Assembly (NCBI GenBank): GCA_016287075.1
Contig: JAEEVC010000014.1
Coordinates: 1 to 64,000, forward strand
From: Bacteroidales bacterium
Lineage (GTDB): Bacteria > Bacteroidota > Bacteroidia > Bacteroidales > UBA932
DNA: 64,000 nt
Direction: 5' to 3'
The notes below the pieces were generated by a model. The model was not told the DNA's origin. It was given only the letters and a program-made list of their open reading frames with translations, and did no database searches. Made by a program: the position numbers and the translations under genes. Positions 1 through 64,000 of this stretch are shown piece after piece. Position 1 is the stretch's first letter. Every line of letters begins with the position of its first letter.

Positions 1-87
1 CTTAATATCCGCCGCCACCCTCCGTCTGCCGACTCTTTGTCCCCAGCCGTGGCAGGTAAACACCGGCAAATCAAGTGATAAAGCATG

Positions 88-119
88 AGAGCCCCACCTC
101 TTTTTAGGGGGCTCTTTGT
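88..119 (+). terminator. Rho-independent terminator of a gene upstream of the window
   Basis: AGAGCCCC and GGGGCTCT form a perfect 8-bp stem around a T-rich loop and are followed by a short T-rich stretch. It probably ends a transcript that enters from the left edge. No coding region can be recognised in bases 1-87. Confidence 0.6.
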
Positions 120-252
120 GGGAAACAGCTGATAACAAGACGCTTATCCGCCACGGCCAATTCTGGCCAGTCCTGTTTGAAAGGGATGTCGGGTCGTCCG
201 GTGGCGTAGGGACAGGGAGCCGGAGGAATTTCTTCTGACTCCGGTGCCCTGT

Positions 253-600
253 CCGGGAGCAAAACAGGATGGCCCTGCCTGAAGCAGTCCTGAAACAATG
301 CTTGGTAACCAGTCGAAACCTGTTCTGTCGCAATTACTTCTTGTCCCTACCGTGACTCCTCCCGGAGCAAAACAGGACGGCCCTGCTGAAGCAGTCCTGA
401 AACAATGCTTGGTAACCAGTCGAAACCTATTCTGCTGCAATTACTTCTTGTCCCTACCGTAACTTGTCCCGGAGCAAAACCGGGCTGCTCTGCTGAACCC
501 TAACTCCTGACCCTGACCCTAACCCCGTAAACCGGGCGGCGCTGCCGAAGGCTATCCGTGGAGCAAACCTGGCTGTCCCTGCCGAACCTCTGCCTTATCG
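253..600. repeat. Degenerate tandem repeat array, ~108-bp unit
   Basis: Two nearly identical units begin at the GGAGC of 256 and 364 (period 108). Both contain a block about GGAGCAAAACAGGA, then CAATGCTTGGTAACCAGTCG, then CAATTACTTCTTGTCCCTAC. A third, decayed start (GGAGCAAAACCGGG, 471) and a fourth (GGAGCAAACCTGG, 560) follow, with a small CCCTAA/CCCTGA hexamer run near 498-530. The stretch 1-683 holds no credible gene: the ORFs called across it on the minus strand are low complexity and merely mirror the DNA repeat (the 98-aa ORF contains the same ~24-residue peptide twice). Function is unknown; this may be a genome-wide interspersed repeat. Confidence 0.8.
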
Positions 601-683
601 CAAAACTGTCCGGCCCGGCCGAGACTTGTCTTCGAAGCGAAAAATGTGTAAATTCGCAGAAATGAATCTATCAGATGCATACC

Positions 684-1295
684 ATGAATAAGTTTCTTTC
701 CCTTTTGATTGCAGGCGTCCTGCCGCTGCTTGTGGCGGGATGTGCCGGGAAGGCACCCGCGGGCCCTTCTCTTGATGATGTGTTCGCTTCCAGGAGGAGC
801 ATCCGGGCCTATGATGCCGGAAAGACCGTTACGGAGGCGCAGGTCCGCGAGTTGATGGCGGCGGTGCAGAATGCCCCTTCGTGGGCCAACCAGCAGCCCA
901 GCAAGTACTATGTCGCCCTCAGCGCGGAGAAGCGGGCTGCCGTGCTGGAAATGATCGGCGGCAACAAGGAGCGCGTCGCCGAGGCTTCCGCTTTCCTCGT
1001 CTCGACCTTTGAGACGGGTAAATCCGGCTTTTTCCGCGGCCAGCAGACCAATGAGATCGGAGACGGTTGGGGCGCCTATGACAACGGCCTCAGCAACGCC
1101 TATCTGGTCCTGAAGGCCCGTGCAATGGGGATGGATACCCTGATCATGGGCATGCGGGATTCGGAGGCCCTCCGTGCATTGTTCTCCATCCCGGAGGAAG
1201 AGACCGTCATGGCGGTCATTGCCCTGGGATACCGGGCGCAGGAGCCGAAGGAGCCGGTTCACAGGCCTTTGGACGAGGTGGTCAAGTTCTTCTGA
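684..1295 (+). CDS. Exported nitroreductase-family lipoprotein
   Basis: The N terminus is a lipoprotein signal ending in the lipobox LVAGC (Cys ~20). It is followed by a nitroreductase-fold domain beginning SRRSIRAYD and AVQNAPSWANQQP, which are typical FMN/phosphate-binding segments of the NAD(P)H-dependent nitroreductase family, with the family's usual ~190-residue size. Members normally reduce nitroaromatics or quinones with FMN, most often in the cytosol, so an envelope-anchored copy is unusual. ATG 684 gives a compact signal peptide; ATG 675 is the alternative start and adds only MHT. A weak -7-like element (TAAATTCG) sits at 649. The next gene begins 7 nt after the stop, so the two are probably co-transcribed. 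Substrate unknown. Confidence 0.85.
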   Translation: MNKFLSLLIAGVLPLLVAGCAGKAPAGPSLDDVFASRRSIRAYDAGKTVTEAQVRELMAAVQNAPSWANQQPSKYYVALSAEKRAAVLEMIGGNKERVAEASAFLVSTFETGKSGFFRGQQTNEIGDGWGAYDNGLSNAYLVLKARAMGMDTLIMGMRDSEALRALFSIPEEETVMAVIALGYRAQEPKEPVHRPLDEVVKFF

Positions 1296-1302
1296 TCCCG
1301 AT

Positions 1303-3177
1303 ATGGAAGGAACGCTGGCAAGGCGCCTGGCACCTGTGATCCTAGCCCTCCTCCTGTCTTGCGGGGGAGTGAAGGCCCATGTTGCAATTCCGCGGGAGTC
1401 TGTACCCCCATTGACGGACACATGGCTGAATGACCATTACGGCAAGCAGGATGCATATATCAAGATGCGGGACGGCGTGCGGCTCCATACCGCCGTCTAT
1501 GCCCCTTCAGACTCGCTGCGGCATCCGGTCATCATGATCCGGACCCCCTATGGCGTCGGATCTACCGGAGAGAAACTCCCCGGAAGCCTGCGGACCTGGA
1601 TGCGGATGTTTGCCCTGAACCGCTATATCATCGTGTTTCAGAGTGTCCGCGGAACATTCCTCAGTGAAGGGACTTACGAGAACATCCGTCCGATGAAACC
1701 GGAGGGTGCCCATTGGCTGGAAACCGACGAGGCGACGGACACCTTCGACACGGTCGAATGGCTGCTGTCGAACACCCGCACAAACGGGGCAGTCGGCGTC
1801 AAGGGCGTGTCCTATCCCGGGTTCTATGCGATGCTCGCGGGTCTTTGCGGGCATCCGGCCATCAAGGCCGTCTCGCCGCAGGCCCCTGTGACGAATTGGT
1901 GGCGCGGGGATGATTTCCACCACAACGGCGTCTGGATGCTGGACATGTACACCTTTGCCGCCTCCTTCTTCCGCGTCCGGCAGGGACCATCCGAGAAGGG
2001 GCCTGAATCCCTTGTGAAGATTGACCGCGATATCTATAGCTATTACAGGCAATTCCCTGATTTCCAGTCGTTGACGGCGAATTTCGGCGAGCGGATCCCC
2101 TTCTGGGAAGAGATGATGCAGCATCCTGATTACGACGACTGGTGGGCGGAACGGAACGTGGCGGACCGGCTGTATGGCGTCAAGCCCGCCGTCCTGGTGG
2201 TCGGTGGAAACTATGATGCGGAAGACTGCTACGGGGCAATCGAGACCTATGCCGCCCTCCGGCGCCAGTCTCCGGAAACCGATGCCTTTTTCGTCTATGG
2301 CCCCTGGTCCCACGGCGGCTGGCGCGATTCGAAATACACGGGACTCGGAGACAGCCGGTTTGGGTATGGCTCGACAGACTATTTTGTGGAAGAAATTGAG
2401 TATCCGTTCTTTGCCTACTATCTGGAAGGGAAGGGGACCAAGCCCATCCGTGTCCATGTCCTGCCATCGAGGGCCATGGAAGAGGGCGCCCGCCATGATA
2501 CGCGTCCGGACTGGCGCACCTACGACGACTGGCCTGTCTCCGGTCTGGAGGAATGGCGTTACCACCTCGACGGAAAGGTTCTCCTGGGACCGTCCGGCGC
2601 TCCGAAGAAACGGCGCTCCCGGAGTTATGTTTCGGATCCGGAGAATCCCGTCCCGTATATGGAGAAGCTGACAAACGGCCGCAGCAAGAACTATATGGCT
2701 GCAGACCAGCGCTTTGCCGAGGCGAGAAAGGATGTCCTGACCTATCGGGACAACCCCTTGCGGGCGGATTTGCTCGCGGAGGGACCGGTCCGTGTCCACC
2801 TGGAGGTAAGCCTTTCGACGACCGATGCGGATTTCATCGTCAAACTCATCGACGAACGGCCGGACGGCTACCAGATGCTCGTCCGGGGTGATGTCTTCCG
2901 CGCCCGTTACCGCAACAGTCTGCGCAATCCGGAGCCGGTGAAACCGGGAAAGAAGACCCCTGTCGAATTCACGCTCAACGACATCGCCCATCTCTTCCAG
3001 AAAGGCCACCGCATCGTGGTCCAGGTCCAGTCGTCCTGGTATCCGCTCATGGCGGTCTCCCCGCAGTTCTTCCAGGAGAATCCCTATACCGTGCCGGCTG
3101 CCGACTACCGGACCTGCCGGGTCACGGTCTGGAACGACTCCTGGATCTCCCTCCCTGTTGCGGCTGTCGGGGAATAA
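1303..3177 (+). CDS. CocE/NonD-type alpha/beta hydrolase (peptidase S15 family), exported
   Basis: A 624-aa protein with an X-Pro dipeptidyl-peptidase (S15) catalytic domain and a C-terminal jelly-roll PepX_C-like domain. The nucleophile elbow is GVSYPG (Ser ~170), followed by the acid in GGNYDAED (~303) and the base in YGPWSHGGW (~336). The C-terminal region (FILP-like beta strands, VQVQSSWYPLMAVSPQF) matches family hydrolases acting on acyl or peptidyl esters and amides. The start was moved from the ORF track (1174) to ATG 1303, because this gives a signal sequence (LAPVILALLLSCGG, possible lipobox LLSC) and avoids overlap with the upstream lipoprotein gene. Natural substrate cannot be inferred from sequence. 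Confidence 0.88.
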   Translation: MEGTLARRLAPVILALLLSCGGVKAHVAIPRESVPPLTDTWLNDHYGKQDAYIKMRDGVRLHTAVYAPSDSLRHPVIMIRTPYGVGSTGEKLPGSLRTWMRMFALNRYIIVFQSVRGTFLSEGTYENIRPMKPEGAHWLETDEATDTFDTVEWLLSNTRTNGAVGVKGVSYPGFYAMLAGLCGHPAIKAVSPQAPVTNWWRGDDFHHNGVWMLDMYTFAASFFRVRQGPSEKGPESLVKIDRDIYSYYRQFPDFQSLTANFGERIPFWEEMMQHPDYDDWWAERNVADRLYGVKPAVLVVGGNYDAEDCYGAIETYAALRRQSPETDAFFVYGPWSHGGWRDSKYTGLGDSRFGYGSTDYFVEEIEYPFFAYYLEGKGTKPIRVHVLPSRAMEEGARHDTRPDWRTYDDWPVSGLEEWRYHLDGKVLLGPSGAPKKRRSRSYVSDPENPVPYMEKLTNGRSKNYMAADQRFAEARKDVLTYRDNPLRADLLAEGPVRVHLEVSLSTTDADFIVKLIDERPDGYQMLVRGDVFRARYRNSLRNPEPVKPGKKTPVEFTLNDIAHLFQKGHRIVVQVQSSWYPLMAVSPQFFQENPYTVPAADYRTCRVTVWNDSWISLPVAAVGE

Positions 3178-3188
3178 TCGTACATTTG
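3157..3188 (+). promoter_or_regulatory. Promoter of the alpha-galactosidase gene
   Basis: The -7 element TACATTTG (3181-3188) is preceded at 20 nt by GTTG (3157-3160) as the -33 element. It lies across the end of the S15 hydrolase gene. Transcription should start near 3195, which is downstream of ATG 3190, so translation from 3190 is unlikely. Confidence 0.65.
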
Positions 3189-3207
3189 TATGAAATACCA
3201 CCTGAAT

Positions 3208-5454
3208 ATGAAAAGAATAACACTGATCCTCGCATCGCTCCTCGCGCTGGCCATCCAGCCGGCAGATGCGCGGAAACAACCGAAAACCCAATCCAAAGCG
3301 CACAGCGTCGTGGCTGTCCCGGCCATCGAAAAGACCCTTGTGACGGTCGAAACGGACCACTCCCAGCTCGTTCTCGTCACCGACAGGAAAGGCACCCTCT
3401 ACAATTACCATTATGGTGCGAAACTTTCCGCGCCGGAAGACTTCCTTCGGTACGAGACACGGATCAACGCCGGCTACGGGACCGGGCCGATGGCCTATCC
3501 CACCCAGGGCGGTGCGTATGTGAACGAGCCGGCGCTCGCGGTGAAATATGCCGACAGCTACCGCAATACGGAACTCCGTTACCTCTCCCACACGCAACGC
3601 GCAAAAGGGAATGTCGTAACAACGGAAATCCTTCTGAAAGACTATGTTACGGAGCTTGAAGTCCGCCTGTTCTATGACGCATACCAGAAGGAGGATGTCA
3701 TCCTGGCCCATGCCGAGATCGTCAATGGCGGCAAGCAGCCGGTGACCCTGGTGAACTACGCATCCTCCGCGATGGTCTTCGATGCGGAGAAATACCTTCT
3801 GACCCATATGTACGGCGACTGGGCCGCGGAAATGCAGGTGGACCGGGAACTCCTGACCCATGACATGAAAGTCATCGAGACCAAGCGCGGCACCCAGGCA
3901 ACCCAGTGGAACAACCCTTCCTTCCTCCTGAGCCTCAATACGGAATCCTTCAGCGAGACCGAGGGCGAGGTCATCGCCGGTTCCCTCGCCTGGAGCGGCA
4001 ATTTCCGCCTGAGTTTCGAGCAGGACGTCACCCACCGGCTGACCGTCCTCGCCGGGATCAACCCCTTCTCCTCCGACTATCCGCTTGCGGCGGGGGAGAC
4101 CTTCACCACGCCGGAGATGATCTGGACCTGGTCCTGCCGGGGCGCCGGCCAGGCGAGCCGGAACCTCCACGCCTGGGCGCGCAATTACGGCGTCTATGGC
4201 GGAGACAAGGTCAACCCCACGCTGCTGAACAGCTGGGAAGGCGCCTATTTCTCCTTCACGACGAAGACCCTCACGGACATGATCGACGACGCCGCGGCGA
4301 TGGGCCTCGAGATGTTCGTCCTGGATGATGGCTGGTTCGCCACGAAGTACCCCCGCGACAACGACAAGCAGGGCCTCGGCGACTGGGAACTGAATACGTC
4401 CAAACTCCCGGAAGGAATTGATTATGTGGCTTCCTATGCCCATTCCAAGGGACTCAAGTTCGGCATCTGGATCGAGCCGGAAATGGCCAATCCGCGCAGC
4501 CGCCTCGCCGAGGAGCACCCGGACTGGATCGTCCGTGCCCCCGGCCGCGAGATCGTCCAGCGCCGCAACCAGTGGCTCCTTGACCTGACCAATCCGGCGG
4601 TCCAGGATTTCGTCTACGGAGTCTTTGACAATACGATGCAGCTTTCCGGCAAGATCGACTACATCAAGTGGGACTGCAACCGGCATGTGATGAACGTCGG
4701 TTCCGATTTCCTCGGTGCGGAGCAGAGCCGCTTCTATGTGGATTATGTCCAGGGCCTCTACAAGGTCATGCGCCGCGTCCGTGAGAAGTATCCGGACACC
4801 ATCGTCCAATGCTGCTCCTCCGGCGGCAGCCGCGTTGATTACGGCTCCCTGAAGTATTTCAACGAATACTGGGCGAGTGACGATACCGACGCGATGGAGC
4901 GGGTCAGGATCCAGTACGGTACGAGCCTGTATTATCCGGCGGGTACCATCGGTTCCCATGTTTCCGATGTCCCCAACCACCAGACGAAGAACGTGACGCC
5001 GCTGAAGTTCCGCTTCGACATCGCCTGCTCCGGCCGGCTCGGCATGGAACTCCAGCCGAAGAACCTCTCGGCGGAGGAGCGCGCCCTCGCGGACCGTTGC
5101 ATCCGCTCCTACAAACAGTACCGCGACCTCGTCTTCGGCGGCGACCTTTACCGTCTCCTGTCCCCGTACGAGGGCAATTATTACGCCCTGATGTATGTGG
5201 CGCCGGACAAGTCCCGGGCGGTCGTGTTCACCTATTGCACGAATTATCTCAACCGGGCGATCGGTGCCAAGCGGATCAATTTGCAGGGACTGGATCCCGA
5301 CCGTCGGTACAAGGTGACTGAACTGAATGTGGACAAATCCTGCTATTCCGGAAGCGGCCAGGCCTTCTCCGGCGGTTTCCTGATGAACGGCGGGTTCAAT
5401 CCGGTGCTGTTCAAAACCTTCGACAGCGCCGTGTTCCTGCTGGAAGGGGAGTAG
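3208..5454 (+). CDS. GH36 alpha-galactosidase, secreted
   Basis: Cleaves terminal alpha-galactosyl residues from oligosaccharides such as raffinose or melibiose. Full-length (748 aa) GH36 architecture: N-terminal beta-supersandwich, (beta/alpha)8 catalytic domain and C-terminal beta domain. The nucleophile Asp is in KWDCNRH (~residue 489) and the acid/base Asp is in YWASDDTDAME (~555). The substrate-site motifs LDDGWF and GIWIEPEMANP are intact. An N-terminal signal (RITLILASLLALAIQPADA) predicts export. The start at ATG 3208 is preferred over 3190 because the promoter -7 box ends at 3188. The stop codon directly abuts that of the convergent M1 peptidase gene (TAG|CTA). Confidence 0.93.
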   Translation: MKRITLILASLLALAIQPADARKQPKTQSKAHSVVAVPAIEKTLVTVETDHSQLVLVTDRKGTLYNYHYGAKLSAPEDFLRYETRINAGYGTGPMAYPTQGGAYVNEPALAVKYADSYRNTELRYLSHTQRAKGNVVTTEILLKDYVTELEVRLFYDAYQKEDVILAHAEIVNGGKQPVTLVNYASSAMVFDAEKYLLTHMYGDWAAEMQVDRELLTHDMKVIETKRGTQATQWNNPSFLLSLNTESFSETEGEVIAGSLAWSGNFRLSFEQDVTHRLTVLAGINPFSSDYPLAAGETFTTPEMIWTWSCRGAGQASRNLHAWARNYGVYGGDKVNPTLLNSWEGAYFSFTTKTLTDMIDDAAAMGLEMFVLDDGWFATKYPRDNDKQGLGDWELNTSKLPEGIDYVASYAHSKGLKFGIWIEPEMANPRSRLAEEHPDWIVRAPGREIVQRRNQWLLDLTNPAVQDFVYGVFDNTMQLSGKIDYIKWDCNRHVMNVGSDFLGAEQSRFYVDYVQGLYKVMRRVREKYPDTIVQCCSSGGSRVDYGSLKYFNEYWASDDTDAMERVRIQYGTSLYYPAGTIGSHVSDVPNHQTKNVTPLKFRFDIACSGRLGMELQPKNLSAEERALADRCIRSYKQYRDLVFGGDLYRLLSPYEGNYYALMYVAPDKSRAVVFTYCTNYLNRAIGAKRINLQGLDPDRRYKVTELNVDKSCYSGSGQAFSGGFLMNGGFNPVLFKTFDSAVFLLEGE

Positions 5455-7773
5455 CTACCGCAGCAGCCTGTCCGCCGCCTGCAGGACCTTGTTCCGCAGC
5501 AGCGGCGGACAATCCGGATGTGCCGCCAGCCAGGTCTTGACCCGGTTGGCGGCTTCCGGACTGTCATGGCCGGACAGCAGGCAGACGACCCAGTTCTTGG
5601 GGAAGAAGATGTCGCCGGTCCGCTGGATTTCCGGAAGGATGTCCAGGGCCGGAACGATGTACGAGAGCGCCTCCGCCTGCCGGAGCGGATGGTTCAGGAA
5701 GCGGAGGCAATCCTCCGCCCAGGGCTCTGTGTGCCGGTTTTCGGCCCGTAGGAGGGCCTGGAAGACGGAATCGCGCACGGCCTGCTCCGGATGGACGGAG
5801 GGGAAGACGAAGTCGAAACGCGCCTGCCGGTCCGGGTTGTCGATCCGCGTCCGCTGGACGTTCCGGAGCGTTTCCAGGTCCTGCGGCCGCCGGATGGCCA
5901 GTTCAAAGGCCATCATCGTGTAATCCTCTGCCGTAATGACGAGACCCGGATACGGCGCCTGATGCCGCCAGATGGAGAACAGTTCGCCGTCCGTCCCTGC
6001 ATCGGCATGGAAGTGGACCAGTTTCCGGAAGGCGGACAGGCGGATCTGGCCGGGGACGGAAGGGTTGCGGGCCAGGTCATGCAGCAGGGTCTCCGTGCGC
6101 GCCGGCTGTCGGTGCCAGAGGTCGTCGAGGTAGCCGAGGGCGGCCGATGCGATGAGCGGCTCCTTCTCCGTACGGAGCAGGGTATCAAGGCATTCCGTCA
6201 TCCGGTCGGCCGGCACGTTGCCATGGAGCATGTTCTCGTACAGATTGGCGAGCGTAGAGAGACGTTCGTGGGGATTATCCAATTCCAGGACGGCGTGCAG
6301 GGCTTTCTTCACGAGGCCCTCGGACATTTCATAATAGCCGTAGCCCAGGGCCGACAGGTTCGGCAGTTCCGTTCCGGCCGTGTAATGCGGCATGCCGGCC
6401 TCTTCCACCCACCGGTGGCTCCAGGCCTTGAGATCCGCCGCCGTGTGTCGGTCCAGGATATCAATCAGTTCCGGCCAGGTCGCGTTGCGATAGAGATAGG
6501 TCTCCAGATACTCCCGCATCCCGGCCTGGAAGGCCTCCGTCCCCAGCGTGTCGGCGAGCATCCGCATCACCACGGGCGCTTTGTCATAGACGATGTTCCC
6601 ATAGACCAGGCCCGCGTCCTTGAGGTTGTCCAGCCGCTGGCGGACCGGATGGGTCCCGGCGGTCCGGTCCTCGGCATAGGCGGGGATGTTGAAATACTGG
6701 AAGTTCCGGAGGCGGAAGTCGGTCTCCGGAAACAGCGGTTCCGTAATCCTTGCGGCGAAGTAATTGGCAAAGACCTCCTTGGTCCAGACATCGTCGAACC
6801 AGCGCATCGTGACGGCGTCGCCGAACCACAGATGGGCCGTCTCATGGGAGATCAGTTCCGTTCGGTAGAGCCGCTCCGTGTCGGTCGGGGCCTCGCTGAG
6901 GAAGGTGCGGGAGGCGTTGTACAGGATGACGCCAGGGTGCTCCATCCCGCCGAACTGGAAGCCGGGGACCAGCACGCAGTCGTATTTCCCGAAGGGCATC
7001 GGGATCCCGGTGAAATCCTCCATCCAGTCCAGTGCATGGACGATCTGGCGGTGTATTTCAGGCAGTTGGGCCCGTTTCGCCGGATCGGTCTCCCGGTGAT
7101 AGATGGCGATGGGACTGCCGTTCCGGTCGAAGTCGGACCGCTCCCATTTCCCGGCGACGAAGGCGAAGAGATAGGTGCTGACCAGCCCGCTCGGTGAAAA
7201 GCGGACCTGCTTCCGCGTCCCTTCGGTGCGCTCCTCCGCGACCGGTCCGTTCGACACGGCGGTCCAGCCGGCGGGAATGTCCAGTTCCAGCGAGAAACGG
7301 GCCTTCAGGTCCGGCTGGTCGAAACAGGGGAACAGGGTCCTGGCCCGTTCCGGGACAAGCAGCGAGTAGAGAAACCCGTCGTGCCGGTTCAGCGGCGCAT
7401 CATCCGGTGTGAAACGGACCGTCACTTCGTTGGTCCCGCGGCGGAGCGCCCGGGCAGGCAGGAGGATGTGCTCATCCCGCACCTCCGCCTCCAGGATTTC
7501 CCCGTTGACGGTAAGGCCATGGACGGCCTCTGCGCCGGGACGGAAATCGAGCAGCAGGGGACCGCGTCCCTTGAGGTCGAAGGCAAGCGTGGCAGCCCCT
7601 TTGCAGGGCGCATCCAGGGTGTCTGGAATCTCGAAGGAGAGGGCGTAGGAAAGCCCGGAAATGCGTTCTGCACGCGCTTGGGCGAGGGTTTGGCTCACGC
7701 CCGGCTCCCAGTCGGGCGTGAGCGTACAGGCCGTCAGGAGGGCGGCCAGGAGGATGCAGCCGGCTTTCCGCAT
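5455..7773 (-). CDS. M1 family metallo-aminopeptidase lipoprotein
   Basis: Zinc aminopeptidase removing N-terminal residues from peptides. The lipobox LLTAC anchors it to the envelope. Substrate-binding motif GGMEHPG and zinc motif HETAH (~residue 305) followed by the third ligand Glu in WTKEVFANYF are all present. The protein is 772 aa, in the family's normal range, with a C-terminal helical (ERAP1-like) region. It is the second gene of a minus-strand pair, starting 6 nt after the PHP gene stop, so the two are likely one transcript. Its stop abuts the convergent alpha-galactosidase stop with no intergenic base and no terminator. Confidence 0.93.
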   Translation of the reverse strand: MRKAGCILLAALLTACTLTPDWEPGVSQTLAQARAERISGLSYALSFEIPDTLDAPCKGAATLAFDLKGRGPLLLDFRPGAEAVHGLTVNGEILEAEVRDEHILLPARALRRGTNEVTVRFTPDDAPLNRHDGFLYSLLVPERARTLFPCFDQPDLKARFSLELDIPAGWTAVSNGPVAEERTEGTRKQVRFSPSGLVSTYLFAFVAGKWERSDFDRNGSPIAIYHRETDPAKRAQLPEIHRQIVHALDWMEDFTGIPMPFGKYDCVLVPGFQFGGMEHPGVILYNASRTFLSEAPTDTERLYRTELISHETAHLWFGDAVTMRWFDDVWTKEVFANYFAARITEPLFPETDFRLRNFQYFNIPAYAEDRTAGTHPVRQRLDNLKDAGLVYGNIVYDKAPVVMRMLADTLGTEAFQAGMREYLETYLYRNATWPELIDILDRHTAADLKAWSHRWVEEAGMPHYTAGTELPNLSALGYGYYEMSEGLVKKALHAVLELDNPHERLSTLANLYENMLHGNVPADRMTECLDTLLRTEKEPLIASAALGYLDDLWHRQPARTETLLHDLARNPSVPGQIRLSAFRKLVHFHADAGTDGELFSIWRHQAPYPGLVITAEDYTMMAFELAIRRPQDLETLRNVQRTRIDNPDRQARFDFVFPSVHPEQAVRDSVFQALLRAENRHTEPWAEDCLRFLNHPLRQAEALSYIVPALDILPEIQRTGDIFFPKNWVVCLLSGHDSPEAANRVKTWLAAHPDCPPLLRNKVLQAADRLLR

Positions 7774-7779
7774 GGGGGA

Positions 7780-8946
7780 TTATTTTTCGATGTGGAGCAC
7801 CCAGGGGAGCTTCACATCCGCATCGGTGAAGAAGTTGTCGACCGTGTAGTGGAGGTCGAAGACATCGCTGTCGAGCGGCTCGCTCTTGTTGAGGCGGTAG
7901 AGGGTCAGGGTCTGGTGCTCGAACGGATGGAGGGTGACATGGCGGGAAATCTGCCACTGCTCGCTGCCGGGGGCCTTGTCGAGGATGACCGGGATGGAGC
8001 TGCAGTTGTACACCTCGATGGTGAGCTTCGTCTTGGTCTTGGTGACCTTTTTCACTACGATACAGGCATCGAGAAGCGGGGTCAGGAGCTCGGCGGCGCC
8101 ATAGACTTTCCCTTCTGCAAAGACGGCGGTACGCTGATTGTCAAGCGCTTCCCGCACGCCTCCCAGCGTACGCTCCTTCGCGAAGATCAGGGTGGCGGGG
8201 CGCAGTTCGCCGGCGAGGAAATCGATGTCCATGAACATCGGGTGGTGGCTGTCCGTGCCGCTCATCAGGGTGAGGCCGTTTTCGACGGCCCAGTGGTGGC
8301 CTTCCTTGCAGTAGCCGTCCCACCAGTTGTAGATTTCCACGCCGTTGATGATGCCTTCCTTCCGGTACTGTTCATGCTCGGGATAGATCACGGTCTTGTC
8401 CGGGGCCTGGCGGCACCAGTTCGGGTGGTTCCAGGTCACGAAGGCACCCTGGTTCCGGGCCACCCGCACGGCGGCGTCGGCGCCCTCCGGCTGCCGGTTC
8501 TTGCCCGCGGCGTCCATCGCTGCGCCGACGGGGTTGTTGTCGTTGACGAACAGGACGTTCATGTGCCCGGGAGGCATGATCTGGCTGGTGATTTCACCGC
8601 CGTGGACAACGAGGATGCCCTTGTCCCGGGCGTATTTCTCCATCATCCTGAAGGAGGTGTTCCGGTCCACCTTTTCCGGGTTGAAGGTGCCGTCGAGGGT
8701 ATATTTCTGGAGCCGGGCGTCCACATGGTCCGTGATGCAGAGGACGTCGATCCCTTCCCACACGCACTCGTCGATGCGGGTGGTCGGCCAGACGGTGCCG
8801 TCGGAAAAGGTCGTGTGGATGTGCATGTCGCCCTTGAGGGTGACGAATCCCGGGATGTCCGGGACGGTCATTTCGTGGCGCACCTGTGCGCTGAGGGCCG
8901 TCGCGGCAAGGAGAAGCGCGGCGGCGAGGGAAAGGATCCTTTTCAT
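7780..8946 (-). CDS. PHP-domain phosphoesterase (Sb-PDE-like), exported
   Basis: An N-terminal signal peptide (RILSLAAALLLAATALSA) precedes a PHP metallophosphoesterase domain with the metal motifs DMHIHTTFSDG and CITDHVD, plus later His/Asp ligands (HGGEI, WNHPN, GTDSHHP). The family hydrolyses phosphomonoesters or diesters with a di- or trinuclear metal centre. The C-terminal ~100 residues form a beta-rich extension. The closest family I recall is the Bacteroidetes Sb-PDE-type phosphodiesterase group; substrate unproven. ATG 8946 gives a clean signal peptide; ATG 8961 adds MAQND and would be nearly leaderless, since a weak -7 box (TAAATTCG on minus, 8976-8969) lies just upstream. Confidence 0.85.
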   Translation of the reverse strand: MKRILSLAAALLLAATALSAQVRHEMTVPDIPGFVTLKGDMHIHTTFSDGTVWPTTRIDECVWEGIDVLCITDHVDARLQKYTLDGTFNPEKVDRNTSFRMMEKYARDKGILVVHGGEITSQIMPPGHMNVLFVNDNNPVGAAMDAAGKNRQPEGADAAVRVARNQGAFVTWNHPNWCRQAPDKTVIYPEHEQYRKEGIINGVEIYNWWDGYCKEGHHWAVENGLTLMSGTDSHHPMFMDIDFLAGELRPATLIFAKERTLGGVREALDNQRTAVFAEGKVYGAAELLTPLLDACIVVKKVTKTKTKLTIEVYNCSSIPVILDKAPGSEQWQISRHVTLHPFEHQTLTLYRLNKSEPLDSDVFDLHYTVDNFFTDADVKLPWVLHIEK

Positions 8947-9034
8947 GTCGTTCTGTGCCATTTTCCCGCGAATTTACGCGTTTTCGCCGAAAACTGCAAC
9001 AGGAACCTGTGCCCTTTTCCGGACGTGCCGCCGG

Positions 9035-10054
9035 TCAGGGACGGAGGATGGGCGTAAGGATGCCGGCAATCTGTCCGTGCTCCAGCAGGAACCCGTCATG
9101 GCCGAACTGCGAGGTGATGGTGTGGCGGACGACGCCCGGGATGAGGGCGGCATAGGCGTCGGCTTCCTCCGGCGGAAAGAGGTTGTCCGTGTCGATGTCG
9201 ACGACGTGGATGTCGCCCCGGAGGGTCTGCAGGGCGGCTGCAAGGCCGCCGCGTCCCCGTCCGGCATTGTGGCTGTCCAGCGCCCGCGTGAGATACCAGT
9301 AGGAATAGGCGTCGAAGCCGCGCCGGACGAGTTTTTCGCCCTGGTAGCGCTCATAAGAGGCGGCTCGGCCGGCGAACAGCGTGTCCGGGTCCTCTTCGTA
9401 CTGCGTGCGGAGGTACCCCGCGAAAGAACGGTAGGAAACCAGGCCCTGGGCCCGCGCGCAGCGGAGCCCGGCAAGGCCGCCTTCCGTGCTTCCGGCCGCC
9501 CGGAAGGTCGGATCGGCCTCGATGGCCATCCGCTGGGCTTCGTTCATGGCTGTGAGCCAGGGAGAAACCCGGGGAGCGGTCGCGATGTACACCTGGTGCC
9601 GGAAGACGCCGGGGGCGGCAAGGGCCATCTCGAAGGCCGTGAACCCGCCGAGGGAACTGCCGACCAGCAGGTCGACGGCCGCGAGGCCGAGCCTTTCCCG
9701 GACGGCCAGCCCTGCCGCGGCGATGTCCCGGATCGTAACCGCCGGGAAATCCAGCAGGTAAGGCCGCCCCGTCGCGGGGTTGACCGAGGCGGGGGAGGAG
9801 GAGCCATAGGGGGAGCAGAGGGTGTTGAAACAGACGACGAAATCCCGCTCCGTATCGATGCAGAGGCCCGGACCGATCAGGTCCGGCCACCAGTCCTCCG
9901 GATCGCTGTTGGCCGTCAGCGCATGGCAGATCCAGATGACTTTCTCGCCCGGCGTCCAGGCCGGTTTGGAGGTGTGGAAAACGACATCGGCTGGAGACAG
10001 CCTTCCGCCGGCCTCCAGCCTCATTTCTTTGATGGTCAGTTCGTTCCTTATCAT
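9035..10054 (-). CDS. metX: Homoserine O-acetyltransferase
   Basis: Transfers acetyl from acetyl-CoA to L-homoserine, the first committed step of methionine synthesis. Alpha/beta-hydrolase fold of 339 aa with nucleophile Ser in GSSLGG (~133), acid in DIDTDNLFPP (~287) and base in GHDGFLLEHG (~318), plus the N-terminal CHALTAN segment characteristic of MetX. The ORF track start (10447) lies inside metY; the real start is ATG 10054, which overlaps the metY stop by 4 nt (ATGA), indicating translational coupling. The product feeds directly to MetY. Confidence 0.93.
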   Translation of the reverse strand: MIRNELTIKEMRLEAGGRLSPADVVFHTSKPAWTPGEKVIWICHALTANSDPEDWWPDLIGPGLCIDTERDFVVCFNTLCSPYGSSSPASVNPATGRPYLLDFPAVTIRDIAAAGLAVRERLGLAAVDLLVGSSLGGFTAFEMALAAPGVFRHQVYIATAPRVSPWLTAMNEAQRMAIEADPTFRAAGSTEGGLAGLRCARAQGLVSYRSFAGYLRTQYEEDPDTLFAGRAASYERYQGEKLVRRGFDAYSYWYLTRALDSHNAGRGRGGLAAALQTLRGDIHVVDIDTDNLFPPEEADAYAALIPGVVRHTITSQFGHDGFLLEHGQIAGILTPILRP

Positions 10055-11334
10055 GCGTAAGCGCTGTTGATGGCCTGGTCCAGGTCGGCGACGAGGTCGT
10101 CCGGATCCTCCAGTCCGATGCTCAGGCGCATCAGGTCCGGTGCGATGCCGGCCGCGCGGAGCTGTTCGTCCGTCAGTTGCCGGTGGGTGTGGGAGGCCGG
10201 GTGCAGGATGCAGGTGTAGCAGTCCGCGACGTGGGTTTCGATGGTCACGAGCCGGAGCGCGTCCATGAAGCGGTTGTCCACTTCGCGGCCGCCGTCGAGC
10301 GCAAAGGCCATCACGCCGCTGGTCCCTTTCGGAAGGTATTTCTGCGCCAGGGCATGATACGGGTCGCCGGGCAGGCCGGGGTAACGGATCCATGCTACGC
10401 GGGGATGCTTGCTCAGCCAGGTGGCGACTTTCAGCGCGCTGGCGCAATGGCGGGGGTAGCGGAGGTGGAGCGTCTGGAGTCCCAGTCCGATGTAGAAAGC
10501 GTTCTGGGGGCTCTGCGTGGAGCCGAGATCGCGCATGAGCTGGGCCGTCGCCTTCGTGATGAAGGCGAGTTTGCCGAATTTCTCCGTGTAGGTGATGCCA
10601 TGGTAGGAGGGGTCCGGGGTGCAGAGGCCGGGGAACTTGTCCGCATGGGCGTCCCAGTCGAAGCGGCCGCTGTCCACCAGGACGCCGCCGACCGTCGTGC
10701 CGTGGCCGTCGATGTACTTGGTCGTGGAATGGGTGACGATGTCGGCGCCGAATTCGAAGGGCCGGCAGCCGATGGGGGTGGCGAAGGTGTTGTCGATGAC
10801 AAGCGGGACGCCGTGCCGGTGGGCGATGTTGGCAAAGCGCTCGATGTCAAGGACTTCTACGCCGGGATTGGAGATGGTTTCACCGAATACGAGTTTGGTT
10901 TCGGGCCGGAAGGCCGCTTCGATCTCCGCATCCGGGGCCTTGGCGTCGACGAAGGTGACGCCGATCCCGAGTTTGGTCAGCGTCGTCCCGAGCAGGTTGA
11001 AAGTCCCGCCGTAGATGTTGTTGGCGCTGATGATATGGTCGCCGGCCTGGCAGATGTTGAGGCAGGCGAACAAGTTGGCCGCCTGGCCGGAGGAGGTCAG
11101 CATGGCGGCGACGCCGCCTTCCAGCGCGGCGATCCGCGCCGCGACGTGGTCGCAGGTCGGATTCTGGAGCCGGGTATAGAAGTAGCCGCTTTCTTCGAGG
11201 TCGAAGAGCCGGCCCATCTGGTCCGATGTCTCATAGCGGAAGGTGGTCGACTGGATGACGGGAATCTGGCGGGGTTCCCCCTTGCCGGGCTTGTAGCCGG
11301 CGTGGACGCAAAGGGTATCAATCGATTGGCTCAT
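10051..11334 (-). CDS. metY: O-acetylhomoserine sulfhydrylase (PLP-dependent)
   Basis: Condenses O-acetylhomoserine with sulfide to give homocysteine. A 427-aa Cys/Met-metabolism PLP enzyme (fold type I) with N-terminal ETLCVHAG-like segment (DTLCVHAGYKPG), TSSGQAANLFACLN, the EETISNPG-like acid motif (GETISNPG), and the PLP lysine in HSTTKYIDGHG (~209). Length and the loop following the lysine fit MetY rather than the shorter MetB/MetC enzymes. It forms an operon with metX through a 4-nt overlap, and is divergent from the Lrp/AsnC gene, a plausible local regulator. Confidence 0.93.
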   Translation of the reverse strand: MSQSIDTLCVHAGYKPGKGEPRQIPVIQSTTFRYETSDQMGRLFDLEESGYFYTRLQNPTCDHVAARIAALEGGVAAMLTSSGQAANLFACLNICQAGDHIISANNIYGGTFNLLGTTLTKLGIGVTFVDAKAPDAEIEAAFRPETKLVFGETISNPGVEVLDIERFANIAHRHGVPLVIDNTFATPIGCRPFEFGADIVTHSTTKYIDGHGTTVGGVLVDSGRFDWDAHADKFPGLCTPDPSYHGITYTEKFGKLAFITKATAQLMRDLGSTQSPQNAFYIGLGLQTLHLRYPRHCASALKVATWLSKHPRVAWIRYPGLPGDPYHALAQKYLPKGTSGVMAFALDGGREVDNRFMDALRLVTIETHVADCYTCILHPASHTHRQLTDEQLRAAGIAPDLMRLSIGLEDPDDLVADLDQAINSAYA

Positions 11335-11351
11335 GGCGGGAATGTTTTCTG

Positions 11352-11431
11352 CAAAGATAGCGGGTTGTGGAATGAAATCCTACGGTTTTTGAAAATTCGG
11401 AAAATAATTCTATATTTGCCACATATTGTGG
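11352..11431. promoter_or_regulatory. Divergent promoter region metYX / lrp with operator-like palindrome
   Basis: For lrp on +: TTTG (11388-11391), 19-nt spacer, TATATTTG (11411-11418), an exact Bacteroidetes promoter. For metYX on -: -7 TATCTTTG (complement of 11352-11359). A 13-nt palindrome CCACATATTGTGG covers 11419-11431, at the predicted lrp transcription start, and is a candidate autoregulatory operator. No riboswitch-like structure is evident in the short metY leader. Confidence 0.75.
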
Positions 11432-11487
11432 AAAATGTAGAAAGATTTTCCGAGAAAAAGCCCGAAAGACAGAATGTTATTCTTCCT

Positions 11488-11958
11488 ATGAAAACCGAAA
11501 CGAAACTCGATGCCACCGACCTGGCGATCCTCCGCTGCCTCCAGTCCGACGCGCGGCTGACCACCAAGCAGCTGGCCGCCCGCGTCAACCTGTCCACGAC
11601 GCCCGTCTTCGAGCGGCTCAAGCGCCTGGAACGGGACGGTTTCATCCGCGGCTACGTCGCGATCCTGGACGCAGAAAAACTGGACCTGGGATTCACTGTC
11701 TTCTGCTCGGTCAAACTGAAGCAGATGACGCGCGGGGACGCCGACCATTTCGTTTCCTATGTCCGGAAAATCCCCCAGGTGACGGAATGCTACAACATTT
11801 CGGGGGAATTCGATTACCTGCTGAAGATCCTCGCGCCGAGTATGAAAGCCTATAACGAGTTCATCATCAATGTCCTCGGTGCCAACGACTCCATCGGAAG
11901 CATCCAGTCCTCGTTCGTCATGGACGAAATCAAGCACGAGGTGGGACTCTGCCTCTAA
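11488..11958 (+). CDS. Lrp/AsnC family transcriptional regulator
   Basis: A 156-aa protein with an N-terminal winged helix-turn-helix ([19 protein letters not shown] ... [16 protein letters not shown], residues ~5-65) and a C-terminal RAM/AsnC effector domain ([18 protein letters not shown]). Family members bind DNA as dimers or octamers and sense amino acids. It is divergent from metY-metX and has a palindrome at its own promoter, which suggests control of itself and perhaps of methionine synthesis. The start at ATG 11488 lies ~63 nt after the predicted transcription start; the long ORF from 10177 is antisense read-through over metY. Its stop overlaps the convergent trmD stop. Confidence 0.92.
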
Positions 11959-12635
11959 TCCTGCGTAAGCAGGCCGGGGCGGCGTTCGCGCGTACGGGCG
12001 AGCGCCTGTTCGTCCTGCCAGGCCCGGATCAGCTTCGGGTTGCCGCTGAGGAGCACGTCCGGAACCTTCCAGCCGTTGTACTCGGCGGGCCGGGTATAGA
12101 CCGGCGGCGCGACGAGTCCGTCCTGGAACGAGTCGGAGAGGGCGGAGGTCTCGTCGGTCAGGGCGCCAGGGATGAGCCGGACGATGCTGTCGGCGAGGAT
12201 GGCGGCGGGAATTTCGCCGCCGCTGACCACGAAGTCACCGACGGAGATCTCGCGGGTGACCAGATGCTCCCGGATGCGCTCGTCGATCCCCTTGTAGTGT
12301 CCGCAGAGGATGATGATGTTCTCCTTGAGGGACAGTTCGTTGGCGATGCCCTGGGTCAGGATCTCCCCGTCCGGGGCCATGTAGATGACCTCGTCGTAGT
12401 CCCGCTGCTTCTTCAGGTCGCCGATGAGGTTGAACACCGGCTCGCACATCATCACCATCCCTGCATCACCGCCGTAACTGTAGTCGTCGACGGTACGGCG
12501 GCTTCCGAGCCCGTATTCGCGGAGGTCATGGACATGGATCTCCACCAGTCCTTTCTTGATGGCCCGTGCCACGATGGAATACTGGAAAGGGCTCTCCAGC
12601 AGGCCGGGCACGACGGTGACGATATCGATTCTCAT
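11955..12635 (-). CDS. trmD: tRNA (guanine-37-N1)-methyltransferase
   Basis: Methylates G37 next to the anticodon to prevent frameshifting, using SAM. A 226-aa SPOUT-class protein with hallmark segments [37 protein letters not shown] (trefoil-knot SAM site) and DFVVSGGE. The start at ATG 12635 is chosen over 12668 because a minus-strand -7 box TAATTTTG (12664-12657) lies between them. The last bases overlap the lrp stop codon in a tail-to-tail arrangement. Confidence 0.95.
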
Positions 12636-12687
12636 CTGGTTTTTCCTTTTGCTTTGCAAAATTAGCATTTTATCTCCAAAAGTTTGT

Positions 12688-12695
12688 TATATTTG
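12688..12695 (+). promoter_or_regulatory. -7 promoter element of the DUF349-yidC-yggS operon
   Basis: TATATTTG matches the Bacteroidetes -7 consensus. No TTTG at the usual 19-21 nt spacing was found, so only the -7 half is supported. The predicted leader to ATG 12759 is about 55 nt. Confidence 0.55.
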
Positions 12696-12758
12696 CAGTC
12701 TGCCAGCCTGATTTTTACCCGGTCGGCACCGATTTTTAACAATTAACTCCTACTTATC

Positions 12759-14870
12759 ATGAGTGAAGAAATTAAGCCTGAGGTCCAGAACACTTCAGAT
12801 GTAGCACAAGAGGAACAGAAAACCTTGAAAGAAACCCTCGCCGAGGTCGTTGCCATGACGAAAGACGTCGTTTCCGACGCCGTCGCCGCCGCGAAGGACA
12901 AAGTCGCAGAGTATGCGGACGTCGCCGGCGACAAGCTCTCCGAACTGGCCGGCAAGGCCGCCGACGCCGTCGCCGACATCAAGGACGGCATCGCGGACGT
13001 GGTGGACGGCATCCAGGAGAAGGTCGCGGATGTGAAGGAAGAGCATGCGGAGCAGATCGCGGACGTGAAGGAAGAGGCGGCTGCCGTCAAGGAGACCGTC
13101 GTCAATTATGCCGAGAAGACCCTTGCGGAGCTCTCCGGCCTGTTCCAGAGCCTGTCGGAAAGCGTGGACAGGATGAAAAGATCGAAAGAGGCAGAAGCCA
13201 TCAAATCCGCCTTCTACAAGCGTCTCTCCAAGGAGAAGGCCGACGCCGGTCTTGCCGACGCGGTCGAGGAACCGACGGAGGATATGCCGGCCGAGGAGCC
13301 TGCCGCCGCAGCTGCGGAGGCGCCCGCCGAGGCCCCTGCCGCCGAGGAAGGGAAGGGGATCGAGAATCCCTTCACCGCGATAGAAGCCGGTTTCAAGTCC
13401 CTTTACAATAATTATAAGAAGGAGCGCGCCGAGTACAACCGGCAGCTCGACGCCGAGCGCGAGGACAACCTCGTGAAGAAGCAGGCCGTCATCGAGGAAC
13501 TGAAAGCCCTGATCGAAGAGCAGGGCGAGATGCGGGATGCCTTCCCGAAGTTCCGCGAGATCCAGAACCGCTGGCGCGAAATCGGCCCGGTTCCCGTCAC
13601 GGCCTTCCGGGACATCAACGACACCTACCAGCTCTACGTGGAGAAGTTCTACGACCTGGTCCAGATCAACCGCGACCTGCGCGACCTCGACTTCAAGAAG
13701 AACCTGGAAGCCAAGGAGCAGTTCTGCGAGCAGGCCGAGAAGCTGGCGGAGGAAGAGAATGTCGTCTCCTCGTTCAAGGAACTCCAGAAACTCCACGAGC
13801 AGTGGAAGGAATACGGCCCCGTCGCCAAGGAATACCGCGATGCCATCTGGGACCGCTTCAAGGCGGCGACGGCTGTCATCAACAAGAAATACCAGGCCTA
13901 TTTCGAGGGCCTGAAGGGCCAGCAGGCCGAAAACCTCGCCGCCAAGACGGCGCTTTGCGAGCAGGTCGAGGCCATCGCCGCGAAGGAGATCGGCAGTTCC
14001 AGTGAATGGAACACCCTGTCCCGGCAGATTGAGGAGATCCAGGCCAGCTGGCGCAAGATCGGCTTCGCCTCCAAGAAGGAGAACCAGAAGGTCTATGACC
14101 GCTTCCGTGCCGCCTGCGACAAGTTCTTCGAGCGCAAGCGCGACTACTACGCGCAGTTCAAGGACAGCATGAACGTCAACATGGAGAAGAAGCTCGCCCT
14201 CATCGAGCAGGCGGAGGCCCTCAAGGACAGCACGGACTGGAAGAAGACGACCGACCAGCTGATCGCCCTCCAGAAGCAGTGGAAGGAGATCGGTTCCGTC
14301 CCGCGCAAGAAGTCGGAGCAGCTCTGGAAGCGTTTCCGCGCCGCCTGCGACGCCTTCTTCAACGAACGCGACAAGCAGGCCAAGCCCGAGAACGACTATT
14401 ACGGCAACCTCAAGGCCAAGAAGGCCCTCATCGCCGAGATCGAGGCCTATGCGCCCTCCGGTGACGCCGATGCCGACCAGGCGGCCGCCCGCGACTTCGC
14501 CGAGAAGTGGGGCGCTATCGGTTTCGTCCCGTTCAAGGAGAAGGAAGCCGTCTCTGCCGCATACCGGGATGCGATGAATGCGAAATTCCCGTCCTTCAAC
14601 GCCCGCGCCCCGCGTGGCGGTGAGCGTCGGGAAGGCCGTCGCCCCGCCGCCCCGAAGACGGAGAAGGACATCCTGGTCCAGAAATACGTCCAGCTCCAGC
14701 AGGACATCGCCACCTATGAGAACAACATCGGCTTCTTCTCCGCCTCCAAGACGGCGGAGTCGATGATCAAGCTGATGCAGGAACGGATCGATGCCGCCAA
14801 GGAGGAACTGAAGGCCCTCGAAGGGAAGATCCGTGAGCTCGAGGCGAAGGAAGAGGCTGAAAACGAGTAG
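12759..14870 (+). CDS. DUF349 repeat protein with long amphipathic N-terminal region
   Basis: A 703-aa cytosolic protein, highly charged and mostly helical. Residues ~20-130 are alanine/lysine/aspartate-rich amphipathic 11-mer-like repeats (KDVVSDAVAAAKDKVAEYAD; GIADVVDGIQEKVADVKEE) resembling apolipoprotein/LEA-type helices. Residues ~150-210 are an acidic Ala/Pro/Glu linker. From ~220 on there are five DUF349 units, each marked by a W-x-x-(I/Y)-G core: RWREIGPVP, QWKEYGPVA, SWRKIGFAS, QWKEIGSVP and KWGAIGFVP. The biochemical role of DUF349 proteins is not established. The gene is 3 nt upstream of yidC, a pairing that hints at an envelope or translation-linked job. Confidence 0.85.
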   Translation: MSEEIKPEVQNTSDVAQEEQKTLKETLAEVVAMTKDVVSDAVAAAKDKVAEYADVAGDKLSELAGKAADAVADIKDGIADVVDGIQEKVADVKEEHAEQIADVKEEAAAVKETVVNYAEKTLAELSGLFQSLSESVDRMKRSKEAEAIKSAFYKRLSKEKADAGLADAVEEPTEDMPAEEPAAAAAEAPAEAPAAEEGKGIENPFTAIEAGFKSLYNNYKKERAEYNRQLDAEREDNLVKKQAVIEELKALIEEQGEMRDAFPKFREIQNRWREIGPVPVTAFRDINDTYQLYVEKFYDLVQINRDLRDLDFKKNLEAKEQFCEQAEKLAEEENVVSSFKELQKLHEQWKEYGPVAKEYRDAIWDRFKAATAVINKKYQAYFEGLKGQQAENLAAKTALCEQVEAIAAKEIGSSSEWNTLSRQIEEIQASWRKIGFASKKENQKVYDRFRAACDKFFERKRDYYAQFKDSMNVNMEKKLALIEQAEALKDSTDWKKTTDQLIALQKQWKEIGSVPRKKSEQLWKRFRAACDAFFNERDKQAKPENDYYGNLKAKKALIAEIEAYAPSGDADADQAAARDFAEKWGAIGFVPFKEKEAVSAAYRDAMNAKFPSFNARAPRGGERREGRRPAAPKTEKDILVQKYVQLQQDIATYENNIGFFSASKTAESMIKLMQERIDAAKEELKALEGKIRELEAKEEAENE

Positions 14871-14873
14871 GGA

Positions 14874-16760
14874 ATGGACAGGAATTCAGTTATCGGATTC
14901 ATCCTCATCGGCCTCATCATGATTGGTTTCTTCGGATACCAGTCGAGGCAGATGCAAAAACAGATGGCCGTCCAGGCGGAGATCGATTCCCTCGCGCGTG
15001 TCGAACAGGCCCGGCAGGACAGCATCCGCCAGGCCTGGCTCCTCGAGCATCCGGAAGATACGGTCCACCTCTCGCAGCCGCTGGCCGCGGGTTCTGCGCC
15101 CGCTGCGGTGTACAGTGATACGCTCCTGAATGCCGCGGTTTCCGGCGAGGAACAGTTCATCACCCGGGAGAACGGGAAGATCGAGGTGGTCTTCAGCACC
15201 CGGGGCGGACAGCCGTATTCCGTGCGGGTGAAGGACTATACCAATTACGACAAGTCCGACCTCTATCTGTTCAGGGACGGCGCCGGCCAGCTCGGCTTCG
15301 TCGTCTATGCCCCGACGGCGGTCGACACCCGGAAGTTCAACTTCCAGTATGTCGAGGAAGCATCTGACGACCATACGGTTGTGATGCGTCTTCCGTTCTC
15401 CGGCGGCGGCTACATCGAGCAGCGTTACACGCTCTCCGAGGATGCCTACACGGTGGACGAGCAGCTCTCCTTCGTCGGGATGAGCGGCCTGATTCCCCGG
15501 AACGTCCTGTCGATGGACGTGGATTTCAACGTCACGATGCCGCGGATGGAGAAGGGGTACAAGAACGAGACCCAGTACTCCCGCCTGAACTATTATTTCC
15601 CGGGCGAGAAGAAGCCCGAGAACATCGGCAACGGCCGCAGCGGCAGCAAGCGCTTCGACAACCGCATCGAGTGGTTCTCGTTCCAGCAACAGTTCTTCTC
15701 GGTCATCATGCGCGCGCCGCAGGGCTTCTCCTCCGGTGAGTTCCAGCTGAATTTCGTCCCGAAGGACGATCCGTCGCACAACCTGATGACGGCCGGCGCC
15801 GCGATGCGTGCGGACTTCACCCCGGGTTCCGACGAGATCCGCATCCCCTTCGAGTTCTATTTCGGCCCGAACCACTTCCAGACCCTCAAGGCGTTTGACC
15901 ACAAGTACGAGAAGACCATCCCGCTGGGCGGCTGGCTCGTCGGCTGGTTCACCCGCTTCGTGATCATCCCCCTGTTCAACTGGCTCCACAAGTACATCCT
16001 GAACTTCGGCCTGATCATCCTCCTGATGACCGTCTTCATCAAGATCGTCGTCCTTCCGTTCGCCTTCAAGTCCTATTCTTCCTCCGCGAAGATGCAGGCG
16101 GTGAAGCCGGAAATCGACAAGATCAATGCGAAGTACCCGAAGCAGGAAGATGCGATGAAGAAGCAGCAGGCGACCATGGACCTGTACAAGCGGGCCGGCA
16201 TCTCGCCGATGGGCGGTTGCCTCCCGATGCTCCTGCAGTTCCCGATCCTGTGGGCGATGTTCCGCTTCTTCCCGGCCTCCATCGAGCTGCGCCAGCAGCC
16301 GTTCCTCTGGGCCGAGGACCTGAGCGCCTATGATGACGTCCTCCACTGGGGGACGAGCATCCTCGGCATGGACCACATCTCCCTGTTCGCCCTCCTGATG
16401 GCGGTGTCGATGTTCTTCTATTCGAAGGTCATTTCGGGCAGCCAGATGACCGGGGACGATCCCAATGCGAAGATGATGAAGTTCATGAGCATCTACATGA
16501 TGCCGATCATGATGTTCTTCATCTGCAACAACCTCTCGTCCGGCCTGAGCTACTACTACCTGCTCTCCAACCTCATCACGATGGTGGAGACCTGGGTCAT
16601 CAAGAAGTGGTTCGTCCACCCGGAGGAGATCCAGGCGAAACTGAAGGAATCGGCGAACAAGCCGGTCCCGAAGTCCAAGTGGCAGCAGCGGCTCGAGGAA
16701 GCGCAGAAGATGCAGCGCCAGATGCAGCAGCAACAGAGCAAGAATGGAAAGCGTCGCTAG
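14874..16760 (+). CDS. yidC: Membrane protein insertase YidC
   Basis: Inserts and folds inner-membrane proteins, alone or with SecYEG. 628 aa with an N-terminal transmembrane helix (VIGFILIGLIMIGFFGY), a large periplasmic beta-sandwich domain (~30-350), and the conserved five-helix C-terminal core (FGLIILLMTVFIKIVVLPF; GGCLPMLLQFPILWAMFRFF; IYMMPIMMFFICNNLSSGL). It ends in a Gln/Lys-rich cytosolic tail. It follows the DUF349 gene by 3 nt and overlaps yggS by 17 nt, so all three are one operon. Confidence 0.96.
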   Translation: MDRNSVIGFILIGLIMIGFFGYQSRQMQKQMAVQAEIDSLARVEQARQDSIRQAWLLEHPEDTVHLSQPLAAGSAPAAVYSDTLLNAAVSGEEQFITRENGKIEVVFSTRGGQPYSVRVKDYTNYDKSDLYLFRDGAGQLGFVVYAPTAVDTRKFNFQYVEEASDDHTVVMRLPFSGGGYIEQRYTLSEDAYTVDEQLSFVGMSGLIPRNVLSMDVDFNVTMPRMEKGYKNETQYSRLNYYFPGEKKPENIGNGRSGSKRFDNRIEWFSFQQQFFSVIMRAPQGFSSGEFQLNFVPKDDPSHNLMTAGAAMRADFTPGSDEIRIPFEFYFGPNHFQTLKAFDHKYEKTIPLGGWLVGWFTRFVIIPLFNWLHKYILNFGLIILLMTVFIKIVVLPFAFKSYSSSAKMQAVKPEIDKINAKYPKQEDAMKKQQATMDLYKRAGISPMGGCLPMLLQFPILWAMFRFFPASIELRQQPFLWAEDLSAYDDVLHWGTSILGMDHISLFALLMAVSMFFYSKVISGSQMTGDDPNAKMMKFMSIYMMPIMMFFICNNLSSGLSYYYLLSNLITMVETWVIKKWFVHPEEIQAKLKESANKPVPKSKWQQRLEEAQKMQRQMQQQQSKNGKRR

Positions 16761-17406
16761 TCGTCTCGAAAGGATCCTATCCGAACTGCCGTCAGGGGTA
16801 CGCCTGGCGGCAGTTTCGAAATTCCATCCCGTGGAACGCCTGATGGAGGCCTATGAGGCCGGGCAGCGCGTGTTCGCGGAGAGCCGCCCGCAGGAATTCG
16901 CGGCCAAGGTGCCGCAGCTGCCCGCGGACGTGGAATGGCACTTTATCGGCCATTTGCAGACGAATAAGCTCAAACTGGTCCTGCCGTACGCAACGCTTGT
17001 CCAGTCAGTCGATTCCGAGCGCTTGCTTCAAGCAATTGAACAATGGGGCTCCGTCCATGAACGGACCGTTTCCATCCTGCTCGAAGTGCACATTTCTTCC
17101 GATGCGGCGAAGCAGGGTTTTACCGATGCGGAAATCCTCTCCGTGCTTGGGCGCACCGCCGGGTTCCCCCATGTCCGCTTCCGCGGCCTGATGGGCATGG
17201 CAACCTTGACGGAGGACACGGCGGTCATCGCCGGCGATTTCGCCCGGATTGCTGCGCTGAAAGCGCTTGTAAATGAAATATTTCCGGACCTGACGGATTT
17301 TACGGAACTCTCCATCGGCATGTCCGGTGACTGGCGCCTGGCCCTCGAGGCCGGCTCCACGATGGTGCGCATCGGCACCGCGATCTTCGGCCCGCGGGAG
17401 TATTGA
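16744..17406 (+). CDS. yggS: YggS/PROSC family PLP homeostasis protein
   Basis: Binds pyridoxal phosphate on Lys in AAVSKFHP (~26) in a fold-type III TIM barrel and buffers free PLP. Other family signatures seen are FAESRPQEF (usual FGENRVQE), WHFIGHLQTNK, and the C-terminal LSIGMSGDWRLALEAGSTMVRIGTAIFG. 220 aa is the normal size. It overlaps yidC by 17 nt, and its stop is immediately adjacent to the stop of convergent lpxB. Confidence 0.94.
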   Translation: MESVASRLERILSELPSGVRLAAVSKFHPVERLMEAYEAGQRVFAESRPQEFAAKVPQLPADVEWHFIGHLQTNKLKLVLPYATLVQSVDSERLLQAIEQWGSVHERTVSILLEVHISSDAAKQGFTDAEILSVLGRTAGFPHVRFRGLMGMATLTEDTAVIAGDFARIAALKALVNEIFPDLTDFTELSIGMSGDWRLALEAGSTMVRIGTAIFGPREY

Positions 17407-18570
17407 TCAGCGCAGCGCCTGGACCATGGCGCGGGCGACGGCGGAGGAAGCGCCGGTGCCGCCGAGTCCCCGGCGGATTTCCCCGTAATCGGCAAGCATG
17501 CGGGCGCGGTAGGCGCGGTCTTCCAGGATGCGGCGGATTTCGGCCGTGACATTCTCCGGCGTAAAGTAAACCTGGATCAGTTCGCGGAAGGCGGAGCGGC
17601 CGAGGATGAGGTTGCCGAGACTGATGAACGGCGTCCGGAGAAGCAGGCGGCCGAGGCAGTAGCTCAGGTTGCCGGCGATGCCGTAGCAGACGACCTGCGG
17701 GGTGCCGATGAGAGCGGCCTCGAGGGAGGCGGTGCCGGAATTGATGACGGCCGCTTCTGCGTGTTTCAGCACGGCGTATGTCTCGCCGAAGAGGATGGAG
17801 ACGGGGAGGTCAGAGCCTTCCAGAAAGGGTGTGTAATCCGCTTCCGAGCGTGCTGGAGCCGCTGCTATGACGAACTGGTAGTCAGAATATTCCGGAATCG
17901 ACTTGAACTGTTGCATGAAGTAGCGCAGCTTCGGCATCATCGTCTTGATCTCGCCGCTGCGGGAGCCGGCGAGGAGGGCGATGTAAGGCTTGTCCGCGAG
18001 GCCTGTGCGCGCGAGGAAATCCGCGCGGGTTTCCTGCAGGGCGGGGGAGCCGTCAATGGCATCGACGAGCGGGTTGCCCGCATAGGTGTAGGCGACGCCT
18101 TTCCGGTCGAAATAGGCCTTTTCGAAAGGGAAGATGATGAAGAGCCGGTCCACATGGGCCTTCAGTTTCCGGATCCGGTTCTCGCGGGAGGCCCAGACTT
18201 TCGGGGCGATGTAATAGAAGACCTTGAAACCTTTTTTGTGGGCGAATCCGGCGATGCGGAAGTTGAAGCCGGGATAGTCGATGAGGATGACCACGTCCGG
18301 CCGCCAGGCGAGGATATCTTCCTTGCAGCGGCGGAGTTTCCCCAGCAGCGAACCGGCCTTGCCGATGAGTTCGATATACCCCATCACGGCGCCGTCCCGG
18401 TAGTCGTGGACGAGTCCGGTCCCGTCCTGGTGGGCATGGAAGACCGCGTCCATCCGCTCGCCGCCCCAGAAGCGGCAGTCGGCTTCCGGATCCTCGGCAT
18501 AGAGCCCTTTCATCAGGTTGGATCCGTGCAGGTCCCCGGACGCCTCGCCCGCGATCAGGTAGTACTTCAT
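17407..18570 (-). CDS. lpxB: Lipid-A-disaccharide synthase
   Basis: GT19 inverting transferase that joins UDP-2,3-diacylglucosamine and lipid X in lipid A synthesis at the inner membrane. 387 aa with N-terminal YYLIAGEASGDLHGSNLM, VILIDYPGFNFRIA and the C-terminal GTASLEAAL nucleotide-binding segment. Its ATG overlaps the surE stop by 4 nt, so it is the second gene of the surE-lpxB operon. No gap separates its stop from the yggS stop. Confidence 0.96.
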   Translation of the reverse strand: MKYYLIAGEASGDLHGSNLMKGLYAEDPEADCRFWGGERMDAVFHAHQDGTGLVHDYRDGAVMGYIELIGKAGSLLGKLRRCKEDILAWRPDVVILIDYPGFNFRIAGFAHKKGFKVFYYIAPKVWASRENRIRKLKAHVDRLFIIFPFEKAYFDRKGVAYTYAGNPLVDAIDGSPALQETRADFLARTGLADKPYIALLAGSRSGEIKTMMPKLRYFMQQFKSIPEYSDYQFVIAAAPARSEADYTPFLEGSDLPVSILFGETYAVLKHAEAAVINSGTASLEAALIGTPQVVCYGIAGNLSYCLGRLLLRTPFISLGNLILGRSAFRELIQVYFTPENVTAEIRRILEDRAYRARMLADYGEIRRGLGGTGASSAVARAMVQALR

Positions 18571-19406
18571 CTTCCGGCTTTTTTCTGCCGCGTCAGTTCG
18601 GCGTAATGGGTGCGGTCCAGGGTGTTGGGGGTGATGGTGACGTAGCCCTCGGCGAGGAGGCAGTGGTCCGCGTCTGCCGCGGAGGCTTCCGTCTCGTCAT
18701 CGACGAAGGTCCCGATCATCATATAGCCCTTCTCGCCCGGCTCGAGGGGCCTGTCGACGGCCTGCCAGTAGAATTCGTCGTTGAGGTTCAGTTTCTCGAG
18801 ATAGGCATTGTCCCATTCCAGGAACTCCTTGATCCAGTGGCCTTTCCCCTGGTGGGAGAAACGGACTCCGCGGATCTCGGAAAGCGGCAGGGCGGGGAAG
18901 TTGACGTTGTAGATCAGCCCGTAACCGTCCTCCGGCCAGTTCTCCATCAGCATCCGGAAGATGTCCGGGAAAAGGGCTTCCACGGCGCTGAAATCGGCAT
19001 CCGGACGGAAATCGCAGAGAGAGACGCCTATGGCGCGGCAGCCGTTCAGGGCGCCTTCATCGGCCGCCCCGAGGGTGGCGGAATAATTGGCGGCGGTCGC
19101 CGCGTTCGTGCCGTGGTTGATGCCCGTCACGACGACGTCGGGATGGTGTTCGCGGAATTTGTAGTTGAGGGCGAATTTGACGCAGCTGGCCGGGGTCGCG
19201 TCGAGGTAGGACCACTCTCCCGGACCTTCTTCCGGCAGGGCCTTCCAGGCCAGTTTCTTCAAGCCCAGGGAAACGGCCATCGACATCGCGCTCTGGTGGT
19301 GCTTGGGCGCGATGACGGTTACGTTGCCGAAACCGGCCATGATACGGGCCAGGGTGTGGATGCCTTTGGACTTGAATCCGTCGTCGTTCGTGATCAGTAT
19401 TTCCAT
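18567..19406 (-). CDS. surE: 5'/3'-nucleotidase SurE
   Basis: Metal-dependent survival-protein phosphatase acting on nucleoside 5'- and 3'-monophosphates. The metal-binding NDDG motif is at the N terminus (ILITNDDGFKSKGI), followed by APKHHQSAMSM and VTGINHGTNAATAANYS, all typical of the family; 279 aa. A minus-strand -7 box TATATTTG (19443-19436) gives a leader of about 25 nt. It is co-transcribed with lpxB. Confidence 0.95.
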   Translation of the reverse strand: MEILITNDDGFKSKGIHTLARIMAGFGNVTVIAPKHHQSAMSMAVSLGLKKLAWKALPEEGPGEWSYLDATPASCVKFALNYKFREHHPDVVVTGINHGTNAATAANYSATLGAADEGALNGCRAIGVSLCDFRPDADFSAVEALFPDIFRMLMENWPEDGYGLIYNVNFPALPLSEIRGVRFSHQGKGHWIKEFLEWDNAYLEKLNLNDEFYWQAVDRPLEPGEKGYMMIGTFVDDETEASAADADHCLLAEGYVTITPNTLDRTHYAELTRQKKAGR

Positions 19407-19435
19407 TCGATGAGAAAATCTTTTAAAAACGTTCG

Positions 19436-19473
19436 CAAATATAGTGATTTATCATCATTTTTTCGTAAATTTG
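19436..19473. promoter_or_regulatory. Divergent -7 promoter elements for surE-lpxB and gapA
   Basis: Minus-strand TATATTTG (19443-19436) faces surE, and plus-strand TAAATTTG (19466-19473) faces gapA. Good TTTG -33 partners were not found for either at 19-21 nt. Confidence 0.6.
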
Positions 19474-19531
19474 CGACGCTTTCCGGAAGGCTCCGGGGCA
19501 TTTGACTGGAAATGTTCAACACAAACAATAA

Positions 19532-20539
<1,008 letters not shown>

Positions 20540-20556
20540 GACCCTTCAACCCATTG

Positions 20557-20590
20557 AAAAAGACCGGCTTAACAAGTCGGTCTTTTTTTT
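20557..20590 (+). terminator. Rho-independent terminator of gapA
   Basis: AAAGACCGGCTT and AAGTCGGTCTTT pair around the loop AACA with one G-T wobble, followed by an eight-T run. Confidence 0.9.
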
Positions 20591-20656
20591 GTCGGCAGGG
20601 CTATCCGGGGGTGGACAAGCCCCCGGACACCCCATACCCCGGCCCGCCCAAAGGAG

Positions 20657-21484
20657 TTACGGCGCAGTGACGACGGAGAGGTCGACGTAGCCGCGGATGC
20701 CGTGGATGACGGCGCGGTCGGTGAACTGCCACATCGTGCAGGCGGGGCTGTCCGGCGTTTTTCCGCCGTAACGGGCAATCCAGAGCGGGTAGTGCTCCGT
20801 TATGTCGCTGGAGAGGATATCGAGGGCGAAACGGTCGGAGGTGTAGATGACCGGGCGGCGTCCGTAGTGCTTCTCGACGGCTTTCAGCCAGGTCAAGGCG
20901 CGCTGGTTCAGCGTGTCCTTCGTGCAGCCCCGGTGCAGGGTCTCGATGTCCAGGACAGGGGAGAGGTCGCCGTGACGGAGGGGGCCGACGGTGGCGATGA
21001 AGTTTGCGGCCTGTTTTTCCGGATCGGCAGAGGAACGGAAGAAGTGGTAGGCGCCCCTTTGTGCGCGGAGCCGGCCAGCCGCTTCCCAGTTCTGGGCAAA
21101 GCGCCTGTCGCGGAAAGAGGTCCCTTCCGTCGCCTTGAGGTAGATGCGCGAAACGGGGAGGATTTCCCGGGCACCCAGCAGGTCTTTCGATGTCCTGCCG
21201 CGGGTGTCGATGACCACGCGCAGCGAGTCCCATGCAATGGCGGTTCCGTTGTGATGTGAGAGGTCGATGCAGTAGCTGTGGTATCCTTTCGGGACGGACG
21301 CTCCTGTTTCGGCAAACCGTCCGCTGCGGATGTAAGGGAACAGGACCGTGAGGAGGACGGCCGAGAGAGCGGTGGCGACAATCCATGGGCTCAGCCGCCT
21401 TTTGACGGTCTTTTTCCGTCTTTTGGACGGCTTTTTGGCTTGTAACTTTTTTGTTACGCCATATAACTTATTTGTTTTACCCAT
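20657..21484 (-). CDS. GH25 lysozyme-like muramidase, membrane-anchored
   Basis: 275 aa. A strongly basic N-terminal tail (residues 1-30, KKPSKRRKKTVKRR) precedes a single transmembrane helix (WIVATALSAVLLTVLF), then a GH25 (beta/alpha) barrel domain exposed to the periplasm. Catalytic markers are CIDLSHHNG, IYLKATEG and the acidic pair in PVLDIET. GH25 enzymes cleave the beta-1,4 bond between N-acetylmuramic acid and N-acetylglucosamine. A minus-strand -7 box TAATTTTG (21543-21536) and a 15-nt palindrome over the start codon suggest regulation. Confidence 0.88.
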   Translation of the reverse strand: MGKTNKLYGVTKKLQAKKPSKRRKKTVKRRLSPWIVATALSAVLLTVLFPYIRSGRFAETGASVPKGYHSYCIDLSHHNGTAIAWDSLRVVIDTRGRTSKDLLGAREILPVSRIYLKATEGTSFRDRRFAQNWEAAGRLRAQRGAYHFFRSSADPEKQAANFIATVGPLRHGDLSPVLDIETLHRGCTKDTLNQRALTWLKAVEKHYGRRPVIYTSDRFALDILSSDITEHYPLWIARYGGKTPDSPACTMWQFTDRAVIHGIRGYVDLSVVTAP

Positions 21485-21496
21485 TGATTATCAATG
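21482..21496. promoter_or_regulatory. 15-nt palindrome over the GH25 start codon
   Basis: CATTGATTATCAATG is a perfect 7-1-7 palindrome whose left arm contains the complement of the ATG. It could be a repressor operator or a hairpin occluding initiation; this is inference. Confidence 0.4.
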
Positions 21497-21602
21497 TAAA
21501 AAATAATATCTTCTGTGATATGCAGAATTATAGGACAAAATTACGGAAAAAAGTGTAACTTTGCCCAAAACCGAATACAAAACAACAAAACAATCGCATC
21601 TT

Positions 21603-22142
21603 ATGGAACTCAAAGGATCCAAAACCGAGGCCAATCTGAAGACCGCTTTCGCCGGTGAGTCCCAGGCCCACACCAAGTATCTCTATTACGCCTCCAAGGC
21701 CAAGAAGGACGGCTATGTCCAGATTGGCGAACTGTTCGAGGCGACGGCCCTGAACGAGAAGGAACATGCCAAGATCTGGTTCAAGTTCCTCCACGACGGC
21801 GGCATCCCTTCCACCGAGGAGAACCTCGCGGACGCGGCTTCCGGTGAAAACTACGAATGGACCGACATGTACGAAGGTTTCGCAAAGACCGCCGAGGAAG
21901 AGGGCTTCAAGGAGATCGCTTTCCTCTTCAAGAAAGTCGGTGCCATCGAGAAGACCCACGAGGAGCGTTACCGCAAGCTCCTGACCAACATCCAGGAAGG
22001 CCTCGTCTTCTCCCGCGACGGGGACATGATGTGGGAATGCGCCAACTGCGGCCACATCGTCATCGGCAAGAAGGCGCCCGAAATCTGCCCGGTCTGCAAG
22101 CATCCGAAGAGCTATTTCATGCTCCGTCCGGATAATTACTGA
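21603..22142 (+). CDS. rbr: Rubrerythrin
   Basis: Non-haem di-iron peroxidase used by anaerobes to reduce hydrogen peroxide. 179 aa with an N-terminal ferritin-like four-helix domain ([37 protein letters not shown] supplying Glu/His ligands) and a C-terminal rubredoxin-like knuckle (CANCGH ... [11 protein letters not shown]). The start is ATG 21603; the ORF track begins at a TTG inside the -7 promoter box TAACTTTG (21556-21563). Single gene followed by hairpins. Confidence 0.96.
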
Positions 22143-22169
22143 TCCTTTGATGCTTATTTGGGAATTGTG

Positions 22170-22250
22170 AAATAATAACCCGCATCACCGGTGTCTGCTG
22201 CTTCGCAGCCCTGTCCGGGTAAATGCCACCGGTGATGCGGGTTATTATTT
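22170..22250. repeat. Perfect 24-bp inverted repeat with nested hairpin in the loop
   Basis: AAATAATAACCCGCATCACCGGTG (22170-22193; arms differ only in orientation from 22227-22250) flanks a 33-nt loop that itself holds GCTGC-TTC-GCAGC (22197-22209). The right arm ends in TTATTATTT, so it can act as a terminator for rubrerythrin, but 24 perfect pairs is far longer than the other terminators in this window. Confidence 0.85.
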
Positions 22251-22272
22251 CTGTTTCACTCAGTTAAAACGA

Positions 22273-22303
22273 ACGGCCTGAAGTTTTGCTTCAGGCCGTT
22301 TTT
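22273..22303. terminator. Intrinsic terminator between rbr and pssA
   Basis: ACGGCCTGAAG and CTTCAGGCCGT form a perfect 11-bp stem with a 5-nt loop, followed by a T run on + and preceded by AAAACG on the same strand, so it can work in both directions for the convergent genes. Confidence 0.88.
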
Positions 22304-22328
22304 AAGGTATCGCTTCAACTATTCCGCC

Positions 22329-23048
22329 CTATCTTTTGAACGGGGCGCAGGCGAGGTTTTCGAGAATGTAGAAGGAGAAAATGAGCAAGGGAGCCAAGCT
22401 CCAGTGCGCACGAAGGATCACGGTCAGGAAGATGGCCAGCGCCGCGAAAGCGAAGAACACGATGCGCTTCGCGTCCAGGAGCCGGTGCCCCTTCTTGATC
22501 TTCATGCCGAACATCGGGATCTCACTCACGAGAAGGATGGCAAGGGCAGTGAAACCAGGCACGAAGTACGGCGACTCGACCCAGGAGGCGAGGGCGCTCC
22601 CCGGCGTCCGGAAAACATATAGGGCGAGCGATCCGCAGACCATGGCACAGGCCGGGGTCGGCAGGCCGATGAAATCGAGGGTCTGGCGCTCGTCGGTGTT
22701 GAATCTGGCGAGGCGCAGGGCCGAGAAGACCGCGATGACAAGCGGCAGGAAAGCCGGCCAGCCGGCCGTCGTCAGCGGCGCGTCGCCGGCCATCGTCTTG
22801 CACAGCATCAGCGCGGGCAGGAGCCCGAAGCTGACCAGGTCCGCAAGGGAGTCCAGTTCCTTCCCGATGGGGGAGTAGGCGTGGAGGGCCCTCGCGGCGA
22901 GCCCGTCGCAGAAGTCGAAGACGGCGGCGGCGAGCATCAGCGGGAAGGCGATGTCCATCCGTCCTTCCAGGGTAAAAACCACTCCCACGGCCCCCGAAAG
23001 GAGGTTCATGGAAGTGATCGTGTTCGGGATGTGCCTGGAAATCTGCAT
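22329..23048 (-). CDS. pssA: CDP-diacylglycerol-serine O-phosphatidyltransferase
   Basis: Makes phosphatidylserine, the precursor of phosphatidylethanolamine, at the inner membrane. 239 aa, multi-pass, with the CDP-alcohol transferase signature DG-x2-AR-x8-G-x3-D-x3-D visible as DGLAARALHAYSPIGKELD followed by SLAD. The ATG overlaps the last base of the upstream C1B peptidase stop (TAATG), so the two genes are translationally linked. Confidence 0.93.
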   Translation of the reverse strand: MQISRHIPNTITSMNLLSGAVGVVFTLEGRMDIAFPLMLAAAVFDFCDGLAARALHAYSPIGKELDSLADLVSFGLLPALMLCKTMAGDAPLTTAGWPAFLPLVIAVFSALRLARFNTDERQTLDFIGLPTPACAMVCGSLALYVFRTPGSALASWVESPYFVPGFTALAILLVSEIPMFGMKIKKGHRLLDAKRIVFFAFAALAIFLTVILRAHWSLAPLLIFSFYILENLACAPFKR

Positions 23049-24292
23049 TATCGGCGCGGGCGGTTGGTCTTGCCGTAATTGTACAGGCCGAGCTTCTTCT
23101 GGATATCGACCGGAATGGCGTTGCGGTTGACCACGTAGTTGAGGGTCTTGGCCTTGGCGAAATTCTCGGACATGTACCAGATGCCCTTGAAGGCGCCGGT
23201 CTCGCCCCAGGAATTCTTAATCAGGTAGTATTTCGTGCCGTTCTGGTCCTTGGCTATGCCGAACAGGTGCATGCCGTGGTCGTCGGTGCTCGTCTTGTTG
23301 TCGAACATCTCCTGGCGGACCTCCTGGGTGACAGCGAGTTCCTTCATCGTGGCGGGTGCGGCGGACTTCTCGTCGGCCTTGCCGACCCAGCGCTCCTGGT
23401 CGGAACCCGCAGAAACCTTGGCCGCCTTCGGGTCGAGCAGGACGGCGATGCCGTCGCGCGTGAAGCCGAGTTCGCTCACGTCGCCGCCCCAGAGCACCGT
23501 GTGGCCGTTTTCAATGGCGTTGTCGATGACGGCCATGAACTCGTCCAGCGGGAGGTTGTAGGAGGGCGTCCAGCGCCAGTTGTCCTCGACCTCGATGGCG
23601 AAAGGCTTGTAGAAGGGATGGTGGGTGTAGGAGGTGATGCTGACGAAGTCGTCGGTATTGATGCCGAGTTCATCCCTGTAAGTAACAGGCGTATAGGTCT
23701 TTCCGTCCACTTCGAATTCCGCGGGGATCTCGCCGAGATAGGCATTGAGGATCCCGTCGAAGCCTTTCGGCCACACCGGGGTGAGGGTCTTGTTGGGATT
23801 CCGGACGACGGCCTCGACATAGCCGCGGAGGACGGCGTCCAGCTCGCCCTGGACCGGCAGGTCCGTGCCGTAATTCATGCCGGAGAAGACCGATTGCGGG
23901 ACGATGCCGTACGTGGCGATGACGTCCAGCACGTCGCCGAAGTCGCTGCCGGCGGCCATGTTGAGCTTGCCGTCGAGACGGACGTACTTGATGGCCCTGT
24001 CATGGTAGGCGTTCCGGACGACGAACATCTCGGAAAGGTCCGGGAAGCGGGTCGTGTCCTGGATCCCCTTGGCCTTCATGATCTCGGATTCGAGGAAGGA
24101 GAGGGAGGAAAAACACCAGCAGGTGCCGCTGCGGTACTGGTTCTTGACAGAGGTGACGGGGATGGACTTCACCGTCGTGAACTGGTAGTCGGCGGCTCTC
24201 GGGGCACCGGGCTTCGGCTGGGAAACGGCCGCGAGGGGGAGGAGGACCGCGGCGGATGCCGCGAAAAAGAGTTTTCTCATCATATCTTTCAT
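23048..24292 (-). CDS. C1B-type cysteine aminopeptidase (bleomycin hydrolase-like), exported
   Basis: A papain-fold peptidase of 414 aa. The catalytic Cys is in QYRSGTCWCFSS (~57), the His is in DDHGMHLFG and the Asn in LIKNSWGE near the C terminus, the arrangement of the PepC/bleomycin hydrolase family. Unlike cytosolic PepC it has a cleavable signal (LFFAASAAVLLPLAAVS). A minus-strand -7 box TAATTTTG (24333-24326) lies ~30 nt upstream. Alternative starts at 24283 and 24280 are possible. Confidence 0.88.
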   Translation of the reverse strand: MKDMMRKLFFAASAAVLLPLAAVSQPKPGAPRAADYQFTTVKSIPVTSVKNQYRSGTCWCFSSLSFLESEIMKAKGIQDTTRFPDLSEMFVVRNAYHDRAIKYVRLDGKLNMAAGSDFGDVLDVIATYGIVPQSVFSGMNYGTDLPVQGELDAVLRGYVEAVVRNPNKTLTPVWPKGFDGILNAYLGEIPAEFEVDGKTYTPVTYRDELGINTDDFVSITSYTHHPFYKPFAIEVEDNWRWTPSYNLPLDEFMAVIDNAIENGHTVLWGGDVSELGFTRDGIAVLLDPKAAKVSAGSDQERWVGKADEKSAAPATMKELAVTQEVRQEMFDNKTSTDDHGMHLFGIAKDQNGTKYYLIKNSWGETGAFKGIWYMSENFAKAKTLNYVVNRNAIPVDIQKKLGLYNYGKTNRPRR

Positions 24293-24325
24293 CTAAGCTT
24301 TGTTCCTTTCGGGTGCATGATTTTA

Positions 24326-24353
24326 CAAAATTAGGGATTTAATCGTAAATTTG
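24326..24353. promoter_or_regulatory. Divergent -7 elements for the C1B peptidase and the alpha/beta hydrolase
   Basis: TAATTTTG on minus (24333-24326) serves the peptidase-pssA operon; TAAATTTG on plus (24346-24353) serves the hydrolase. The plus-strand element ends 8 nt before the hydrolase ATG, so that mRNA should be leaderless or nearly so. Confidence 0.65.
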
Positions 24354-24361
24354 CAATCGAG

Positions 24362-25024
24362 ATGGCCGGGAATGATCCAATCCATGTCCTGTATATCCAC
24401 GGGATGGGCGGGGGGAGCGACAGCCGGATCCCCCGTTTGCTCTCCGCATGGTTCGCGGAGCACGAGCCCCGTGTCCGGGTGATTGCGCGTACCTATTCTT
24501 TCGATCCTGCGGTCGCGGCGGGGCAGATCGGCGCCTGGCGGGAGGAACTGCGGCCCGCCCTGGTCATCGGGGAGTCGCTCGGATGCATCCATGCCATCCG
24601 TCTCCGGGGAATCCCGCATATCCTTGTCTCGCCGGCCCTCGGCGCCCCCGGCTATCTCTACCGGCTCGCCCCGCTGATGTTCATTCCGGGCATCCCCTGG
24701 CTCTGCGGCTGCATCTGGCGGCCGAGGGAAGGGGACCGGCAGCCCCTGCGGTTCCGCTATCGGACCCTCCGGAATTACAAGGCCCATTGGGCGGACGCCC
24801 TGGCCAATACGGCGGCGGCCGGAAGCACGGATCCTTTCTTCGCTTTCTTCGGAACCCGGGACCATTACCGCCGGACGGGCATCGTTCGGATCAGCGCCTG
24901 GAGGAAATATTTCGGTGACTCATTCCAAGTATATGATGGAACGCACTTTATGGAAGAAGAATATGTGTATTCCATGCTTGCTCCGAAGATCCTGTCCACG
25001 CTGCATCTGCCTGCCATTCCCTAA
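24362..25024 (+). CDS. Small alpha/beta-hydrolase-fold protein
   Basis: 220 aa with a complete hydrolase triad pattern: oxyanion-hole motif YIHGMGGG (~12), nucleophile elbow GESLG (~71), Asp in GTRDHYRR (~165) and His in GTHFMEEE (~193). No signal peptide, so it is probably cytosolic. It resembles small uncharacterised esterase-like hydrolases of Bacteroidetes; substrate unknown. The -7 promoter box ends 8 nt before the ATG, so the mRNA is probably leaderless. It is divergent from the C1B peptidase gene and separated from susC by 133 nt. Confidence 0.75.
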   Translation: MAGNDPIHVLYIHGMGGGSDSRIPRLLSAWFAEHEPRVRVIARTYSFDPAVAAGQIGAWREELRPALVIGESLGCIHAIRLRGIPHILVSPALGAPGYLYRLAPLMFIPGIPWLCGCIWRPREGDRQPLRFRYRTLRNYKAHWADALANTAAAGSTDPFFAFFGTRDHYRRTGIVRISAWRKYFGDSFQVYDGTHFMEEEYVYSMLAPKILSTLHLPAIP

Positions 25025-25157
25025 GGTGCGCGCGTGCGCCCGTTCAAAAAATAACGCGCAACGCTTGCATAGTTCCGTGATTCTTCCCATTTTTGTAATA
25101 GGGTACGACAAAACATTGGATTAACCACTATTCATTTTTCACTCATAAACCCTTTTT

Positions 25158-28100
25158 ATGAAAGCCAAAATCAGTCTGTTTTTGACGCTGGCGCTCCTGT
25201 TGCTTTCCGTTCCTGCCTTCACGCAGGACCGCGGACAGGGCTCCGGCAAGATGACGGTATCCGGCCGGGTCCTGGATGAACAGGGCTTTCCGGTTATCGG
25301 AGCTGGTGTCATTGTGAAGGGATCCACCCTCGGGACGGCGACCGACATCGAAGGCCGCTACACCCTCTCGGTCCCGTCCAATGCCACGCTACTCGTCCAG
25401 AGCATCGGCTACCGGACGGCGGAGATCCCCGTCGGCGGCCGCAGCCGGATCGATGTGACGCTCTCTTCCGACAGCACCCTGCTGGAGGAAACCGTCGTGG
25501 TCGGTTACGGTACGCAGAAGAAGGCCAACCTGACCGGGGCTGTGGACCAGGTCGGCGAAGAGACCTTTGACGGCCGTCCGAACGCCAACCTGGCGCAGAT
25601 GCTCCAGGGCCGTGTCGCCAACCTGAACCTCAAGTTCACCGACGGCCGGCCGAACTCCTCCCCGTCGTTCAACATCCGCGGCCGCACCTCCATCGGACAG
25701 GGCGGCAGCGCGCTGGTCCTGATCGACGGTGTCGAAGGCAATGCGAGCCTGTTGAACCCGAACGACATTGAAAGCGTATCCGTCCTCAAGGATGCCGCTT
25801 CCTCTGCCATCTACGGATCCCGCGCCCCTTACGGCGTCGTCCTCATCACGACGAAGAACGCCAAGAAGGGTACCGCTACGATCAGCTACCAGTCCAACCT
25901 CTCCTTCGAGACCCCGACGGCGATGCCGGATGTCGTGTCCGACGGTTATACCTGGGCGAAGCATTTCTATGACGCCTGGTACAACTACAAGGGCAGCAAC
26001 CCGACCGCCATCAACAAGACCATGGAATTCTCCATGGCCTGGCTGGACGAGTACCGCCAGCGTGCGGAAAGCGGCAATTTCGAGACCCTCGTCTCCGACG
26101 GCGGTATCGGTACGAAGGGCCGCTGGGTCTATTACCACAAGGGCACGGACTATTACGATGCCCTGTACAAGGATTTCACCTTCACCCAGACCCACAACCT
26201 CTCCATCTCCGGCGCGGACGAAAAGTTCGACTATTACGTGTCCGCCCGTCTGTATGACAACAACGGTTTGTTCGACTCCGAGGTGAACCCCGACTCCTAC
26301 AAGATGTACAATGGCCGCGTCAAGGTCGGATACCAGGTAACGCCCTGGCTGAAGATTACTTCCAACACGGATATCGCGTACAGCCATTATGTGATGCCCG
26401 AGACCCAGAGCGAAGGCGGCGGCAACATCTGGCGCAACATCGCGGATGAGGGCCACCCCTGCTCGCCGATCATCAACCCGGACGGGACCCTCTCCTACAG
26501 CGGCGTCTATTCCGTCGGCGACATCCTTTACGGGACCAGCAACCGCAAGTACACCAACCGCCAGGCCCAGAACACCATCGCCGCCAAGGCGACGTTCTTC
26601 GGGAACCGGCTGCGGCTGAATGCGGATTTCACCTACCGGGCCCGTTCCTACGACACCCATGTCCACCGTCTTCCTACCCCGTTCACGCGGTATGAAGGCC
26701 TCACGGAGTCCCTTGCGGAAATCAAGGCCCTTGCCGATTACATCAGCGAGACCCTCCGGACCTATGACTACGTCGCGACGAACGAGTACATGGAGTATGA
26801 GGACAATATCGGCCAGCACAACTTCAAGGCCCTCGTCGGTTACAACTACGAACGGCAGACCTACCGGAACACGTATGCCTACAACGACGGCCTCCTCGCC
26901 CCGAACGTGGACAACATCAACCTGGCCCTCGGCCTCGACAACAAGAACATCACCGGCGACTTCTCCCGCTGGCGCACGGCCGGCGCGTTCTTCCGCTTCA
27001 ATTACAATTATGGTGAAAGGTATCTGCTCGAAGTGAACGGCCGTTACGACGGTTCCTCCAAGTTCCCTTCGAGCCAGCGCTGGGCATTCTTCCCGTCCGT
27101 CTCCGCCGGCTGGCGCATCAGCCAGGAACCCTGGTTCAAGGTGGACAACCGCATCGTCTCGAACATCAAGATCCGCGGCTCCTACGGTGCGCTCGGCAAC
27201 AGCAACGTGGGCGTGTATGCGTATGACGAGACCTTCGAACCGTCATCGGGCCGCATCATCAACGGCCAGAAAGTCCGCTACTTCAGCGCCCCGGCCCCGA
27301 TTCCCGAGTCCCTGACCTGGGAAACCGCCCAGACCCTCGACGGCGGTATCGACCTGAGCTTCCTCGCCGGCCGCCTGACCTTCACCGGCGACATCTACAA
27401 GCGCCGTACCCTGAACATGTACACGGTGGGACCGACCCTCCCGGACGTGTTCGGCGCTTCTTCCCCGAAGGGCAACTTCGCCGAAATGACCACCCGCGGC
27501 TATGAAATCGCCCTCGGCTGGGATGACTCCGGTACCCTTCTGGGCAAGCCGTTCAAGTATGGCTTCCATGCGACCCTTGCCGACTATTACTCCGTCATCG
27601 ACAAGTACAACAACGCCCTCAAGTCCCTGAGCAACAATGCATACCAGGGATCTACCTATTATGAGGGGATGCGTCTCGGCGACCTCTGGGGCTATGTCTG
27701 CAACGGCCTCTATCAGACCCAGGCCGAGATCGACGCCGACGAGGCGATGGCGCGGGCTGCCGGACAGGAGCATTACAATCCGCTCATGCAGCAGACCGAA
27801 CTCTACAACGTCCTGCCGGGCCAAATGCGCTTCGAGGACCTGGATGGGGACGGCTACATCTCCCGTGGCAAGAACACGGCCGACGAGCCCGGTGACCGCA
27901 AGATCATCGGCAACAGCGAACCCCGCTACATCTATTCCTTCGGGATCGACCTGGAATGGGCCGGCATCTTCGCCAACGCCTTCTTCCAGGGCGTGGGCAA
28001 GCAGGACTGGTATCCTGACAACGAGTCCTCCGCCTTCTGGGGCATGTACAACCGTCCGTACAACCAGATGCCTTCCTGGCACCTCGGCAACTACTGGACG

Positions 28101-28475
28101 CCCGAGAATCCCGATGCCTACCTCCCGCTGTACACCGGTTATTTCGCGCCTTTCTACAAGGGCCGCGTCAATGCCAATACGCGTTACCTGCAGGATGCAT
28201 CCTACATCCGTCTCAAGAGCGTCCAGCTCGGTTACAACTTCCCTTCGAAGCTGACCCGCCGGGCCGGATTCGAAAAGGTTTCGCTTTTTGTGGCAGGGGA
28301 GAACCTCTGGGCCTGGTCGCCCGTGTACAAGTGGACCCGCGACGTGGACGTCACGGCCAATATCTATGGTGCTGACAGCACGCTGGAAACCACCGGCGAC
28401 GGCTACAACTTCCCGACGATGAAGAGTGTCAGCATCGGTCTCAAGGTTACCTTCGGTCATATGGATAAAAAATAG
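25158..28475 (+). CDS. SusC/RagA family TonB-linked outer-membrane transporter
   Basis: 1105 aa. Signal peptide (KAKISLFLTLALLLLSVPAFT), a carboxypeptidase-D-like regulatory domain (~35-110, SGRVLDEQGFPVIGAGVIVKG), plug domain with the SusC signature ETVVVGYGTQKKANLTGAV and DGVEGNASLLNPNDIESVSV ... DAASSAIYGSRAPYGVVLITTK, and a C-terminal 22-strand barrel. It imports an oligomer captured by the SusD partner using TonB-transduced energy. It is the first gene of an operon with susD (11 nt downstream) and two further surface lipoproteins. There are no glycoside hydrolase genes in the operon, so the ligand may not be a simple glycan. Confidence 0.96.
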   Translation: MKAKISLFLTLALLLLSVPAFTQDRGQGSGKMTVSGRVLDEQGFPVIGAGVIVKGSTLGTATDIEGRYTLSVPSNATLLVQSIGYRTAEIPVGGRSRIDVTLSSDSTLLEETVVVGYGTQKKANLTGAVDQVGEETFDGRPNANLAQMLQGRVANLNLKFTDGRPNSSPSFNIRGRTSIGQGGSALVLIDGVEGNASLLNPNDIESVSVLKDAASSAIYGSRAPYGVVLITTKNAKKGTATISYQSNLSFETPTAMPDVVSDGYTWAKHFYDAWYNYKGSNPTAINKTMEFSMAWLDEYRQRAESGNFETLVSDGGIGTKGRWVYYHKGTDYYDALYKDFTFTQTHNLSISGADEKFDYYVSARLYDNNGLFDSEVNPDSYKMYNGRVKVGYQVTPWLKITSNTDIAYSHYVMPETQSEGGGNIWRNIADEGHPCSPIINPDGTLSYSGVYSVGDILYGTSNRKYTNRQAQNTIAAKATFFGNRLRLNADFTYRARSYDTHVHRLPTPFTRYEGLTESLAEIKALADYISETLRTYDYVATNEYMEYEDNIGQHNFKALVGYNYERQTYRNTYAYNDGLLAPNVDNINLALGLDNKNITGDFSRWRTAGAFFRFNYNYGERYLLEVNGRYDGSSKFPSSQRWAFFPSVSAGWRISQEPWFKVDNRIVSNIKIRGSYGALGNSNVGVYAYDETFEPSSGRIINGQKVRYFSAPAPIPESLTWETAQTLDGGIDLSFLAGRLTFTGDIYKRRTLNMYTVGPTLPDVFGASSPKGNFAEMTTRGYEIALGWDDSGTLLGKPFKYGFHATLADYYSVIDKYNNALKSLSNNAYQGSTYYEGMRLGDLWGYVCNGLYQTQAEIDADEAMARAAGQEHYNPLMQQTELYNVLPGQMRFEDLDGDGYISRGKNTADEPGDRKIIGNSEPRYIYSFGIDLEWAGIFANAFFQGVGKQDWYPDNESSAFWGMYNRPYNQMPSWHLGNYWTPENPDAYLPLYTGYFAPFYKGRVNANTRYLQDASYIRLKSVQLGYNFPSKLTRRAGFEKVSLFVAGENLWAWSPVYKWTRDVDVTANIYGADSTLETTGDGYNFPTMKSVSIGLKVTFGHMDKK

Positions 28476-28486
28476 GAGGAATCAAC

Positions 28487-30322
28487 ATGAAACATCTCTT
28501 ATATCTTCTTTCTTCGCTGGCCGTCCTGACCTTCGCGGCCGTTTCCTGTGACCTCTCGGAAGCGCCCCAGGCGGAAGCCGGACGCGCCATCGTTTTCGGT
28601 GACGAGGCCGGCCTGAAGCTGTTCACATACGGTTTCTACCAGTATCTTCCGGATTATTCGAATGCGCACAAGACCAATGTGATGCATGACCATTCCGCCA
28701 AGATGAACATCGGTACGTACGAGCAGGGCGCCTACCTGGCCACCACCTCCACGTCCTGGGGCTGGGGCAGCATCCGCAATGTCAACTATTTCATCCAGTA
28801 CAATACGGATCCTTCGGTCCCGGAGGAAATACGGAACAACTATACGGGCATCGCCCGCCTGTTCCGCGCCCTTCTGTACTATGACAAGCTGGTCACATAC
28901 GGCGCTGTTCCGTGGATCGACAAGCCGCTGGACCCGACCGATGAGGCCCTCTACAAGGCCCAGGACAGCCGTGACGTGATCATCACCCACATCATGGAAG
29001 ACCTGGATTACGCCTTCGACCACATCACCACCGCCGGCATCACGCCTTATTCCAACACGGTGAACAAGTGGACCGCCCTCGCCCTGAAGAGCCGCATCTG
29101 CCTGTTCGAAGGTACTTTCCGCAAGTACCATGCAAACGGCGGCAGCAAGTTCGGCAGCGCCTACCTGGAGGGATGCACCATTTCGGCGGAAGAACTGCTG
29201 AAAGCGGCGGCCGAGGCGGCCGGGAAAGTCATCGACGAAGGCCCTTACAAGCTCCACACGGGAACTGTGTATGAGACGGGCGGACGCGGTGCCTACCGTG
29301 ACCTGTTCATCAGCGACAACCCCGTGACCGAGGAAGTGATGCTGGCCTATTCCCAGAGTAACGAGCTTTCCGTCCTCGGTGAGGCGAACTGGTACTACAA
29401 TTCCGCTTCCTACGGCCCGCACCTGTCCATGACTCGCGCCTTTGCGAAGACGTACCTGAACATCGACGGTTCCCTCTACAACGAAAAGAACGGTACGGGT
29501 TCCTACAAGTCCTTCGTGGAGGAGACCACCGGCCGTGACGCCCGTCTGTGCCAGACGATCCGCGGTGCGGATTACACCCGCAAGGACAAGGACGGGGTAT
29601 ACGTCAAGACGCCGCCGGACATGGTCCTCTCACTGACCGGCTACCAGTACACGAAATACGTGATGGACGACAGCGGTTATGACAACGCCCGTTCCAACGA
29701 CAACGACGTCCCGCTGCTGCGCTACGCCGAGGTCCTGCTGAACTACGCAGAAGCCAAGGCGGAACTCGGGACCATCACGGCCGACGACTGGTCGAAGACC
29801 ATCGGCGCCCTCCGCCGCCGTGCAGGCATTACCGGCGGTGACCTGGACAAGCTCCCGACAAAGGTGGACACGTATCTCCAGCAGACCTTCTATCCCAATG
29901 TCACCGACCCGGTGATCCTGGAAGTGCGCCGCGACCGTGCCATCGAACTCATCCTCGAAGGTTTCCGCCTGAACGACCTCAAGCGCTGGGCTTGCGGAAG
30001 CAACTGGCAGAACGCCCCTTGGGACGGTATCTATGTTCCTGCCCTCGAGTCGCCGATCGACCTGAACAACGACGGCAAGGTGGACCTGTATGTGACCTCC
30101 GACCCGAATTACCAGAAGAACGGGACGCACAAGTCCGTCGCCATGACCCTGGGTGTCAGCCAGAAGGCCGTCAAGGTCCCCGACGGGGAAGGTTACCTGC
30201 TGGGTTATGAACTGAACCGCAGATGGAACGACAACATGTACATCTATCCGATTCCGGAGAACGTCATCCAGAAGAACACGAATCTCAAGCAGAATCCCGG
30301 CTGGAGACCGGAGGACAAATAA
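28487..30322 (+). CDS. SusD/RagB family surface lipoprotein
   Basis: Surface substrate-binding lid of the SusC transporter. 611 aa with lipobox AVSCDLSE (Cys ~21), TPR-like helices, and C-terminal SusD features (VPLLRYAEVLLNYAEAKAELG; RDRAIELILEGFRLNDLKRW; IPENVIQKNTNLKQNPGW). Encoded 11 nt after susC. It defines the cognate pair. The ligand cannot be read from the sequence. Confidence 0.96.
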   Translation: MKHLLYLLSSLAVLTFAAVSCDLSEAPQAEAGRAIVFGDEAGLKLFTYGFYQYLPDYSNAHKTNVMHDHSAKMNIGTYEQGAYLATTSTSWGWGSIRNVNYFIQYNTDPSVPEEIRNNYTGIARLFRALLYYDKLVTYGAVPWIDKPLDPTDEALYKAQDSRDVIITHIMEDLDYAFDHITTAGITPYSNTVNKWTALALKSRICLFEGTFRKYHANGGSKFGSAYLEGCTISAEELLKAAAEAAGKVIDEGPYKLHTGTVYETGGRGAYRDLFISDNPVTEEVMLAYSQSNELSVLGEANWYYNSASYGPHLSMTRAFAKTYLNIDGSLYNEKNGTGSYKSFVEETTGRDARLCQTIRGADYTRKDKDGVYVKTPPDMVLSLTGYQYTKYVMDDSGYDNARSNDNDVPLLRYAEVLLNYAEAKAELGTITADDWSKTIGALRRRAGITGGDLDKLPTKVDTYLQQTFYPNVTDPVILEVRRDRAIELILEGFRLNDLKRWACGSNWQNAPWDGIYVPALESPIDLNNDGKVDLYVTSDPNYQKNGTHKSVAMTLGVSQKAVKVPDGEGYLLGYELNRRWNDNMYIYPIPENVIQKNTNLKQNPGWRPEDK

Positions 30323-30333
30323 ATCCCAAGGAT

Positions 30334-32283
30334 ATGAAAAGAATGGAAAAAATCATCCTCTCCGCGCTTTCCCTGCTTGCCCTCGCGTCCTGCGTCCGGC
30401 AGCCGGTCGTCTCGGTGAACGCCGATTTCACGACCAACAAGGAAGTGTACGAAATCTATGAGGACGTCATCATCACGAACGTTTCCACGGCGACCAACGA
30501 CATCATCGTGGCCTGCAAGTGGGAATGGGGTTCGGAATATGTCTGGGGCAAGCAGCTCGAAAAGCCGCTGTCCTTCGATTCCGTCGGTGAGAAGGAAATC
30601 AAGCTCACCGCGGTGACCAACAGCAACGTATCCGGAACCTGCATCAAGAAGATCATGGTACAGGATACGAACATCCGCCCTGTCGCCGACTTCGACTGGT
30701 CGCCGAAGGAAGGCATCACCGCCGGCGACGAGGTCCAGTTCACCGACAAGTCCACCGATGCCGACGGTACGATCACCGCCTGGGAGTGGAAGATCGGCGC
30801 CAATACCGTGACCGGACAGAATCCGAAGTTCACCTTCAACGAGTTCGGTGACATCGAGGTCACCCTGACCGTTACCGACAACCAGCGGGGCAAGGGTTCC
30901 GTCACCAAGGTCGTCCATGTGGAGAAGAACGCGACTTCCATCGAACTCCTCTGGTCCGCCGCCTATGACAGCGATTCCGAGGCACGCGTGTTCTTCACGT
31001 CACCTGCCGTCAGCCCTGACGGGAATACCGTGTACGTCTTCTCGAGCGGCAACCATCTCGTGGCCTTCGGCAAGGATGGCACCCAGAAGTGGAGTTTCGA
31101 TGCCGGTATCCATAATCCCGGTACGACCAAGAGCTTCGTGTCCTGTTCTCCTTCCGTCGATGCCGACGGGACGATCTTCCTGGCCATCGGCAATCAGGAT
31201 ACCCAGGACAAGACGGATATCAACCGTCACGGCATCTATGCGGTCAATCCGGACGGCACCCAGAAGTGGTACAGCCCTTACGGCTACGGCTGGTTCATCA
31301 ATGTGATCCCGCTGGTCCTGCAGGACAAGATCTTCGTTGCGACGAAGCGGAATCCTTCAGCCACTGATTATCCGGATCTCTGGTCGGGCGGTGCGGACAA
31401 CGGCCGTTTCGTGAACAAGGGCGACGGCTCCTATGCCGGTTATCTCCAGGTCAAGCGCGGCTCCCATGGCGGCGTCGCTGCGACGAAGGAGGAGAATTTC
31501 ATCGTCCATACCGACTCCAAGTACGGTTCCCGTGTCTTCTGGAAAGAGGGCGACGGTTGGAAGTACTACGGTGCGGCCGCCGGACAGAATGCTTACATGC
31601 TTGGCTATACCGGCGTCACCAACACGGAGATCGGCTTCACCAGCTTCATGTCCATTGATGCGTCCGGCAAGGTCTATATCCTTTACGGTAAGGCGGCAGG
31701 CGCGGGTTCCCTCTCGTCGGAGGCCGTCCTGTTCTGCTACGACCTGACCAAGTACAACAAGGAGGCGGGCACGTCGCCCGAATGGACACTGGATCTGGAC
31801 GGTGAGAACAAGATGTGCTACGGCCTCGGCACCGTTATCGGAGAGGACGGAACCATCTATGTCTCCACGTCGACCGGCATCACCGCCGTGAATCCCGACG
31901 GTACGAAGAAGTGGTTTGCATCCGCTTCCGGCAACGAGGTTTGGGGATGCCCTGCCGTGGACAAGAGCGGCAATGTCTATTACAGCGAGATTACCAGCGG
32001 CCTCCTCGTCGTCCTGAACGGCAGCCAGCCGGGCAGCATCAACGATGCGTCCGTCACGGCCGGCAAACTTGTCAAGCTCAACCCTGACGGTTCCAGGGCG
32101 TCTGAAATCACGCTCGGTCAGTCCCTGTGTTCCTCTCCGGCCATCGCTCCGGACGGCACCATCTACTGCAACAGCGTGAAGGACGGCAAGCCGACCATCT
32201 CCGCCGTGAAGGGTACGGCTCCCGCCGCCTCCGGCTGGTCACAGTTCGGCGGCAATCCGCGCAAGACCTGCAAACAGGAATAA
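30334..32283 (+). CDS. PKD-domain and PQQ-like beta-propeller lipoprotein
   Basis: 649 aa. Lipobox LALASCVRQ (Cys ~20). Two PKD/Ig-like domains cover ~28-210 (PVADFDWSPKEGITAGDEVQF, GDIEVTLTVTDNQRGKGSVT), then PQQ-type beta-propeller blades with repeated DG(T)-QKW or NPDGTKKW units (AFGKDGTQKWSF; AVNPDGTQKWYS; AVNPDGTKKWFA). Its position after susD is that of a SusE/SusF-like surface ligand-binding protein. The start was moved from 30223 to ATG 30334, because the upstream part is inside susD. No catalytic motif was recognised. Confidence 0.85.
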   Translation: MKRMEKIILSALSLLALASCVRQPVVSVNADFTTNKEVYEIYEDVIITNVSTATNDIIVACKWEWGSEYVWGKQLEKPLSFDSVGEKEIKLTAVTNSNVSGTCIKKIMVQDTNIRPVADFDWSPKEGITAGDEVQFTDKSTDADGTITAWEWKIGANTVTGQNPKFTFNEFGDIEVTLTVTDNQRGKGSVTKVVHVEKNATSIELLWSAAYDSDSEARVFFTSPAVSPDGNTVYVFSSGNHLVAFGKDGTQKWSFDAGIHNPGTTKSFVSCSPSVDADGTIFLAIGNQDTQDKTDINRHGIYAVNPDGTQKWYSPYGYGWFINVIPLVLQDKIFVATKRNPSATDYPDLWSGGADNGRFVNKGDGSYAGYLQVKRGSHGGVAATKEENFIVHTDSKYGSRVFWKEGDGWKYYGAAAGQNAYMLGYTGVTNTEIGFTSFMSIDASGKVYILYGKAAGAGSLSSEAVLFCYDLTKYNKEAGTSPEWTLDLDGENKMCYGLGTVIGEDGTIYVSTSTGITAVNPDGTKKWFASASGNEVWGCPAVDKSGNVYYSEITSGLLVVLNGSQPGSINDASVTAGKLVKLNPDGSRASEITLGQSLCSSPAIAPDGTIYCNSVKDGKPTISAVKGTAPAASGWSQFGGNPRKTCKQE

Positions 32284-32286
32284 ACC

Positions 32287-33306
32287 ATGACACTTAGAAA
32301 AGCATTCCTTTCCTTTTTCCTGCCCGCGGCGCTGCTTGTCGGCGCCTGCGGGCCGGAAAATGTCGTCAATCCGGTGACGCCTCCGGCTCCCAAGGACGAT
32401 CCGGAACCGGAAACCCCGGATACGCCCGGCACCCCGGACACCCCTGGTGACGGCGCCGTGTCCATGACCATCTGCACGTTTAATATCCGCTATGAGAACA
32501 GCGCGGACAAATATCCGGACGGCTCCAGCGCCGCCTGGTCGGTCCGTGCCCCCGCGGTGAAGAAGTTCATCGACGAGACGAAGCCCGACCTCATCGGCTT
32601 GCAGGAAATCCGCAAGGGACAGTCGCAGTGGTTTTCCTCCCAGCTCAGTTCCGATTATGGCTACTATGATGTCAGCCGCGACAATGCGTCCGGCACGACG
32701 GTGGCCAGCGCGGGCGGAGAAGGCGTCGGCTTCCTTTATAAGAAAGACCGTTTCGAACTGGTGATGAAGGATTTCTTCTGGCTGGATGAGAATCCCCGGA
32801 CGCGCCCGGCCCAGAATTCGGACGGGACCTACGGGGCCTGGAATTCGGCCTGCCGCCGCGTCACGGTGTACGGTGTGTTCAAGGACAAGAAACACGGCAA
32901 TTCCTACGTCTATTTCTTCCCGACGCACTATGACCACAAGAGTGCCGCGGCGCGGCAGAATGCCGCAGACCTCATGGTCGCGCAGATGAAGTCGATCTGC
33001 AAGGTGGACAACCTGAAAGATCCCGGCAACGTCGTCATCTTCCATGTGGGCGACCTCAATGTCACGTACGATTCCGTCCAGTTGAAGAGCCTCAAGGACA
33101 ATATGTCCTATGCCAGGACCGCCATCGACGGACCCGACAAGGGAACGGCGACCTTCAACGGTTTCGGCAACAGCAACAGCATCATCGACCACATCTTCTA
33201 CGGCGGGAACGTGAAACCCGTCAAGTACTGGGTGGTGTCGGGCGGTTACGGGCTGCCGTACCTGTCGGACCACAATCCGGTGCTGTTCACCTGGGAATAC
33301 CAGTAG
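32287..33306 (+). CDS. Endonuclease/exonuclease/phosphatase family lipoprotein
   Basis: 339 aa. Lipobox LLVGACGPE, then a Pro/Glu/Asp/Thr-rich linker (~25-55) and an EEP (DNase I-like) domain with TFNIRYEN, the metal-binding Glu in GLQEIRKG, His in FPTHYDHKS, GDLNVTYD, and the C-terminal SDHNPVLF. Family members cleave phosphodiester or phosphomonoester bonds in nucleic acids, inositol phosphates or sphingomyelin. It begins 3 nt after the propeller gene, so it is the fourth member of the susCD operon and probably degrades or trims the ligand at the cell surface. Confidence 0.88.
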   Translation: MTLRKAFLSFFLPAALLVGACGPENVVNPVTPPAPKDDPEPETPDTPGTPDTPGDGAVSMTICTFNIRYENSADKYPDGSSAAWSVRAPAVKKFIDETKPDLIGLQEIRKGQSQWFSSQLSSDYGYYDVSRDNASGTTVASAGGEGVGFLYKKDRFELVMKDFFWLDENPRTRPAQNSDGTYGAWNSACRRVTVYGVFKDKKHGNSYVYFFPTHYDHKSAAARQNAADLMVAQMKSICKVDNLKDPGNVVIFHVGDLNVTYDSVQLKSLKDNMSYARTAIDGPDKGTATFNGFGNSNSIIDHIFYGGNVKPVKYWVVSGGYGLPYLSDHNPVLFTWEYQ

Positions 33307-33308
33307 CC

Positions 33309-34466
33309 ATGAAAAGAAGCTGCTGTCTTTCCCTTCTCCTGATACCGGCAGTCGTTCTCTCCTGCCGGCAGAGCGAAACTGCCGGCAGGGAGACGATTCC
33401 GTTCGTGCGGCAGGTCGCCGCGGATTCCGCAGGGGCTTTCTCCATTGTAAAATCCTACCGGGAAAGCGGTCCCAGGGGGAGTATCGCCGTAATCGGCGAA
33501 CCCGAAAGCACGTTGCTCCTGACGGAACGCTTCCTGACCGCGGATGTCTTCGACAACATCGACGGACGGCGGAAGCCGGACGGCCTCCCGGATTTCTCCG
33601 GCGAGGTGTTCGACATGCTGATGGACCGGATGTACGAGCCCTATGAGCATTTCGTCGGAAGCGACCTGGACAGTCTCCGGGAGATGACCGTGCGGTATGC
33701 GCTCGCGGCCGTGGACACGGTCTGCCTCTCCAGTCCTTTCAATCCGGACCTGAAACTCAGGAAGCATTCGTCGAAAATCCTGGTCCTGACCTCTTCCCTG
33801 TGCTCCGAGTACGGCCATTTTGACGTGGATACCCTGTTCCAGATGGCCGGGAAGCGGATTTCGCTCATCGACCCGGTCCGTGCGATGTTCACGGCCGCGT
33901 CCGACGGGCGGGTCGGCGTGCAGCACTTCGGCGTCTGGGCGAGCCGGGAAGTCATCGATGCCGGCGCCTACCAGGCGGTTTTCCGCCGCAGATACCACGA
34001 CGGTTCGACGCTTTCCGCGTTCTGTCCGGCTGCGGAAGGCGACCTGGCCGCCCGTTTCCGGGATTTCCTCCGGCAGTACCGCGAGGGCGCTTCCGGCCCG
34101 CTGACGGCCTTGCTGCTGGACGATTATGGCGTGGACCCGTCGTTCATCGCGCGGGAAATCGACCGGATCCGGACGCAGGCGACGGAGGAAGATGTCGCGC
34201 TGAGCCGGATCATCTCTCCGGAGTTCCGCTGCATCGAGCCCATGGGTGCGATCACTTCGGCCTGTTACCGTATCCTTCGCCGGGACAACCGTTTCACCCA
34301 CGATATCGCCTACCCGAGGGCCCGCTTCTACCAGACGGAGGAATCGGAAAACGGCGATCCGGTGATGATTGAACTGAGCGACCGCTACCTGGCATCGGAA
34401 ATTGACAGTTTCATGGATGTCAATACCTTAACGACCAAGGCCTTCTATGTTCAAGATCAGTATTAG
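33309..34466 (+). CDS. Hypothetical lipoprotein
   Basis: 385 aa with a lipoprotein signal ending VVLSCRQ (Cys ~19). I do not recognise the family. The predicted fold is mixed alpha/beta, with a recurring segment SIAVIGEPESTLLL (~55) and SKILVLTSSLCSEYG (~155), two strand-turn patterns like Rossmann-type beta-alpha units. It starts 3 nt after the EEP gene and its 3' end overlaps the next gene by 20 nt, so it is transcribed with its neighbours although the operon changes character here from surface uptake to nucleic-acid enzymes. Confidence 0.7.
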   Translation: MKRSCCLSLLLIPAVVLSCRQSETAGRETIPFVRQVAADSAGAFSIVKSYRESGPRGSIAVIGEPESTLLLTERFLTADVFDNIDGRRKPDGLPDFSGEVFDMLMDRMYEPYEHFVGSDLDSLREMTVRYALAAVDTVCLSSPFNPDLKLRKHSSKILVLTSSLCSEYGHFDVDTLFQMAGKRISLIDPVRAMFTAASDGRVGVQHFGVWASREVIDAGAYQAVFRRRYHDGSTLSAFCPAAEGDLAARFRDFLRQYREGASGPLTALLLDDYGVDPSFIAREIDRIRTQATEEDVALSRIISPEFRCIEPMGAITSACYRILRRDNRFTHDIAYPRARFYQTEESENGDPVMIELSDRYLASEIDSFMDVNTLTTKAFYVQDQY

Positions 34467-35305
34467 TGCCGAAGAGATCGAGGCGTTGGAACTGCGCTCC
34501 TTCCCGGGGAAAATCATTGTCGTGGATGACGAAGGCCCCGCATTCCGGGAGGGAATCCGCTATCTGAAACGGCAGAAGGTGCTCGGGTTCGATACGGAAA
34601 CGCGTCCGTCCTTCGATGCCCGCCGCGGGCAGTACGGGACGGCGCTCCTGCAACTCTCCGGGCCCAGTCAGGCCTATCTTTTCCGCCTGAAGAAACTCGG
34701 CATGCCGCAGGCGCTGTGCAAGATCCTCGCCGATCCGGGCATCGTCAAGGTGGGCGCGGCCACGGGCGGCGATATCCACGGCCTGCAGAGCCTGCACGGG
34801 TTCAAGGCCCAGTCCTTCGTCGATCTCCAGCAGATTGCCTGGCAATACGGCATCCGGGACATGGCCGTGAAAAAACTGACCGCCATCATCCTGGGTTTCA
34901 AGATTTCCAAGGCCCAGCAGCTCTCCAACTGGGAGGCGGAGACCCTTTCCGCCCCGCAGCAGCTGTATGCGGCGACGGACGCCTGGGTCTGCCGGGAAAT
35001 GTTCCTGAAACTGTCGCGTTCCGAAAGGCATCCGTTGACAGCCGAGGAGCGGATTCCGCCGCAAGCCCTTGAAAACCAGCGCCGCCAGGCCGAAGAACGG
35101 GCGGAGGCCATTGCGCGGGGTGAAATCCCTGCCCGGAAAGAGGCCCCCGCGCGGAAGAAGGAAGCGCCGCGGCAGCGGAAGCGCACCGAGGGCGGGGAGG
35201 CGAAGCGCCTGACCCGCTCCCAGCGCCGTCGCCGCCAGCGTGCGCGCAGCAAGCAGCGCAACCGCGACCGCAAGGCGCTGGAGGCGCTGAACAACGAAAA
35301 CAACA

Positions 35306-35313
<8 letters not shown>
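34447..35313 (+). CDS. DEDDy-type 3'-5' exonuclease with basic tail
   Basis: 288 aa, cytosolic. An RNase D/WRN-like exonuclease domain occupies ~20-180: exo I GFDTETRPSF, exo II around VGAATGGDIHGL, exo III YAATDAWVCREMF with the tyrosine typical of DEDDy enzymes. The C-terminal ~100 residues are Lys/Arg-rich and low complexity (RSQRRRRQRARSKQRNRDRK), likely for RNA or ribosome binding. It overlaps the preceding lipoprotein gene by 20 nt and the following rlmI by 8 nt. Pairing with an rRNA methyltransferase suggests an RNA-processing role. Confidence 0.87.
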
Positions 35314-36499
<1,186 letters not shown>

Positions 36500-36526
36500 C
36501 GGATTCCCCGCTGCAACCACTTGAGA

Positions 36527-37750
36527 ATGACCGACTATTCGCCAATCTATCTCCCCGAGACGGACGTGTACCGGATGGATGGGTTCCGTCCGCCGCTCGT
36601 GGATGCCGCCTATCTGGGCCGGCTGGGTGTCAAGGCACAGCCTTCGCCTTCCATGCTGGAAGGGCTGGAGCGGGGGTCCCGGATTTTCGCCCGGCGGCTG
36701 GAGGAGCGGAAACTGCTCCCTCGTACGCGGTTCGAACTCGTTGACATCGAACCGGCGGAGGTCGTCCCGGAAATCCACAATTATACCGGGCGCTGTCCGA
36801 CCCTGACCTATGAAATCAACCCGGTCCGCGGCTGCGGCGTCGGCTGTCAGTACTGCCTGGTCACGGACGGCGTGCATGAGCAGCCCCTGACGGCTGTCCG
36901 CAACTATCACCTCTATGTCCGCCGCCTGCTCGAGGAAAAGAACGGCGCGGGCAGCGAGAACCGGAACCATTATTATTATTTCTCGCCGAAGACGGAGGCC
37001 TTCCAGGAAGCGACCCTGCTCACCGGGATCGCCCACCGGATCCTGCGCGAGTTCATCGACCATTTCCGGCGTCACCCCGGCTCCCGGGCGCGCCTTTTCA
37101 TCGCCTCGAAGGCCGGTGCGCGCCATCTGGCGGTCGCCGACGGGGGAGAGACGGTCCTTGACCTTTTCGCCCGGCTGAAGGACCGGATGCAGTTCAATAC
37201 CAGCGTCTCCATCATGCCGAAGCCGTTCCGGGACCTGCTGGAACCCTATGCCGCCCCGCTGGAAGCGCGCATGGCCGCCGTCCGCCTTTGCCGGGAGCGG
37301 GGGATTCCCGCCGATTCCGCCCTCGTGCAGCCGATTTTCACGCCCTATCTGACGGAGGAGCATATCCGCAGCTTTTTCGATGCGCTCCATCGGGAGGGCA
37401 TCGTCAACTACAAGCCGGAATTCCTGACGGCCTGTATGGAAAACCTGGCCATGCTCGGTCCGCTGCTGGGACTCACCGATCCCCGGATGGAGCGCCAACT
37501 CTATGAGGATTACCTGCTTCCGTCCAACGAGGACCATCGCAAGCAGCGCGCCCGTACGGCCCCGGACCGCCGGCTCAGCCTGGAGGGGATCCGCCGGATG
37601 ATGGCCTATACCGACACGCTCGGGATGAGCGTCAGCATCTGCTACTGGGTGCGCCGCCAACTCGACATCCCCGAGTCCCTGATCCCGCTGGTCAACCGCA
37701 ACGGCTTCCAGTGCCTGGGCTACCAGTCGAAACTATTCGGCCATGTATAG
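36527..37750 (+). CDS. Spore-photoproduct-lyase-like radical SAM protein
   Basis: 407 aa. The 4Fe-4S/SAM motif is C-x3-C-x2-C in RGCGVGCQYCLVTDG (~105), as in spore photoproduct lyase, and SPKTEAFQEATLLTGIAHRIL is also a segment of that family. The ORF track start 36521 is a TTG; ATG 36527 is preferred. Bacteroidetes do not form spores, so DNA repair of spore photoproduct is not the expected role. The gene is the first of four overlapping genes (8 nt into the ATP-grasp gene), which suggests a dedicated modification pathway. Substrate not known. Confidence 0.8.
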   Translation: MTDYSPIYLPETDVYRMDGFRPPLVDAAYLGRLGVKAQPSPSMLEGLERGSRIFARRLEERKLLPRTRFELVDIEPAEVVPEIHNYTGRCPTLTYEINPVRGCGVGCQYCLVTDGVHEQPLTAVRNYHLYVRRLLEEKNGAGSENRNHYYYFSPKTEAFQEATLLTGIAHRILREFIDHFRRHPGSRARLFIASKAGARHLAVADGGETVLDLFARLKDRMQFNTSVSIMPKPFRDLLEPYAAPLEARMAAVRLCRERGIPADSALVQPIFTPYLTEEHIRSFFDALHREGIVNYKPEFLTACMENLAMLGPLLGLTDPRMERQLYEDYLLPSNEDHRKQRARTAPDRRLSLEGIRRMMAYTDTLGMSVSICYWVRRQLDIPESLIPLVNRNGFQCLGYQSKLFGHV

Positions 37751-38924
37751 CGATCTCGCCGACTACTACCTCCGCTGGTATCACGAGCGGCCCGTCGGCA
37801 TCACCTCTGCCCGGCGGGACGAGCTCCGGCGTCTCCATGCCATCCTCTATCGCTGCATCGACTTTTTCATCCATCATTATGAGGAATACGTCCCGCGGTG
37901 GATGCCGATGTATTTCGACAAGGAGATGGAAATCCTTGAGATCCAGAAGGATTATCCGTTCCGTGCGGGAACCTTCCGCCCCGATTACCTGGTGACGGAA
38001 GACGGCCGGTTGAAACTCTGCGAGATCACGTCCCGTTTCTTCGCCCACGGCATTTTCAGCAACTGGTTCTCCGAGCGGGCGGCGGAACGGTTCATGGGCC
38101 GCTTCCCGGACCGTGTGCGGGAGACCCGCTATGAAGAACTGCTTGATTACATGGCCGGTATCATCGGGAACCGCCGCAAGGTCTATGTGTTCAAAAGCGA
38201 TGACAGGACCCACGAGATCCGGCTTTACCGGCGCTTTTACGAAGCGATGGGGTGCCGTGTCGAGGTGCTGGAGGCGGGCGAGATCGACGCCCGGCGGAAA
38301 GAGTGGTCGGGCGGGGCCTTCCTTATCAGTGCGCTCAATCAGCGCGACATTTACCAGAAATGTTCGATGGACAGCATCAAAGCGATGGTTGAGGCGGGCA
38401 TGTATAATGATTTCCGGACCATTTATCTGCTTCATGACAAGCGCTTTATGCGCCTTTGGTTCCAGGATTGCCTCACGTCCCGCTGCCTCTCCGCCGAGGA
38501 GACGGCGTTCCTCCGGTCCCATGCCATTCCGACCTGGGTGCCGATGGAGGACTCCGCCCCGCTGGGGGATTATATCCGGGAGAAGGACCGGTACATCCTG
38601 AAGCCCGCCCGTGCCGGCAAGAGCGTTGGCGTCTATGCCGGACCGCTGACCGCGGAGAGCACCTGGCTTGGTCTCTGGGAGCATGAAGTGGACAGCATGG
38701 TCATCCAGCCCTTCCTCCCGCAGCGGACATATCCGGCGGTCTGGGAGGGACAGTCTTTCGACGATTATCTCTGCGGGATGATGCTCTGTGTCGATGACCG
38801 TTATTTCGATTCGGGCATGTTCCGCTGTTCCAGTTACCCCATCACCAATGTCCGGGACGACCGGAAGGCCTGCCCGCTCCATACGGACGATCCGGAACTC
38901 CTTTCCTGCTGCGACATGCTATGA
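37743..38924 (+). CDS. ATP-grasp-like ligase
   Basis: 393 aa. The central region has FRPDYLVTEDGRLKLCEITSRF (~78-100), typical of the pre-ATP-grasp/N-terminal part of glutathione-synthetase-like or glutathionylspermidine-synthase-like ligases, and the C-terminal half has the ATP-binding strand-loop RYILKPARAGKSVGVYAG (~285) followed by QPFLPQRTYPAVW. ATP-grasp enzymes activate a carboxylate as acyl phosphate and join it to an amine or thiol. Acceptor and donor are unknown. It overlaps the radical SAM gene by 8 nt and the WbqC-like gene by 4 nt. Confidence 0.72.
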   Translation: MYSDLADYYLRWYHERPVGITSARRDELRRLHAILYRCIDFFIHHYEEYVPRWMPMYFDKEMEILEIQKDYPFRAGTFRPDYLVTEDGRLKLCEITSRFFAHGIFSNWFSERAAERFMGRFPDRVRETRYEELLDYMAGIIGNRRKVYVFKSDDRTHEIRLYRRFYEAMGCRVEVLEAGEIDARRKEWSGGAFLISALNQRDIYQKCSMDSIKAMVEAGMYNDFRTIYLLHDKRFMRLWFQDCLTSRCLSAEETAFLRSHAIPTWVPMEDSAPLGDYIREKDRYILKPARAGKSVGVYAGPLTAESTWLGLWEHEVDSMVIQPFLPQRTYPAVWEGQSFDDYLCGMMLCVDDRYFDSGMFRCSSYPITNVRDDRKACPLHTDDPELLSCCDML

Positions 38925-39625
38925 TCCTCGCCGGCAACCAGCCCTATTTCCTCCCGTATCTGGGTTACTGGCAGCTGATTGCAGCGGCGGACCTGTTCCT
39001 CCTTGGCGACGACTACTGCTACATCCGGCGCGGCTGGGTCAACCGCAACCGGATTCTCGTGGACGGGGCCCCGCGTTATTTCCGCGTGGAAGTACGGAAG
39101 AATCCCGTCTCCCGGCTGATTTGCGACAAGGTGCGGGTGATGGACCCGAAACTGGACCGGAACCGCCTGAGGACCCTGGAAATGACCTATCACCGGGCGC
39201 CCTGTTTCGATGCAGGCTATGCGCTCGCGGAGCGGATCTTCGCCTGCCAGGATCCCGGCCTGCTTCCCTTCCTGGAGCACTCCATTCGGGAAGTATGTCA
39301 GTATCTGGAGATTACGACGCCCGTCGGCCGGATGTCGGAACTGGAGGGCAATGCCGCCTTCCGGCGGGAGGAGCGGATCTATGATGCCTGCCGCCGCCTG
39401 GGTGCCGACACCTACATCAACGCCGTCGGCGGCCAGGCAATATACCGTTTCCCGGAATTTGCCCGGCGGGGGATCCGCCTCCGTTTCCTGCGCAGCGGCC
39501 TGCCGCCCTATCCGCAGTTCGGCCGCCCCTTCGTCCCGAGCCTCTCCATCCTCGACGCCATCATGTTCAATCCGCCGGAGCGCCTGCAGGAAATGCTCCG
39601 GGACTATACCTGGATCGATGGATGA
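38921..39625 (+). CDS. WbqC-like family protein
   Basis: 234 aa with the family N terminus AGNQPYFLPYLGYWQLIAAAD (Q-P-x-x-F/L-P-x-x-G-Y), then DDYCYIRRGWVNRNRIL and near the C terminus PSLSILDAIMFN. WbqC-like proteins occur in O-antigen, capsule and other surface-glycan clusters; their reaction is not settled. It is translationally coupled to the ATP-grasp gene (ATGA) and overlaps the GT2 gene by 8 nt. Confidence 0.88.
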   Translation: MILAGNQPYFLPYLGYWQLIAAADLFLLGDDYCYIRRGWVNRNRILVDGAPRYFRVEVRKNPVSRLICDKVRVMDPKLDRNRLRTLEMTYHRAPCFDAGYALAERIFACQDPGLLPFLEHSIREVCQYLEITTPVGRMSELEGNAAFRREERIYDACRRLGADTYINAVGGQAIYRFPEFARRGIRLRFLRSGLPPYPQFGRPFVPSLSILDAIMFNPPERLQEMLRDYTWIDG

Positions 39626-40418
39626 AGTAATCATGGTCAGTGTGCTGTGCATCACGTACAACCACGCGCCCTATATTCGGGATGCGCTGGATGGTTTCGT
39701 GGGACAGCGGACGGATTTCCGCTTCGAGGTGCTGGTCCATGATGACGCCTCGGAGGACGGCACGGCCGATATCGTCCGGGAATACGCCGCCCGCTATCCG
39801 GACCTGATCCGTCCGGTCCTCCAGACCGCCAACCAGTATTCCCGGGGCCTCCAGCCGACCCGGACCTTCCTGCGGCCCCTGGTCCAGGGCCGCTATGTCG
39901 CGTTCTGCGAGGGCGACGATTACTGGACCGATTCCGGTAAGCTGCAGAAACAGGTCGATGCCCTGGAAGCGCATCCGGAAGCCGATATCTGCGCCCACCC
40001 GGCGCTCTCCCTCTGGCCGGACGGCTCCCGGCACATCATGGGACCGAAGCGGGGAGGAAAGGTCATCCCGGCGGAGCGGGTCATCCTCGGCGGCGGCGCC
40101 TTCGTGGCAACCGCATCGCTGCTCTGCCGTTCTTCCATCTACCTGAAGGACAGCCGCATGCGAGATATTCTCTTCAATGACTATACCCTCCAGATCCAGG
40201 GCTCGCTCCGGGGCGGCATGCTGTATCTGCCGGATTGTATGAGCGCCTACCGTTTCCGCCATCCCGGTTCCTGGACGGCTTCCCACCGCGCAGAGGACCC
40301 GCTCCTGCTCGCCCGAGCACTCGACGCGCTGGACGCCGAGACTGCCGGCCGCTTCCATCGCGCCATCCGCCGCCGCGAGCGCCGCGACCGCCTGGAACAG
40401 TGGCTCAAACGCCGCTGA
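39618..40418 (+). CDS. Family 2 glycosyltransferase
   Basis: 266 aa GT-A domain: MVSVLCITYNHAPYIRDAL, VLVHDDASEDGTADIV (nucleotide binding), and the acidic FCEGDDYWTD motif (metal binding). No transmembrane segment. The C-terminal tail is very Arg-rich (RRRERRDRLEQWLKRR). The start is ATG 39618, overlapping the WbqC-like stop; the ORF track begins far upstream within the wrong frame. Presumably adds a sugar in the pathway defined by this operon. Confidence 0.88.
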   Translation: MDEVIMVSVLCITYNHAPYIRDALDGFVGQRTDFRFEVLVHDDASEDGTADIVREYAARYPDLIRPVLQTANQYSRGLQPTRTFLRPLVQGRYVAFCEGDDYWTDSGKLQKQVDALEAHPEADICAHPALSLWPDGSRHIMGPKRGGKVIPAERVILGGGAFVATASLLCRSSIYLKDSRMRDILFNDYTLQIQGSLRGGMLYLPDCMSAYRFRHPGSWTASHRAEDPLLLARALDALDAETAGRFHRAIRRRERRDRLEQWLKRR

Positions 40419-40475
40419 CAGACCGCTGTAGAGGGCTTTTACGCCTTGAAAGGCAATTTTTTCCGATTTTTTTCT

Positions 40476-40519
40476 TAAATTTGTACAATTTAAGCCACGC
40501 AATTTAAGCCATACAATTA
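40476..40519 (+). promoter_or_regulatory. -7 box and 14-bp tandem repeat ahead of the fimbrillin-module gene
   Basis: TAAATTTG (40476-40483) is followed by CAATTTAAGCCACG (40486-40499) and CAATTTAAGCCATA (40500-40513), then a partial CAATTA. The repeat sits at the predicted transcription start and 5' leader, where a regulator or phase variation by unit number could act. Confidence 0.6.
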
Positions 40520-43500
40520 CGCATCGTGTTTCTTCTTATCTTTTCGGCCTTCTGGCAGGTGCCTCTGTTCTCTTGTCAGCTTGTGCCCGACAGGAAGACC
40601 ATCCCGCTTCTGCGGACGCCGACCGGTATCTCCGCAGTTTTTCCATGGACATAGAATCTGTTTCGACGCGGGCGGCGATCGATTTCACCAGCGGTTCCGT
40701 TACCTGGAACGACGACGACCGTGTCCTGGTCTATGTCCCCGGTACGGCCCAATCCGCTGAATATAAATACGAAGGGGGCGTCTTTGTCCCCGTTGGTTCC
40801 GAACCGCTTGAAACAGGCGATGCGCTCGCATATGCCTACTATCCCGCGGATGCCTTTTCCATCGACGGGGGCACCGTCACCCTCGCGATGCCTGCCTCGG
40901 TAACGGCTGATCCCGGCAACAAACTGCCGATGGGCGGCATCATTCCCGCCGGGCAGATCGCCGGCGGGAAACCCCGGCCGGAAGGGACTTTCAAGAGCCT
41001 GGGATCCATCATCTGGCTCAAACTGACGGCCGTCGAGGGCAAGGAAGGCACCGTGACGGCGGTCCGGATCGAAAATTCCTCGCTCGCCCTGACGGGTTCG
41101 GCCCCGGTGAGCTGGAACGACGATACGCCCGCTCTGGGTTCGCTCGACGGCGAAAAGGCCATAGAAGTGGCTTGCTCTAAGATACTTACGACTTCCGCTC
41201 CGGCCGAGTTCTATCTTTTCGTGCCTGCCGGCGACCAGCAGGACCTCAGCCTGGAACTGACCCTCGAGGAGGTAGCCGGATACAAATCCTCCGTCAAATA
41301 CGCGCGGACCGGCACCCTGGCCCTTGCGCGCAACAAGGTCCTTCCCATCAGCCTCGACGTGAACGGCAAAGTGCCGAGAGGCATCGCTACGGCGGCCGAT
41401 TTCAAGGCCTTCGCCGCGGCGGTGAATGCCGGCGCTTCCACCGCTGAATGGGAGAATGCGGAAGGATGGGTGAACTTATTGAATGACATCGATTTCGAAG
41501 GCGTCTCCGACTTTGTGCCCGCCGGTTTCGCCAAGGCTCCCTGGAACAGCAGCATGGAGCCCGTCTTCTCGGCTGGGACCCATCCCTTCACCGGCAAGTT
41601 CGACGGCAACGCCTTCCATATCAAGAACCTCCATCTGGTTTGCAATGAGACCGCCGCCGGGAAACACTACGGCCTGTTCGGTTCCCTGGGCCCGGGCGCC
41701 GTGGTCCAGAATTTCGTGATCGAGGACAACTGCTCCCTCACCGTTTCTTCCAGCGTCTCCCTGAGCGCCGGCCTGATCGCCGGCCTGGTCTATGACGCCG
41801 AGGTGCGGGATGTCACCAGCTATGCGCCGCTCACCTACGACGGCGCCGCGACCGGCTTCGTGCACATGGCCCTCATCGGCGGCTGCTTCGCCAAGAATCA
41901 GGGCACGACCGTCGACAGCGTGCACAACCGGGGTGAGATTTCGGCCATGAACACCGCCAACGACAAGGGCAACGTACAGGCTATCCATATTGCGGGCATC
42001 GTCGGCTTCACGAACGCCCCTGCCGACGGAAAGGCGACCACGACCATCGCATCCTGCAACAACTACGCGGACATCGTCTCCCAGGCCGGCCGCACCGCCG
42101 GCATCGTTGCGGCCGCCAACCGCTGCACGGAGATCAACGACTGCGAGAACCACGGCGACCAGGCCAACAGCATGCCCGCCTCCGGCGCCGGCCGGCTGGG
42201 CGGGGTCGTCTGCTTCGTCAACGGTTCCAACATGTCCGCCTGCAAGAACTACGGCAACATCTCCTCCAGCACCAATGCCTGCGTGGGCGGCATCTTCTGC
42301 CTGCCCAACGCCGGCACCTACAAGAACCTGGAGAATTACGGCGAAGTGGTCACGGACAATGCCAACCGCGGCGTCTTCTTCGGCTATGTCAACCAGGCCG
42401 CCGTGTTCGAAGGCGGCATCGCATCCGGGCGTGTGGGCACCTATAACAACGGTTCTCCCGTCTGGGACGTCTATTCGGAGGCCGACAAGGTGGCGTACCT
42501 CGGCGTGCAGCAGAACAGCAAGGGCTCCGGATACAACACCATCAACATCACCATCGCGACTGGGGATGTGCCCTCGGGTGATCCTTCCTTCAACGTGGAG
42601 GCCGGACTGCGGATCTTCTTCATCGGCAACAGCTTCACCAAGGACGCCGTGGAGCATCTTCCCGGTATCCTGGATGCCGCCGGCATTACGGACGTGCAGA
42701 TGGTCCACATGTATTACGGCGGACGCACCATCCCGGAATACAACAGCGGCTACAGCTCCGCCACGGACTACCATTGCTATATCTGCAACCCGGGGGCGAC
42801 GAACTGGACCGATGTGTCCGGCAAGAGCCTCGAAGTTGTCGCCAAGAGCGCGAACTGGGACATCATCACCATCCAGGAGCATACCGGCAGGCAGCTCGCC
42901 TGGGGTTGGACCTCAACGGAGAAAGCGGCCGTGGACGGCCTTCTGAACAAGCTCAAGGCCAATCAGGACGCCCGCGGCGCCTCCCCGAAATACTACTACA
43001 TCCTCTCGCAGGCCTACCATGACCTCTCCAAGGCCCAGAATGTCTCCAAGCCGTTCACGGACACGGATACCATGTGGCCGGTGATCGCCGCCCAGGCGCG
43101 GAGCGCCGTCACCGAATGCGGCTTCGACGGAATCATCTCCACCGGCGCCATGTTGCAGAACCTGCGCACCAGCTGGGCCAACAACGCCATGGGGCTGACC
43201 CGCGACGGATACCACATGGACCTGGGCCTGGCCCGCTATGGCGCCTCCTGCACCGTTTTCGAGACCATCATCGGCCCCAATCACAAGCAGGAACTGCTGG
43301 ACAACAATACTTTCCATCCCAATGTGGGAACTCCGGTCACGGAGTACAATGCCCCGCTGGCCCTGAAAGCGGCCCGGCATGCCATCGCCCATCCCTATGA
43401 CGTGACGGATATGAGCGGGGAAACGGATCCCACCCCGGTCAGCGACATCCGGATCTCCAATGCGGCGCAGCTGCTGGAGTTCGCCTCGCGGGTCAACAGC

Positions 43501-44661
43501 GGAGACGCCGCCGCAGCAGCAGCCTCGGTCACCCTGACGGCTGACATCGACTGCGCCTCCGTGAGCGACTGGACGCCGATCGGCAACGCAACGATGTCCA
43601 CCTGGACGGCCACGAGCCTGGCGCTCTCCGGCCCGTCCTTCACCGGCACCTTCGACGGAGCCGGGCACAGCATCAAGAACCTCCACATGCAGTTCACGCC
43701 CACGGAGGCGTCCCGCTGCTGGGGCTTCTTCGGATCCGTCGGCAACGGCGCCACGATCAAGGACCTGACCTTCGACAGCTCCTGTTCGCTGTCCCTGTCC
43801 TCCGGCGTATCCGGCGTCTTCGGCGTCCTCGCCGGCCTGGTGCAGGGTGCGACCATCGAGAATGTGAAGAACTATGCCCGGGTCGGCGGCGGCGCCACTT
43901 CCGCCATCGCCGACAACACCGCGGCCGGCCGGGTCTATACCGGCGGTCTCGTGGGCATGGTCATGGCCACTTCGGAGGCCCGTCTGACGAATCTGCTCAA
44001 TGCGGCCACCCTCGGTTCGGAGACCAACCCCTTCTCGGGCGGGAAGAACACGGGCAACGGCGCCAACGGCATCCACCTGGGCGGCATCGTCGGTTTCGTC
44101 ACCAATCCGAACAACCAGTCGCTGGTGAAAATCACCGGCTGCCGCAACACGGGCGACATCTACAGCTCGGCGGCCCGGACCTCCGGCATCGCCGCGGCCC
44201 TCAACCGCTACGGCTACCTGAAGGACTGCGAAAATACCGGCAATGTGGTGCACAGCGGCACCAACCCCAATTACCGCCTGGGCAACATCACCTGCATCGC
44301 GGCGGCCGGCTGCACGCTGGAAGGCTGCATCAACCGGGGCGACCTGGTGAGTTCGGGCGGCTGCTCCGTCGCCGGGGTCATCTGCCTGGTCAACCATGAC
44401 GACGTGACCATCAAGGACTGCGCCAGCCTCGGCGCCGGCATCGTCTCGGATTCCGTCAATCCCGACGGGGACCAGACCTACACCGGCGTGCTGTATGGCC
44501 GCTGCCAGAAGAAGGCGACCTTCAGCGGCTGCTCCGTCAGCGGCAGCATCGGCCGCTACGGCGCGACTCCCGTCACCCTCACGGCGGAGAACTACCGCCA
44601 GTATGTCGGCGAGAAATATGCATCGAATACAAGTCTGAATACAATTACCTTTGCAGAATAG
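40516..44661 (+). CDS. Multidomain surface lipoprotein: fimbrillin-like module, GLUG beta-helix, SGNH/DUF4886, GLUG beta-helix
   Basis: About 1381 aa. A lipoprotein signal is open upstream of the ORF track's TTG (40573): THRVSSYLFGLLAGASVLLSAC, with lipobox LSAC. No in-frame ATG or GTG precedes it, and ATT 40516 is the best start candidate, so the start is unusual. Modules: fimbrillin-like N domain (~40-290, AIDFTSGSVTWNDDDRVLVYV; ADPGNKLPMGGIIPAG), GLUG-type beta-helix (~290-690), SGNH/DUF4886 hydrolase (~697-960; LRIFFIGNSFTKDAVEHLP with the GNS serine, and DGYHMDLGLARYG with the C-terminal Asp/His), and a second GLUG region (~975-1380). It may deacylate a surface or host glycan; substrate unknown. 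Followed 4 nt later by a paralogous gene. Confidence 0.82.
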   Translation: MTHRVSSYLFGLLAGASVLLSACARQEDHPASADADRYLRSFSMDIESVSTRAAIDFTSGSVTWNDDDRVLVYVPGTAQSAEYKYEGGVFVPVGSEPLETGDALAYAYYPADAFSIDGGTVTLAMPASVTADPGNKLPMGGIIPAGQIAGGKPRPEGTFKSLGSIIWLKLTAVEGKEGTVTAVRIENSSLALTGSAPVSWNDDTPALGSLDGEKAIEVACSKILTTSAPAEFYLFVPAGDQQDLSLELTLEEVAGYKSSVKYARTGTLALARNKVLPISLDVNGKVPRGIATAADFKAFAAAVNAGASTAEWENAEGWVNLLNDIDFEGVSDFVPAGFAKAPWNSSMEPVFSAGTHPFTGKFDGNAFHIKNLHLVCNETAAGKHYGLFGSLGPGAVVQNFVIEDNCSLTVSSSVSLSAGLIAGLVYDAEVRDVTSYAPLTYDGAATGFVHMALIGGCFAKNQGTTVDSVHNRGEISAMNTANDKGNVQAIHIAGIVGFTNAPADGKATTTIASCNNYADIVSQAGRTAGIVAAANRCTEINDCENHGDQANSMPASGAGRLGGVVCFVNGSNMSACKNYGNISSSTNACVGGIFCLPNAGTYKNLENYGEVVTDNANRGVFFGYVNQAAVFEGGIASGRVGTYNNGSPVWDVYSEADKVAYLGVQQNSKGSGYNTINITIATGDVPSGDPSFNVEAGLRIFFIGNSFTKDAVEHLPGILDAAGITDVQMVHMYYGGRTIPEYNSGYSSATDYHCYICNPGATNWTDVSGKSLEVVAKSANWDIITIQEHTGRQLAWGWTSTEKAAVDGLLNKLKANQDARGASPKYYYILSQAYHDLSKAQNVSKPFTDTDTMWPVIAAQARSAVTECGFDGIISTGAMLQNLRTSWANNAMGLTRDGYHMDLGLARYGASCTVFETIIGPNHKQELLDNNTFHPNVGTPVTEYNAPLALKAARHAIAHPYDVTDMSGETDPTPVSDIRISNAAQLLEFASRVNSGDAAAAAASVTLTADIDCASVSDWTPIGNATMSTWTATSLALSGPSFTGTFDGAGHSIKNLHMQFTPTEASRCWGFFGSVGNGATIKDLTFDSSCSLSLSSGVSGVFGVLAGLVQGATIENVKNYARVGGGATSAIADNTAAGRVYTGGLVGMVMATSEARLTNLLNAATLGSETNPFSGGKNTGNGANGIHLGGIVGFVTNPNNQSLVKITGCRNTGDIYSSAARTSGIAAALNRYGYLKDCENTGNVVHSGTNPNYRLGNITCIAAAGCTLEGCINRGDLVSSGGCSVAGVICLVNHDDVTIKDCASLGAGIVSDSVNPDGDQTYTGVLYGRCQKKATFSGCSVSGSIGRYGATPVTLTAENYRQYVGEKYASNTSLNTITFAE

Positions 44662-44665
44662 TTAA

Positions 44666-47600
44666 ATGAGGAAAACGGTTTTTATCTTGGCATTTGCTGC
44701 AGCTGCCACGCTGTGCGGCGGATGCGGCAGGGAGCAGGAAACCCAGACCCAGCCGGGGAAGTGGGACAACCTGGATCCCGTCACCTACCTTACGGCATTC
44801 GACATGCGGGTCGAAGACGCGCAGACCCGCGCCGACATCGATTTCACCAGCGGTGCCATCAGCTGGAACAGCGGTGACGAGGCGCTGGTCTATGTGCCCT
44901 CGACCGGCAGGTCGTCCGTTTACACCTACAACGGCTCCTGCTTCGAGCCGAAGAACACGCCGCTCCAGATCGGGACCGGCGAGGCCTACGCCTATTTCCC
45001 CGCGTCGGCCTATTCCATCTCCGACGGCAAGGTGAACTTCACCATGCCGGAATCCGTGACGGAAGACCCGGGCAACAAGCTGCCCATGGGCGGCATCATC
45101 CCCTCCGGCGGCATTCCCTCCGGCAAGGAGCGCCGGGAAGGTACGTTCAAGAGCCTCGGCGCCCTTCTCTGGGTCCGCCTGACGGCCGTGGCCGGCAAGG
45201 AAGAGACCCTTTCGGGCATTACCCTGGAGAACACCAAGCTCGCGCTGACCGGCCAGGGCGAGGTGACTTGGAACGGCACGACGCCTTCCCTGTCCGCCCT
45301 GGGCGGCGGCAAGTCCATCCAGGTATCCTGCAACAAGCAGCTCAGCGCCTCTGAGGCGGCCGAGTTCTTCCTTTTCGCCCCCGCCGGCACCCTGGAAGGC
45401 CTCGCACTGACCGTCACGTTCCAGGAAGTGGCGGGCGTCAAGCCCTATACCCGCCTGACCCGTGACGGCGCCCTGACCCTGGAGCGGAACCATGTCGTCC
45501 CGGTCTCCTGGAGCCTGGACGGCCACAGCAACACGGATTCCGCGAAGGGCGATCCCATCGCCGTGAAGGACGGGAAGGTCCTGTTCTTCCTGGAGATCCC
45601 TGCGGAGGGGAGTGCCGTCCGCACGGCCCTCGGCCTCGAGGGCGGCTCCTTCGCCGGCAGCTCCGTCCTGGTCAACGGTACCGCCTATGAGATCCTGATC
45701 AACCCGGGTGGGGAACCCTACGTCGAGGTGGCCGAGGCGGCCGATGGAAAGTACGAGGCTGCGCTCCTGAAAGGGGAGTCCCTGGGCCTGTACGGCGCTT
45801 CCGCCGACAAGGACGTGGTCCTGCCGTTCTCGCAGCTGTACCGGGACACCGCGGCTGATTTCGAGCACTATCCCCGTTACGCCGCCTACTCCGAGGCCAC
45901 GGGCAATGTCCTTTCCTTCAAGGAAGCCGTCGCCCTGCTGGACCTGAAGTTCACCGGCCTGGTCAAACTGTCCTCCGTGAAGGTCCGTTCCCTCGGTGGG
46001 GAGACCCTCAGCGGCCGGGCCGACTATTCCTACGCCGCGTCCGCCTTCTCCCCGAAGGAAAGCCTGGACGAGGCGGTCGTCAACTGCACCAACCAGGGCA
46101 GTTTCCTGCAGCTGTTCAGCTCCGGCAAGAACGTCCCCGTCCTCATCGCCCCCGGTACCTTCTCCGCCGGCCTGGAAATCACGGCCGTTACGGACAATCA
46201 CCTGGTCATGCACAAGACCATCACGCCGGGAACGGTCCAGGCGGGCAGCGTCTATGCGGAGACCATTCCCTGGGTGGCCGACGAGGATGTCGTGTTCTTC
46301 GAGGGCTTCGACAACTTCACCTGGGGCGGCAACGTGATGGCCGGCAGCCAGGGCTTCGGTTACGCGCCGGATGCCTCCGACATGACCATTGAAAGCGGAC
46401 GGGACCGCGACGGTTATGCGCGCGCATATACCAAAGTAGATTACAACGTCGCCGGGACCGGGTACATCCAGCCCAACACCTGGGATGCGGTCAAGAATGC
46501 GACGGTCGGGTCCTCCCATGTCCTGTCGGACTCCTACCTGAAGAGCCGCAACCTCTCCGATTGGTTCATCCTCTACCGCACGCAGGAATACCAGGGCGTC
46601 GTGGCGCTGGGTACGGCCGAGACGTCCCGCGGCGTCCTCCGGACCCCGCTGTTCCGCAATATCCAGGGACCCTGTGACCTGAAGGTCAGCTTCGACATCT
46701 GCCTGCAGGACGGCAATGCTTCGGGCGTCCAGCTGCAGATCTACAACGGCGGTCATTTCGATTCTTGCACCATCGACGGTGCCCCCGCCAATCCCAAGAA
46801 CTATACCTACAAGGCCAATTTCGCCGAGATCCTGTTTGAAGACAATGCGATCCCGGCGGCCGCCTCGATGGAGTCCGCCAAGACCTGGCACAGAGTCGAG
46901 GTGACGGTCCGTGACGCCACCGACGCCACGGCCCTCGACATCCGCAGCGCCGTCGCTTCGGGCGCCACGCTGGGCCTCTGGGTGGACAACATCCTGGCCA
47001 GGCAGATCAAGAACACCAAGGACAAGGGCAACCTCCGCATCCTGTACTGGAACATCCAGAACGGCATGTGGTGGGACCAGGGCAACAACTACGACAATTT
47101 TGTCGCCTTCGTGAAGAAATACGATCCGGACATCTGCATCTGGTGCGAAAGCGAGAGCATCTACAAGACCGGTTCGGATGCCTACGAGAACACGGGCGAC
47201 CGCTACCTGTATTATTCCAGGCCCGGCAACTGGACCGCGCTCGCGAAGCGTTACGGCCACAGCTATGCATCCATCAGCGGCCGCACGGACAGCTATCCGC
47301 AGGAGGTGACTTCAAAGTATCCGATCACCCGGGTGCAGGCGTTCTCCAACAGTTCCAACCTGTTCCACGGCGGCGGCCATTTCCAGATCACGGTCAACGG
47401 CACCCTGCTCAACATCGTGACCACGCACCCGTATCCGAAGAATTCCGGCGACGGCAACCACTCGTCCAGCGCCCAGATCGAGTCGGACAACCTGCGCGTG
47501 AAGGAAATGACGTACCTGCTCGCCCAGACCGTCAACAAGAGCACGTATTCCTCCGAAAAGAACTGGGTGATGGCGGGCGACATGAACGCCAACAGCCCCC

Positions 47601-47914
47601 TGGACTGCTGGTACACCGGAGCCGACCCCAATAATATTGCGTTCAAGGCCCAGGGATACGTCCTGGAGCATTCGGACCTGAAGGATTCGGTCTACGAGTT
47701 CTGGAACGCCGGGACCCCCGACACCTTCTGCAGCTCCACCAACGGTTCCAAGGACCGCCGGGATTTCGTCTATCTCTCGCCTGCGCTGATGGGGAAGACC
47801 GTGCGCGCCATTTCCCTCAACGACAGCTGGACCTACAGCATCAAGTCGCTGAATATCTCGAACTTCAAGAGCCCGTCCGACCACCGGCCCATCCTTGTTG
47901 ACATTCAACTGTAA
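44666..47914 (+). CDS. Multidomain surface lipoprotein: fimbrillin-like module with C-terminal EEP domain
   Basis: 1082 aa. Lipobox TLCGGCGRE. The N-terminal ~30-280 closely parallels the previous protein: ADIDFTSGAISWNSGDEALVYV and DPGNKLPMGGIIPSG, then GTFKSLGALLWVRLTAV. The middle region (~280-780) is beta-rich without a family I recognise. The C-terminal ~788-1082 is an endonuclease/exonuclease/phosphatase-like domain: RILYWNIQNGMW, ICIWCESES (Glu), TTHPYP (His), AGDMNANSP, and SDHRPILVD. It probably cleaves a phosphoester at the cell surface. The gene starts 4 nt after its paralogue, so they form one operon. Confidence 0.85.
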   Translation: MRKTVFILAFAAAATLCGGCGREQETQTQPGKWDNLDPVTYLTAFDMRVEDAQTRADIDFTSGAISWNSGDEALVYVPSTGRSSVYTYNGSCFEPKNTPLQIGTGEAYAYFPASAYSISDGKVNFTMPESVTEDPGNKLPMGGIIPSGGIPSGKERREGTFKSLGALLWVRLTAVAGKEETLSGITLENTKLALTGQGEVTWNGTTPSLSALGGGKSIQVSCNKQLSASEAAEFFLFAPAGTLEGLALTVTFQEVAGVKPYTRLTRDGALTLERNHVVPVSWSLDGHSNTDSAKGDPIAVKDGKVLFFLEIPAEGSAVRTALGLEGGSFAGSSVLVNGTAYEILINPGGEPYVEVAEAADGKYEAALLKGESLGLYGASADKDVVLPFSQLYRDTAADFEHYPRYAAYSEATGNVLSFKEAVALLDLKFTGLVKLSSVKVRSLGGETLSGRADYSYAASAFSPKESLDEAVVNCTNQGSFLQLFSSGKNVPVLIAPGTFSAGLEITAVTDNHLVMHKTITPGTVQAGSVYAETIPWVADEDVVFFEGFDNFTWGGNVMAGSQGFGYAPDASDMTIESGRDRDGYARAYTKVDYNVAGTGYIQPNTWDAVKNATVGSSHVLSDSYLKSRNLSDWFILYRTQEYQGVVALGTAETSRGVLRTPLFRNIQGPCDLKVSFDICLQDGNASGVQLQIYNGGHFDSCTIDGAPANPKNYTYKANFAEILFEDNAIPAAASMESAKTWHRVEVTVRDATDATALDIRSAVASGATLGLWVDNILARQIKNTKDKGNLRILYWNIQNGMWWDQGNNYDNFVAFVKKYDPDICIWCESESIYKTGSDAYENTGDRYLYYSRPGNWTALAKRYGHSYASISGRTDSYPQEVTSKYPITRVQAFSNSSNLFHGGGHFQITVNGTLLNIVTTHPYPKNSGDGNHSSSAQIESDNLRVKEMTYLLAQTVNKSTYSSEKNWVMAGDMNANSPLDCWYTGADPNNIAFKAQGYVLEHSDLKDSVYEFWNAGTPDTFCSSTNGSKDRRDFVYLSPALMGKTVRAISLNDSWTYSIKSLNISNFKSPSDHRPILVDIQL

Positions 47915-47929
47915 ACATATCGGCAGTCT

Positions 47930-48076
47930 ATGAAAAGAGAACAGTATTCCGCCCCGGCCCTGCGTATCGTGGACCTCGCCCTCTCCGGGCAGTTCCTCGT
48001 CGGCTCGGCCAACCTGGATTCCAGCATCGAACCCCTCGTGATCCTGGAGGACGATTCGTCGAACTGGTCGATCTGA
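47930..48076 (+). CDS. 48-aa mini-protein (YSAP...EDDSSNW type)
   Basis: Too short for the ORF track. It begins MKREQYSAPALRI, then a hydrophobic run (VDLALSGQFLVGS), and ends LEDDSSNWSI before TGA. It shares YSAP, an L-x-L ... L-x-G-S core and an acidic tail EDD-x-x-N-W with the next mini-protein at 48122, so the two are siblings. No lipobox or signal peptide. It starts 15 nt after the EEP-containing gene and is GC-rich like that gene. Short acidic-tailed proteins of this sort are common next to fimbrillin-like genes in Bacteroidales; function is unknown. Confidence 0.65.
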   Translation: MKREQYSAPALRIVDLALSGQFLVGSANLDSSIEPLVILEDDSSNWSI

Positions 48077-48121
48077 TCGTTTCGAATCAAAGTAATTAAT
48101 AATATAAATAACTGATTTTCA

Positions 48122-48274
48122 ATGCGTATGAAAACAGATCCCTATTCTGCTCCAAACGCCGAAGTTTTGTTCCTGCGCCTGGAAGAAACCATTTTGAGCG
48201 GGGAAATCCGCCCAGGTAACAAGCCCACGGAAAACTTCGATGGGCCCGTTGAAGATGATGAAAATTGGATGTAA
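48122..48274 (+). CDS. 50-aa mini-protein, sibling of the 48-aa protein
   Basis: Too short for the ORF track. MRMKTDPYSAPNAEVLFL, a central EETILSGEIRPG segment and an acidic tail GPVEDDENWM. ATG 48128 is an alternative start. It lies 15 nt upstream of the beta-helix lipoprotein gene, so it is probably co-transcribed with it, and its codon use (CCTATTCTGCTCC, GTTTTGTTC) is AT-richer than the 48-aa sibling, matching the following gene. The conserved ends and variable middle suggest a secreted or partner-binding peptide, but no function can be assigned. Confidence 0.62.
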   Translation: MRMKTDPYSAPNAEVLFLRLEETILSGEIRPGNKPTENFDGPVEDDENWM

Positions 48275-48289
48275 AAAGGAGGAAAGAGT

Positions 48290-51241
48290 ATGAAAAAGAA
48301 TTTGAAACTTTTCGGGCTCATCGCCCTTTTTGCCATCGCTTTCTCCTGTTCCAAGGAGGCAAACCAGGACGTGGCAACCCCCGAAGGAAACGATCCAGAG
48401 GAGCAGACTGTTCCCGTCACCGAAGAACCGGCGGCAGACGGAAATCTTCTTACAAGTTTCAGCGTTACCTTTGAGAACGACGCTGAAGGAGCCCCGACCA
48501 AGGTTTCCGTGGATCTGGGAACCGGAGTGACCGATATCGAGTCGGATGACGAAGTTCTCGTTGTCAGCAGCAGCGAATCTGCTGTCTATAAGTATAACGG
48601 AGAAGTGTTCGTGCCCAAGACGGCTGGCAGCGAAGTCACGATTTCCGATGCGGGCGTGAGTGTCTATTATCCGGCTGGCGAATTCGAATTGACGGGTAAT
48701 CAAGTACTGTTCACCATGCCTGCTGCGATTTTGGCCGCTGATTACGGCACAATCAATCCCATGGCCGGCCAGATTACCGAATCTGAGGGAGCTTACACGG
48801 TTCAGCTTTGCAACATGGTCTCTGTGCTGAAAGTGAATGTAACTGCAGCCTCTGAAATTCAGTCGGTTACACTGAACTATGGCTCTGTGAATGACGCGGC
48901 TTTGAACTACGGAACCGGCTCCAAGTGGTCCGTTGATGCGGCGAACAAGACACTGATGTTTGTTGAGGGATCCGCAACTGAAACGGCTGTTTCCGTTTCC
49001 GAGACCTCGGCTGAAGTGGCATTCATCCTCCCCGCCGTTGAACTCGGGAAACTGACCGTTACGGCCAATCAGACCACAGGACAATCCATTTCTATATCCA
49101 GAGCTGGTTTTACGCCGACAAAGAATACCATCTCCACGATGTCTTTCAATGCCCTCTTCTCGGGTGGTAAAGGCACAGAAAAATCGCCTTACAAGATTGC
49201 CACTGCCCAGGACTTCAAAGACATCTCAGTTCACGCAGCCAACGGCTTTGCCGGACTGGAGGCCAGCTATTTCCTCGGAGCCTATTACATCCAGACTGCA
49301 GTTATTGATTTCAATGGTGAAGACCTCAGCGGCTACATGATTGCCTCGGCTTCCGCTCCTTTCACCGGCACTTATGATGGTGACAGCAAGACCCTGAGCA
49401 ACTTCAGCATTGAAGGCTCTCCCAGCGGCAACGAGGGCGTAGCTCTTTTCAAGGCCATCAATGGCGCTACGCTTCAGAACATCTCCATCTCTGGTGCTAA
49501 CGTCACTGGTGGCAAGTTTACCGCGGGCCTGGTTGGCTACGCAAATGGTGCAAGCCTTACAATCACCGGATGCTCCATTTCCTCTTCCACCATTTCAGCC
49601 AGTGGTGACTACGGAGCTGCCGGTCTTATCGGCGGTCTGTATGCCGGCACGGTTTCAAGTTGCTCCGGTACTGACCTTACCATTGGTGCAACCAATACAT
49701 CGGGCAACAAGAGGTATTATGGCGGACTTATCAGCTATGCTCGCGGTACAACCACCGTATACGGTTGTTCGCTCAATGGAACCACTACCGTAAACGGCAC
49801 TCCTGCCTATTTCGGCGGTATTGCCGGCCAGACCAACGAAGATGAGACCACCATTACCGGCTGCGAAAACCACTCCGACATTTCCGGCGCAGGCAACTTT
49901 GCCGGTGGCATTGTCGGCATTAAGACCAAGGGCTCGATTGAAGGTTGTACCAATGACGGCAGCGTCGGCGGCGCTCAGTATGTGGGCGGCATTGCAGGGA
50001 GAAATGAGGCCGGAAATATCCTTGGCTGCACCAACGAAGGTGATATCGTATCGACTGGTATTGCCGGTGGTATTGCGGGGCAGGTCACAGGCGGTACCAT
50101 TAAGGACTGCACCAATGAAAGCAGCGCCACCTTCTCTGTCAGCGGTGCTACAGTAGGCGGAATCGCTGGCACCCTCACCGGTGGTACCATTACCGCTTCC
50201 GATGGCAGATATACGGAGAACAAGGCCGATATCGATCTCGGTGTTGTTGAAGGAAAGAATAACGTCGGTGGCATTGTTGGTCAGCTTGAAGGCGCTATCA
50301 CCAATGTCAAGAATTCGGGTGCAATCACCGGTTATTACAATATCGGCGGCATCGGCGGCACTATTACTACAAACGCTTCTGTAGAGAATGCCCTTTCTTC
50401 GGGAAATGTCTCCGGCTATCAGAATGTCGGCGGCATTTCAGGAAAGCATGGTCATAATGCAAATGCTGCGATAACCAAAAAGATCACTCTCAAAAACTGT
50501 CATGTGGATGGCGCAGACATCACGGCAAGCGCCGATGACGGACGTGCCGGCGGTATTGCAGGTCTTGTTTTTGCTGGTTCCTGGATCGAAGGCTGCACCG
50601 CATTCCGCGGGTCGGTTTCCGGTCATCAGGATGTGGGAGGTGCCATCGGTCACCTGCAGTATGCCAGCAGCAGCACCGACAAGAGCAACCGTATATATGT
50701 CGGAGCCAATCTGGTCTCTATGGACGTTTCCGGTCTTACTCCTATTAACAATACTTCCAGGATCGGCGGATTCTTTGGCTGGTTCCAGAATAACAAGGAT
50801 GCCTATACCTTCGCTTATCAGAACGGTGTTGTCGGTGGCAGCATTATTGCTGAGGGGTGCCAGTATGTGGGTTCCTTCGTCGGCTATGCAAGCGTTTCCA
50901 GCAATAAGGGCCGTATCTGGGATTCTTACTCCCTCATTGAAGACTCCAATTTCCATGTGACTACCACAAATGCCAATATCGGTGGCTTCGCCGGAGGGTA
51001 TGGTAATGCGAATGTCAATTCCGTCCGTAACGCTCATGTGAACTCGCAGAACACTTCAGCTGCTACCAGCGGTATTACCAAAACTACGGTTGCAGACATC
51101 CGCACCGTCAATTTGGGTACTTCGGAAACTCCGTCCTGCAATGTCGATGGCTCGGCTTACACAACCACTACCTGGTCCAACCCTAGCGATGTGAATTATC
51201 CCGTTCCGACAATCCTTGTTACGTACGGACACTACAAATAG
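48290..51241 (+). CDS. Surface lipoprotein: fimbrillin-like module with long GLUG beta-helix
   Basis: 983 aa. Lipobox IAFSCSKE (Cys ~20). Residues ~40-285 resemble the fimbrillin-like module of the two upstream proteins (GVTDIESDDEVLVVSSSESAVYKYNG; YYPAGEF), while ~290-960 are GLUG-type repeats with the core G-G-I-A/V-G (YVGGIAGRNEAGNI; GIAGGIAGQVTGG; NVGGIVGQLEGAI). This builds a long right-handed beta-helix adhesin or stalk. No catalytic domain was recognised. The coding sequence is AT-richer than the genes on both sides, a sign of separate origin or recombination. A GC-stem hairpin (51267-51287) without a T run follows. Confidence 0.88.
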   Translation: MKKNLKLFGLIALFAIAFSCSKEANQDVATPEGNDPEEQTVPVTEEPAADGNLLTSFSVTFENDAEGAPTKVSVDLGTGVTDIESDDEVLVVSSSESAVYKYNGEVFVPKTAGSEVTISDAGVSVYYPAGEFELTGNQVLFTMPAAILAADYGTINPMAGQITESEGAYTVQLCNMVSVLKVNVTAASEIQSVTLNYGSVNDAALNYGTGSKWSVDAANKTLMFVEGSATETAVSVSETSAEVAFILPAVELGKLTVTANQTTGQSISISRAGFTPTKNTISTMSFNALFSGGKGTEKSPYKIATAQDFKDISVHAANGFAGLEASYFLGAYYIQTAVIDFNGEDLSGYMIASASAPFTGTYDGDSKTLSNFSIEGSPSGNEGVALFKAINGATLQNISISGANVTGGKFTAGLVGYANGASLTITGCSISSSTISASGDYGAAGLIGGLYAGTVSSCSGTDLTIGATNTSGNKRYYGGLISYARGTTTVYGCSLNGTTTVNGTPAYFGGIAGQTNEDETTITGCENHSDISGAGNFAGGIVGIKTKGSIEGCTNDGSVGGAQYVGGIAGRNEAGNILGCTNEGDIVSTGIAGGIAGQVTGGTIKDCTNESSATFSVSGATVGGIAGTLTGGTITASDGRYTENKADIDLGVVEGKNNVGGIVGQLEGAITNVKNSGAITGYYNIGGIGGTITTNASVENALSSGNVSGYQNVGGISGKHGHNANAAITKKITLKNCHVDGADITASADDGRAGGIAGLVFAGSWIEGCTAFRGSVSGHQDVGGAIGHLQYASSSTDKSNRIYVGANLVSMDVSGLTPINNTSRIGGFFGWFQNNKDAYTFAYQNGVVGGSIIAEGCQYVGSFVGYASVSSNKGRIWDSYSLIEDSNFHVTTTNANIGGFAGGYGNANVNSVRNAHVNSQNTSAATSGITKTTVADIRTVNLGTSETPSCNVDGSAYTTTTWSNPSDVNYPVPTILVTYGHYK

Positions 51242-51266
51242 TCGAAGTCCATCTCATTCCTCCCAG

Positions 51267-51287
51267 AGCCGCCCATCCCGGGCGGCT
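51267..51287 (+). terminator. Hairpin after the beta-helix lipoprotein gene
   Basis: AGCCGCCC and GGGCGGCT form a perfect 8-bp stem with loop ATCCC. It lacks a T run, so terminator activity is uncertain. Confidence 0.45.
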
Positions 51288-51328
51288 GCAGTTTCGGTGG
51301 GGGTGGGTGTGGGCATTCGGAAAAATAT

Positions 51329-51359
51329 TTTGCATTTTCCGGAAAGCTTCGTATCTTTG
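51329..51359 (+). promoter_or_regulatory. Consensus promoter of tRNA-Cys
   Basis: TTTG (51329-51332), exactly 19-nt spacer, TATCTTTG (51352-51359). This is a full match to the Bacteroidetes primary-sigma consensus, ending 9 nt before the tRNA 5' end. Confidence 0.9.
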
Positions 51360-51368
51360 CATTCCAAT

Positions 51369-51439
51369 GGTGCTATGGCCGAGCGGTTAGGCACAGGTCT
51401 GCAAAACCTGCTACAGCGGTTCGATTCCGCTTGGCACCT
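51369..51439 (+). tRNA. tRNA-Cys (GCA)
   Basis: A complete cloverleaf: acceptor GGTGCTA/TGGCACC (one U-G pair), D arm GCC-GAGCGGTTA-GGC, anticodon arm CAGGT-CTGCAAA-ACCTG with anticodon GCA, variable loop CTAC, and T arm AGCGG-TTCGATT-CCGCT. The discriminator base is U, as expected for cysteine. CCA is not encoded. Confidence 0.95.
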
Positions 51440-51442
51440 CCA

Positions 51443-51483
51443 AAATCCCCTACAGCCCTTCCTGTGGGGGATTGTCCGATTTT
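51443..51483 (+). terminator. Terminator after tRNA-Cys
   Basis: AATCCCCTACAG and CTGTGGGGGATT pair with one wobble, and GTCCGATTTT follows. It lies just ahead of the next ATG, so some read-through is possible. Confidence 0.6.
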
Positions 51484-51915
51484 ATGATGGAGAACAAACG
51501 CGATCTTGGTTTTTACGGCATCCTTGCCGCCGCCCTGCTGGCTGTCGCCGGCGCGGGCTGGTTCTTCTTTTCAAAGGCCCGTGGAGGCGCTGCCCCGGCT
51601 CCGGCGGAGGCCCCGGCGGAGACCGTCCGGGACATGACCTGGTTGTCCGAGCTGGAGGGCAATTACGCCGTTCGGGAGATTTCGGCCGGCGATACGACCT
51701 ATTCGTCCGCCTCCCTGCGCAAGCTTCCCGAAGGGGCGTATGAACTCGTCAAGATAACCGTTTATGGCCCCGTCCATTACCCCGTCCAGGTTTTCGGGGA
51801 CGGATCGCTCCTTTCGGAGGATCTCGGCGCGGGATTTGCAGGATATGATCCGGCGCTGGGCGTATATACCCTCCGCTTTGAAAAGGATAAAACCGTATGC
51901 GAACTCACAAGATAG
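51484..51915 (+). CDS. Hypothetical single-pass membrane protein
   Basis: 143 aa. A short charged N terminus (MENKRDLGFYG), one transmembrane helix (ILAAALLAVAGAGWFFF), an Ala/Pro/Glu linker, and a ~90-residue beta-rich extracytoplasmic domain. I do not recognise the family. The start is ATG 51484 or 51487; the track's 51472 is a TTG inside the tRNA terminator stem. The 3' end overlaps the coiled-coil lipoprotein gene by 19 nt, so the two are co-expressed and may form an envelope complex. Confidence 0.7.
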   Translation: MMENKRDLGFYGILAAALLAVAGAGWFFFSKARGGAAPAPAEAPAETVRDMTWLSELEGNYAVREISAGDTTYSSASLRKLPEGAYELVKITVYGPVHYPVQVFGDGSLLSEDLGAGFAGYDPALGVYTLRFEKDKTVCELTR

Positions 51916-52685
51916 CGCTGGCTGCGCTTTCGGCCGCCCTGCTTTCCTGCGGCCCCCAGCAGGGATATGTCTCCCGGGAGGAATATGACGCCCTCCGCAA
52001 TGATTACAAGGAACTTCAGGCCAGTTCTGCCGCCACCCGCGACCAGTATGTCGAACAGGCGCTGGCGATGGACGGCATCTTCCAGGAACTCGCGCAGGTG
52101 TCCGGCAGCACGGTCGTGCTCCGGAGCGACGTCGAGCACGGAACAGCCCGGATCACCCAGGCCGAGCAGATCGAAAAGAGCATTGACGACATCAAATCGA
52201 AGCTGAACCAGCTGGAATCGATGACCCGGGACAACGCCTCCCTGCGCAAGATGGTTGCGAGCCTCAAGCAGGTGGTCGCCGAGAAAGAGCAGGAAATCGA
52301 TGCGTTGAAGGCGGAAATCCAGGCAAAGGACCGGACCATCCGGGAGCAGAACAAGACCATCACCGAACAGAGCGGCACCATCTCGGAGCAGAGCGGGACC
52401 ATCTCCAGCCAGAAGGCCACCATCGAGGGCCAGCAGGAGCGGCTCCGCCTGGCGGTCCAGGAGCAGGCCCAGATGCTGTTCCAGGCCGGCGTCGATTTCG
52501 AGGAACTCGGCGACCAGTCGCCGACCGTGTCCCGCCGCCGCGACAAGGCCAAGGTCAAGAGCCTGACCCGGGAGATGTACGAGAAATCCATCCTCTACTA
52601 TTCCAAGGCGCAGGAGACCGGCTATCCCGAAGCCGGCTACCGCATCAACGCCGTCCAGCAGAAGATGGCCTCCCTGGGGGAATAA
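51897..52685 (+). CDS. Coiled-coil lipoprotein
   Basis: 262 aa. Lipobox ALLSCGPQ (Cys ~18). Residues ~30-200 form a nearly continuous coiled coil, including a hydrophilic tandem ITEQSGT-ISEQSGT-ISSQKAT (~150-172) that imposes a strict 7-residue period. The C-terminal ~50 residues (YEKSILYYSKAQETGYPEAGYRINAVQQKM) look TPR-like. It overlaps the upstream membrane-protein gene by 19 nt. A periplasmic spacer or scaffold role fits; no family name can be given. Confidence 0.75.
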   Translation: MRTHKIALAALSAALLSCGPQQGYVSREEYDALRNDYKELQASSAATRDQYVEQALAMDGIFQELAQVSGSTVVLRSDVEHGTARITQAEQIEKSIDDIKSKLNQLESMTRDNASLRKMVASLKQVVAEKEQEIDALKAEIQAKDRTIREQNKTITEQSGTISEQSGTISSQKATIEGQQERLRLAVQEQAQMLFQAGVDFEELGDQSPTVSRRRDKAKVKSLTREMYEKSILYYSKAQETGYPEAGYRINAVQQKMASLGE

Positions 52686-52708
52686 GCTGCCAATCAATCC
52701 GTTGAAAT

Positions 52709-53890
52709 ATGATCAAAACGATTTCCGAAAGCGTGCGATACATCGGGGTCGACGACCTCGGCCTTGACCTGTTTGAAAGCCAGTACGTCGTCCCGGAAGG
52801 GATGGCGTACAATTCGTATGTCATCCTGGATGAGAAGGTTGCCGTAATGGACACGGTCGATGCCCGCTGCGGGGCGGCCTGGATGGCCAACCTCGCGGAG
52901 GCGCTCGGCGGCCGCCGGCCCGACTATCTTGTCGTCCAGCACATGGAGCCGGACCATTCCGGCCTCATTGCGGAGGCGATGGCCAGGTATCCCGGCCTGA
53001 CCCTTGTCGCATCGGCGAAAGCCCTCCAGATGCTCTCCGCGTTCACCGGACAGGATTATGCCGGCCGGACCCTGGCCGTCCAGGAAGGGGAGACCCTCCC
53101 GCTCGGGACGCATACCCTGCGGTTCCTGATGGCGCCGATGGTGCACTGGCCGGAAGTCATGGTCACTTTCGAGGAGCGGGAGAAGATCCTTTTCGCCGCC
53201 GACGCGTTCGGCAAGTTCGGCGCGCTGTCCAAGTGCGGCTGGTTCGGCGAGGAAGACGGCGACTGGGCCTGCGAGGCGCGCCGTTACTATTTCAATATTT
53301 GCGGCAAGTACGGCCAGCCCGTGCAGGCGCTCCTCAAGAAGGTCGTTCCGCTTGCACCGGCGGTCATTGCGCCGCTTCATGGCCCGATCCTGCGGGAAAA
53401 CCTCGGCTATTATCTCGACCTCTACCAGACATGGAGTACCTATGGTGTTGAGACTGAGGGCGTTTTCGTCGCCTATGCCTCCATCCACGGCGGTACGGCC
53501 GAAGCGGCGGAAAAGTTGGCGGAGATCCTGACGGCGAAGGGTTGCCCGAAGGTCGCGATGGCGGACCTGACCCGCGATGACCAGGCGGAGGCTGTGGAAG
53601 ACGCCTTCCGCTATGGAAAAATGGCGGTCCTGGCCGCATCCTATGACGGCGGCCTTTTTTCGCCCGCCTACAATTTCCTCCACACCCTGCAGATGAAGGC
53701 CTACCAGCAGCGTCGCGTCGCCCTTGTGGAGAACGGCTCCTGGGCTCCCTCTGCCGGGCGTGTGATGAAGGAACTGTTCGCTGCGATGAAGGCGGTGGAG
53801 GTGGTCGGGCCGCTTGTGACCATCCGCAGCCGGATGAAGGCGGAGGACATCCCCGCGCTCGAAGCGCTCGCCGACGCGCTGCTCGCGTAG
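52709..53890 (+). CDS. Flavodiiron protein (FprA-type A flavoprotein)
   Basis: Reduces dioxygen or nitric oxide in anaerobes. 393 aa with an N-terminal metallo-beta-lactamase-like di-iron domain (QHMEPDHSG, ~77-83; MVHWPEVM; AADAFGKFG; PLHGPILR) and a C-terminal flavodoxin domain (VFVAYASIHGGTAEAAEKLAE, ~250 on). Cytosolic. Together with rubrerythrin elsewhere in the window it shows an anaerobic oxidative-defence repertoire. Confidence 0.95.
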   Translation: MIKTISESVRYIGVDDLGLDLFESQYVVPEGMAYNSYVILDEKVAVMDTVDARCGAAWMANLAEALGGRRPDYLVVQHMEPDHSGLIAEAMARYPGLTLVASAKALQMLSAFTGQDYAGRTLAVQEGETLPLGTHTLRFLMAPMVHWPEVMVTFEEREKILFAADAFGKFGALSKCGWFGEEDGDWACEARRYYFNICGKYGQPVQALLKKVVPLAPAVIAPLHGPILRENLGYYLDLYQTWSTYGVETEGVFVAYASIHGGTAEAAEKLAEILTAKGCPKVAMADLTRDDQAEAVEDAFRYGKMAVLAASYDGGLFSPAYNFLHTLQMKAYQQRRVALVENGSWAPSAGRVMKELFAAMKAVEVVGPLVTIRSRMKAEDIPALEALADALLA

Positions 53891-53906
53891 TTTTTTGCGG
53901 GTGTAC

Positions 53907-53941
53907 ATGCAAGATTCTCCCCGTTCATGGATTCAACAGGG
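53907..53941 (+). promoter_or_regulatory. Bipartite motif upstream of the serpin gene
   Basis: ATGCAAGATT (53907-53916), 17 nt, CAACAGGG (53934-53941). The same two blocks with exactly the same spacing occur at 63461-63495 before the TonB receptor gene. Possibly an alternative-sigma or activator site; inference only. Confidence 0.45.
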
Positions 53942-53968
53942 GAGTGAAACATAAAAACTGGAGGCCGT

Positions 53969-55273
53969 ATGAAAAAGATTACCATCGTTTTCGGCATGCT
54001 GGCGCTTACGCTCGCGTGCGAAAAAGCGCCGTCCGGTCCATCCGGCGACGTTACCTTCCCGGTTCCTGACGAGCCCATCGAAATCACCTCTCCTACGCCC
54101 GCGACTGTCCTGGCGAAAGTGGATCTTTCCGCGACGCAGCAGCGGTATGTCAAGTCCGGCAATGCGCTGGCATTCCGTTTGTTACAAGGTCTCTACGCGG
54201 CGGATCCGGCCAATATGGTCTGCTCTCCGCTCTCCTTGCAGTATGCGCTCGCCATGACGGCGAACGGCGCGGCGGGGGAGACCCTGAATGAGATCATCAC
54301 CACCCTTGGCTACGGTTCCGAGGGGATCGATGCGCTCAACGCCTACTGCAACCTGCTGATGAACCAGCTTCCCGCCGTGGACCCGGACGTTGTCCTCAAG
54401 GTGGTCGATGCCATGCTGGTCAAGGAGGATTATCCCGTCCAGGAGGCGTTCCGTCAGGTGCTTGCGTCGTCCTATTATGCGCCCGTGGAATACATGTCCT
54501 TCGCCGACCCGATGGCCGTTCTCTCCCGGATCAACGACTGGGCGAGCCGCAATACGAACGGCCTGATCAACCCGATCCTCCGGGAGATTTCCCCCGACGC
54601 GGTCGGCTTTATCATGAACGCCTTGTATTTCAAGGCGAAATGGGCGGACGAGACCCTGTTCAAGCCCAATATGACCCTTCCCAGGGACTTTACCCGCAAG
54701 GATGGGAATAAGGTGAAGGTCAATATGATGGCGGCGAGTGAATACCTGCCTTACGGCAAGTTTGACGGATTCCAGGCGGTCGGCATCCCGTATGCGAACG
54801 GGAAATACAGCATGTACGTCCTGCTGCCGGATGCGGGCGCGGATTTCGGGAAATGGGTAGCCGGGCTGGACAAGAAGGATTTCTCCACCATCCTCGGCGG
54901 GATGAAGAAGAACGTGAACGTCGAACTGCTCCTGCCGAAGTTCGACGTGTCCGGCGATTTCCTCCTGAACGATGTCCTGCAGGCGATGGGCATCCGGCTG
55001 GCATTTGACGCCGATTTCGCGGATTTCTCCCGGATGTTCGACAAGCCCGGCGAATCGTTCCGGATCAGCCGTGTCATCCAGAAGGCGAAACTCTCCCTTG
55101 CGGAGTGGGGGACCGAGGCGGCGGCCGTCACGGTCGTCGAGATGGAAAAGGCGACCTCCGTCGGCCCTGGCGGCGAGTCGGTGAAATTCTACGCCAATCA
55201 CCCGTTCGTATTCGTCCTAGCGGAGAACACATCGGGGGCGATTCTCTTCGAGGGCGTTTATCAGGGAGATTAA
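53969..55273 (+). CDS. Serpin-family protease inhibitor lipoprotein
   Basis: 434 aa. Lipobox LTLACEKA (Cys ~17) plus a Pro-rich linker, then a full serpin domain: NMVCSPLSLQYALAMTANGA, FIMNALYFKAKW, the reactive-loop hinge AEWGTEAAAVTVVEM (~377-391) and NHPFVFVLAENTSGAILFEG. The intact small-residue hinge predicts an inhibitory serpin. It probably protects the cell surface from host or competitor serine/cysteine proteases. The stop abuts the convergent kbl stop (TAA|CTA). Confidence 0.93.
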   Translation: MKKITIVFGMLALTLACEKAPSGPSGDVTFPVPDEPIEITSPTPATVLAKVDLSATQQRYVKSGNALAFRLLQGLYAADPANMVCSPLSLQYALAMTANGAAGETLNEIITTLGYGSEGIDALNAYCNLLMNQLPAVDPDVVLKVVDAMLVKEDYPVQEAFRQVLASSYYAPVEYMSFADPMAVLSRINDWASRNTNGLINPILREISPDAVGFIMNALYFKAKWADETLFKPNMTLPRDFTRKDGNKVKVNMMAASEYLPYGKFDGFQAVGIPYANGKYSMYVLLPDAGADFGKWVAGLDKKDFSTILGGMKKNVNVELLLPKFDVSGDFLLNDVLQAMGIRLAFDADFADFSRMFDKPGESFRISRVIQKAKLSLAEWGTEAAAVTVVEMEKATSVGPGGESVKFYANHPFVFVLAENTSGAILFEGVYQGD

Positions 55274-56461
55274 CTAAATCACTTTCAACGCCTTGCCGAC
55301 CTTGATGAAGGCGGCGACGGCGCGGTCCAGATGCTCGCGTCTGTGTCCGGCGGAAAGCTGGACGCGGATGCGGGCCTGGCCTTTGGGCACGACCGGATAG
55401 TAGAAGCCGGTGACGAAAATCCCTTCCTTGGCCATCTCGGCGGCGAATTCCTGCGAGAGCTTGGCGTCATAGAGCATGACGGCGCAGATGGCGGACTGGG
55501 TCGGTTTGATGTCGAAACCGGCGGCGAGCATCTTTTCGCGGAAGTACGTCACGTTTTCCTGCAGGCGGTCGTGGAGTTCGTTGCTCTCCGCGAGGATCCT
55601 GAAGGTCTCGATGCCGGCACCCACGACCATCGGGGGCAGGGAATTCGAGAAGAGATACGGGCGGGAACGCTGCCGGAGCATGTCGATGATCTCCTTCCGG
55701 CCGGTGGTGAAGCCGCCGACGGCGCCGCCGAAGGCCTTGCCGAGCGTGCCGGTGAAAATGTCGATACGGCCGTAACAGTCAAATTGTTCCGCCACGCCGT
55801 GGCCGGTCGGGCCGACGACGCCGGCGGAATGGCTCTCGTCCACCATGACGAGGGCGTCGTATTTCTCCGCAAGGTCGCAGATCCGGTCCATCGGGGCGAC
55901 ATTGCCGTCCATCGAGAAGACGCCGTCCGTCACGATGATGCGGAAACGGCAGGCCTGGGCCTCCTGGAGCCGGGCTTCCAGGTCGGCCATGTCGGCGTTG
56001 GCATAGCGGAAACGCTGGGCCTTGCAAAGGCGTACGCCGTCGATGATCGAGGCGTGGTTGAGCGCGTCGGAGATGATGGCGTCCTCTGCCGTCAGAAGCG
56101 GCTCGAACACACCGCCGTTCGCGTCGAAGCAGGCAGCGTACAGGATGGTGTCTTCGGTGCGGAAATAGTCGGAAACGGCTTTTTCAAGCTGTTTGTGGAG
56201 ATCCTGCGTCCCGCAGATGAAGCGGACGGAGGACATGCCGTAGCCGCGCGCCTGCATCGCCTTCTCCGCCGCGGCGATGAGCCGCGGGCTGTCGGCGAGG
56301 CCGAGGTAGTTGTTGGCGCAGAAGTTCAGGGCCTTGCTTCCGTCCTCGAGGGTGATTTCCGCGCCCTGGGCGGAGGCGATGTTGCGTTCTTTCTTGTAGA
56401 GGCCGGCTTCCTCGATGGCGGCGAGCTCTCCGGCGAGATGTTGCTTGAATGATCCGTACAT
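55274..56461 (-). CDS. kbl: Glycine C-acetyltransferase (2-amino-3-ketobutyrate CoA ligase)
   Basis: PLP enzyme converting 2-amino-3-oxobutyrate plus CoA to glycine and acetyl-CoA, the second step of threonine breakdown. 395 aa with SSVRFICGTQDLHKQLE, DALNHASIIDG, MVDESHSAG and the PLP Lys in TGTLGKAFGG. The start at ATG 56461 is used because the minus-strand -7 box TACATTTG (56493-56486) overlaps the ORF track start at 56488. Divergent from tdh. Confidence 0.95.
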   Translation of the reverse strand: MYGSFKQHLAGELAAIEEAGLYKKERNIASAQGAEITLEDGSKALNFCANNYLGLADSPRLIAAAEKAMQARGYGMSSVRFICGTQDLHKQLEKAVSDYFRTEDTILYAACFDANGGVFEPLLTAEDAIISDALNHASIIDGVRLCKAQRFRYANADMADLEARLQEAQACRFRIIVTDGVFSMDGNVAPMDRICDLAEKYDALVMVDESHSAGVVGPTGHGVAEQFDCYGRIDIFTGTLGKAFGGAVGGFTTGRKEIIDMLRQRSRPYLFSNSLPPMVVGAGIETFRILAESNELHDRLQENVTYFREKMLAAGFDIKPTQSAICAVMLYDAKLSQEFAAEMAKEGIFVTGFYYPVVPKGQARIRVQLSAGHRREHLDRAVAAFIKVGKALKVI

Positions 56462-56485
56462 GGTAGTGTCTGCTGTTTGACTTCC

Positions 56486-56545
56486 CAAATGTACCGTTTT
56501 TTCCGGGGAAATACTATTATTATTGCCCGAATTCTTCTAAATTTG
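56486..56545. promoter_or_regulatory. Divergent -7 elements for kbl and tdh
   Basis: TACATTTG on minus (56493-56486) for kbl; TAAATTTG on plus (56538-56545) for tdh. Both place the start codons about 20 nt downstream of transcription start. Confidence 0.65.
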
Positions 56546-56572
56546 TATGCGTTTGAAAGATTCCGCGGAAAA

Positions 56573-57532
56573 ATGAAGAATGTCCTCGTTATCGGCTCCA
56601 CGGGCCAGATCGGATCGGAACTGACGATGAAAATCCGCCGGGAGATTCCCGGAAGCACGGTTGTCGCCGGATACATCCCCGGCGCTGAGCCGAAAGGGGA
56701 GCTCCTCGAAAGCGGCCCGGCCGAAGTGGCGGATGTGCGGAATGCCACGCAGCTCGCCGACATCGTGTCCCGCTACCGGATCGACACCGTCTATAACCTT
56801 GCGGCCCTCCTGTCGGCCGTCGCCGAGCGGAAGCCCCTGATGGCCTGGGATATCCAGATGAACGGCCTGCTGAATATCCTCGAAGTCGCCCGCGAGAAAG
56901 GCTGTGCCGTCTTCACGCCGAGTTCCATCGGCTCCTTCGGCCCCGAGACGCCCCGGGTGAACACGCCGCAGGACACGATCCAGCGCCCCCGGTCGATGTA
57001 CGGGGTGACCAAGGTGGCGACGGAACTGCTGAGCGACTATTATTTCCATAAATACGGTGTGGACACGCGCGCCGTCCGTTTCCCCGGCCTGATTTCCAAT
57101 GTCACCCTTCCGGGCGGCGGGACGACCGACTATGCCGTCGAGATCTATTATGCCGCCGTGAAAGGGGAGGAGTTCGTCTGCCCCATCGCGCCGGGGACCT
57201 ATATGGACATGATGTACATGCCCGATGCGCTCAAGGCGGCCGTGGACCTGATGCAGGCCGATCCGTCCCGGCTTATCCACCGCAATGCCTTCAACGTCGC
57301 GGCGATGAGCTTCGAGCCGGAGACCCTTGCCGCCGAGATCCGCCGGCATATCCCGTCCCTCCGCGTCCGCTACGAGGTCGATCCGGTCCGCCAGGCCATC
57401 GCCAATTCCTGGCCCGACAAGATGGACGATTCCTGCGCCCGCGCCGAGTGGGACTGGTGTCCTTCGTACGACCTGCCGGCCATGACAGTGGACATGATCG
57501 CAGCGCTCAAAAAGCGGTTTGATACGGAATAA
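56573..57532 (+). CDS. L-threonine 3-dehydrogenase (SDR type)
   Basis: Oxidises threonine to 2-amino-3-oxobutyrate with NAD+. 319 aa, extended short-chain dehydrogenase/reductase: NAD motif VIGSTGQIGSE, and the active site SSIGSF ... YGVTK (Ser ~118, Tyr ~143, Lys ~147). Such SDR-type enzymes are the usual threonine dehydrogenase in Bacteroidetes. Paired with divergent kbl to give the complete glycine-producing pathway. The start is ATG 56573 rather than the track's 56477, which lies upstream of the promoter. Confidence 0.92.
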   Translation: MKNVLVIGSTGQIGSELTMKIRREIPGSTVVAGYIPGAEPKGELLESGPAEVADVRNATQLADIVSRYRIDTVYNLAALLSAVAERKPLMAWDIQMNGLLNILEVAREKGCAVFTPSSIGSFGPETPRVNTPQDTIQRPRSMYGVTKVATELLSDYYFHKYGVDTRAVRFPGLISNVTLPGGGTTDYAVEIYYAAVKGEEFVCPIAPGTYMDMMYMPDALKAAVDLMQADPSRLIHRNAFNVAAMSFEPETLAAEIRRHIPSLRVRYEVDPVRQAIANSWPDKMDDSCARAEWDWCPSYDLPAMTVDMIAALKKRFDTE

Positions 57533-57546
57533 AGCCGCATTCTGAA

Positions 57547-57585
57547 CAGATTGAAAGCGTTTTTGTTTAATTTGCTTTCAATCTG
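57547..57585 (+). terminator. Inverted repeat after tdh, possible terminator
   Basis: CAGATTGAAAGC and GCTTTCAATCTG are perfect 12-bp arms with a 15-nt T-rich loop, 15 nt after the tdh stop. The downstream T run is weak. Confidence 0.55.
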
Positions 57586-57664
57586 TAATCAAATACCCTT
57601 GTTTCCTCTTATTTGAAATCCTGTAAACGGCGTTCTGTGCCGTTAAAATGTTATTATCAAAAAC

Positions 57665-57700
57665 AAGCGAACCTCCGAATGGGAAGTTCGCTTATTTATA
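57665..57700. terminator. Second hairpin in the tdh downstream region
   Basis: AAGCGAACCTCC and GGGAAGTTCGCTT pair with one mismatch. It is flanked by an A-rich left side and TATTTAT on the right, so it could terminate either strand. The gap 57533-57919 otherwise holds the 57547 hairpin and the candidate sRNA. Confidence 0.6.
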
Positions 57701-57764
57701 TTCTGCTGAAAATCAGCCACATAAAACTATTTTCAAAAATTTTCAAAAAAATCTTTTGAAAAAA

Positions 57765-57795
57765 TTTGCAAATACGGAAAAAAGCCGTACCTTTG
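57765..57795 (+). promoter_or_regulatory. Consensus promoter of the candidate sRNA
   Basis: TTTG (57765-57768), 19-nt spacer, TACCTTTG (57788-57795): an exact consensus. An IR, TTTTCAAAA/TTTTGAAAA, lies just upstream (57740-57762) and may be an operator. Confidence 0.8.
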
Positions 57796-57800
57796 TATCC

Positions 57801-57921
57801 GGAATGAGGAAGCAGGGTTCTCCTCGCGGAATCATTCTATTGGTTATTAGTTTTAGTGTTATTAATTATGTGGTTAGCATGAGTGGTCCGCGCGGGATGC
57901 GTCGACGACTCATTTTTTTTT
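57801..57921 (+). ncRNA. Candidate ~120-nt small RNA
   Basis: A perfect promoter (57765-57795) predicts a transcript starting near 57801 and ending at a terminator (ATGAGT ... ACTCAT stem plus nine Ts, 57879-57921). The 5' end can pair GGAATGA with TCATTCT (57801-57807 with 57832-57838). The body is AT-rich, unlike nearby coding DNA. It does not match tRNA, tmRNA or SRP RNA as I know them. An ORF starting at ATG 57804 has no stop before the terminator, which argues against a peptide. It could be a 6S-like or trans-acting sRNA; the identity is open. Confidence 0.55.
57879..57921 (+). terminator. Terminator of the candidate sRNA
   Basis: ATGAGT-x-GTC-CGC ... GCG-TC-GAC-x-ACTCAT stem followed by nine T residues. 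It ends over the stop codon of the convergent small gene. Confidence 0.7.
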
Positions 57922-58114
57922 ATCCCTGTTCCTGCTTCGTTCCGGCAACGGAATCAGTAGCCTGGGTCGCCCGCGTCCCGGCTTCTGCGGCGGTCGTGTC
58001 GACGGCAGTCGTCGTTCCGGCTTTCTGCGTCTGGGCCGCCTGCTGGGCCTCCTCTTTCGGAGGGCGCTTGATGATGACGACCTTGGAAGATGATTTGGTT
58101 GGTTTCTGGCTCAT
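57920..58114 (-). CDS. Hypothetical 64-aa Ala/Thr/Gln-rich protein
   Basis: Lys-rich N terminus (SQKPTKSSSKVVIIKRPPKEE) followed by a low-complexity Ala/Thr/Gln tail. No signal peptide or transmembrane helix. It starts 24 nt after the membrane-protein gene on the same strand, so it may be translated from the same mRNA. Family unknown. Alternatively this is an unused reading frame; the coding call rests on position and a reasonable start only. Confidence 0.4.
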   Translation of the reverse strand: MSQKPTKSSSKVVIIKRPPKEEAQQAAQTQKAGTTTAVDTTAAEAGTRATQATDSVAGTKQEQG

Positions 58115-58138
58115 GGTGGAAAAGGATTTGAAGGTGAA

Positions 58139-58786
58139 TTATTTCAGGTATGCATCAATGGCGTCGATGGCCTCCTGGATTTCGCTGGTGTCGGTGAACT
58201 GGCCCGCCTGGGACGCAATCCAGCGGACCGTGTAGATCCCGTAGTCCGTTTTGAGATACTCCCGGAAGGGAAGGCCTTCCTTGCTGGCGAAGATCCCCAC
58301 GGTCTCCCCGTTGATGGATTCCTCGAACTGGCGGCTCCGGTTTGCGAAATGCCGGTTCAGGCCGGACACGATGTTCCCGCAGCAGTCATAGGCGCGGATG
58401 ATCTTCATGGACAGGGCGTTATCCCCGATCTTCTGGAAGAGGGAGGAACTTTTCAGGAGTTCCAGGGCATCGCTGCTCGTCGTGAGCGAGATTTCCGCAA
58501 GCAGGACGGAGCCGTGGTATTCGATGGAATCTTCGGGGCAGGCGTCCAGTTCTTCGCTGTGCCGGAGGAAATAGAGGGCCGACCGGTTCGCTTCCAGGAG
58601 GTAATCGTGCATGACGTTGATGTCCTCGATGTTCGTGGCGAGTTCCGTCCGGACCAGTTCCATGGCGGAACGTACGTTCTTCCTGTCCCGGGACCGGTCG
58701 ATGAGCCCCTGGATCGCAAAAGTGATAACGATACCCAGGATGACGGACAGGACATCCAGGAAGAAATGGAAGGCGGATTCTTTCAT
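58139..58786 (-). CDS. DUF6090-like single-pass membrane protein
   Basis: 215 aa. An N-terminal helix (FHFFLDVLSVILGIVITFAIQGLI, ~5-28) followed by a charged helical domain (RDRKNVRSAMELVRTELATNIEDI) as in DUF6090-type proteins of Bacteroidetes, whose function is unknown. The start is ATG 58786; the track's 58825 lies upstream of a minus-strand -7 box TATATTTG (58814-58807), which would place it outside the mRNA. Confidence 0.7.
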   Translation of the reverse strand: MKESAFHFFLDVLSVILGIVITFAIQGLIDRSRDRKNVRSAMELVRTELATNIEDINVMHDYLLEANRSALYFLRHSEELDACPEDSIEYHGSVLLAEISLTTSSDALELLKSSSLFQKIGDNALSMKIIRAYDCCGNIVSGLNRHFANRSRQFEESINGETVGIFASKEGLPFREYLKTDYGIYTVRWIASQAGQFTDTSEIQEAIDAIDAYLK

Positions 58787-58854
58787 GGCGCGGTGGGATG
58801 GACCTTCAAATATAGGCATTTCCACCGGAATTGCCGCTTATTTTCGGGAAAAAC

Positions 58855-59469
58855 CTACCGTCGGACGTATTCGGCGATCTCGGTCGCGGCGTTCCACATG
58901 GCCTGCGAGCCGTCGATGACGAGGATGTCGCCCCGGAAGCGGCGGGCCTTGCGGGAGATTTCCAGGGGGTTGAAGCCCGGAGAGACGAGGATGAGTCCGG
59001 CGGCCAGTTTCGGATGGTCGAAGAAGGTGAGGGAGGCCGTCATGCAGCCGTTGCTCTCGCCAAGCAGGTAGATCCGGTCCGCATCGACATGGCGCTGGTT
59101 GCGGATGCCTTTGAGAACGGCGGAAAGATCCTCCGAACGGGCCTTTTCCCCGTCCCCGGCGAAATCGAAACTGTAGCAGAGGAAACCCTTGCCGGCCAAG
59201 GCTTTGCACCAGCGTTCCCCGTACGCCATGTTCTGGCAATAGACGATGGCGGGCATGTTCCCGGCCTCTTCCAGGACCGGCCGGTAAACGCGCCCGAAAA
59301 CCTTCCCTTCGCCCCGGTAGAAACTCATCGGCTCCACTTCGACTTCGACGCCGGTATAGGATGTGACGGTGGTCCGCGGAGCCAGTCCGTGGATGAAATG
59401 ATAGGCGACCCCGCCGAGGATGGCAAGGACGGCGGCCGTGATAAGCGTGCCTTTGAGGAACTTCTTCAT
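58855..59469 (-). CDS. Alpha/beta hydrolase, C-terminally short
   Basis: 204 aa. An N-terminal membrane anchor or signal (LITAAVLAILGGVAYHFI), then an alpha/beta-hydrolase core with the nucleophile elbow LGESNG (~130) and the strand GDILVIDGSQAMW that normally carries the acid. The protein stops soon after, with no C-terminal His region (family proteins usually run to 250-300 aa), so the triad looks incomplete. It may be a degenerate gene or an atypical member. The start is ATG 59469, just beyond the gpmA terminator. Confidence 0.6.
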   Translation of the reverse strand: MKKFLKGTLITAAVLAILGGVAYHFIHGLAPRTTVTSYTGVEVEVEPMSFYRGEGKVFGRVYRPVLEEAGNMPAIVYCQNMAYGERWCKALAGKGFLCYSFDFAGDGEKARSEDLSAVLKGIRNQRHVDADRIYLLGESNGCMTASLTFFDHPKLAAGLILVSPGFNPLEISRKARRFRGDILVIDGSQAMWNAATEIAEYVRR

Positions 59470-59470
59470 A

Positions 59471-59501
59471 TACAAAACGCCTGGCATTCTGTGCCAGGCG
59501 T
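59471..59501 (-). terminator. Rho-independent terminator of gpmA
   Basis: On minus: ACGCCTGGCA, loop CAGAA, TGCCAGGCGT (perfect 10 bp), then TTTTGTATA. It sits between the gpmA stop and the next ATG. Confidence 0.85.
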
Positions 59502-59529
59502 CGGTTGCTGCAAAACCAGTGCCGCGTCC

Positions 59530-60276
59530 TTATTTCGCTTTGCCCTGGTTGGCGACGGCGTTCATCTTGGCGGCGATGGCTTCCTGGTCGCCGAGGAAGT
59601 AATCCTTTACGACGTTGCCGGCCTCGTCGAACTCGAAGACATACGGGACGGCGGTCGGCAGGTTGAGGCTGACGATGTCCGTGTCGGAGATGTTCTTGAG
59701 GTATTTGATGATGCCGCGGAGGGAGTTGCCGTGGGCGACGACGATGAGGCTGTCGGCGGTCTGGAGGTTCGGGAAGATCACTTCCTTCCAGTACGGGACG
59801 GCGCGGGCGATGGCGTCCTTGAGGGACTCGGTGCGCGGGATGTCGCTGTCCGCGACGCCGGCATAGCGGGGATCGAACTTCGGGTTGCGCTCGTCATCCT
59901 CGGCGAGGGGCAGCGGGGCGACGTCGTAGCTGCGGCGCCAGATCTTGACCTGGGCGTCGCCGTACTTCTCGGCGGTCTCGGCCTTGTTGAGGCCCTGGAG
60001 GTTGCCGTAGTGCTTTTCGTTGAGGCGCCAGCTCTTCTCGACCGGGATCCAGTCCAGGTCCATGTTGTCCAGGATGTTGTTGAGGGTCTTGACCGCCCGC
60101 TTGAGGTAGGAGGTATAGGCCTTTTCGAAGGTGAAGCCTTCCGCCTTGAGCAGTTTGCCGGCCTCGATGGCCTCGTTCACGCCCTTGGGGCTGAGGTCCA
60201 CGTCGGTCCAGCCCGTGAAACGGTTTTCCTGGTTCCAGACACTTTCGCCGTGCCTGACGAGTACGATTCTTTTCAT
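59530..60276 (-). CDS. gpmA: 2,3-bisphosphoglycerate-dependent phosphoglycerate mutase
   Basis: Interconverts 3- and 2-phosphoglycerate in glycolysis. 248 aa with the phosphohistidine motif [10 protein letters not shown] (His ~8), [21 protein letters not shown], and the second His in [10 protein letters not shown]. The start is ATG 60276, downstream of a minus-strand -7 box TAATTTTG (60325-60318), rather than the track's 60330. Confidence 0.96.
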
Positions 60277-60317
60277 ATTGTGCAGAATAATGAGTGTGTT
60301 TTCCTTAAAAAGCGAGG

Positions 60318-60366
60318 CAAAATTACGCATTTTCCGGGGAATAATCTAAAATATTCCGTAAATTTG
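60318..60366. promoter_or_regulatory. Divergent -7 elements for gpmA and the GH106-like fragment
   Basis: TAATTTTG on minus (60325-60318) and TAAATTTG on plus (60359-60366). The plus element ends 9 nt before ATG 60376, giving a nearly leaderless mRNA. Confidence 0.6.
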
Positions 60367-60375
60367 ACCTCACTT

Positions 60376-61260
60376 ATGAGAAGGACCGTTTTCATGCTCG
60401 CCTTGTTGGCCATGGTTATGACGGGCTGCCGCCGCACAGGGATCGTCAATGCGGATACGGCGGCCTCCGAAATATGCCTGCAGCAGCTTCTGGAGGGGTT
60501 CGAAAGTGTTCCGGACAGTATCCCGGACGGTCGTCGCACCTATTTGGCCTCCCGGGGCGTCCCCGTCGCGGACATCCTGTTTTACCGCGGGGACGGAGCG
60601 GATGCAACGGCGGAACTGCCTGCGGTCCCGACCGGATTCAACGCCGCCTTCATCGGGACGGATGCCCTTCTTGACAGCCTCAAGGTCGCCCATGGAATCC
60701 TCTATGACGGGTCCGGCGCCAATTACCGGGTGCTGGTCCTGCTCGACGGTTGCCTTTCCTTCCCGGTGCTGAACAAGATTTCGGACCTGGCTGGAGGCGG
60801 CGCCGTCATCGCCGGCGTACGGCCCACCGCGCTGTCCGGCCCCGGGGACGCCGCCGCCTTTCAGGACACGGTGGACCGTCTCTGGCGCAGCGGCAACGTC
60901 ATTTCCGGCGTGACCCTCCGGTCCGTCCTGTCCGCCGCCGGCGTTCGTCCGGACCTGAAATCCCGCCGTCCCGTCGTCTTCAGGCACCGCCACCTGCCCG
61001 AGGCGGATATCTACTGCATCGCCAACCCGGACAGCCTTCCGCTGAAAGGCCGGCTCAAGTTCCGTGTCATCGGCCGGCGTCCCGCGCTTTGGGACCCTGC
61101 GACGGGCGGGATCCGTCCGCTTTCCTATAAGATCAGGAAATGGAAGACCAAGGTGGATCTTCCGCTGGATGCGGGCGAGGAGGCCTTCGTCGTTTTCGGG
61201 CCGGTCGCCGACCGGAGGAAACTGCGGATCCGGCCTGCTGAAACGGAGAATAAACACTGA
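60376..61260 (+). CDS. Lipoprotein resembling the C-terminal part of GH106-like enzymes
   Basis: 294 aa. Lipobox VMTGCRRT (Cys ~17). The C-terminal ~120 residues (HRHLPEADIYCIANPDS; KFRVIGRRPALWDPATGGIRPL; LDAGEEAFVVFG) resemble the C-terminal jelly-roll found in GH106-like rhamnosidases. The large N-terminal catalytic barrel is absent, so this is a free-standing fragment with its own signal and not a complete enzyme. It may be a carbohydrate-binding remnant. The following PAP2 gene begins 9 nt later. Confidence 0.6.
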   Translation: MRRTVFMLALLAMVMTGCRRTGIVNADTAASEICLQQLLEGFESVPDSIPDGRRTYLASRGVPVADILFYRGDGADATAELPAVPTGFNAAFIGTDALLDSLKVAHGILYDGSGANYRVLVLLDGCLSFPVLNKISDLAGGGAVIAGVRPTALSGPGDAAAFQDTVDRLWRSGNVISGVTLRSVLSAAGVRPDLKSRRPVVFRHRHLPEADIYCIANPDSLPLKGRLKFRVIGRRPALWDPATGGIRPLSYKIRKWKTKVDLPLDAGEEAFVVFGPVADRRKLRIRPAETENKH

Positions 61261-61269
61261 CGCGTCGCG

Positions 61270-62034
61270 ATGCACACTGGATTCCGAGCCCTTGTCCTTT
61301 CCCTCCTGCTGGTCCTTCAGGGCACGCTTCTGGGGGCACAGACGGCGGTCCCGCTGACAAGGCGGACCGATACCCGCCTTCCCTCGGAACAATTCCGCTG
61401 GACGCAGCTGGTCGTCCCCGGGATCCTATTCACCGGAGGCGCGATCGGCGTACGGAGCGAATGGTATGCCGCGCGGATCAATGAGCCTGTCCGGGACTAC
61501 GCCGCCCGTCTCCGGGGCGACAATTACCTCCATTTCGACGATTATATCCAGTACATCCCTTCCGCCGCTTATCTGGGAATCGGCTTCGGCCGGCCGTGTG
61601 ACCACGGTTTCGGCGAACGCGCGCTTGTCGCCTGCACGGCTTGGGCGACGACCGCGCTCCTGACGCTTCCTGTCAAGCATTTCGCCGCCGAACTCCGGCC
61701 CGATGGCTCGGCCTTCAATTCCTTCCCGTCCGGACACACCGCCACGGCCTTTGTCGGTGCGGAAATGGTCCGCCGGGAATATGGAGGATGGTGGGGGGCC
61801 GGCGCCTATGCCGTCGCCGTCACGACGGGCGTCATGCGCCTGTACAACAACCGCCACTGGGTGAACGACCTGCTGGGCGGTGCCGCCATCGGCATCCTGT
61901 CGGCGAATGTCGGATACTGGCTGCTCCCCCTGGAACGCCGCCTGTTCCGTCTGGAACGGGAGGACATGGCCATCCTTGCCGTTCCGTTCAGCAGCGGGCG
62001 GGCTTCCGGTATCACCCTGGCCATGACCTTCTGA
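61270..62034 (+). CDS. PAP2 superfamily phosphatase
   Basis: 254 aa with an N-terminal signal or first helix (ALVLSLLLVLQGTLLGA) and the three PAP2 motifs: KHFAAELRP (K-x6-RP), FPSGHTATAF (SGH) and RLYNNRHWVNDLLGG (R-x5-H-x3-D). It hydrolyses lipid phosphates or diphosphates such as undecaprenyl diphosphate or phosphatidic acid at the membrane. Lies 9 nt after the GH106-like gene and 6 nt before trmO. Confidence 0.88.
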   Translation: MHTGFRALVLSLLLVLQGTLLGAQTAVPLTRRTDTRLPSEQFRWTQLVVPGILFTGGAIGVRSEWYAARINEPVRDYAARLRGDNYLHFDDYIQYIPSAAYLGIGFGRPCDHGFGERALVACTAWATTALLTLPVKHFAAELRPDGSAFNSFPSGHTATAFVGAEMVRREYGGWWGAGAYAVAVTTGVMRLYNNRHWVNDLLGGAAIGILSANVGYWLLPLERRLFRLEREDMAILAVPFSSGRASGITLAMTF

Positions 62035-62040
62035 CGCGGG

Positions 62041-62718
62041 ATGGAACTGAAACCGGTGGCATATTACAGGGGCCCGTTCGGCTCGAAATTCGGGATTCCG
62101 CGCCAGAGCGGTCTTGCCGGAGCCGTGACCGGGCGCATCGTCTTCGAGCCTGCCTTCCGCGACGCCAACGCCGTCCGCGGCCTGGAAGGGTTCGACCGGA
62201 TCTGGCTGATCTGGGGCTTTTCCGCCAACCGTCCGGCGAAAGGGGAGTGGCAGCCGACGGTCCGCCCGCCCCGCCTCGGCGGCAATGCCCGCCTCGGCGT
62301 CTGGGCGACCCGTTCCCCCTTCCGCCCCAACCCGCTCGGCCTTTCGGCGGTCCGGCTTCTCCGGGTGGAAGCCGAGGGTCCCGAAGGCCCTGTGCTCCAT
62401 GTCTCCGGCGCCGACCTGATGGACGGGACGCCCGTCTATGACATCAAGCCCTATATCGTCTATGCCGACAGCTTCCCGGACGCCGCTTCCGGTTTCGCCG
62501 CCGGCGCCCCCGTCCCGGTCCTGCAAGTGGTATTCCAGGCGGAACCTCCTTTCCCTGAAGAGGATACGGAGGCGCTCCGGCAGATTCTGTCGCTGGATCC
62601 CCGGCCTGCCTGCCAGCAGGATGCGGAGAAGTCGTTCGGCTTCCCGTTCCAGGGCTTCGACATCCGTTTCCAGGTCAGCGGCCCGGTCCTGACCGTCACT
62701 GAAATCCTACCCTTATGA
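62041..62718 (+). CDS. trmO: tRNA-t6A37 methyltransferase TrmO (TsaA/UPF0066 family)
   Basis: SAM-dependent N6-methylation of threonylcarbamoyladenosine-37. 225 aa with GPFGSKFGIPRQSGL, GFDRIWLIWGFS, GVWATRSPFRPNPLGLSAVRL and DGTPVYDIKPYI, all diagnostic of the family. Its stop overlaps the next ATG (ATGA). Confidence 0.93.
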   Translation: MELKPVAYYRGPFGSKFGIPRQSGLAGAVTGRIVFEPAFRDANAVRGLEGFDRIWLIWGFSANRPAKGEWQPTVRPPRLGGNARLGVWATRSPFRPNPLGLSAVRLLRVEAEGPEGPVLHVSGADLMDGTPVYDIKPYIVYADSFPDAASGFAAGAPVPVLQVVFQAEPPFPEEDTEALRQILSLDPRPACQQDAEKSFGFPFQGFDIRFQVSGPVLTVTEILPL

Positions 62719-63461
62719 CCGCAGATATCCGTTTCGTGATCGGCCTGGCCATCCTGCCGGTCCTGATCCTCCTCTATTACACCTACCAGCAGGACAAGCT
62801 CCAGCGCGAGCCGGTCAAGGAAGTCGTGAAGGGCTTCTTCTACGGCTGGCTGTCCGTGCTCTGCTCCTTCTTCATTTCGGTCCCGGCCCGCACCCTGGGC
62901 CTTTTCCCCGCGGAAATCAACTCCTTCTTCGGCGCGGCGGCGACGGCCTTTTTCGGCGCGGCCATCCCCGAGGAGACGGCCAAGCTCTTCTGCCTGTGGC
63001 TTTTCCTGAGGAACAACCGCCATTTTGACGAGCGCATGGACGGCATCGTCTATGCCGTCGCCGTCGGCCTGGGCTTCGCGGCGTTCGAGAACATCGAGTA
63101 TCTCTTCGCCGCCGGTACTGATTGGGTGACGACCGGTATCGGACGGTCCTTGACGGCCATTCCTGGCCATTTCGGCTTTGCCGTCATCATGGGATACTAC
63201 TATTCCATGAACCATTTCGACCGCTTCCGCGCGCCGAAGGCCGGCCTGAAAATGTGGCTGTACCCCGTCCTGGCCCATGGCCTGTATGATACCGTTGCGA
63301 TGATGGCCGCCGTGACCCCGGAACTCTCCGGCTGCATTACGATCGCCATCCTGCTCTTCTGCTTCTGGATGCTCAAACAGGCGCGCGGCGCCATGCAGCG
63401 GCACCTGATCGCGGATGCGTCCGATGACACGACCGGCGGCGGGGTGGACATCCAGGGTTGA
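62715..63461 (+). CDS. PrsW-like intramembrane protease
   Basis: 248 aa, about seven transmembrane segments. Conserved motifs of the PrsW/CPBP-related family are visible: PEETAK (Glu-Glu), AAFENIEY, PGHFGFAVIMGY and AHGLYD. PrsW of Bacillus cleaves an anti-sigma factor; the substrate here is unknown. It is translationally coupled to trmO and lies 35 nt upstream of the TonB-dependent receptor gene. Confidence 0.85.
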   Translation: MTADIRFVIGLAILPVLILLYYTYQQDKLQREPVKEVVKGFFYGWLSVLCSFFISVPARTLGLFPAEINSFFGAAATAFFGAAIPEETAKLFCLWLFLRNNRHFDERMDGIVYAVAVGLGFAAFENIEYLFAAGTDWVTTGIGRSLTAIPGHFGFAVIMGYYYSMNHFDRFRAPKAGLKMWLYPVLAHGLYDTVAMMAAVTPELSGCITIAILLFCFWMLKQARGAMQRHLIADASDDTTGGGVDIQG

Positions 63462-63495
63462 TGCAAGATTTCGGCGCTTCCGGATTTCAACAGGG
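63461..63495 (+). promoter_or_regulatory. Bipartite motif upstream of the TonB receptor gene
   Basis: ATGCAAGATT (63461-63470), 17 nt, CAACAGGG (63488-63495), ending 1 nt before the ATG. It is the same spaced pair as at 53907-53941 before the serpin gene. Confidence 0.45.
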
Positions 63496-63496
63496 T

Positions 63497-64000
63497 ATGA
63501 GAAAATGGATTTGCGCGGGTGCGGCGCTCCTGGCCGTCCTGTCCGCCGCGGCGCAGCCCCGGGGGACCGCCACGGTCAGCGGTTATATCACCGACCTCAG
63601 TTCGAGCGAAACGCTCATCGGCGCGGGTGTCCTGCTGGATAACGGCGCCCGCGTGCCGGTCGGTGCCGTGACCAATCCCTACGGTTACTACACCCTCACC
63701 ATCCCGAAGGGCGACGTCCGGCTCCAGTTCAGTTATGTCGGCTATGAGAGCCAGATGCGCCGGTTCAGCCTCCAGCGGGATACGGTTATCAATATCACGC
63801 TTGCTCCTTCCGAAGTACTCAGCGAGTCCCGCATTGTCGCGAGCAAGGACGCCGGCATCCAGTCCACCTATCTCGGCGCCATCGAGGTCCCGCTGGCCCA
63901 GATCCAGAATACGCCGGTCATTTTCGGCGAGGCGGACGTGCTCAAGGCCATCCAGATGATGCCGGGCGTCCAGGGCGGCACGGAAGGTACGGCCGGCCTG
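63497..64000 (+). CDS. TonB-dependent receptor, 5' part (runs off the window)
   Basis: 168 codons are visible, open to the last base, which explains its absence from the ORF track. Signal peptide (RKWICAGAALLAVLSAAA), carboxypeptidase-D regulatory-like domain (~25-105: TVSGYITDLSSSETLIGAGV ... FSYVGYES), then the start of the plug (VIFGEADVLKAIQMMPGVQGG). The TPVIFGE-DVLK-x-QMMPGVQ segment is typical of the TonB receptors with an N-terminal CarbopepD domain that are not SusC type. Start ATG 63497. Confidence 0.9.
   Translation, partial: MRKWICAGAALLAVLSAAAQPRGTATVSGYITDLSSSETLIGAGVLLDNGARVPVGAVTNPYGYYTLTIPKGDVRLQFSYVGYESQMRRFSLQRDTVINITLAPSEVLSESRIVASKDAGIQSTYLGAIEVPLAQIQNTPVIFGEADVLKAIQMMPGVQGGTEGTAGL

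What the first reader, a model, noticed from the sequence alone, without database searches (positions are those of the whole stretch)
40516..51241. Modular island: one fimbrillin-like N-terminal module, three different cargoes, two mini-proteins
Three large lipoproteins share a fimbrillin-like N module (for example TDIDFTSG/W...DEALVYV and DPGNKLPMGGIIP in two of them) but end in an SGNH/DUF4886 hydrolase between beta-helices, an EEP phosphoesterase, or a beta-helix alone. Two ~50-aa sibling peptides lie between them. This looks like a common surface-display or assembly module carrying exchangeable effectors, with the mini-proteins as partners, caps or chaperones. I know of no description of such a system.
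Basis: partly seen in the sequence, partly recalled or inferred. Interest (0 to 1): 0.75.

Follow-up and report, generated by a model that had tools for sequence, protein, structure and literature searches.

The report
Peptide–lipoprotein pairs sharing one peptide factory
In these rumen gut bacteria, short genes of about 50 codons sit just in front of dozens of large surface-protein genes, and they look like raw material for one shared peptide-trimming and export machine encoded elsewhere in the genome, which suggests that many surface proteins come with their own small partner peptide.

Summary
In detail: three lipoprotein genes share an N-terminal module, and two ~50-aa ORFs lie between the second and third. 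The module has the FimA/type V pilin fold (best Z 14.3). The island is the remnant of a larger operon kept in rumen relatives (GDPD, SGNH, EEP, mini, lipoprotein, mini, lipoprotein, SusC/D and more).

The real find is wider. In the window's genome 35 of 39 mini loci lie -29 to +54 bp before a lipoprotein gene, almost all with the same FimA-like N motif. In a control, 33 of 36 mini hits but only 126 of 3152 other short ORFs precede a lipoprotein. Minis carry YxxP..(F/L)E..S, close to precursors of the linear polyphosphorylated peptide (LPP) RiPPs reported in 2026 from Bacillota (PMC13381572). This genus encodes an LPP-type set (RRE, signal-peptidase-like protease, ABC exporter), away from the minis. 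Across 232 genomes minis and this RRE are lost together (17 double-negatives, 3 expected; P 6e-13, no tree correction).

Best reading: the minis are dispersed RiPP-type precursors, each co-expressed with a FimA-fold surface lipoprotein. Chemistry and peptide function remain untested.

The parts
40476..40483 (+). TAAATTTG, like the Bacteroidota -7 box (consensus recalled)
   Evidence: sequence
40516..44661 (+). ORF1: lipoprotein, FimA-like N module + beta-helix-like repeats + DUF4886 (SGNH) + repeats; start codon appears to be ATT
40516..41370 (+). N module of ORF1
42610..43380 (+). DUF4886 domain of ORF1 (residues 699-955)
   Evidence: E 1.1e-29
44666..47914 (+). ORF2: lipoprotein, FimA-like N module + Ig-like domain + EEP phosphoesterase
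44666..45526 (+). N module of ORF2 (type V pilin fold)
47042..47788 (+). EEP domain of ORF2 (residues 793-1041); motif residues (N, E, H, D/N, SDH; motif recalled) conserved in 4 of 4 homologues
47930..48076 (+). mini1, putative YxxP precursor peptide; its usual downstream partner gene is missing here
48122..48274 (+). mini2, putative YxxP precursor peptide, 15 bp before ORF3
48290..51241 (+). ORF3: lipoprotein, diverged N module + GLUG repeats; about 30% identical over its length to the ~850-aa gene of the relatives' operon

Best explanation
The three large genes encode surface lipoproteins built as lipid anchor + FimA-fold N module + exchangeable cargo. Here the cargoes come from an operon that, judged by its relatives, takes up and breaks down phosphodiester-containing material. 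The minis are leader-core precursor peptides of an LPP-like RiPP pathway. The leader (YxxP......(F/L)E) is bound by a discrete PqqD-type RRE and cut by a signal-peptidase-like protease. The acidic core of about 25 residues is exported by an ABC transporter, probably after kinase and/or nucleotidyltransferase modification of a core Ser. One machine, in a polysaccharide-type locus, serves dozens of precursors scattered over the genome, each placed just 5' of a FimA-fold lipoprotein so that peptide and protein are made together. Shown here: gene order, fold, motif, purifying selection, coupling, co-loss with the RRE. Inferred: RRE binding, cleavage, modification, export. Guess: that the mature peptide acts on, or is displayed with, its lipoprotein.
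For: N module fold: VIA-align Z 14.3 (3ufi), 14.1 (3t2l), 13.6 (4k4k), 13.2 (3sy6), all Bacteroides pilin-like proteins; FimA 6jzj Z 8.2 (Foldseek agrees). Pairing: 35 of 39 mini loci before a lipoprotein; 33 of 36 against 126 of 3152 control ORFs, 0 decoy hits; 26 of 29 best-hit loci in other genomes of the genus by script, the other 3 being contig-edge or frame-broken cases of the same layout. Selection: dN/dS 0.21-0.45. Co-variation: mini core against partner N module Mantel r 0.34 on 29 non-redundant pairs, 0 of 5000 permutations. Machine: S24-like protease next to PqqD in 13 of 14 loci, ABC exporter in 12 of 14, kinase in 10 of 14, NTP_transf_5 in 3 of 14; S/H/D residues conserved in 13 of 13 proteases, as in LppS (PMC13381572 section 11). 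The RRE profile's only PDB hit is TfuB1, 6jx3 (E 1.6e-4), which PMC13381572 lists among lasso RRE-leader complexes. Motif: E at Tyr+13 in 42 of 62 unique minis, against the published LPP consensus YxxPxVLxHQxIxFETxxS. Co-occurrence: both present 196, minis only 8, RRE only 11, neither 17 of 232 genomes; Fisher P 6e-13, or 6.6e-9 without 8 genomes whose absence I deduced from unlisted rows.
Against: No precursor lies inside the machine loci (the only mini found near one is 9 kb away), unlike the Bacillota clusters. The co-loss test has no phylogenetic correction; shared loss in a few lineages would inflate it. Eight genomes have minis without the RRE (one with 11 minis, at 85% completeness) and 11 have the RRE without minis. 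The motif agrees in kind, not exactly: E is one residue nearer to Tyr, and HQ and T are not conserved. The kinase call is weak (PEPCK_ATP 22 bits, below cut-off), and the own genome's kinase homologue lies on another contig. The protease is below Pfam's S24 cut-off (20.6 against 23.3 bits). Two of four mini hits in other families are not followed by a lipoprotein (G054). Nothing shows that any mini is cleaved, modified or exported.
Confidence: 0.62

Rival explanations
1. The minis are translated leader ORFs that control expression of the next gene (translational coupling or attenuation); the peptide itself has no job outside the cell.
For: Position 5' of the next gene, often overlapping it (gaps -29 to +54).
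Against: Sequence is conserved at the protein level along its whole length, including the acidic C terminus of orthologues; Y and P are invariant across 26, 42 and 55 aligned minis (the ORF search that fed them asked for Y..P, so only the rest of the motif is independent); co-loss with an RRE is not explained.
Confidence: 0.15
2. The minis are dedicated cytosolic chaperones or assembly partners of the FimA-fold lipoproteins.
For: One mini per lipoprotein, and co-variation of mini and N module.
Against: ORF1 and ORF2 have the N module but no mini directly in front, in the window and in the relatives; a tandem FimA-like operon in the same genome has no mini; no signal peptide; does not explain the RRE/protease/exporter link.
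Confidence: 0.08
3. The co-loss of minis and RRE is a by-product of genome reduction or shared ancestry, and the RRE machine has other, unseen precursors.
For: No tree correction; some double-negative genomes are small (1.5-1.6 Mb).
Against: Mean size of the 13 double-negatives with a listed size is 2.18 Mb; other genomes of 1.6-1.7 Mb keep both; the leader motif matches RRE substrates independently of co-loss.
Confidence: 0.13

Closest known systems
Linear polyphosphorylated peptides (LPP RiPPs; Popov et al. 2026, PMC13381572; abstract and sections 6, 7, 8, 11, 12 read)
   Same: Discrete lasso-type RRE, signal-peptidase-like leader protease with S/H/D, ABC exporter, kinase and nucleotidyltransferase in part of the loci, a polysaccharide-locus setting (own genome, by eye), short precursors with YxxP....FE..S leaders and variable C termini.
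   Different: Bacteroidales instead of Bacillota; dozens of precursors dispersed over the genome instead of one to three in the cluster; each precursor is coupled to a FimA-fold lipoprotein; leader one residue shorter between Tyr and Glu; no modification shown.
FimA superfamily / type V pilins of Bacteroidales (structures of Bacteroides pilin-like proteins, P. gingivalis FimA and Mfa2-4)
   Same: Fold of the N module; lipoprotein signal; T[RK] near the start of the module.
   Different: Sequence too far for Pfam Mfa_like_1 in the three window proteins; large C-terminal enzyme or repeat cargoes; not a tandem pilin operon.
SusC/SusD-type utilisation operons
   Same: The relatives' operon holds SusC, SusD, BACON lipoproteins, hydrolases and an MFS transporter.
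   Different: The window's copy has lost SusC/D and more; the enzymes point to phosphodiesters rather than plain glycans (inference).

Membership tests
LPP RiPP system | Discrete RRE next to a signal-peptidase-like protease with Ser/His/Asp | tested here: met
   13 of 14 loci adjacent; S/H/D in 13 of 13; RRE profile hits TfuB1 6jx3
LPP RiPP system | MsbA-like ABC exporter in the cluster | tested here: met
   12 of 14 loci; PF00005 and PF00664
LPP RiPP system | HprK-like kinase | tested here: inconclusive
   10 of 14 loci hold a P-loop protein with weak PEPCK_ATP match; the own copy is on another contig
LPP RiPP system | NTP transferase | tested here: inconclusive
   NTP_transf_5 in own locus, E 6e-39, but in only 3 of 14 loci
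LPP RiPP system | Precursor with YxxP...FET..S leader | tested here: inconclusive
   Y and P were required by the ORF search; E at Tyr+13 in 42 of 62, S at +19 in 27 and at +20 in 18 of 62; HQ and T absent
LPP RiPP system | Precursor gene inside the cluster | tested here: not met
   no mini within the fetched machine loci, nearest 9 kb away
LPP RiPP system | Polyphosphorylated Ser in the released core | not testable with these tools
   needs mass spectrometry
FimA superfamily / type V pilin | Two-domain pilin fold | tested here: met
   Z 14.3 to 13.2 for the four best hits; model pLDDT 76-93 over residues 51-230 of the model except one block at 58, lower beyond
FimA superfamily / type V pilin | Match to Pfam Mfa_like_1 | tested here: not met
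   none of the three window proteins at E<=1; 6 of 35 mini partners match at E<=0.001
FimA superfamily / type V pilin | Donor-strand polymerisation | not testable with these tools
   needs experiment
Lasso peptide system | B2 transglutaminase-like leader protease | tested here: not met
   no PF13471 in the own genome
Double-glycine leader/PCAT system | C39 peptidase | tested here: not met
   no PF03412 in the own genome

The most novel reading that the evidence does not exclude
A one-factory, many-peptides display system: a single RRE/protease/exporter machine matures dozens of modified peptides, each the cognate ligand, cap or cofactor of the FimA-fold surface lipoprotein encoded right after it, so that whole families of surface proteins in Bacteroidales are two-part protein-plus-RiPP devices.
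Probability: 0.35. Interest if true: 0.92.

Novelty: new variant of a known kind. Interest (0 to 1): 0.8.

Why it matters
LPP peptides were described in 2026 as restricted to Bacillota and of unknown role (PMC13381572, section 12). A Bacteroidales version whose precursors are tied one-to-one to surface lipoproteins would extend the class to another phylum and give a first concrete clue to function. It would also explain a family of about 50-aa ORFs that matches no Pfam family (0 of 42 members) and no convincing NCBIfam family (1 of 42, at E 0.042 to an unrelated name). Both halves are directly testable: RRE binding and leader cleavage in vitro, and peptidomics of a cultured relative.

Tried and rejected
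Double-glycine (PCAT) leader: the L.GS stretch looked like one, but the own genome has no C39 peptidase. Lasso peptide proper: no B2. Phosphodiester substrate from EEP structure: the AF2 model of the EEP domain had mean pLDDT 53.9, so no fold search was run on it; the A7 profile found no PDB relative. A sequence search of ORF2 against PDB gave nothing, and the A3 profile gave one weak S-layer hit, E 0.16. The mini HMM was weak outside the genus: 3 of 148 genomes of the order at E<=1e-3, own included, so the wider spread is unknown. A strict motif filter (T[RK]..W..xD) missed many true partners (23 of 36); I therefore use 'lipoprotein next' as the measure. Partner motif in the genus set: L142's partner has no convincing FimA-like motif although the loose pattern scored it.

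Rows dropped: of 41 own-genome mini hits gathered, I left out C48:24431 (E 0.36) and C41:43909 (E 0.83), which lie inside other ORFs; one search scored the remaining 39. Its four misses: mini1 of the window (partner gene absent), C64:20341 (a lipoprotein follows but its lipobox missed my pattern), C8:2461 (the mini follows, not precedes, an N-module lipoprotein), C20:1998 (no lipoprotein found; not pursued). In some searches several of the 29 genomes had already given members to the model (at least G004, G005, G009, G019, G026), and three loci are copies of the window's own operon type; they are not blind tests. In some searches the rows of 8 (minis) and 5 (RRE) genomes without a match were not printed; I deduced their handles as the ones missing from the lists, and give the test with and without them.

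Papers: PMC13381572 abstract and sections 6, 7, 8, 11, 12 read plus a term search; PMC12710340 and PMC10352776 by term search only (passages); all others seen as listings or abstract starts. Statements that no description was found rest in an open-licence library that lacks most subscription journals.

Full report
What is there. On the + strand the window holds ORF1 (40516-44661), ORF2 (44666-47914), two ORFs of 48 and 50 codons (47930-48076 and 48122-48274) and ORF3 (48290-51241). ORF1 and ORF2 share an N module at 50% identity over 278 aa; ORF3 carries a diverged one (33% over 132 aa with ORF2). Pfam finds DUF4886 in ORF1, EEP in ORF2 and GLUG repeats in ORF3, but no Mfa_like_1 in any of them. 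The EEP domain keeps its motif residues in 4 of 4 homologues (motif recalled). ORF1 has no usual start codon: an ATT stands where five relatives have ATG, just downstream of a TAAATTTG box.

The N module. A model of ORF2 residues 21-540, built with 20 sequences, has pLDDT of 76-93 over most of the module (one block at 58) and less beyond. Its best PDB matches are Bacteroides pilin-like proteins: 3ufi Z 14.3, 3t2l 14.1, 4k4k 13.6, 3sy6 13.2; P. gingivalis FimA 6jzj has 8.2 and Mfa2 5nfi 7.0 (Foldseek). Residues ~400-520 match only generic Ig-like folds (Z<=7.3). So 'fimbrillin-like' is right for the module.

The island is a remnant. In six rumen MAG loci found by the N module the order is, as far as each contig reaches: GDPD lipoprotein, SGNH/DUF4886, EEP, mini1, a ~740-aa N-module protein, mini2, a ~850-aa N-module protein, SusC. 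In G189 the operon goes on with SusD, a BACON/NAGPA protein, a BACON protein, a second EEP, an MFS transporter of the GlpT/UhpT/PgtP kind (below the curated cut-offs) and a periplasmic binding protein. The window keeps SGNH (76% identical), EEP (65%), both minis and a gene about 30% identical to the 850-aa one. It lacks the 740-aa gene, which in relatives follows mini1, and the adjacent GDPD and SusC. A GDPD homologue lies on another contig of the own genome (56%). GDPD, EEP, phosphodiester glycosidase and an organophosphate-type transporter suggest use of phosphodiester-containing material such as glycerophosphodiesters or teichoic acids; this is inference.

The minis go far beyond the island. 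A model of 26 minis found 39 hits in the own genome. Of 39 mini loci scored (two weak hits dropped, two added), 35 lie -29 to +54 bp before a lipoprotein gene, nearly all with the T[RK]...W motif of the module; ORF3 lacks the W. As a control, in 556 kb of own-genome stretches (overlaps counted; chosen around hits, so not a random sample) 33 of 36 mini hits but 126 of 3152 other short ORFs are followed by a lipoprotein, and reversed decoys gave 0 hits. In the genus 54 of 61 genomes (own included) had hits; of the 29 best-hit loci in other genomes, 26 precede a lipoprotein by script, and the other three are contig-edge or frame-broken cases of the same layout. Some of these genomes had contributed to the model. 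In two other families G089's two minis precede lipoproteins, and G054's two do not.

The partners carry many cargoes: among 35 scanned, GLUG in 6, Mfa_like_1 in 6, BspA-type LRR in 4, peptidase M64 in 2, BACON in 2, and single cases of a non-specific nuclease, Omp28, GDSL lipase and others. A tandem FimA-like operon in the same genome has no minis. ORF1 and ORF2 type genes also have none directly in front, in the window and in relatives. So the mini is not obligatory for the module.

The minis are genes. Orthologous mini1 sequences have dN/dS of 0.21-0.45 where it could be computed on diverged pairs; mini2 pairs with the window reach 0.56-0.69, a weaker signal. Mini cores and partner modules vary together (Mantel r 0.83 on 35 pairs, 0.34 on 29 non-redundant, 0 of 5000 permutations; leader alone 0.27), as expected if pairs are inherited together. 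No member matches Pfam (0 of 42); one of 42 has a marginal NCBIfam match to an unrelated name.

What they look like. In 62 unique minis Tyr and Pro are fixed (the ORF search asked for them), Glu stands at Tyr+13 in 42, a Leu/Ile/Phe at +16 in 48, Leu or Cys at +17 in 49, Ser at +19 in 27 and at +20 in 18; the part after the Glu averages 26 residues, net charge -5, with a Trp near the end in 66%. YxxP is the known lasso RRE motif (PMC12710340, passage). The 2026 LPP paper gives YxxPxVLxHQxIxFETxxS, cleavage after F-E-T by a signal-peptidase-like protease presented by an RRE, and phosphorylation of Ser3 (PMC13381572, sections 6, 7, 11). The agreement is close in layout, not exact.

The machine. 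The own genome has one PqqD/RRE gene. With an S24-like protease, an NTP_transf_5 and an ABC exporter it forms a locus at G000:C60 ~43144-46646, minus strand, beside genes that look like polysaccharide export (by eye, not scanned). Over 14 RRE loci of the genus the protease adjoins in 13, the exporter in 12, a P-loop kinase-like protein in 10, NTP_transf_5 in 3. L186 is a different, lasso-like setting. Ser, His and Asp are conserved in 13 of 13 proteases. The RRE profile's only PDB hit is TfuB1 6jx3, which PMC13381572 lists among lasso RRE-leader complexes (section 8). The own genome lacks C39 peptidases and the lasso B2 family. No mini was found within the machine loci except one 9 kb from the own machine.

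Co-occurrence. In 232 genomes of the genus (>=85% complete) minis occur in 204 and the machine-type RRE in 207. Both 196, minis only 8, RRE only 11, neither 17; Fisher P 6e-13; without the 8 genomes deduced from unprinted rows, 196/8/9/11 and P 6.6e-9. An earlier, smaller sample agrees (60 genomes, P 0.007). No tree correction was possible.

Verdict. The best-supported reading is a Bacteroidales relative of LPP RiPP systems with dispersed precursors, each coupled to a FimA-fold lipoprotein. I do not file it as an LPP system proper, because the precursor-in-cluster feature was tested and not met and the chemistry is untested; it works like one.

Noticed in passing
window 40516: ORF1 has no ATG/GTG/TTG at its expected start; ATT stands where five relatives have ATG, just after the point where the operon's upstream neighbour differs.
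   Followed up: partly
L084-L089, L192: Operon with GDPD, SGNH, two EEPs, a phosphodiester glycosidase (NAGPA), SusC/D and a GlpT/UhpT/PgtP-type transporter: a candidate phosphodiester-utilisation locus.
   Followed up: partly
L045 10636-16341 (G000:C46): Tandem FimA-like lipoprotein genes without minis, unlike the single large FimA-fold lipoproteins.
   Followed up: partly
G000:C16, C36, C43, C65 (two): Five close copies of one mini-lipoprotein pair (partner starts LKWSS..RK): recent expansion, pairs duplicated together.
   Followed up: no
L095 2342-5233, L153, L145: Mini-partner lipoprotein genes that look frame-broken or lack a start while the mini is intact; possible phase variation or assembly error.
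   Followed up: no
L186 (G013:C1): A PqqD gene in a different, lasso-like setting with asparagine-synthase-like genes (by eye).
   Followed up: no
L174 5094-5900, minus (G000:C23): The own genome's kinase homologue lies next to a mini-lipoprotein pair, on the opposite strand, not at the RRE locus.
   Followed up: no
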